The notes under the pieces are model-generated. The model saw nothing but the letters and a program-made list of their open reading frames with translations, was not told the origin of the DNA and made no database searches. Source: a virus. Taken from it: a stretch of DNA of 31,333 nt. The translations under genes were made by a program, and so were the position numbers. Below are positions 1 to 31,333 of this stretch, in pieces (positions within the stretch are counted from its first letter, which is position 1; each line of letters starts with the position of its first letter). Where the stretch lies: positions 1 through 31,333 of the IMG/VR virus record IMGVR_UViG_3300010354_000349, one strand, 5' to 3'.

Positions 1-272
1 AGATCATGATTTCCAGGAATAAAATACACTTGATCAAAATTGGCATTGAGATGTTCCAGTGCTCGTAGGCTGTAGTTCAGCGTCACGATATTTATACTGG
101 CTCGATTATTATGCCAATCACCAAGAAACATGGCTGTTTCGCAACCATGTTTTTGAGCTTTTTCGGTAGCCCATTTAATAAAGTTTAGACAGTCTTCATT
201 ATGAATTTGACTATTGCTCTTAAGGCCAAAATGTATGTCTGTAAAAATTGCTGCTCGTTTAAATAGGTTCAT
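1..272 (-). CDS. gp47/SbcD-like metallophosphoesterase, N-terminal part (cut by window edge)
   Basis: Only the first 90 codons are in the window; the gene runs off the left edge. The start is the ATG at 272-270. The visible protein has the three opening motifs of calcineurin-like metallophosphoesterases: FTDIHFG near residue 10 (D-x-H metal ligands), FLGDWHNNR near residue 48 (G-D-x-H-N) and FIPGNHD near residue 84 (G-N-H-D). In T4-like phages this family is gp47, the nuclease partner of the gp46 ATPase, related to SbcD/Mre11. The pair processes DNA ends during recombination-dependent replication and host DNA breakdown. Lying just downstream of a gp55-like gene on the same strand matches T4 gene order, which favours gp47 over a generic phosphatase. 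gp46 would be expected just outside the window. No clear Shine-Dalgarno is seen; the 46-base gap to the sigma gene suggests cotranscription. Confidence 0.85.
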   Translation of the reverse strand, partial: MNLFKRAAIFTDIHFGLKSNSQIHNEDCLNFIKWATEKAQKHGCETAMFLGDWHNNRASINIVTLNYSLRALEHLNANFDQVYFIPGNHD

Positions 273-318
273 AGATCATATTATAACAAATTATAGACAT
301 CAAAGTCTACGATTTATA

Positions 319-1215
319 CTAGTCATGATCTCCATCGTGACTGTATCCAACATTCATTCCTTGTCTGGTATAACTTGGAGAAAATCCATTCATTTCTAGT
401 ATATCATCTCTTAGGTTTTGATTGCGTTTTTCTATGTTAAGTACACGAGTAAAACTATTTGTGATAGCAGCAGTGAAATAGGCAAATGGGTTTTGGCTCT
501 TGCTTTCGTCAAACTGTAGCCCAATTTGGCTTAGTTGTAGTAGTGCTTGGCTACGCATTTCGTCATTATAGGTATATCCACGCCAGTTACTACGAGTAGC
601 ATATCTCTCACATAATTTCATAAACATCATAGCCAATGTGCGTGTCATAGTTCCATGATCTCGACTCCAACTTCCGGTGTTCAAATCCCCCCGCCAATGA
701 CTTTTGCCTACACAATATGGTACTCCCTGATTGTCGATTCTAAAATGCTGGAACGGAGGAAAGTTGCATTTAACATATCGAATAGCATTTGGACTAACTT
801 TTGGTTCATTTTCATCGTATTCTATATAGATATTTTCGTCGTCATCAGTTATTTCGGCTTGAGCTCTTTTTGTAGCTTGATCATTTACTGGAACATGCTC
901 CCATGTCATGACGCGAATTACTACATCAGTTGGGCTAATAGATTCTATTGGCGCTTGAAATTCTTCTATTCGACGCTTTTCACCACGAGCAGCAGCTTCG
1001 TCTTGTTGTAACCGAGCCAGTCTTTCGGCACGATTTTGGCGAGCAATTTCAATGACTTCTGGGCTAATGGTACTAACATTGTGTATGATAATATCATAAT
1101 CAGCAGCATCTCGATCAATAAAACTACAATATGTACTTTTGCTACGGTGGATCTCTTTTAAAAGGTCCTTATTATTCAAATAGTTATGTCTAATTTTTAT
1201 TCTCCTAACTATCAA
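319..1215 (-). CDS. 55: Late-transcription sigma factor, T4 gp55-like
   Basis: The protein of up to 298 residues resembles T4 gp55 at both ends. The N-terminal NYLNNKDLLKEI parallels NYVNNKELLQAI of T4. Residues about 190-270 match the region-2-like sigma core: LAMMFMKLCERYA, WRGYTYNDEM, LQFDESKSQNPFAYFTAA, then VLNIEKRNQNLRDD. gp55 binds host RNA polymerase core and recognises the TATAAATA late promoter. Between these blocks lie about 150 residues (about 30-185), including a charged helix (residues 55-85), that T4 gp55 lacks. The C-terminus ends GYSHDGDHD and lacks the SLDFLYE-type clamp-binding tail of T4. The first in-frame start is TTG at 1215, but AGGAGA lies downstream of it at 1206-1201 and points to ATT at 1194-1192; the true start is uncertain. 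The gene is divergent from the baseplate operon. Confidence 0.85.
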   Translation of the reverse strand: MIVRRIKIRHNYLNNKDLLKEIHRSKSTYCSFIDRDAADYDIIIHNVSTISPEVIEIARQNRAERLARLQQDEAAARGEKRRIEEFQAPIESISPTDVVIRVMTWEHVPVNDQATKRAQAEITDDDENIYIEYDENEPKVSPNAIRYVKCNFPPFQHFRIDNQGVPYCVGKSHWRGDLNTGSWSRDHGTMTRTLAMMFMKLCERYATRSNWRGYTYNDEMRSQALLQLSQIGLQFDESKSQNPFAYFTAAITNSFTRVLNIEKRNQNLRDDILEMNGFSPSYTRQGMNVGYSHDGDHD

Positions 1216-1222
1216 TTTAGTT

Positions 1223-1252
1223 ATAATAACATAATTGCGATTTGGATTGCAA
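1223..1252 (-). promoter_or_regulatory. Possible sigma-70-type promoter for the sigma factor gene
   Basis: On the minus strand TTGCAA (1252-1247) is followed after 18 bases by TATTAT (1228-1223), a fair match to host -35 and -10 boxes. Transcription would start near 1216, about 20 bases before the candidate ATT start. Such elements occur by chance in AT-rich DNA, so this is tentative. Confidence 0.3.
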
Positions 1253-1268
1253 CCATATTTTTACATCA

Positions 1269-1276
1269 ATAAATAC
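1269..1276 (+). promoter_or_regulatory. T4-type late promoter box upstream of the baseplate operon
   Basis: ATAAATAC matches the core of the T4 late promoter TATAAATA. Using the T4 geometry (last A at -6), transcription would start near 1281, giving a 16-base leader before the ATG at 1297. It lies in the only divergent intergenic region, which supports a real promoter. It would be served by the gp55-like sigma factor encoded next door. Confidence 0.6.
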
Positions 1277-1296
1277 ATTAATAAAGTGGGCGCGAT

Positions 1297-2208
1297 ATGG
1301 CATTTTTAAATAATATATTCAGTGATGTAGCAAGAAGCTCAGTTGGACAAATAGCCAATAAAGTTGTAAGCACAATAGCTAATCCTGTGGTCAGTCGTCT
1401 TATGAATTCTGGGCTTTTACCTGGTGGGGGTCGCCAACAGGCTAGAACAATGGCAGGTCCTTCGGTCAGTTTTGTTGAAGGCAGCACCGGAAACGGTATA
1501 AGAGATTGGAAAGTAAAAATCAGTGTAAGTCCTAACAGCGGTATATTTTATCAGAGTGGAAGCGGTTTACTTGACCCATTGCGTGAAACTAACGGTGTTG
1601 TATTTCCTTACACACCACAAATCACAGTTTCTTATCAAGCTAACTATATACCACAAAAATTTACTCATAGTAACTATAATCATTATGCCTATGAAAACAG
1701 CGAAGTTCAGCAAATCACTATTACAGCCGAATTTACAGCACAGAACCAAGATGAAGCCAATTATGTATTAGCCTGTATTTATTTCTTTAGGGCTGCAACC
1801 AAAATGTTTTTTGCCGAGAGCCCTAACAGCGGTAACCCACCGCCACTAGTGTTTTTAAATGGGTACGGTAATAATTATTTTAAAAATGTTCCCTGTTTAG
1901 TAACAGCATTTAGTCATACGATGCCTGCTGAAGTTGATTACATTGAGGCCGGAGTTCAGTCCGGTTCTAGAGACTTTGGAGTCGACCCAAGGGATTCAGG
2001 TGATGCTAGTGTTGCTGAATACATATATAATTCAAACCAATCATACTCGGCAAGAAGTGCTGCTGGTGGGGGTGCTGGCGCCACTAGGATACCTACTATT
2101 AGTACACTTCAAATAAGTCTACAACCGGTATACAGTAAGTCTACATTAGCGCAATTTAATCTTGAAGATTTTGCTCAAGGAAATCTAGTGGATAAAGGGT
2201 TGATATAA
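1297..2208 (+). CDS. gp48-like baseplate/tail-tube junction protein
   Basis: 303 residues. The N-terminal ~50 residues are rich in small and hydrophobic residues (VARSSVGQIANKVVSTIANP). The body, from about residue 90, has features shared by tube-cap-like proteins of long-baseplate myophages: FPYTPQITVSYQANY, then HSNYNHYAYENSEVQQITIT, EANYVLACIYFFRAATKMFF, GNPPPLVFLNGYGNNYF, and LQISLQPVYSKSTLAQFNL near the end. It probably sits where the tail tube meets the baseplate hub, as gp48 or gp54 does in T4. Direct similarity to T4 gp48 is weak, so the name rests on remembered relatives and on position: first gene of the baseplate operon, immediately before gp53. Its stop overlaps the next start by one base (TAATG), indicating translational coupling. 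A late-promoter box lies 20 bases upstream. Confidence 0.7.
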   Translation: MAFLNNIFSDVARSSVGQIANKVVSTIANPVVSRLMNSGLLPGGGRQQARTMAGPSVSFVEGSTGNGIRDWKVKISVSPNSGIFYQSGSGLLDPLRETNGVVFPYTPQITVSYQANYIPQKFTHSNYNHYAYENSEVQQITITAEFTAQNQDEANYVLACIYFFRAATKMFFAESPNSGNPPPLVFLNGYGNNYFKNVPCLVTAFSHTMPAEVDYIEAGVQSGSRDFGVDPRDSGDASVAEYIYNSNQSYSARSAAGGGAGATRIPTISTLQISLQPVYSKSTLAQFNLEDFAQGNLVDKGLI

Positions 2209-2507
2209 TGTTTACCTACAGCAAACTAAGCCCCTATTATAGTACAGACAAGTTTGGTAGGTTTCTTGATGTGCTTAATTATCGCCCTATTCCTAAAAGT
2301 AATCTTGATGTAGTCTTTACAATAAACTCAATTTATCAATATAGGCCAGATCTATTGGCCAGTGATTTATATGGTAAACCGCAGTTGTGGTGGGTCTTCG
2401 CTGCTAGAAATCCTAATGTGCTTAAAGATCCAGTATTTGACTTTTTTTCTGGTCGGACAATTTATGTTCCGAATGGGGACAATCTAATGGCGGCATTAGG
2501 AATTTAA
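2208..2507 (+). CDS. 53: Baseplate wedge protein gp53-like
   Basis: 99 residues. The sequence from about residue 50 (DLLASDLYGKPQLWWVFAAR, then NPNVLKDPVFDFFSGRTIYV) is characteristic of the LysM-like gp53 family. In T4 gp53 joins neighbouring baseplate wedges around the hub. T4 gp53 is about twice as long, so this is the compact form seen in aquatic T4-like phages. The ATG shares a base with the previous stop, and AAAGGG nine bases upstream is a good ribosome-binding site. The next gene starts three bases after this stop, so the three genes are one translational unit. Confidence 0.85.
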   Translation: MFTYSKLSPYYSTDKFGRFLDVLNYRPIPKSNLDVVFTINSIYQYRPDLLASDLYGKPQLWWVFAARNPNVLKDPVFDFFSGRTIYVPNGDNLMAALGI

Positions 2508-2510
2508 TCA

Positions 2511-5279
2511 ATGGCTGAGTATAGTTTTGCAGGACAACGCGGAGAAGCTGCCAGAAAAATAGGTTTAAACATTCAAAAAACCACTGGCACTCAACAAGAC
2601 TACGACAAAAGTCAACAGGTAATACAAGAGGCCAAGGAAAATTTTCGTCAAACCTTTGGTAAAGAATTATCAACCAATAGCGAAGTAAGAACTAGAGAAT
2701 ACCAGCAACAACTATATGATCGAGCTCAGAAGGGGGAACCTGGTATTTATATTCCTGCTGATCCATCCAAAAATCCCAATGCTGATTATTTTCATTTGTA
2801 CAGCATGGACATCAGCCCTAGTAAACTAGGTGCAGAAGAACGCAAATGGCTACGAGATAATGGATGGCAATTAGTTTATGGTGCAAGAGATCCGGTACAT
2901 TGGCAGTATGTGGGGCCTGTCAGTGATAAAAACTCCCCGCCGGCAAGTAGCATAGAAGATAAAAACAGTGCTGACGGTCAAATACTAACCGATCGTGGAA
3001 CTCAGTTAACATCGAGGCAAACTGATAATTTATCAAAAAAATCAAATAGCAGTGACTCAGTAGATATGTCTGCCAGGGAAGCAGAAGGTTTTACACCTGA
3101 TGAAAATCCCGAAAACTACGGATACGGAATTCCAGATCAATCGAGTTCCGAAAGCAGTAGTCAAGGCTCAAATGGCTCTACGCCAAACATACTCGATGAT
3201 TACCCCAATTACACCTATGGCATCAGCCTACATTATATGACTATTGAAAAATACAATAGTGTAGTAGTAAAAGGTGCTGAATATTCATCAAGCGATGGCA
3301 CGGTATTAATAGCCAGTGGCGGAAGACGCACTTCGGAATTGGCTAGAAATAATATATTCGACCGTGACATGTATTTTGATAATTTTAAAATGCATTGTGT
3401 AATTGGTCACAATGCAAAAAGTCGAGGCGGTAATGCTATTGACATAACATTCACAGTAATTGAGCCCATGGGCATGAGTCTAATTGACAAAATCTTACAA
3501 GTAGCAGATCAAGCCGGCATACAGCAATGGGATCAAATGCCCTTTATTATACAAATTGATTTTTTTGCCAATGACGAGTCAGGTGGTCTTGTAAATCCTA
3601 TACCTAATACTACCAAAAGGTTTTGTGTAAAAATCATTGACATGCAGATACAGGTAAATGCCCGTGGTGCCGAGTACCGAATCACAGCTATTCCTCAGAG
3701 TCATGTGGCTTATTTACAGACAGTAGGAACTACGCCAGCTAACTTAGAAGTCAAGGCTAAAAAAGTTAAAGATTTTTTTGCTAGTGATGCTGATCCTGGA
3801 GAAGCTGGTAATATATTAGGAGGGCGTGAAAGTCAACAAACACCAGGGGGGCAACAGTCATTTAAGACATATAGTTATACAGCAGCTTTGAATAGTTACC
3901 AAAAACAACTTAAAAAATTAAAGCATCAAGACCATGCAGATGAATACAAATTTACATTTGATGATGAAATTGGTAATGCTGACATCTACATACCTGAAAA
4001 GCAACCAGCTAATAGATCTCCTAATCAAAATGATAAACACAAAAATTCTAATTACGAACGAGAAAAAGGGCTAATACCGGTAAATGCAGGCACTTATATT
4101 CGTGAAGTTATTAACATGATAGTAAGGTCCAGCAAATTTTATAGAGATCAAATTATAGATTCTACAGCCGATGATGAGTCTACCGGTGGTGCGATTGGGG
4201 CCGGTAAAGGGGATTCGGGTATCGGAAGCGAACCTATTAAGGCACATAAAATCACAACTAAGGTAGAATATTCGAATGATTGGGACAGCAAACGCAAAGT
4301 CTATAAAAAAACTATCACATATCATGTTGGTGTTTACAAATACTATAATACTAAGTACCCAGAGGCCAAGCGAGGGTTACCTAGTAGCATGGATAAAGAA
4401 TATAATTATATCTATACCGGTAAAAATCAGCAAATACTAGATTTTCAAATTGATTTTAATACTATGTTTTTCACAGCATTAACTGCCATGGAAAAGAAAT
4501 ATCAGCAGCAACAAATCCAAGTTCAAAAAGAAGATCAAGACAAACCCGACGATATTTCAGAATCCAATGAACAGCAGGTTCAATCTAATAGAATCGTGCA
4601 TAATATCAGTCATACACAAGATGCTGTTCAACTAAGTACCATGGACAAAAAATATGTGGAAGCCAGTGATTTAGTAAGATCAATCATGCAAAACAGTCGT
4701 GGGGACATGATTAATGTGAGGTTAACCATAGCCGGTGATCCCGAATTAATCAAGCAAGACGATGTTTTCTCCAGTCTTAATAATAGTATACCCACTGATA
4801 AACAACAGCTATTTTGTAGAATAAATTTCAAAATGCCTGAAGACATTGATCAAAATACCGGGCTTTACTTAGTGGATAATAGAAATATATTTTCTGGAAT
4901 TTATCAAATTTTAACTGTAGATAATAGTTTTGAGCGAGGACAGTTTATACAAGTTTTAGACTGTATAAGATTATTTGACCAACCAGACGACAAAAAAGCG
5001 GGTACCGGCAGGTCTGGATCTTCGCAGCGTGAAGTGTTTAGAGCTACAACAGTGGGCGATTTACCACTTCAGCAAGCACTTAAAACATCAAATAAAGATG
5101 CCAGCAGAACTTTTAGACTTCCGACTATAAGCAAAGAAGAATATGATAATAACAACAGAAACAATCCACTAACATCAGTTTCTCCAAATGATCTCAGTGA
5201 AGCCGGGCGTGCCGTTTTTGAAAGAAATCTCAGAGACTCTAACGCAAGGCCGGCCGAAATATCTGATTTTGGTACTTAA
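2511..5279 (+). CDS. Baseplate hub protein, gp27-like, with M15-peptidase-like N-terminal domain
   Basis: 922 residues; start supported by AGGA at 2498-2501. Residues about 45-140 resemble VanY/M15 D-Ala-D-Ala peptidases: RTREYQQQLYDRA, then the ligand-like pair H95 and D100 in FHLYSMD, and DPVHWQYVG (H130-W131). The usual family spacing is H-x6-D; here it is H-x4-D and the E of HWE is Q, so activity is uncertain. A Ser-rich linker (about 145-215) follows. Residues about 220-425 look like a gp27-type hub domain: DITFTVIEPMGMSLIDKIL, FIIQIDFFANDESGG, RFCVKIIDMQIQVNARGAEY and TAIPQSHVAY. The C-terminal half contains further beta-rich sequence and low-complexity tails. The hub forms the collar that carries the spike encoded next. 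Hub identity is by position and remembered relatives; the M15-like domain is read directly. Confidence 0.75.
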   Translation: MAEYSFAGQRGEAARKIGLNIQKTTGTQQDYDKSQQVIQEAKENFRQTFGKELSTNSEVRTREYQQQLYDRAQKGEPGIYIPADPSKNPNADYFHLYSMDISPSKLGAEERKWLRDNGWQLVYGARDPVHWQYVGPVSDKNSPPASSIEDKNSADGQILTDRGTQLTSRQTDNLSKKSNSSDSVDMSAREAEGFTPDENPENYGYGIPDQSSSESSSQGSNGSTPNILDDYPNYTYGISLHYMTIEKYNSVVVKGAEYSSSDGTVLIASGGRRTSELARNNIFDRDMYFDNFKMHCVIGHNAKSRGGNAIDITFTVIEPMGMSLIDKILQVADQAGIQQWDQMPFIIQIDFFANDESGGLVNPIPNTTKRFCVKIIDMQIQVNARGAEYRITAIPQSHVAYLQTVGTTPANLEVKAKKVKDFFASDADPGEAGNILGGRESQQTPGGQQSFKTYSYTAALNSYQKQLKKLKHQDHADEYKFTFDDEIGNADIYIPEKQPANRSPNQNDKHKNSNYEREKGLIPVNAGTYIREVINMIVRSSKFYRDQIIDSTADDESTGGAIGAGKGDSGIGSEPIKAHKITTKVEYSNDWDSKRKVYKKTITYHVGVYKYYNTKYPEAKRGLPSSMDKEYNYIYTGKNQQILDFQIDFNTMFFTALTAMEKKYQQQQIQVQKEDQDKPDDISESNEQQVQSNRIVHNISHTQDAVQLSTMDKKYVEASDLVRSIMQNSRGDMINVRLTIAGDPELIKQDDVFSSLNNSIPTDKQQLFCRINFKMPEDIDQNTGLYLVDNRNIFSGIYQILTVDNSFERGQFIQVLDCIRLFDQPDDKKAGTGRSGSSQREVFRATTVGDLPLQQALKTSNKDASRTFRLPTISKEEYDNNNRNNPLTSVSPNDLSEAGRAVFERNLRDSNARPAEISDFGT

Positions 5280-5288
5280 GGTAATAAC

Positions 5289-7463
5289 ATGACAATCGAT
5301 AGAATTTCCTCAAAAAATTTGCCTGAGTTTATCAAGCGCGAAGACAGTCCCGGGTTCAGATTTGATTCGGGCCCATATATTGGTAAAGTAAAAGACAATA
5401 GGGATCCCACTAGATCAGGTCGTTTGCAGGTTTGGATAGCTGAATTAGGTGGTGACGAAACAGATCCTAATTTCTGGCGTACAGTAAGTTACGCTAGTCC
5501 CTATATGGGTAGTACATTTCAGGAAAGCTATACAGCAGAACAAAACCAAAGTGGTGCTGATAAAAACAGTTTTAAAACCGTAAGACACACCTATGGTATG
5601 TGGTTTAATGTTCCTGATATTGGTAACTGGGTGATGTGCTTGTTTGTGGCCGGTGATGCTACTCGTGGCTATTATTTTGCCTCAGTACCAAACCAATTCG
5701 GGCATCATATGATTCCTGCGGTGTCGAGTTCAAAAGATGTTGATCCTGAGCATATTGAAGACAGTAAGGTCAAGAGTCTTTATCAGGCTGGTAAAATAGG
5801 GCCAGAATTACCTGTAGTCGAGTTTAATGAAAATAATAAAAAAGTTAACTGGGAACAGTTTGTAAAAGAAAAGAAACCCTTGCATGAACCACAGGTAAAG
5901 ATTCTAATTGAGCAGGGATTAGATAGGCCAAAATTAACAAAGTCTCGTGGCCATATTACTACAACATCACAGCGAGAAACTCCCTCTGGAGTATTTGGTA
6001 TTAGCACACCAGGGAGATCTATTGCAGCTCCTCCTCCTCAAGATGCCAAAGTTGAGCAGCGTAGAATTAAGACTCGTCAAGGCGGGCACACCTTTGTCAT
6101 GGACGACGGAGATAACAGTGACCAGAAAGGAAAAAATAACCTAACCCGTTGGCGCAGCTCGGCTGGGCATCAAATATTATTAGACGACACTGACAATATA
6201 ATTTATATAGGTAACAGTAATGGTAGCACCTGGGTTGAAATGACTGGCACCGGACATATTAATATCTATAGTAGTAACAGTGTAAATCTTAGAACCAAGG
6301 CAGATTTAAATTTGCAAGTTGACAAAGATATCAATATGCAAGTTGACGGTAACTTTAATCTCAAGGTGAAAAAATCTTTCAATATCGAAACAGAAAGCCT
6401 TGTTACTAGAAGCAACAAAGAAACTAAAATTTATGGTGGAACCGTGGCTATTGGTAGCGATGGTACCCTCGATTTAAACGGTAAGAGCAGCGGTAGTTTT
6501 ACTACCACCGGGCCTTTGAACATAACAGCTATGCCTATTAATTTAAATTCAGGGCGTGGTCCTAGTATAACTAAACCTAAAGATATAAATGTCAAAAACC
6601 ACCCCGAAACTAAAAAGGATGGCAGTGGGCAATGGATTATTGAACCAAATAAAATTAAAAGTATTGCTAAAATAGTGCCGACTCATGAACCATGGGAGCG
6701 TAAAACCGGATCTGATAGTTCGGCATCAAATGCCCCTCCGGAATCTCAATCTACTCAAAATAAAGATATTGCATCAGGCAACCCTCCCGGTGATTCAGCC
6801 AGTCCAACTACATCTGGATCAGCAGGTACATCATCGCCAGGACAAAATCAAGCGTCTCAAACTCCTACACGAGGGATAGCAACTGAGAGCATGATGAAAG
6901 ATTCAAACGCTCCCAACTTCCCCAATGGCCTAGGAGGTGGTCTGCTCAGTCCAGATCAAGCCAAAGCACTAGCGGTACAAACTGCATTGAGTGAAAGTGG
7001 CGGCAAATATCAAGCAGAAAATCAATACGGTTTTGTGGGCAAATATCAAATGGGAGCTGCTGCCCTAACCGATGCCGGGTATATTCATCGAAGTGCTTTT
7101 GAGCAGTATGGAGGACTAGGAGGCGGTAATCGTGTGCTTGACGATCCTAATGCTTGGACTGGTAAGGATGGTGCTAACAATAAAGGTAGTTTCCTATTAA
7201 ACCCTAATGCACAAGAAAAGGCATATGAATCCTATACTAATAAGAACATAGCAACTGGTCTTAAAACCGGCTATATAAGTCCTAATGATGATCCAGCCAC
7301 CGTCGGTGGAAAAGTAATGGCTGCACATTTATTAGGTGTGGGTGGTGCTAATAAGTGGTTGAAAACCGGGGCAGGTCAGGATGCCTTTGGAACCACTGGT
7401 GGTAACTATTATAATAAAGGACGAGCAGCAGTAGCTAAATTGAGCGATACTGGGCAAGGTTAA
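5289..7463 (+). CDS. 5: gp5-like baseplate spike with C-terminal lysozyme-like domain
   Basis: 724 residues; AAGG at 5278-5281 supports the ATG. Residues about 20-150 form the OB-fold of gp5/VgrG spikes (GPYIGKVKDNRDPTRSGRLQ; GNWVMCLFVAGDATRGYYFA). GHQILLDDTDNIIYIGN leads into a short beta-helix at about 315-400, with alternating repeats such as NLQVDKDINMQVDGNFNLKV. A Ser/Pro/Gln-rich linker (about 470-545) follows. Residues about 555-724 look like a peptidoglycan hydrolase of lysozyme or transglycosylase fold: SESGGKY with E569 as the likely acid, and GFVGKYQMG at 581-589. In T4 gp5 the lysozyme lies between the OB-fold and the needle; here it is at the C-terminus. The protein would pierce the outer membrane and locally digest the wall. 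It lies between hub and gp25 as expected. Confidence 0.85.
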   Translation: MTIDRISSKNLPEFIKREDSPGFRFDSGPYIGKVKDNRDPTRSGRLQVWIAELGGDETDPNFWRTVSYASPYMGSTFQESYTAEQNQSGADKNSFKTVRHTYGMWFNVPDIGNWVMCLFVAGDATRGYYFASVPNQFGHHMIPAVSSSKDVDPEHIEDSKVKSLYQAGKIGPELPVVEFNENNKKVNWEQFVKEKKPLHEPQVKILIEQGLDRPKLTKSRGHITTTSQRETPSGVFGISTPGRSIAAPPPQDAKVEQRRIKTRQGGHTFVMDDGDNSDQKGKNNLTRWRSSAGHQILLDDTDNIIYIGNSNGSTWVEMTGTGHINIYSSNSVNLRTKADLNLQVDKDINMQVDGNFNLKVKKSFNIETESLVTRSNKETKIYGGTVAIGSDGTLDLNGKSSGSFTTTGPLNITAMPINLNSGRGPSITKPKDINVKNHPETKKDGSGQWIIEPNKIKSIAKIVPTHEPWERKTGSDSSASNAPPESQSTQNKDIASGNPPGDSASPTTSGSAGTSSPGQNQASQTPTRGIATESMMKDSNAPNFPNGLGGGLLSPDQAKALAVQTALSESGGKYQAENQYGFVGKYQMGAAALTDAGYIHRSAFEQYGGLGGGNRVLDDPNAWTGKDGANNKGSFLLNPNAQEKAYESYTNKNIATGLKTGYISPNDDPATVGGKVMAAHLLGVGGANKWLKTGAGQDAFGTTGGNYYNKGRAAVAKLSDTGQG

Positions 7464-7464
7464 C

Positions 7465-7479
7465 ATGAGTAAATACTAA
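7465..7479 (+). promoter_or_regulatory. Four-codon leader ORF (MSKY) before gp25
   Basis: AAGG at 7456-7459 is well spaced for the ATG at 7465, which opens a four-codon frame ending in TAA at 7477-7479. The gp25 ATG begins one base later and has no close ribosome-binding site of its own. The short frame could load ribosomes for restart at gp25. It may equally be chance, because the same bases hold a late-promoter-like box. Confidence 0.3.
7469..7476 (+). promoter_or_regulatory. Late-promoter-like box abutting the gp25 start
   Basis: GTAAATAC is one base from the ATAAATA core of the T4 late promoter. With T4 spacing transcription would begin at 7481, the A of the gp25 ATG, giving a leaderless message. 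Evidence is the motif and its spacing only. Confidence 0.35.
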
Positions 7480-7480
7480 T

Positions 7481-7855
7481 ATGCCAACTTATTTAGGATT
7501 CAGTACATACAATCGAGCTAGAAAATTTCGTTTAACCGATTTTGAACTAGTCAAACAAGACCTTTTTAATCATTTTCATATTAAAAAAGGTGAAAAACTT
7601 ATGAATCCGCACTTTGGTACCATAGTATGGGATGTATTATACGATCCCTTTACCGAAGCTATTAGGGATGCCATCGCTGATGATATTAAACGCATTGTTA
7701 GTTATGATCCTAGAATTATAGCTGAAGAAGTTATTGTGACCGAATTTACAACCGGTATTATGATTGAAGTAAATCTGCGTTATTCAATTACCAATCAATT
7801 GACTGCTATGACTCTAAAATTTGATAGAGAGCTAGATCGATTGATCACTAGTTAA
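7481..7855 (+). CDS. 25: Baseplate wedge protein gp25
   Basis: 124 residues, close to the usual length of the GPW/gp25 family (132 in T4). The family core is clear: DLFNHFHIKKGEKLMNPHFG, then VWDVLYDPFTEAIRDAIADD, then IEVNLRYSITNQLTAMTLKF. The E-P-R-like core of gp25 appears here as the KGEKLMNPHFGT loop. gp25 sits at the wedge core, contacts gp6 and nucleates sheath polymerisation. The gene lies between the spike and gp6 genes, as in relatives. Its ATG lacks a nearby Shine-Dalgarno; a four-codon leader frame ends one base before it and a late-promoter-like box lies four bases before it. This is one of the most secure calls in the window. Confidence 0.93.
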   Translation: MPTYLGFSTYNRARKFRLTDFELVKQDLFNHFHIKKGEKLMNPHFGTIVWDVLYDPFTEAIRDAIADDIKRIVSYDPRIIAEEVIVTEFTTGIMIEVNLRYSITNQLTAMTLKFDRELDRLITS

Positions 7856-7875
7856 ATACCTAGATTATACAATGA

Positions 7876-7883
7876 ATAAATAT
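7876..7883 (+). promoter_or_regulatory. T4-type late promoter box upstream of gp6
   Basis: ATAAATAT in the 45-base gap between gp25 and gp6 matches the late core. With T4 spacing transcription would start near 7888, leaving a 13-base leader before the ATG at 7901. It would separately transcribe the two giant wedge genes. Confidence 0.55.
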
Positions 7884-7900
7884 TAGAACTGGGTATAAAA

Positions 7901-10900
7901 ATGGCAATAGTTAGTCGTCAAACTGGATTATTATCAGCTGAAAATTGGAAGAAAATTTATCAGACTTTTCGTGAGGCTGACTTTACTGCCTATGATTTTG
8001 AAACCTTGCGTAAGAGCATGATTGATTATATCAAGATCAATTATGCAGAAGATTATAACGATTTTACAGAAAGTTCAGAATTCATAGCCCTAATAGATTT
8101 AATTGCGTTCTTAGGGCAAAGTCTAGCATTTAGAACCGATTTGAATGCTAGAGAAAATTTTATAGATACAGCCGAGCGCCGTGACAGCATACTCAAGCTG
8201 GCACGAATGATCAGCTATAACCCAAAAAGAACAAATAGTGCCACAGGTTATTTAAAAATTGATAGTGTAAGAACAACTGAAGTAGTCTATGATAGTGATG
8301 GTATTGATCTTAGTAATACCACAGTGAATTGGAATGATATTACAAATGAAAATTGGTTAGAACAATTTACTACTATCATTAATGCTGCCTTTATTTCGGG
8401 CCAAATGTTTGGTAAACCCGGCAATTCCCAAAACATAGGTGGTGTGAGGAATGATGAATATGCAATTAATGTAACGCCAAATATTGTACCAGTTTATAAA
8501 TTCAGTGCTGTAGTAGAAGGGCAAGACATGACCTTCGAAGCAGTTAGTGCCACCAGTGCAGGTCAAAGCTATATCTATGAACCCTCACCAGACATAAAGA
8601 AAACATTTAAAATATTATATAGAAATGATGGAGGCGGTAACGCTAGCAACAATACAGGGTTTTTTGTATTTTTCAAACAAGGCGATTTAAACAGGTTTGA
8701 TTTTTCAATTGATGAAATGGTGCCAAACCGAGTAGTCAACATTGACACCAACAACATTAACAATAATGATATCTGGTTATATGAATTAGACAGTGATGGG
8801 TTAACACAAAAAGAATGGAAAAAAGTTTTATCAACTTCGGGCGTAAATGTAGTTTACAATACCAGTCTTGAACGTGATTTATTTCAAGTAAACAGCAGGA
8901 TAAATGACCAAGTCAGTCTTGTATTTGGTGACGGGTCATTTGCTAATGTACCACAAGGAAATTTTAGGGCTTACTACAGAACATCTAACGGATTAGGTTA
9001 TAGAATTACACCAGACGAAATGCGCGGAGTAGCTATAAGCATAGAATATCTTAGCAAATATAATAGAATTGAAACTATATCATTCCGCGCTAGTCTACAA
9101 TACACAGTGGCAAATGCCAGCACCAGAGAAAGCATAGAAGACATTAGACAAAAGGCTCCCCAGCAATATTATACACAAAATAGAATGGTCACTGGTGAGG
9201 ACTATAACATATTACCATATACCAGTTTTAGTAATATCAAAAAGGTCAAAGCTATTAATAGATCAAGTTCAGGTTTAAGCCGTTATCTTGATGTATTAGA
9301 TACTACAGGAAAGTACTCGAGTACAAATACATTTGGAGAAGATGGGGTTTTATATGCTGACAGATATACGGAAGTATTATCCTTTAGTTTTAACAGCACA
9401 ATAGATATTCGAAGAGTAATTAGAAATCAAGTTCTACCCGACATAGTTGCCGGTCGCGACATGATGCATTATTTTTATGCTAATGCATTAGAAGAAACAC
9501 CAATGAATATTGAACTGGCTGCCAACGAATTGTATAATGGTGAAACCTATACTATTGTAGATGTAGGTGACACAGATTTTGTTCAACTTGGTGCTGAAGT
9601 AGGGCAACTCTATGAAACTTTTGTGGCAAAAAATGCACAAAAAGTTACTAGAGAATTCTCTGTTGTTAATATAGGTTCATCAACCTATATGTTCAGTGGT
9701 AGTCAAGTTGGGGGTAATATTAGTATTATAATTAAAGTCGGTGATGTTCTAAAGTTCAATGTCAACGCAACCGGGCATCCATTATGGATTAAAACAAGTC
9801 GAGTTACAGGAACTAATTTCGCAGTAAACACGGGTATTGTAAGTGGTAATGGTGTCGATGATGGTACTATCACTTGGGATACCACTGGTGTTGAGCCCGG
9901 CACTTATTATTATATTTGTCAAGTCCATGGCACTATGTCTGGATTTATTATTGTAGAAAGTTGGGGCACAGGCAAAGTACGAACTGGATTAAAATGGAAT
10001 CTATCCACAGTCGAGGACGGTAGCACAACTGGTTATTTTAGTTACAATCGTGCGCCTGCTGCTATTGCAGTTTCTTCAGGAAATCGTGCTAGATATATGA
10101 GGCCTGGGGCTATGTTAAGATGTGTAGCGCCACCGGGATACTATTTTAATAGTATGTTAAATTTAGTACGAGGTATGCCGGTAAAAGACACTGACACCAC
10201 GGTAATTTATACAGCAATCACTAAGGTAATAGGTAACGGAACCAATGACGGGCAAGGTAATTTTAGCAACGGTGTGGGTCCGGTTACTTTGAACTTGAAT
10301 ATACCTAGTGGTACTATAATAGAATCAGTTATACCAGTTTTTAATAATAGTGTTAGTAATAGTATTGTTGAATCCATGATTGAGCAAGTTGAGTCATTTT
10401 CAAATTTTGGGTTAATCTATAGCACTACTACACAATCATGGCAACTAGTGCCAAGTTCAGGGTTAAGTTCAGTATCATCTTGGTGGGTAAAATTTGAATA
10501 CAGCAATACAGCAAGTATGTATAATGTATTTTACAAAGGCCTTCGTTATGTAATACACAGCCCGCATGATACCAATTTTTTCTATGACGAGTCTTTGCAA
10601 ATTTATGATAATGAAACTAACAGTGTCATAAGAGATAGTGTTAAAATTCTAGGGGTAAATCGTGATCCTAGAGCAAACCAGGCATTGGGCAGAGACTATA
10701 CTTGGTATGTAGATAAGCCCATAGTACGAAATGATGGTTATATTGAAAATAAAAGCATATATCTAACCTATGCTGATACCAACGATGACAGTGTGCCCGA
10801 TTATCCAGATTTATTTGAGCGTGTGGTATTAGGGACACCGTTAACATCAACAGTTCAACATCCGATCGCAGCATACAATGCACAACAAATAAACAGATAT

Positions 10901-11974
10901 TTTCGTGTGTATATGGGCAGATACCCTAATCAAGCCGAACTTGACAATTACACATCAGTTTCGGTAGCAGGCAATAGCTTAGACAATATTAAGATATTGA
11001 TTGCAAACTCTGCTGCTGCTACTAGTTTTAAGAACGGTATTGAAATAAATGATAACCTAGTATTTTTTGAATTGGTGTCGGGGTACGAAGAATATGGGGT
11101 GTGGCAATTAATTCCAAGTAGTAAAATTGCCAGTAATTTTAAATCACTTTCAGATCTACCTACCGAAGTATTGCGTAATTTAAACCTAGGACAGTTGATT
11201 TATGTGCAAGACAATGAAGGATTTTATCGTGTTCAATTGAACCAATTTGGCAATAAAGTTTTGGGAACCGAATTAAATTCATTAACACCAAACATGCCAA
11301 AATATAGATCACATATCGGTCGTCAAAATTTATATTTCCAATATCGACATAATAGTCCTAATACTAATAGAATCGATCCAAATATTAGTAATATTGTTGA
11401 TTTATATATTCTTACAAATGATTATGACACTGCATATCGCCAATGGGTTTCTGATATAACTTATAAATTAAGTGAGCCCGAAGCTCCTACGAACACAGAA
11501 TTACAAGTAGCGTTTAATGATTTAGAAAATTTTAAAACTATCAGTGATACAATTATTTTTCAAAGTGCAGTATTTAAACCACTATTTGGGTCTAAAGCAG
11601 AAACTGCTCTACAAGCTACATTTAAAGTAGTTAAAAATTCATCATTAAATATATCTGATGCTGATATTAAAACTTCAGTAATAGCTGCTATTAATGAATT
11701 TTTTGCTTCAGAAAATTGGGATTTTGGTGAGACTTTTTATTTTAGTGAATTATCGGCTTATCTGCATAAAGAACTTAGTCCAAACATTGCCAGTGTAATA
11801 ATTGTGCCTAAAGACACTTCATTATCCTTTGGTAGTTTTTATCAAATTAATGCTGAGCCATATGAGTTATTAATTAGTGCAGCCACAGTTAATGATGTAG
11901 AAGTTATCAGTGCTATAACTGCTGGGCAACTTAACCAAGCATTAGCATTGGCAAACCAAAGTGTTAGTTTATAA
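7901..11974 (+). CDS. 6: Baseplate wedge protein gp6-like (baseplate-J type) with cupredoxin insert
   Basis: 1357 residues, about twice T4 gp6 (660). The N-terminus is a typical gp6 start: FREADFTAYDFETLRKSMID, then FIALIDLIAFLGQSLAFRTD and ARENFIDTAERRDSILKLAR. The J-like domain shows LVFGDGSFANVPQGNFRAYY near residues 344-363. The C-terminus (about 1215-1350) keeps the wedge-dimer region (KTSVIAAINEFFASENWDFG; FYFSELSAYLHKELSPNIAS). Three extra modules are inserted: a cupredoxin-like domain at about 588-690 with type-1 copper ligands H626, C673, H676 and M679; a calcium-loop-like DTNDDSVPDYPD at 959-970; and a DUF4214-like stretch at about 987-1045 (INRYFRVYMGRYPNQAELDN). gp6 dimers form the ring holding the baseplate wedges together. 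A late box and 13-base leader precede it. Confidence 0.9.
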   Translation: MAIVSRQTGLLSAENWKKIYQTFREADFTAYDFETLRKSMIDYIKINYAEDYNDFTESSEFIALIDLIAFLGQSLAFRTDLNARENFIDTAERRDSILKLARMISYNPKRTNSATGYLKIDSVRTTEVVYDSDGIDLSNTTVNWNDITNENWLEQFTTIINAAFISGQMFGKPGNSQNIGGVRNDEYAINVTPNIVPVYKFSAVVEGQDMTFEAVSATSAGQSYIYEPSPDIKKTFKILYRNDGGGNASNNTGFFVFFKQGDLNRFDFSIDEMVPNRVVNIDTNNINNNDIWLYELDSDGLTQKEWKKVLSTSGVNVVYNTSLERDLFQVNSRINDQVSLVFGDGSFANVPQGNFRAYYRTSNGLGYRITPDEMRGVAISIEYLSKYNRIETISFRASLQYTVANASTRESIEDIRQKAPQQYYTQNRMVTGEDYNILPYTSFSNIKKVKAINRSSSGLSRYLDVLDTTGKYSSTNTFGEDGVLYADRYTEVLSFSFNSTIDIRRVIRNQVLPDIVAGRDMMHYFYANALEETPMNIELAANELYNGETYTIVDVGDTDFVQLGAEVGQLYETFVAKNAQKVTREFSVVNIGSSTYMFSGSQVGGNISIIIKVGDVLKFNVNATGHPLWIKTSRVTGTNFAVNTGIVSGNGVDDGTITWDTTGVEPGTYYYICQVHGTMSGFIIVESWGTGKVRTGLKWNLSTVEDGSTTGYFSYNRAPAAIAVSSGNRARYMRPGAMLRCVAPPGYYFNSMLNLVRGMPVKDTDTTVIYTAITKVIGNGTNDGQGNFSNGVGPVTLNLNIPSGTIIESVIPVFNNSVSNSIVESMIEQVESFSNFGLIYSTTTQSWQLVPSSGLSSVSSWWVKFEYSNTASMYNVFYKGLRYVIHSPHDTNFFYDESLQIYDNETNSVIRDSVKILGVNRDPRANQALGRDYTWYVDKPIVRNDGYIENKSIYLTYADTNDDSVPDYPDLFERVVLGTPLTSTVQHPIAAYNAQQINRYFRVYMGRYPNQAELDNYTSVSVAGNSLDNIKILIANSAAATSFKNGIEINDNLVFFELVSGYEEYGVWQLIPSSKIASNFKSLSDLPTEVLRNLNLGQLIYVQDNEGFYRVQLNQFGNKVLGTELNSLTPNMPKYRSHIGRQNLYFQYRHNSPNTNRIDPNISNIVDLYILTNDYDTAYRQWVSDITYKLSEPEAPTNTELQVAFNDLENFKTISDTIIFQSAVFKPLFGSKAETALQATFKVVKNSSLNISDADIKTSVIAAINEFFASENWDFGETFYFSELSAYLHKELSPNIASVIIVPKDTSLSFGSFYQINAEPYELLISAATVNDVEVISAITAGQLNQALALANQSVSL

Positions 11975-11984
11975 GTGATCTAAA

Positions 11985-14900
11985 ATGGCCCTAAAAAGAA
12001 AAACTTTAAATTTCTTACCAACGATTTTTCGTACAGATACTAATAGAAAATTTCTAGGTAGTACAGTTGATCAATTAGTCAATGAACCAGAGATTAAAAG
12101 AATCAATGGTTATGTAGGGAGACAATTTAGTCCGACATTTAAACCTGATACTAACTATGTGGTCGAAACTGATCTTGATCGACAAAATTATCAACTTGAG
12201 CCTAGTTTTGTGGTTCGTAATACTAGTAACCAGGTAACTGCTTATGGGAATTATGTTGATCTTATCAACAAGATAGACTATTACGGCGGTCAGACAGATA
12301 ACCATGATAGGTTATTTGAATCAGATTTTTACACATTTGATCCACAGATTGACCTTGACAAGTTTGTTAATTATAGTCAGTACTACTGGTTGCCTACTGG
12401 CCCTGAGCAGGTTGTCATTAGTAGTCAAACTTTGGCAACTTCAAACACTTATGCTTTGAGTTATTCGTCTGGTAGTTTAATAACTAACCAGACCGGTGCT
12501 ATCCAAAATCCAACTATAGTTGTCAAGCGCGGTGAAACCTATACATTTAATGTGGGTGCTGGAAGCGGCAATTTATGGATACAAAGTGAACCAGGGCAAG
12601 ATGGTCTTAAAGATTACGCACCAGGTTCTAGTACTAGAGATGTATATGGAGTTACTAACAACGGTACTTCAACGATTACTTTTACAGTGCCGCAAGGAAA
12701 TGAACAAAATAATCTATATCAGTCCCCATTTATAGGCTATGTTGACTATGCGCTGACTGAAAGATTTACTGATATTGATAACGGTATATATCGAACATCT
12801 GGCGGAACTATTAATTCATTTAGTGGAGAAACATTTTATCCAAATGATGTATATGTAGTATTCACACAAACCAGTACGGCCAATGGCGACTGGACTGACA
12901 GAACAGGTGCAGTTGTACCAACTAATCGTCGTCGTGGTATTTGGCGTATACGATTGAATAGTGACCCAACTGAAGCTCCTATAGTAAGAATGCGTTTAGA
13001 GTTTGTTAGGTCTATACCAATTGGCACAAGATTTGAAATTAATAAAAGTCAATTAATTCGCGGACGAGTTTATAGAGTTAATATGTTGGGATTGTTTGAA
13101 GTTGTTCCCAACTTAACTGCGGCCTCAACAACTTTATATTATCAGAATGATACTCAAAATATTTCCGGGCAAATTAAAATCGTTGATAATATTTTTAATT
13201 TTATCAATGTTGATTCCGACATAGTCGGCCAACCCGGCTACACAAGTCCACAAGGGATAGTTTTTACAAATGGGTTAAAGATCAGATTTGATGACACAAT
13301 AAACCCTAGTATCTATCGTAATCGTACTTTTATAGTTGAAGGTGTAGGCACTGCTATTAGTCTAATAGATTATGCTACCTTAGTGACACCAGAAGTTAGG
13401 GCCCCACAAGCAGGTGTGCCTTTTGATTTTGTACTATATGATCAAGACTTATATGATGAAACATATTCAGGGTCTCTAACACCTGATTATATTGTTTGTA
13501 ATCGTGCCACAATTGATAGGAACGCATGGGCTAGAATAAATCGTTGGACTCATATAGATGTAATAAAACAATCATTTGCCTATAATAATTTGCCTATAGT
13601 AATTGATCAGAAATTCTGCGCCAAGCGACCTATTATTGAATTTAAACCGAATTTACAATTATTTAACAATGGTAAAAAGTTTTTCGCTATAGTTAATAAA
13701 TTCTTTGAACTCAATCGACAGATTACTGTAGCCGGGCAAAATGTACCATTTGATAATATTTCAATTCTCGTTGGACAAACTTTTAGAACAATCCGTAGCT
13801 ATAATATAGATTTGCAAGGTGGAGACACAGCAATTTTTGCTGGTGATAATGATCCTCAAGTTCGACCAAGAGTATATAATATTGGATTTTTAAATCAAAG
13901 TACAAGTACTACATTTGATGCTAGCCTGACAGGGACAGTAAGTGGAGTAAGAAATAAATTCTTAGTAGGCACTGGGACCCGATTTTTAACTGAGCTCGAA
14001 ATTGGTGATGAACTTTTTGAATCAAGTGGCGTCTATGTTGGACGAGTTGTTAAAATCAAAGGTGATTCAGAATTAGAAATAGACAGGAATCTCACCACAG
14101 TTTTTTCTAATTTGCCTAATTTTCATATTAAACACGCCAAAATAAACTTAACTACAAATAGCACTGCATTAGTGAATGATATTGCAGTGTGTTTAAGTGG
14201 CGTGAATTCAGGTAACAGTTTTTATTATTCTGCGTCAACTCAATGGATTCTATCACAAAGAAAAAGATCACTGAACCAAGAACCCTTATTTGATATAGTT
14301 AATGACAATGGTATTAGTCTCAGCCAGGCATATACTTTTAGTACTTTTGCTGGAACTAAGTTATTTTCTTATCGTCGTGGTTCGGGTGCAGTAGACTCAG
14401 TATTAGGATTCAGTCTTAGTTATAGCGGTATTGGCGATTTTATTGGTGATATTGATTTTGTTAATAATTATTCAGCTGATACTTTTAAGTATCGTCTAAG
14501 TGCTGCTACAAGTGAAATTACCCTAAAAGTTGATACAGGGTTTATTAAACGATTAGTTGATAACAGTTTAATTGATGAGAAGATCTCGGTCTGGAATCGC
14601 GTGATCGAACCGACACATCAATATCAATTGGTTAGTGGTATATATGATGGATTATCATCTTATTTTGAAATTGGTGTTATGCCAAATTCCAACGGACAAT
14701 CGTTTACTGAAAATCCAAAGGTAAAACTTTTTATTAACAACCGATTAGTTATCAAAAATAGTTTAGTGACATCAGGGATTTATACTATTCAAAATATTGG
14801 TGAACGAATAGCTATTCAAATCAATCCTGATTTGCTAACAAAAGGTGACAGAGTTGACATTGTTTTTTACAGCGATCGAGTATCAAATTTTGGATTTTAT

Positions 14901-17900
14901 CAAATACCGGTTAATCTTGAATATAATTCCGGTAATGCCGATATTGGAGAAATTAGCCTAGGACAATTTAGAAACCATCTAAAACGCATCGGTGAAAATC
15001 TCAATGGATTATTCGGGGACATATTAGCCAATAATAATCTCAGAGACATAAACTATAGCAGGGTGGCAGGTACACTATTGCAGCACAGTGCTCCAGTAGT
15101 TAATAGTATGGCCTTTCTGTTATCGGATCAGTTAAATGTTATAGACAGCATTGATTTTGCTAGACGAGAGTATACAAGGTTTAAAAACAAGTTTATAGAA
15201 ACCATTGATTCATTTGATGATTTAGTCATTGGCAATCCTGCAGAATCAGTTGACCGTGTGTTAGCACGAATGAACCAAGTTAAAACTGACAATTTTCCTT
15301 GGTATTACAGCGACATGGTGCCCACCGGTAACCGATATGTAGAAAAAAGTAAAAAGGTTACTAATGTATCGGCTAATTTATATGCATTAAGTTCATCAAT
15401 TTACAGTAATATTACCAAGAAAGCAGCAAGCGCGGCTGTACTAATTTATAAAAATAACAGTCTATTAATAAAAGATCAAGACTATGTAATTGATAGTTTT
15501 CCTAACATTAGGATAAAGTCTGGTGTACAATTTATAAGTGACATCATTACCATAAGAGAATACAGTGATACTGATGGATCATTTGTGCCAGAAACACCTA
15601 CAAAACTTGGTTTGTATCCTAAGTTTTTGCCCGGCAAATTTCTAGATAATACTTATCGTACAGCAATTGATGTGATACAAGGGCATGACGGTAGTCTCAT
15701 GCCAGCATTCAATGATTTCAGAGATGACATAATACTAGAATTAGAAAGAAGAATTTACAACAATATTAAGGTCAACTATGATCAAACCAAATTTGACATA
15801 GCGAAACATCAACCTGGTTTTTTCCGTAATACTGAGTATTCGTTATCCGAGTTCAACCAAGTCATTAGCAAAGATTTCTTAAAATGGGTAGGGTCTAGTC
15901 AAGTAAATTATACAACTAATCAATATTTTCAAGCCAATGATCAGTTTAGTTATAATTACAGTCGAGCAATTGGCCCTGAATCGGAAAAACTACCGGGCGG
16001 TTGGCGAGGAATTTATCGTTACTTTTTTGACACAGATCGTCCTCACACGCATCCATGGGAAATGTTGGGTCATACTGAAATGCCAAGTTGGTGGACCGCT
16101 AATTACAGTTGGACTAATCCCACTCTTAGAGCAGCATTAATTCTTGCTGTAACCAATGGTGTAGTATCTGACCCTGTTCAAGCCGAAATTGATATTAAGT
16201 ATGCTCGTCCAAATTTTGCCAATTATGTACCAGTTGATAACTCAGGTAATCTCATAAGCCCATTGGCAGTTTTGGTTCAAAATTTTAACAGTGAAACATT
16301 TAGTCGAAGTTGGTCAATAGGTGATTATGGCCCAGTTGAATCGGCATGGCGTAGAAGCAGCGAATATCCGTTCGCTGTACAAAGAGCTATGGCATTATTA
16401 AAGCCAGCTAGGTATTTTGGCGCCTGTTATGATGTTAGTAGGTATCAACTTGATCCAGTATTGACTGATCAAGTTGTAGACATGTCTATTAGAAAACGCG
16501 GCTCACTTAGCACTATTATTTTGAATGGACAAAAATCTGGAACAGAAATTTATAGAGCCAGCGGATACCTAAATTGGGCTCACGGGTATTTGGTCAGTCA
16601 AGGACTTGAGCCAGATAAAATTGCCAGTTCGATGTTAGGTAATGCCTCAGTGAACTTATCATACAAGATGGCAGGTTTTTCTGACAAGCAGTACCTGACG
16701 GTTTTAGCTGAACAATTTACTCCTGGTAGCCTCAACAACTCTGTTATTATCCCAGATGAAAATTATCTAGTACATTTAAATCGTAGTGTTCCTGTGGCCA
16801 AGATTGTATACAGCGCAGTTATAGTACAAAAAACCAACCAAGGTTGGACAGTATCGGGATATGATCAAAGATATCCTTTTTTCAATATTATTCCTAGTGA
16901 TGCTTCCGGAGAGTATTATACTATAGAAGTACTCAGTCAACGAGCTATTATTTATAAATCTTACCGTCGTGAAAAGTTATCTGTTCCTTATGGATTTGAA
17001 TTTAACCGTGTCCAACAAGTAGTAGACTTTTTAGTTAGCTACGAAAGGTTTTTATTAAGCCAAGGATTTGAGTTTGATCAATTTGACCCAATTTTAGGCA
17101 TTAAACGAGATTGGGTATTAGCAGCCAAAGAATTTCTAACATGGAATCTTCAAGGTTGGCCTGAAAATAATATTTTAGTATTAAGCCCGGTCATGGATGT
17201 CTTAGCAGTTAATAGCAATGACAGTGTGGTTGACAGTATTAATACAAGATATAGTGATTCTAGGTTAGCCGGGGTAAATTTCAACGCATTGAAAAATACT
17301 GAAATTACCATGCTAAGAGATAATGGAAGGTCAACAATTTCTACCCTAAGCGGGCAGACAATAGCATTTGCTGATCTTAATTTAGTTCAATATGAACATG
17401 TATTAATTTTAGATAATGTAACAGTTTTTAATGATGTTATTTATAAGTCAGAGGTTGGAAATCGTCAGTATAGATTAAAACTTATAGGTGGAAAAACTCA
17501 AAATTGGGATGGAGAGTTAACTCCACCGGGGTTCGTTTATAACAATGGTGATATTCAAATTTGGCAAGCTGGTGTTGACTACAGAAAAGGCCAAATAGTT
17601 AGTTATAAGAATAAAAATTATACAGCTTTACAACCTGTAGTCGCTGCAACTATTTTTGATTTTCAATATTGGTCATTACTTGACAGACCAATCAATGCTG
17701 GATTAGTGCCAAACTTAGCTCATAATGCCGGCATACTAGAAAATGTATATGACATTGACAATCAACCATTAAATGAAACTTTTGCCAAATTTAGTAATGC
17801 ACTAATAGGATATAGAAACAGATCTTATCTGGAAGATCTTGGAATTGATCAAGTTGCACAGAGTAAATTTTATCAAGGATATATTAAAGATAAAGGTACT

Positions 17901-20900
17901 CAAAACGCTATCACAGCTCTTAGTCGAGGCGAATTTGATGGCATGGCCAATGATATCACCATCTATGAAGAATGGGGCGCCAGATTAGGTGAGTATGGAG
18001 CTATTGATGCTAATCCTGAGATATCAGTAAAAATAAGTGAATCAGTATATAATAAAAATCCAATCAACATTGAGTTCTTAGACAACAACCAAAAATCAAC
18101 GCATAAGCTATTTACTAGTCTATACGGCTACGATCTTTACTCAAGAACTTTAGATTATAAACCACAGGTATTTTTAAATAGACCTCTTTGCAATTCTCGA
18201 AACTGGAAAATTGAAATCTTTGGTGATGGTATACTTTGCGGAAAAATTGCAAATAATATTTACACATATGGTATTCAACTTCAAGGCGGAATTACAGAAT
18301 TCAGTTTCTATTCTATTGATGTAATATTCCAAATGAGTGGTATTTCTGCTACCACTGCTAATATCGGTGATGTGCTTGAGATACAAGTTAATTCAATCTT
18401 TCCAACTGAATCTCTCGTTATAAGTATTGAACCACTTTCATTTACTGAACTGCCTAAGGCACGGTCGCCATCATCTCATAATCTTAATTTCACAATTACC
18501 TCTCCTAACCCAGCTGAAAATTTAATTTATCGAGTCGACGAAGTATTAGAGGATGACCAACCCAACAGCGTGACTGGATTAGAACAAGTTCTTGCTTGTA
18601 GATATAATAAGTCTGACGGTCGTGTGGCACTACCACCTGATTATCTGATGTATCTGGCATTGAGCAATGAGTTTGATGTAGCCATTACAACTAGATCAGT
18701 AACTGGCTCGGATACTGCACAATTGGTTTCTGGTAATGATGGAGTCAATGGCGTATGGCCAGATGATATTGAAGCTGATATTGTGCTAATTAACCATGGT
18801 CATAATGACGCTAGAAATAATGTTCCACTTTCAGTTTATCGATATAATTTAGAATTATTAAGAACCAGGCTAGGCAACGAAAAGAAAATAGTATGGGTAA
18901 CGCCTACCGAAGTTAACTCTACAGTAGCTACATGGGAACCTTTGTTGGAAACACCATTGATTGGCTATGTTGAAGTTATGAAAAGTGTAGCAGCCAAATA
19001 TGGAGATTATGTAGCCGATTCTAGAAGAATTAAGAATTGGAAATTATTTATTGACATTGATGGTGTGCATCCTATTCAAGCCGGTTATACAAAATTAGTA
19101 AATGAGGTTATTGTACCAACAGTACGCCAAGTTCTAATAGATAGTACCAAGAGTTCGAAACCAAGATATGAAGATGATTTGCAAACTGGCGGATATGCTT
19201 TAGTTGATGAAGTTGACTCAAGATACTTTGATATATCTAAATACCGTGATTTAAACATTATTGATGATTTGTACACTGGTTATAAGTTGTGGGTAGCTAA
19301 AGATTTTGATCGTGATTGGCAAGTTTTTAGTACTTACCTACAAGGAGATAATCAAGTTATCAAGGCCGAATTAGATAATGATTCGAGGTTTACATTAACT
19401 ACAACCAAAGCACATAACTTGGTTGCGAATGATTTAGTGGCTATAAGAAATTTTGATACTGTATTAGACGGCTTTTATCAAGTTTTTAGAGCCGATAAGT
19501 ATACTTTTACTGTAACTGGTGATACATTAACTAACCCATATTTACTAAACAATATAATAGAAGACCGCACAGGTGAGTTATTTGATTTCACCAGGTTAAG
19601 ATTTAACAGTTACCAAGATTTACAAAATTATAAACCCAAGCGAGCATGGTTAGATCGTTTCTTCTATAGCATACAAGGTATAGAAGATGCCAATGGTTGC
19701 TGGACAGTTTACGATTTCGCAGTTAAGTGGGCACCATTATATAATCAGTCGGTAACAGAATTTGAGGCAAAAGCCTATAACATTTTACCGGTTTACTTGT
19801 CAAATCGTCCCTTCAATGTAGTAATAGATGGTGAATCTACTATACGATACGGATTGTATAGAACCGTTGATCCTGACGGGCTTGCCTATTGGGTTGATGA
19901 GTGCATAACACTTAATCGAGACATCAATAATGTTAATTTCTTAAATGCATTTTTTACCGCAGTTGCAAGCTATCAAGATTACGATCGTGATCTAACCAAC
20001 GAAAAAGAATTTGATTCGTATACTCGTGATATTGCTGGTTGTAGTTTATTTAGATATAGAGGACTTAGTAATGTTGAGGTATTATCAACAGTAACAGGGG
20101 CCGATTCTATAAAGTTTGTGTTTACCAGTGTAAATGTGAATGAACCATTGGTTTATTCAATTGAACCAGTTACTGATCATGTACCCGGTGGCATAACTAA
20201 AGACACAACTTTAAACTCAACCCAGGGCGATCTAGGTAGAGATTTATTATATGTAGATCGTAATAATAGTTCTTGTGAAGAATGGGCAGTATTTAGACCC
20301 GAAATTACGGATATCAAATATGAACTAGTGGTAGAGTCTGAGCTTACTTACAGTAATGTGTACAGTATTGTGAGTCGTGATTGCCAGGCCACTGAATGCT
20401 ATACAGTAGACGAATTTGCTAAGAAATATGCCACATATTATGGTAAAACAGTGGCAAATTTCAAAGCCAAGGCCACAGAACTTTTGCCATTATACAACAG
20501 CAATCGAAAATTCTCGTATTCGAGTGGATCGAAGTCATTCGAAAGGTACGGTCTGTTTCGAACAGCCGACACACTCGGCCTTGCTTACTGGTGCAATCAA
20601 GCCCTAGACAATTCTTTTACTATTAGTTCTTCTCCATTACTGATCAATTTCTTTACTGCCATAGACACAGATTACCCGGGATATGGTAGACATCTTACTC
20701 GAGACAAACAGTTTGACGCTACTACAACAGATTTAGCCCAATGCCCGATTTTTAGGGACCGTGGAGAAACTTTCTTCAATAAAAGCGATACAATTTCTTT
20801 ATGTATCTCGTCGGTTGAGCCCAATGAAGTTCTATATTATAGAATAGTTCCGGTTTCGGTTTCTGAGGGGCCTAGAGTTATTACGATGTCTGGCAATTTA

Positions 20901-23900
20901 GCAGTCTATAGTAATGTGATAGTTCCGAAGTTAAATCCTACTTATTCATGGCAAGCAGCCAGATTACAAGAACCAACAGTGGACCTGGAAAGTGTAAACA
21001 ATTTATATCTTTATAGTGAAAAGGATCATAGATTTTTAACACGCTTAGATATACTTGATCCTGCTAAAGGTCGTCTGTTAGGAACTGCACAACAAGATCT
21101 TGATTATACAACTAGTGTTGACCCGGCCAAATATAGAACCGGATCTACTACCTTTGACTTGCCAATTGATGAAGATTATTTTTGGGGCAAAAACCAAGTT
21201 GGCGTTTATTGGTGGAATATGGATTCTTGTAGATACATTCATTATGAGCAATCTAGCCTAGATTACAGAACAAGTCATTGGGCTGAGTTATTTCCTGGGT
21301 CAACTGTTGAAGTTTATGAATGGATTGAAAGCAATTTCTTGCCAAGTCTCTATAGATCAAACTTGCAAGATGGTATTCCGTTATATGAAGATGATAGTGC
21401 CTATAGCGAAGCAACCTTTATTGATCCTGCAACAAACGGGTTTATTACCAAATATTTCTATTGGGTTCGAGCCAAAGAGCAAAGAACTAATCCAAATAAG
21501 CGTCATAGTACATTAGCTCTTGAAGACATTATCACTAATCCAGTAAAACAAGGAATTCCTTATATTGCTGCGTTAAAAAACAATAGTGTTTCTGTGTATA
21601 ATATTGGTGATTTTATCAAAGCTAATGACAGCATTTTATATTTGTCATCAAAGCGCAAGATCAATCAAAATATTATACATAGCGATTTCCAACTAATTCA
21701 AGAAGGAAATCCCAATATTACTATTCCGGTCAGGATTGAAAACAAGATCATTGACAGTCTAGTTGGTCGCGATTTAGCCGGCGCAAAAGTGCCAGATCCT
21801 TTGTTAAAAGGAATAAATCGTTTTGGTCTTGATATCAGACCAAGACAGACCGTGATAAAAAATGTCAAGAAAGCTAGAGAGAATCTTGTAAAATGGGTTA
21901 ATTCTATATTTGCTGACCGGCCACTGGCATTTAGAATTTTTGATAAAAACAATTCCGTAAGTGATAATTTCTATGCAAAACAAGAACTTCCCGATGCCGC
22001 TGAATACGATGTTTCGGTGGCTACTTTTGCTGATATAGCCAGTCTTGTTATTATTGTAGGTGCTACAAGAAGAATTTTGGTATTGGCTGATGAAACTCTA
22101 GGTAATTATTGGTCCATTTACGCAAGAACACGATCGTCTGCCACTGACTATACTACTCGGTTTGTTAAAAAACAGGCATATGATGTAACTAAACTTTGGA
22201 AGTTTGTAAACTGGTATGAGCCGGGATTTAGTGATCAAACCGTACCAACTTATATCGTAGATAAAATTAGCGACACTTACCAACTTGATCTTAAAGATGG
22301 AGATGTAGTAAAAGTAAAAAATTCTGTGGTAACATATCCTAGAATTGGTAATGGCACAGTTACGGTACCTGGACAGGCCGAGCTTTTTCAATATCATGAG
22401 GTCAATGGACAACTACGAAATCAACGAGTCGGACTTGAACGAGGCACAGTTGAGATAAGTTTTGATTTTTATAAAATATTTGGATTTGACAGTACTGCAA
22501 TTGACACTGAAGTGTTTGACTTTGAGCCAGCTATAGAGATGCGGTATATTCTAAAAGGGTTAAAAGAGGATGTGTTTATCGAAGATTTAGATCATCTATA
22601 CGATGCTATGATGTTCTATTTAATCGATTATATTTTAAGCGAACAGAAATACATCGACTGGTTCTTTAAAACTAGCTTTATTAGTGTACTACATAGTGTA
22701 AGCGAATTAAACCAAACACCCAGCTTCGTTCGTGATCGACAGTCAAGTTTTCAGCAATATATTAATGAAGTAAAACCATATCGTACCAAGATAAGAGAGT
22801 ATCGTCTAGGTTATACTAGCACCGATGTTGCACGAATCGGGCTAACTGATTTTGATGTTCCTGCTTATTACGATTCGGTTACTCGAAAATATCTTGTTCC
22901 AAATGGCGATACGCCTAGTGTTGATTCTGTTATATTAAATGGGCCGCAGTATCAAAATTGGCGGGATAATCACAAATATACCATTGGATCAATTGAACTG
23001 GCCAGTACTGGATATGGGTATTTTAGTCAAGACGGTGTAGAAGTCAGTGCTCCTGATGTGGTTATTATTAGAACTGACACTGAGACTGGCAGCAACGCTC
23101 GTGCTATATCCAGTGCAAGCACTACTACAGGATCATTGCAAAAGATTTACATGACTTCAACTGGTTCAAATTATACGCAGACACCTATTGTACAGATTGA
23201 AGGAAATGGCGGAACTGATGTTACAGATAATGATTACTATCATTATCGTATTGTAAGTCGTGGATCGGCTAACACTAATCCTGTAGTATCTGGTTTATAC
23301 GATGTAAAGAACTCAAGTAATATATACACTCAGACTTCAGCTGGTATGGTCATGCATAGGATTAGACGAGTTGATGGTCGTATTGTTTTTACCCAATTTT
23401 ATGCTATTAATTCAGTAAGTTCAGCCAGTTACCAATTAGCATATGATTTAGGACAAACCACCAGGGATAATTTAGTAGTTGTTTATGCAGTTGGTAACAT
23501 TGGTAGTAGTAGATTAAACAACGGTCTTGAAAGAGCAATGACTAGATCTGGTGCTAGTGAAATTATATATACTAATGGCATATTAACTGGCGGGGCCTAT
23601 ATACTAATAGGAGTTCCCGGTATCGGCCCCGGTCAAGGCATTGAGCTGTACAATGGATCAACCGCATCAAGTACCAATGCTTGGGCCATGATCGAATTTA
23701 AGATCAAGCGTGGTCGAGTGATTCCTATAAACTTGTCGCCTAGAGTATCAGCATTGGCAACAGCGTTTGCTTTCCCGGCTTCACCAACACTAGATCAAGT
23801 TTATAACTATGCTAATAGAAGTTGGAAATACAATGGTAGACGATGGGTATCAACTTCAAAGTTCTTGACTATATTAGAAAACACTATAGAAGTCAAACGA

Positions 23901-24842
23901 GCAATAGCGGTTCCTAGGTTGACCAACAAAACCACTAGAAAAATTAAAACTGTTATTCGTCTAGATCGAGTCCAATATACTACTAAAGTAGTTGATTGGG
24001 CGCCAGGGACTGGCTATCCAATTAATACTTACTTAAGTTATCGTGGTCGAGGGTATGTGGTTAAAGCTAACATGCCGGCTAGCGAAACATTTAATTTTGC
24101 TTTCGTGAGACCGGTTGGTATTAACCAACCAGCAACCAGTAACCAGTATCAACACGCATTTTTTGATAACGCCAATGACAGAATTGCAGCGTTCTATGTG
24201 CCCACAGTTGACAATGGAAATATTCCTAAAGCATTGGATAGACTAATAACTGGAGTAAGAGACTCCTGGACCACTTATAACAGTGTAACCGGCAGCATTC
24301 CATTAGACACAACCTTAATTGGTGACACATTTGGTAGTAATGTGGGAACTTCTGCTGGTAATATTTCATTAGTAGGCGGGCAATTTATCGATGTGCAACA
24401 AAGCCATGCACCGGAAGAATTAATACCCGGTATTACATTTGATGCTGTTAGTATCAAAACGGTAACCAGTAACAGTACAGATCAAGGATTCAGAGTGTTC
24501 ATTGACATGAACAAAAATGTATTTTGCACTGAGTTTGATCCCACTACAGTTACAACTCTTGCTGCTCCGGTTTTGATTACTGATACTACAATAACTGTGG
24601 CAGATGGATCAAAACTTAGTGTACCTAATCCATTATCAGTAATTCCCGGAATTATTGAATTAAATGGTGAAAGAATCAGCTATTATACCAAGGTTGGTAA
24701 TGTACTCGGGCAAATTCGTCGTGGTTTTGGCGGAACTGGTATTGCTGCTATTCATCAAACTGGTTCAAGAGTTGAAGATGTTAGTGTACCAGCTAGATCT
24801 GGTACTGCATGTAGTTCTTATCCAGGACCACACAACTTCTAA
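11985..24842 (+). CDS. Giant baseplate wedge-type structural protein (gp7 position), 4285 residues
   Basis: A single uninterrupted frame, four times T4 gp7 (1032). It starts LNFLPTIFRTDTNRKFLGST, a start shared by large virion proteins of aquatic T4-like phages, and lies directly after gp6, where T4 has gp7; the gp7 equivalence is by position. Modules in order: degenerate cupredoxin-like domain (~145-240); beta module GTVSGVRNKFLVGTGTRFLT (~650-710); conserved DRPHTHPWEMLGHTEMPSWW (~1345-1364); carbohydrate-binding-like W1860 module; SGNH-hydrolase domain (~2075-2380) with GDG at 2080-2082, GHND at 2272-2275 and DGVH at 2359-2362, split by beta modules at ~2090-2190; two DUF4214-like repeats (~2572-2738 and 2805-2969); conserved SFISVLHSVSELNQTPSFVR and YINEVKPYRTKIREY (~3560-3600); and a C-terminal GIIELNGERISYY domain. 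It probably forms the outer wedge scaffold to which fibres attach. Confidence 0.8.
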   Translation: MALKRKTLNFLPTIFRTDTNRKFLGSTVDQLVNEPEIKRINGYVGRQFSPTFKPDTNYVVETDLDRQNYQLEPSFVVRNTSNQVTAYGNYVDLINKIDYYGGQTDNHDRLFESDFYTFDPQIDLDKFVNYSQYYWLPTGPEQVVISSQTLATSNTYALSYSSGSLITNQTGAIQNPTIVVKRGETYTFNVGAGSGNLWIQSEPGQDGLKDYAPGSSTRDVYGVTNNGTSTITFTVPQGNEQNNLYQSPFIGYVDYALTERFTDIDNGIYRTSGGTINSFSGETFYPNDVYVVFTQTSTANGDWTDRTGAVVPTNRRRGIWRIRLNSDPTEAPIVRMRLEFVRSIPIGTRFEINKSQLIRGRVYRVNMLGLFEVVPNLTAASTTLYYQNDTQNISGQIKIVDNIFNFINVDSDIVGQPGYTSPQGIVFTNGLKIRFDDTINPSIYRNRTFIVEGVGTAISLIDYATLVTPEVRAPQAGVPFDFVLYDQDLYDETYSGSLTPDYIVCNRATIDRNAWARINRWTHIDVIKQSFAYNNLPIVIDQKFCAKRPIIEFKPNLQLFNNGKKFFAIVNKFFELNRQITVAGQNVPFDNISILVGQTFRTIRSYNIDLQGGDTAIFAGDNDPQVRPRVYNIGFLNQSTSTTFDASLTGTVSGVRNKFLVGTGTRFLTELEIGDELFESSGVYVGRVVKIKGDSELEIDRNLTTVFSNLPNFHIKHAKINLTTNSTALVNDIAVCLSGVNSGNSFYYSASTQWILSQRKRSLNQEPLFDIVNDNGISLSQAYTFSTFAGTKLFSYRRGSGAVDSVLGFSLSYSGIGDFIGDIDFVNNYSADTFKYRLSAATSEITLKVDTGFIKRLVDNSLIDEKISVWNRVIEPTHQYQLVSGIYDGLSSYFEIGVMPNSNGQSFTENPKVKLFINNRLVIKNSLVTSGIYTIQNIGERIAIQINPDLLTKGDRVDIVFYSDRVSNFGFYQIPVNLEYNSGNADIGEISLGQFRNHLKRIGENLNGLFGDILANNNLRDINYSRVAGTLLQHSAPVVNSMAFLLSDQLNVIDSIDFARREYTRFKNKFIETIDSFDDLVIGNPAESVDRVLARMNQVKTDNFPWYYSDMVPTGNRYVEKSKKVTNVSANLYALSSSIYSNITKKAASAAVLIYKNNSLLIKDQDYVIDSFPNIRIKSGVQFISDIITIREYSDTDGSFVPETPTKLGLYPKFLPGKFLDNTYRTAIDVIQGHDGSLMPAFNDFRDDIILELERRIYNNIKVNYDQTKFDIAKHQPGFFRNTEYSLSEFNQVISKDFLKWVGSSQVNYTTNQYFQANDQFSYNYSRAIGPESEKLPGGWRGIYRYFFDTDRPHTHPWEMLGHTEMPSWWTANYSWTNPTLRAALILAVTNGVVSDPVQAEIDIKYARPNFANYVPVDNSGNLISPLAVLVQNFNSETFSRSWSIGDYGPVESAWRRSSEYPFAVQRAMALLKPARYFGACYDVSRYQLDPVLTDQVVDMSIRKRGSLSTIILNGQKSGTEIYRASGYLNWAHGYLVSQGLEPDKIASSMLGNASVNLSYKMAGFSDKQYLTVLAEQFTPGSLNNSVIIPDENYLVHLNRSVPVAKIVYSAVIVQKTNQGWTVSGYDQRYPFFNIIPSDASGEYYTIEVLSQRAIIYKSYRREKLSVPYGFEFNRVQQVVDFLVSYERFLLSQGFEFDQFDPILGIKRDWVLAAKEFLTWNLQGWPENNILVLSPVMDVLAVNSNDSVVDSINTRYSDSRLAGVNFNALKNTEITMLRDNGRSTISTLSGQTIAFADLNLVQYEHVLILDNVTVFNDVIYKSEVGNRQYRLKLIGGKTQNWDGELTPPGFVYNNGDIQIWQAGVDYRKGQIVSYKNKNYTALQPVVAATIFDFQYWSLLDRPINAGLVPNLAHNAGILENVYDIDNQPLNETFAKFSNALIGYRNRSYLEDLGIDQVAQSKFYQGYIKDKGTQNAITALSRGEFDGMANDITIYEEWGARLGEYGAIDANPEISVKISESVYNKNPINIEFLDNNQKSTHKLFTSLYGYDLYSRTLDYKPQVFLNRPLCNSRNWKIEIFGDGILCGKIANNIYTYGIQLQGGITEFSFYSIDVIFQMSGISATTANIGDVLEIQVNSIFPTESLVISIEPLSFTELPKARSPSSHNLNFTITSPNPAENLIYRVDEVLEDDQPNSVTGLEQVLACRYNKSDGRVALPPDYLMYLALSNEFDVAITTRSVTGSDTAQLVSGNDGVNGVWPDDIEADIVLINHGHNDARNNVPLSVYRYNLELLRTRLGNEKKIVWVTPTEVNSTVATWEPLLETPLIGYVEVMKSVAAKYGDYVADSRRIKNWKLFIDIDGVHPIQAGYTKLVNEVIVPTVRQVLIDSTKSSKPRYEDDLQTGGYALVDEVDSRYFDISKYRDLNIIDDLYTGYKLWVAKDFDRDWQVFSTYLQGDNQVIKAELDNDSRFTLTTTKAHNLVANDLVAIRNFDTVLDGFYQVFRADKYTFTVTGDTLTNPYLLNNIIEDRTGELFDFTRLRFNSYQDLQNYKPKRAWLDRFFYSIQGIEDANGCWTVYDFAVKWAPLYNQSVTEFEAKAYNILPVYLSNRPFNVVIDGESTIRYGLYRTVDPDGLAYWVDECITLNRDINNVNFLNAFFTAVASYQDYDRDLTNEKEFDSYTRDIAGCSLFRYRGLSNVEVLSTVTGADSIKFVFTSVNVNEPLVYSIEPVTDHVPGGITKDTTLNSTQGDLGRDLLYVDRNNSSCEEWAVFRPEITDIKYELVVESELTYSNVYSIVSRDCQATECYTVDEFAKKYATYYGKTVANFKAKATELLPLYNSNRKFSYSSGSKSFERYGLFRTADTLGLAYWCNQALDNSFTISSSPLLINFFTAIDTDYPGYGRHLTRDKQFDATTTDLAQCPIFRDRGETFFNKSDTISLCISSVEPNEVLYYRIVPVSVSEGPRVITMSGNLAVYSNVIVPKLNPTYSWQAARLQEPTVDLESVNNLYLYSEKDHRFLTRLDILDPAKGRLLGTAQQDLDYTTSVDPAKYRTGSTTFDLPIDEDYFWGKNQVGVYWWNMDSCRYIHYEQSSLDYRTSHWAELFPGSTVEVYEWIESNFLPSLYRSNLQDGIPLYEDDSAYSEATFIDPATNGFITKYFYWVRAKEQRTNPNKRHSTLALEDIITNPVKQGIPYIAALKNNSVSVYNIGDFIKANDSILYLSSKRKINQNIIHSDFQLIQEGNPNITIPVRIENKIIDSLVGRDLAGAKVPDPLLKGINRFGLDIRPRQTVIKNVKKARENLVKWVNSIFADRPLAFRIFDKNNSVSDNFYAKQELPDAAEYDVSVATFADIASLVIIVGATRRILVLADETLGNYWSIYARTRSSATDYTTRFVKKQAYDVTKLWKFVNWYEPGFSDQTVPTYIVDKISDTYQLDLKDGDVVKVKNSVVTYPRIGNGTVTVPGQAELFQYHEVNGQLRNQRVGLERGTVEISFDFYKIFGFDSTAIDTEVFDFEPAIEMRYILKGLKEDVFIEDLDHLYDAMMFYLIDYILSEQKYIDWFFKTSFISVLHSVSELNQTPSFVRDRQSSFQQYINEVKPYRTKIREYRLGYTSTDVARIGLTDFDVPAYYDSVTRKYLVPNGDTPSVDSVILNGPQYQNWRDNHKYTIGSIELASTGYGYFSQDGVEVSAPDVVIIRTDTETGSNARAISSASTTTGSLQKIYMTSTGSNYTQTPIVQIEGNGGTDVTDNDYYHYRIVSRGSANTNPVVSGLYDVKNSSNIYTQTSAGMVMHRIRRVDGRIVFTQFYAINSVSSASYQLAYDLGQTTRDNLVVVYAVGNIGSSRLNNGLERAMTRSGASEIIYTNGILTGGAYILIGVPGIGPGQGIELYNGSTASSTNAWAMIEFKIKRGRVIPINLSPRVSALATAFAFPASPTLDQVYNYANRSWKYNGRRWVSTSKFLTILENTIEVKRAIAVPRLTNKTTRKIKTVIRLDRVQYTTKVVDWAPGTGYPINTYLSYRGRGYVVKANMPASETFNFAFVRPVGINQPATSNQYQHAFFDNANDRIAAFYVPTVDNGNIPKALDRLITGVRDSWTTYNSVTGSIPLDTTLIGDTFGSNVGTSAGNISLVGGQFIDVQQSHAPEELIPGITFDAVSIKTVTSNSTDQGFRVFIDMNKNVFCTEFDPTTVTTLAAPVLITDTTITVADGSKLSVPNPLSVIPGIIELNGERISYYTKVGNVLGQIRRGFGGTGIAAIHQTGSRVEDVSVPARSGTACSSYPGPHNF
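19698..20200 (+). repeat. Internal protein repeat A (DUF4214-like plus beta module)
   Basis: Residues about 2572-2738 of the giant protein. The unit runs from CWTVYDFAVKWAPLYNQSV through YGLYRTVDPDGLAYWVDEC and DIAGCSLFRYRG to VNVNEPLVYSIEPV. It aligns over its whole length with repeat B starting at 20397. The YGLYRT..GLAYW core recalls DUF4214 modules of extracellular proteins. Confidence 0.8.
20397..20892 (+). repeat. Internal protein repeat B, partner of repeat A
   Basis: Residues about 2805-2969 of the giant protein: CYTVDEFAKKYATYYGKTV, YGLFRTADTLGLAYWCNQA, DLAQCPIFRDRG, VEPNEVLYYRIVPV. The order and spacing match repeat A, including two conserved Cys per unit. Nucleotide sequence has diverged well past a recent duplication. 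Confidence 0.8.
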
Positions 24843-24844
24843 AC

Positions 24845-24852
24845 ATAAATAT
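24845..24852 (+). promoter_or_regulatory. T4-type late promoter box abutting the 48-residue gene
   Basis: ATAAATAT begins three bases after the stop of the giant gene. With T4 spacing the transcript would start at 24857, the A of the next ATG. That gene has no Shine-Dalgarno, consistent with a leaderless message. Confidence 0.5.
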
Positions 24853-24856
24853 ACAA

Positions 24857-25003
24857 ATGAATTCAAATACCGATAAACAATTAGAAGTTGAGGAAACACC
24901 CTGTAACGACGAACCTGATGAGAACACTGGTATCGTAGTACAAGGCTTTTTTAAAATATCAGATCCCGAGTCGGGTGAAATTATTCTGCAAGGTCGCGCC
25001 TAA
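24857..25003 (+). CDS. Small protein of 48 residues sharing a motif with the next gene
   Basis: A short frame from ATG 24857 to TAA 25001-25003. The first 25 residues are acidic and Cys-containing (VEETPCNDEPDENTG). The C-terminal half, GFFKISDPESGEIILQGRA, resembles the start of the following protein (GFLRIHDPKSHEVFVEKQNA): G, F, I, D, P, S and E coincide in register. The next ATG comes one base after this stop, so the two are translationally linked. The protein may be a short paralogue of the N-terminal segment of its neighbour or a chaperone-like partner competing for the same binding site; neither is shown. I recognise no family. A late box lies four bases before the ATG and no ribosome-binding site is seen. 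Confidence 0.65.
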   Translation: MNSNTDKQLEVEETPCNDEPDENTGIVVQGFFKISDPESGEIILQGRA

Positions 25004-25004
25004 T

Positions 25005-25610
25005 ATGAAAAGTGAATCATTATTTAAAATAAATGGATTTTTACGAATTCATGACCCTAAATCTCATGAGGTTTTTGTAGAAAAACAAAATGCCATTCAT
25101 TTTGAAAATATCAGTGAGGCATTGGCTTATAGTCTAGGCAACAAAAAAACAAATTATGTAGCCGAAATGCACTTTGGTAATGGCGGAACCAGCATTGATA
25201 ACAGTGGGGTAGTAAGTTATTTGCCACCTAATGTAGGGTCTCAAAGTTCAGATCTTTATAATCCTACCTTTTTTAAGAGTGTGGATGAATATGACGAATC
25301 AAATACTGACCCTTTAAGAAATAACATGACTGTAAGGCATGTGGCTGGTACAGTATATTCGGACTTATTAATAACCTGTTTATTAGATTATGGTGACCCA
25401 GCTGGTCAATATGCATTTGATAACATTACACAAGTACAATCACCATTTGTTTTTGATGAAATTGGTATTAAGTCTTGGAGTTCTGCAGGCCCGGGGACAG
25501 GTCGTTTGCTTACTCATGTTATTTTTCATCCTATACAAAAAAGTTTAAACAGACTTATTCAAATTGATTACACTATAAGAGTCCAGACATTGACCAATAT
25601 AACCCCGTAA
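25005..25610 (+). CDS. Conserved virion structural protein of unassigned function
   Basis: 201 residues from the ATG at 25005; a GTG at 24975 extends the frame but overlaps the previous gene and lacks a ribosome-binding site, whereas AAGG lies about 11 bases before the ATG. Recognisable stretches are INGFLRIHDPKSHEVFVEKQ at the N-terminus, EMHFGNGGTSIDNSG, YLPPNV, TVRHVAGTVYSDLLITCLLD, FVFDEIGIKSW and LLTHVIFHPIQKSLNRLIQI near the end. I recall proteins of this kind between the wedge and fibre genes of T4-like phages of aquatic bacteria, called only structural. The predicted content is mostly beta strand, without signal peptide or membrane segment. Position between the giant wedge protein and the tail fibre suggests a fibre-attachment or baseplate-rim role, which is inference. 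Confidence 0.75.
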   Translation: MKSESLFKINGFLRIHDPKSHEVFVEKQNAIHFENISEALAYSLGNKKTNYVAEMHFGNGGTSIDNSGVVSYLPPNVGSQSSDLYNPTFFKSVDEYDESNTDPLRNNMTVRHVAGTVYSDLLITCLLDYGDPAGQYAFDNITQVQSPFVFDEIGIKSWSSAGPGTGRLLTHVIFHPIQKSLNRLIQIDYTIRVQTLTNITP

Positions 25611-25617
25611 TCATAAA

Positions 25618-25625
25618 ATAAATAT
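25618..25625 (+). promoter_or_regulatory. T4-type late promoter box upstream of the tail fibre gene
   Basis: ATAAATAT in the 39-base gap before the fibre gene. T4 spacing puts the transcript start near 25630, leaving a 20-base leader that contains GGAG at 25636-25639, ten bases before the ATG. Confidence 0.6.
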
Positions 25626-25649
25626 TAAATAATTTGGAGTCAGAGTTCC

Positions 25650-26813
25650 ATGCCTTATAATGTAAACAAAACAAACGGCGACTTACTAGTTGTTGTTGAA
25701 GATGGTACAGTGGATGTAAACAGTGTGAGTTTGACTCTACTGGGCAAAAACTATCCTGGTTACGGCGAATTCATAAATGAAAATTTTGTACATCTATTAG
25801 AAAATTTCAGTAGTACCACACAGCCTGACGCTCCAATCGAAGGGCAGCTTTGGTACGACAGCGCCAATAAAGTTGTTAAAGTTTATAATGGCAGTACTTT
25901 TGGTAGTGTTGGGACAGGTATTCAGTTAGATATTACTTCAACTAATGTTCATTTTCCCATGTTTATAGCCAGTGAGACTGGTGGTGAAAATTTTAAAATC
26001 GCTAGAAACAAAAGCATATCAATACAACCCAGTACTGGTAATGTAGCAATCAACAAAAATGACCCAGGAATAGTTAAATTAGACATAAACGGTGGGGCAT
26101 TAACTAGAACGGGATTACAATCTAGTCCACTTGGCAGCGGGCATGTAGTACAGATTCATGGTCCCGACGGCGGCGGCAGCGCAGCTATAAATATTGATCA
26201 TTACAGTGGTGCTGCTGGAACGTTTGCGTCCGGTGGAGGATTGTTAGCTAGATCTGCTAGAGGAACCAGTGCTTCTAAAGTTGCACTAGGTATTGATGAT
26301 TTTATTACATTTGTAAATGGTAGAGGATATGATGGCACTGTATATAGTGATAATGTAGGCGCATTCCTAATTCGTGCCAACCAGAATTGGACATCTACCG
26401 CGCACGGTTCTCGAATAGAATTTTGGACAACAAACAATGGACAAACTAGTCATTCAAGGAAAGTTATGATTGATCATAATGGTGATTTGTCTACCGTAGG
26501 TGATATTATTGCTTTCAATACTAGTGATATTACTTTAAAAACCGACATACAAAAAATTACAGGTGCATTAGACAAAGTTTGTCAACTTGATGGGATTCGA
26601 TTTAGCTGGTTAAACAATACTGGTAAAGAACTAAATCAACCTGCTGTTGGTGTAATAGCGCAACAGGTGCAAGATGTTTTGCCTGAAGCAGTTAGGACTA
26701 AAGATACAGGGTTCTTGGGTGTAGATTATACACAATTGGTGCCTTTACTTATAGAAGCCATTAAGGATCTCAAAACTCAAATTGAAGATTTACAAACACT
26801 AAAATTAGGATAA
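25650..26813 (+). CDS. Tail fibre with C-terminal S74 intramolecular chaperone
   Basis: 387 residues. The N-terminal part (PYNVNKTNGDLLVVVEDGTV; FVHLLENFSS; GQLWYDSANKVVKVYNGSTF) is the attachment-type domain common to fibres of T4-like phages. A Gly-rich beta region (about 140-285) probably forms the trimeric shaft. The C-terminus is a peptidase-S74 chaperone: SDITLK gives S292 and K297, the Ser-Lys pair spaced as in the endosialidase family (S911/K916), followed by DGIRFSWLNNTGKEL, GVIAQQVQDVLPEAV and GVDYTQLVPLLIEAIKDLKT with a short coiled coil. The chaperone drives trimerisation and then cuts itself off before the Ser, leaving a mature fibre of about 291 residues. GGAG precedes the ATG and a late box lies upstream. 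Host receptor specificity cannot be read. Confidence 0.88.
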   Translation: MPYNVNKTNGDLLVVVEDGTVDVNSVSLTLLGKNYPGYGEFINENFVHLLENFSSTTQPDAPIEGQLWYDSANKVVKVYNGSTFGSVGTGIQLDITSTNVHFPMFIASETGGENFKIARNKSISIQPSTGNVAINKNDPGIVKLDINGGALTRTGLQSSPLGSGHVVQIHGPDGGGSAAINIDHYSGAAGTFASGGGLLARSARGTSASKVALGIDDFITFVNGRGYDGTVYSDNVGAFLIRANQNWTSTAHGSRIEFWTTNNGQTSHSRKVMIDHNGDLSTVGDIIAFNTSDITLKTDIQKITGALDKVCQLDGIRFSWLNNTGKELNQPAVGVIAQQVQDVLPEAVRTKDTGFLGVDYTQLVPLLIEAIKDLKTQIEDLQTLKLG

Positions 26814-26816
26814 TTT

Positions 26817-27377
26817 GTGACATTACCTGTATACCCTAATGCGATTGCGTTTAGCGATATAGCAACTGAATTTGGTTGTTATACCGGGTATTCTATTATA
26901 GGTAATGTTAGTTCGGCAACTATAGGAACTAGTATAAATTTTGCAGTAACATCGCTTTCGGCGGCTGAAAATTTAATATATGAAATAGTTAATGCGATAT
27001 CAATACCTACGCCCACTCCTACGCCTACGCCTACCCCGACTCCGGGACCAAGTAGCCAAGTATCGGTGACACCAACGACTTCACAAAGATCAATTACATT
27101 AGGTCTAGGGCAACAAACTACTACCGGTTCTTTTATTGTGACAAATAATGGGACTGGCACTAAATTAATCACGGTTACTACTGTGAAACCTTCAGGGTCA
27201 ATTATTGTGCTATCGCTCACGTCGTTTACACTGTCACCTGGACAAACTCAATTAGTGTCATTTAGTTGCACATCGCCAATCACACATACAGGAACACCCT
27301 ACCAGTACACATTTACCATGGTTGAGTCGGGTTTTGCTGGAACAAATCCAGTTCATATTCATACACAAAGTTATTAA
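26817..27377 (+). CDS. Fibre-associated protein with Pro-Thr linker and Ig-like domain
   Basis: 186 residues from a GTG start, chosen because AGGA at 26807-26810 is well spaced and no upstream ATG fits. The N-terminus NAIAFSDIATEFG recalls the SLSDIQTEFG motif of phage fibre proteins. SINFAVTSLSAAENLIYEI (about residues 42-60) is a copy of a beta module also found four times in the giant protein. A (PT)n linker (about 63-76) leads to a C-terminal beta domain (VTPTTSQRSITLGLGQQTTT; LTSFTLSPGQTQLVSFSC) of the Ig-like kind that follows surface adhesins. The protein probably projects from the fibre or baseplate as a binding appendage; ligand unknown. It starts four bases after the fibre stop, so it is made with the fibre. 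Confidence 0.7.
   Translation: MTLPVYPNAIAFSDIATEFGCYTGYSIIGNVSSATIGTSINFAVTSLSAAENLIYEIVNAISIPTPTPTPTPTPTPGPSSQVSVTPTTSQRSITLGLGQQTTTGSFIVTNNGTGTKLITVTTVKPSGSIIVLSLTSFTLSPGQTQLVSFSCTSPITHTGTPYQYTFTMVESGFAGTNPVHIHTQSY
27005..27047 (+). repeat. Pro-Thr coding microsatellite
   Basis: Hexanucleotide-like CCTACN tract encoding alternating Pro and Thr in the linker of the protein starting at 26817. The complementary strand carries GG runs every six bases. Confidence 0.85.
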
Positions 27378-27396
27378 TAATCATAATTAATCATGT

Positions 27397-27404
27397 GTAA
27401 ATAT
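27397..27404 (+). promoter_or_regulatory. Late-promoter-like box abutting the gene at 27410
   Basis: GTAAATAT, one mismatch to the late core, in the 32-base gap between genes. T4 spacing would start the transcript at 27409, one base before the ATG; no ribosome-binding site is present. Confidence 0.4.
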
Positions 27405-27409
27405 CGAAT

Positions 27410-28591
27410 ATGGTCAAAAGATTCGTTATTAGGTTAATCAACAGCGGTGGCGGCATTGTTGCAAACTCAAAAATTGTAACTTATAATGACCTATTAGACT
27501 CATCATCGAAAATAAAAAGTTATGATTTTACTGATAGGCTATTAACCGGAAATGTTGTTACAAATTCTAATTCGCGAACACAAACTTATAAAACATTAGA
27601 ACCTGCACCGAGTCCACCGCCTAGCCCAACTCCTAGTCCGACACCTACTCCTACTCCTACCCCTACTCCGACTCCAACACCAACTCCATCTACATTAGTT
27701 GATCCAAAGAATTACTGTTTTCAATCTGGATCAATAACAGCAATTGATACTACGACAGACTCTATTGCTGGTTGGACAATCTATAAGATGAATGTACGAA
27801 TGAATGGACAGAGTACCATTCTAAATTGTCCGACTCCGGCCGATATCACTCCAATTGGGGCTAATCCCCCTGATACTGGGGACGCACTTGGCGATACTCC
27901 GGCTATCTTTAATTCTACTATGTTGGCCACTCTTGGACAGGAAGTTGTTGTACCAGGAGATCCAGCCCAAAGATTTATAAGTTTGCAGCTGAGTGGAACC
28001 TCAGCAGCAGGCTATGGCATAATTCGAGGACCCTACATAGTAACTAACTCTTATGAATACTTAGCTCCTGGCAATATAATATCTTTTATGTATCGTGCAA
28101 GTTTCAATGGTGATGACTATGATGTTATAGTATACCTACAAGACATCAACGATTGTGCTCGGCAAATAGTTATATTGAATATAACTGGACTAGGGTCCAC
28201 TGGCTGGGTCAAGTGCCAATATCAAATGAAATTAGGTGAAACTGGCGATTATAAATTTGTTTTTGTAAATGGCAGTTATGATGCCAGTGGATTAAAAGGT
28301 GTTGGAGCTAATTTTGATTTTACATGTTTAGAGATTGATCGAACTGGTGCTCCCCCGCCTCCTTCTGTTTCAACAACTCCTGCGCCTGATATTTTTGGCA
28401 ATAAACCACCCACTCCACCTGGCACAGATTTATACGCAAAACAAGAAATAGACGAAGGAGGTATGATTTCTGGCCCAACTCCTCCGGTTATTTTAACTAT
28501 AAATGATGGTGTTACATTCAGGTTTAATGGAGATTATGAATATACTATTACCAAAATATCTTATAGTGATGGTACACCACTTCCTTATTAA
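27410..28591 (+). CDS. Putative adhesin with Pro-Thr linker and jelly-roll-like domain
   Basis: 393 residues. Residues 1-60 are a small N-terminal domain (MVKRFVIRLINSGGGIVANS). Residues about 64-94 are a long Pro/Ser/Thr linker. The central region (about 100-315) is beta-rich and ends with features of carbohydrate-binding-like jelly rolls: GYGIIRGPYIVTNSYEYLAP, YDVIVYLQDIND, STGWVKCQYQMKLGETGDYK, FVFVNGSYDASGLKGVGANF. A second Pro-rich stretch (about 320-345) precedes a short C-terminal domain (GVTFRFNGDYEYTITKISYS). This architecture suggests a flexible stalk presenting a binding domain at the host surface. I recognise no named family. There is no signal peptide, so it would be assembled in the cytoplasm as part of the virion. 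The next gene follows after three bases. Confidence 0.7.
   Translation: MVKRFVIRLINSGGGIVANSKIVTYNDLLDSSSKIKSYDFTDRLLTGNVVTNSNSRTQTYKTLEPAPSPPPSPTPSPTPTPTPTPTPTPTPTPSTLVDPKNYCFQSGSITAIDTTTDSIAGWTIYKMNVRMNGQSTILNCPTPADITPIGANPPDTGDALGDTPAIFNSTMLATLGQEVVVPGDPAQRFISLQLSGTSAAGYGIIRGPYIVTNSYEYLAPGNIISFMYRASFNGDDYDVIVYLQDINDCARQIVILNITGLGSTGWVKCQYQMKLGETGDYKFVFVNGSYDASGLKGVGANFDFTCLEIDRTGAPPPPSVSTTPAPDIFGNKPPTPPGTDLYAKQEIDEGGMISGPTPPVILTINDGVTFRFNGDYEYTITKISYSDGTPLPY
27601..27690 (+). repeat. Pro-Thr/Pro-Ser coding repeat tract
   Basis: About 90 bases of CCNACN/CCNAGN triplet pairs encoding the Pro-Thr linker of the protein starting at 27410. It is longer than the related tract at 27005-27047. Confidence 0.85.
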
Positions 28592-28594
28592 TCA

Positions 28595-30769
28595 ATGACA
28601 ACAAATAATTTACACAAATACACTATTCTACTAGCTAAACATCAAGATTTAGATGATTTCTATAATGACATGGAAAGCCCGGGTGGTAATTTATATATCC
28701 CTAATCGTAGAGTAGATTTAGCTTTGAGAAGACCATTTAGTAGAAATACCCAATATTATCTTACCCACGATGAAGCCAAATTGGTTTCACAGGATCCTCG
28801 AGTGCTATTTGTTAGATTAACTGATGATCCTAATGTTGAAGATATCTTAAGCACTAGTCCGCATCCCGAAGACTGGGTAAGCTGGACTTCTGCAAGTGAC
28901 TATTTTACAAAAAGAAAACGCACTGCCCCAGAAGAAGCCTATAGTCCCGTTGAAGCTATAGGAATTACTAATTGGGGGTTGTTAAGAACTGCAGAAATAC
29001 AAAATAGAGATATGTGGGAATCTGGTCCCAGTACAATAGATCCAGCTTCACCTACTAAATGGTATAATGCACATGCCCTATTACAATCTAAATTTGGTGG
29101 ACATAATATAGATATGGTGATCTGGGACGGAATTTTTGACCCAAATCACCCAGATTTCGCAGTTAATCCTGACGGCACTGGGGGCACTCGTGCCATTCAG
29201 CGAGATTGGTATAGTAGAAATACAGCTTGTGGGTATCCTTATACTGGGCCTTATCCTTATGTAAGAAACCGGTTTTTTACAGGATTTGGTTTTGCCGATG
29301 TAGATTTACTTAATTCAGCCAGTGGTCAACATGGAGTTCATGTGGCTTCTACTGCGGCAGGTAATCGTCATGGATTCGCAAGAGAAGCTAACATATATAA
29401 TATAGGTTTTTTAAGCCGTGACGGTTTCAATTGGGATCAAGCACGGGACCTTCTTTACGACTGGCATGTAAATGTCAAGCCTGCTCAGGGAAATAACAAT
29501 TTAACTGTTATTAATCTCAGTGCCGGTTCAAATGCATTTGTTGCATATGCAGATATAGATTATTTCATGGTCAATGGTTCAAGAGTAGATGATCCAAGGG
29601 GAGGAAACACATGGGCACTTGCTGACTTTACTTTGTCCAGAAGTATTCAATTAGGAATAAGTTGGCAGGGGCAGAGACGGGCTACAGGTATAAACTTTGC
29701 TGTAGCATATCCCGATAGACAAGCCGACATAGAAGACATGATTAGCGCGGGCATTTATTTTGTCACAGCCGGTGGCAACGATCAAAATACCATTCATGCA
29801 TGGGATAATGATAATCGGGTAGTTAAAAAGAATACTCAGTTTTACTATTATAATAGAGGATCGTTTACATCACAAAATGCTATTATTGTAGGAAATATGG
29901 ATACTACTGGACAACCTAGGCTGCATTTAACTTCGGCTCGTGGGGCGGGAGTCACTGTTAGTGCGCCTGGCACAGATATTTGGGCAGCATCAAATGTTCT
30001 AGCTGATCCAAGTGATAAAAATTTTAAATTTTTACCCGACTATAGAAATATAAATTATGCTTTACGACCAGAAACTGGAACGAGCATGGCATCGCCTCAT
30101 GTTGCCGGTGTGGTGGCTTTGATTCTAAATGAAGATCCTGGCTTAACTCCGGCTGCTGTTAAAGCTAAAATTATGAATGATTCAGCAAAAGGCCAATTGT
30201 ACATAAATTATGGATATTCGCTCTCGCACCCATTGGCATTTGCACATAACGATGGAATTCTAACATCATCAAATATCATTATTTCTGAGTTTACACCTAA
30301 TAGTGAAATATTTCGCACTAAAACAATAAGTTCAGGTGTAACGACTCTTGCGCCACAAGCGAAATCTATCAGTCTGAGTTTTAATAGTAATCCAACTAAT
30401 GTTGGGTTTATATATAGAGTGGCTTTGAAAGATAGAGCAGATATTAGCATTGATATACAAGTCGACAACGACAGCACTAACTTCCCTAATGTTACCTACC
30501 CTGCTACATCAACTCATGGAACTCCATTTTCGTGGAGTATTTCAGGTGGCACACCGGGGGACACTTATTTCGTTTGGACTAAAGGTGCTTTTAGAGTTCG
30601 AGTACCTGCAACTGGTGGTGCTGTGCTTGATGGATCCGGTAGCATAAGTTACAACAATGCCGATTGGTCAACTGTGCAGGGCGGTACGGCCAACTTCGGG
30701 ACTATTACTGTAATATTTTATTTTGGTAATGGACACATTGTAACTAAACAACATACAGTTTCGCAATAA
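28595..30769 (+). CDS. Subtilisin-like serine protease (S8) in the tail-fibre region
   Basis: 724 residues. The catalytic set of subtilases is present: D178 in IWDGIFDPNHPDF, H246 in GQHGVHVASTAAG, oxyanion N395 in TAGGND, and S497 in GTSMASPHVAGVVALIL. The residue after the Asp is Gly rather than the usual Thr, and D-T-G-I reads D-G-I-F. Residues about 5-90 (YTILLAKHQDLDDFYNDMES; YYLTHDEAKLVSQDPRVLFV) look like an inhibitor-I9-type propeptide that would fold the enzyme and be cut off. About 200 residues follow the catalytic domain and hold a beta-rich module (TYFVWTKGAFRVRVP) that may anchor it in the virion. There is no secretion signal, so it is probably virion-borne or acts on virion proteins. 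Possible targets are host surface proteins or the giant structural proteins; not decidable here. No clear ribosome-binding site precedes the ATG. Confidence 0.88.
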   Translation: MTTNNLHKYTILLAKHQDLDDFYNDMESPGGNLYIPNRRVDLALRRPFSRNTQYYLTHDEAKLVSQDPRVLFVRLTDDPNVEDILSTSPHPEDWVSWTSASDYFTKRKRTAPEEAYSPVEAIGITNWGLLRTAEIQNRDMWESGPSTIDPASPTKWYNAHALLQSKFGGHNIDMVIWDGIFDPNHPDFAVNPDGTGGTRAIQRDWYSRNTACGYPYTGPYPYVRNRFFTGFGFADVDLLNSASGQHGVHVASTAAGNRHGFAREANIYNIGFLSRDGFNWDQARDLLYDWHVNVKPAQGNNNLTVINLSAGSNAFVAYADIDYFMVNGSRVDDPRGGNTWALADFTLSRSIQLGISWQGQRRATGINFAVAYPDRQADIEDMISAGIYFVTAGGNDQNTIHAWDNDNRVVKKNTQFYYYNRGSFTSQNAIIVGNMDTTGQPRLHLTSARGAGVTVSAPGTDIWAASNVLADPSDKNFKFLPDYRNINYALRPETGTSMASPHVAGVVALILNEDPGLTPAAVKAKIMNDSAKGQLYINYGYSLSHPLAFAHNDGILTSSNIIISEFTPNSEIFRTKTISSGVTTLAPQAKSISLSFNSNPTNVGFIYRVALKDRADISIDIQVDNDSTNFPNVTYPATSTHGTPFSWSISGGTPGDTYFVWTKGAFRVRVPATGGAVLDGSGSISYNNADWSTVQGGTANFGTITVIFYFGNGHIVTKQHTVSQ

Positions 30770-30775
30770 ACAAAA

Positions 30776-31333
30776 ATGATTGTAACTATACCTTCAAATC
30801 TATGTTTGCCAGTAGGTAATACTGCTACAGTTAATGTTGCCGTTACTGTCAGTGAGTCTACAGTTTCTACCGATTTTTATCTAATACAAAATTTTTTGTA
30901 TCAGAAAGGTATTCAAGCAATTGCAATTGATACGCCAGTAAATGTTGGCATGAATTGGCAAGCAAATTTAACTGTGCGACCAAATAATGTAGGTTATAGC
31001 GTGACATCAAACACCGCTTCGGTAATGAATGGCAGTGCCGGGCTCGAATTGTTAGCTACCGCCGCCAATATCAGGGAAAGCATTGCTAAAATTATTACTG
31101 TACAGTTACCTTTTGAAATTGCTACTAAAGACCCAGCTAGTCCATGGCCTAATAGGTTTGACGATGAAATTGAGTTTTATCACACAGATTGGCCTGTTTT
31201 TAAATTAAAGAACTTACTTTCTATAGTAAAATTTGTTGGGATAAATTCTTATTTTAAAAATTTTTACGGCGGCAGCCTTGATGCCGATCAAACATACATA
31301 TTTAGATATGAAGGTATTAGTAAAAATTCCATA
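30776..31333 (+). CDS. Unrecognised protein, N-terminal part (cut by window edge)
   Basis: Open from ATG 30776 to the right edge, 186 codons without a stop, six bases after the protease gene. The first ~35 residues look like an Ig-like strand pair (VTIPSNLCLPVGNTATVNVA; VTVSESTVST). A run of beta-type sequence (QANLTVRPNNVGYSVTSNTA) follows, then an aromatic-rich part (WPNRFDDEIEFYHTDWPVFK; YFKNFYGGSLDADQTYIFRY). No catalytic motif or membrane segment is seen. I do not recognise it. Position at the end of the fibre and protease run suggests another surface or fibre-associated virion protein. Confidence 0.75.
   Translation, partial: MIVTIPSNLCLPVGNTATVNVAVTVSESTVSTDFYLIQNFLYQKGIQAIAIDTPVNVGMNWQANLTVRPNNVGYSVTSNTASVMNGSAGLELLATAANIRESIAKIITVQLPFEIATKDPASPWPNRFDDEIEFYHTDWPVFKLKNLLSIVKFVGINSYFKNFYGGSLDADQTYIFRYEGISKNSI

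Follow-up and report, generated by a model that had tools for sequence, protein, structure and literature searches.

A cupredoxin domain within a gp6-like baseplate wedge protein

We analysed a stretch of viral DNA of 31,333 nucleotides, referred to below as the window, in which one long ORF encodes a protein resembling the baseplate wedge subunit gp6. The features discussed are the following, all on the plus strand.

7901..11974, plus strand: gp6-like baseplate wedge protein of the jumbo-phage type, 1357 aa (phrog_10646 match and gp6 alignments)
9488..9985 (approximate), plus strand: lineage-specific insert, ~165 residues long, that separates the gp6 core from the C-terminal part
9533..9640, plus strand: small module preceding the cupredoxin, GETYTIVDVGDTDFVQLGAEVGQLYETFVAK, which occurs alone in loci L046-L048 and L063
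9650..9964, plus strand: cupredoxin domain, residues ~584-688 (AlphaFold2 pLDDT 97.6; Foldseek and VIA-align; family profile)
9776..9778 (CAT), plus strand: His626, predicted first type-1 copper ligand, which falls on the copper-binding His of plastocyanin 1kdi and rusticyanin 1rcy in the profile alignment
9917..9919 (TGT), plus strand: Cys673, predicted thiolate ligand and final residue of a strand (model and profile alignment)
9926..9928 (CAT), plus strand: His676, predicted second His ligand (profile alignment)
9935..9937 (ATG), plus strand: Met679, predicted axial ligand (profile alignment)
12480..12719, plus strand: ligand-free cupredoxin-like domain in the N-terminal region of the 4285-aa ORF after gp6 (HMM E 1.3e-6)

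Homology of the 7901-11974 ORF extends over the gp6 core: it matched phrog_10646, 'baseplate wedge subunit', at E 3e-285, with residues 1-581 as the best stretch, and the gp6 proteins of RaK2, PA5oct, SCTP-2 and Phosso could be aligned with it across both ends, as expected of the same wedge protein. These results bear out the location in a gp6-like wedge protein proposed in a preliminary description of this DNA. The Pfam family Gp6-like_1st was sub-threshold on the same ORF (13.3 vs 27 bits). The flanking ORFs encode more baseplate proteins, namely a hub/lysozyme-like protein and two other wedge subunits; elsewhere, at 25650-26813, the window encodes a tail-fibre protein with an S74 intramolecular chaperone at its end. 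A metabolic, free plastocyanin gene picked up by the phage was rejected as an explanation, because the frame is gp6 from end to end. The cupredoxin lies inside this 1357-aa gp6-like protein and is not a free-standing small exported electron carrier.

The ~165-residue insert distinguishes the window protein from gp6 of RaK2, PA5oct, SCTP-2 and Phosso, and is also missing from most IMG/VR orthologues. A small separate module, with the consensus GETYTIVxxGxTDFxxxGAxxNxxGxxFVA, comes first and folded confidently in a 421-residue model; the cupredoxin forms the second part. The preliminary description had correctly recognised a cupredoxin here, with coordinates that were slightly too narrow: the domain spans about residues 584-688. 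A sequence search meant to place the insert in the structure of T4 gp6 gave chance matches only, and the match list of a search with a context model was filled by the cupredoxin itself.

Fold and relationship to blue copper proteins

An AlphaFold2 model of 110 residues had nine strands, with a mean pLDDT of 97.6 and a pTM of 0.90. In model numbering, H47 (His626) lies directly ahead of strand E49-52, C94 closes strand E88-94, and H97 and M100 fall within the loop ahead of the last strand; the ligand placement predicted by the model is the cupredoxin arrangement. Foldseek against the PDB returned rusticyanin as the top match (6.3e-6) and 88 chains at E<=1e-3. VIA-align superposed 94 residues on the N-terminal domain of Hyphomicrobium nitrite reductase (Z 11.0, rmsd 2.2) and gave Z 10.3 for rusticyanin. 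Model, Foldseek and VIA-align all describe a cupredoxin-type Greek-key beta-sandwich, and among predicted viral proteins the best structural matches were cyanophage subtilase and structural proteins, at TM 0.95.

Significant sequence similarity to solved cupredoxins was found by a family profile, and not by the single window sequence. The profile, built from an alignment of 27 domains, matched NirK (7.5e-6), plastocyanin (5.3e-5) and rusticyanin (1.2e-4) among PDB sequences, and the four ligand columns coincided in the alignments with plastocyanin 1kdi and rusticyanin 1rcy. Taken singly, the window domain had amicyanin as its best phmmer match in the PDB (E 0.11) and scored under the curated cut-offs of single blue-copper families (14.7 vs 21.2 bits for the Pfam PF00127 Copper-bind gathering cut-off; 19.2 vs 110.2 bits for NCBIfam TIGR02657, amicyanin). 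At E<=0.01, PF00127 was matched by 31/72 relatives. Eight of the 72 alignment members also matched the Pfam At5g54830-like domain (best 8.7e-5), which hints at a eukaryotic link. The cupredoxin fold that had been proposed from the sequence was thus recovered by structure prediction, structural comparison and the profile match to solved copper proteins, with the ligands at the expected topological places.

A conserved His-Cys-His-Met ligand set

Numbering and spacing of H626, C673, H676 and M679 proved to be as claimed, with an H-to-C distance of 47 and a C-x2-H-x2-M loop. The codons, read directly, and the agreement of the ligand columns with 1kdi and 1rcy confirm that the type-1 copper ligand set is complete; by sequence and topology, the canonical His, Cys and His positions and that of the axial Met are all occupied.

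We aligned 27 relatives that share 30-59% identity with the window domain. Just six columns were invariant, H45, P46, Y90, C92, H95 and M98: the four ligands together with one Pro and one Tyr. These relatives were not picked for the motif, since most were retrieved by a tblastn of phage genomes that used no pattern, and the alignment argues that the ligand pattern in the window lies far beyond chance. Among 154 distinct near-full-length domains, 146 carried H-C-H-M, a count biased to intact sites because many of the domains were collected by scan patterns containing ligand residues; the phage tblastn loci and the gp6 orthologues discussed below were collected without such patterns. Both synonymous forms of the His and Cys ligand codons were used within the 154-domain set. 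The invariant columns, the predominance of H-C-H-M (146/154) and the synonymous codon changes together argue that selection acts on the ligand site.

Gain and loss of the site within gp6

The history of the insert was followed in 80 gp6 orthologues from IMG/VR. All four ligands were present in gp6 of L034-L037, L040 and L041, and were replaced in the orthologous domain of L038, L039, L042-L044 and L095. In these replaced domains GHP became GNP or GYP, YxC became YxS or YxA, and the second His became N, S or T; in L038, L039, L042 and L043 the H, C and H were all gone (NSNI, YSSM, YATM, NSNM). L157-L159 read H-S-H-L, with loss of Cys and Met. The gp6 proteins of L046-L048 and L063 had the small preceding module alone, and most other orthologues had neither module nor cupredoxin. 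By eye, L045 and L074 carry a different, Ig-like-looking insert at the corresponding site. The gp6 frame of L040, L041 and L109 is split over two ORFs, through a true break, an insertion or a sequencing error.

In a quick tree of the N-terminal ~526 gp6 residues, with the insert omitted, one gain of the domain suffices. Orthologues with HCHM, those with HSHL and those with lost ligands formed one group each (SH-aLRT 87, 100 and 97, respectively). On this tree, the cupredoxin was gained once in gp6 of one jumbo-myovirus branch. Its fold persists in sister gp6 proteins without the ligand site, and the joint loss in those sister domains indicates that the four ligand residues act as a unit, i.e., as a metal site. 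This gp6 branch, with orthologous domains whose ligands are intact, partly lost or wholly lost, is a natural experiment on the purpose of the copper.

The idea that relatives without the gp6 copy carry an intact cupredoxin elsewhere was not supported in the contigs searched, which are fragments. Outside the giant ORF that follows gp6, contigs without a gp6 cupredoxin had other copies only in L048 and L055, both without the His and Cys ligands. Within the giant ORF, most of the contigs searched from relatives gave a match at the corresponding place, though not each was inspected.

A mobile domain of virion proteins

Relatives of the domain are widespread. The tblastn of phage genomes yielded 50 records, mostly Synechococcus and Prochlorococcus phages, with some podoviruses and one Actinomycetia phage; a scan of IMG/VR found at least 589 viral contigs encoding relatives; and a scan of cellular genomes found 50 loci with a related domain, several of them short ORFs with lipoprotein- or signal-peptide-like N-termini, as judged by eye. 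Subtilases (Peptidase_S8) made up 32 of 59 non-redundant viral proteins bearing the domain, and tail fibres, wedge connectors, collagen-like proteins and others the remainder. The cupredoxin is C-terminal or internal on its viral carriers, and 52/129 copies stop at most 12 residues from the ORF end.

The family is a widespread, mobile, virion-decorating module that is not baseplate-specific. A baseplate-specific function was rejected as a general explanation, because most relatives are subtilases, fibres and connectors. The presence of the domain in hundreds of phages suggests that many virions may carry copper.

Several further arrangements were seen. The window itself encodes a subtilase without a cupredoxin in the structural gene block (28595-30769; Peptidase_S8, E 3e-28). 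The contig of L036 has, besides its gp6 copy, an intact cupredoxin inside a subtilase catalytic domain. Such a subtilase of a close relative is L244 (G003:C1:46000-48824), in which a long tail rich in Thr and Pro comes after the catalytic domain with its intact cupredoxin. The virion-type proteins L160 and L192 contain up to five cupredoxin-profile matches in tandem, some with altered ligands.

Predicted copper binding and proposed role

From its conserved ligand set, we predict that the window cupredoxin very probably binds copper. Most likely, it serves as an accessory module that is displayed on the surface and acquires copper once outside the cell. A His-Cys-His-Met cupredoxin with a short loop of the amicyanin type entered gp6 a single time, in one jumbo-myovirus branch. 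Free copper is very scarce in the cytoplasm, and for this reason loading is placed outside the cell: the domain would fold metal-free in the host cytoplasm, and after lysis each copy would bind one external copper ion, so that a virion with as many gp6 copies as T4 would hold 12. The module may be exposed and serve an accessory or adhesion function, in which the copper site would stiffen or tune a binding surface. We give this account as a whole, from fold and single gain to post-lysis loading and an exposed accessory or adhesion role, about an even chance of being right.

The ligand-free gp6 orthologues count against a need for copper, because there the domain is kept without it. That the site can vanish while the module stays speaks for a metal that is accessory and useful under some conditions, and against an essential structural staple. 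The preliminary description had suggested a metal role in baseplate stability; as a general role this does not hold, since sister gp6 proteins manage without the site. Alternatively, the copper could be a pure structural staple that locks the last two strands and helps an exposed virion domain to resist unfolding and proteolysis, with no host-contact or redox role. The same ligands recur across very different virion proteins, as expected of a generic stabiliser, and the domain is common in protease-bearing virion proteins; but the retention of ligand-free orthologous gp6 domains makes such a staple dispensable, and zinc or calcium sites would probably be cheaper, so that we consider this rather unlikely. 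Nor is the metal necessarily copper. A virion assembled in the copper-poor cytoplasm perhaps never has copper available, and the intact cluster could then hold another metal (zinc, or Cu(I) only) or normally stay empty; L157-L159 retain both His without the Cys, which is consistent with this. However, Cys and axial Met together with both His in 146/154 domains are a type-1 copper signature and not a typical zinc set, which makes another metal or an empty site very unlikely. The score of the window domain alone, under the Pfam Copper-bind cut-off, would also suit a motif that arose by chance in some unrelated beta-sandwich (Ig-like or BACON-like), a vanishingly improbable reading that is ruled out by the invariant ligands, the fold matches and profile E-values of 1e-4 to 1e-6.

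The redox or host-sensing role that had also been raised is possible, but it found no support and is a guess. Such a device might cycle between Cu(I) and Cu(II) or dock on host copper-uptake or electron-transfer proteins. Its ligands are of the electron-transfer type (two His, Cys and axial Met), and many relatives infect Synechococcus and Prochlorococcus, which use plastocyanin. By analogy, iron-bearing tail fibres have been proposed to exploit host siderophore receptors as a 'Trojan horse' (PMC11705849). Against this, we found no evidence of a redox partner, second redox centre or receptor, the virion has no electron source, and ligand-free orthologues persist; we therefore rate a redox or sensing device as quite unlikely. 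A broader speculation, and a decidedly long shot, is that in many aquatic phages the outer tail proteins of the virion bear type-1 copper centres in the loaded state, filled only after lysis, which would mark or trigger the step from the inside of the cell to the free particle or serve docking on host copper-handling surface proteins. If true, this would be a copper counterpart to the proposed iron Trojan horse. Blue-copper domains built into many phage virions could also make these particles a reservoir of bound copper in water.

Comparison with known metal-bearing proteins

Blue copper proteins are familiar as electron carriers and enzyme domains. The window domain shares with amicyanin, plastocyanin and rusticyanin (PF00127) the fold, the His-Cys-His-Met ligands and a Cys that ends the penultimate strand, and with amicyanin in particular the short C-x2-H-x2-M loop (3ply alignment). 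Those proteins are small exported electron carriers, whereas the window domain is internal to a virion structural protein, with no known partner. The same domain family is found on virion proteins of marine phages, Kyanoviridae among them (phrog_9158, the phrog_677 wedge connector, phrog_27200 and subtilase-cupredoxin proteins), with the same ligands and about 30-54% identity to the window domain; these copies ride on connectors, fibres and subtilases, while the window copy sits within a jumbo-phage gp6. In the open-licence literature we found no earlier description of a cupredoxin as part of a phage virion protein. A large, conserved set of such domains on the tails, fibres and proteases of virions would give blue-copper chemistry a new setting.

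Cyanophages also encode a copper protein, the phage plastocyanin petE, but it is listed among metabolic genes, apart from virion structural proteins (PMC3037559), whereas the window cupredoxin is part of a virion structural protein. The nearest known concept is that of the iron-binding HxH tail fibres described for T4 gp37 and Alteromonas phage R22Y (PMC11705849). There, as predicted here, side chains hold a metal in a tail protein; the fibres bind iron on the HxH motifs of a trimer, whereas the window protein offers a copper-type site within a cupredoxin.
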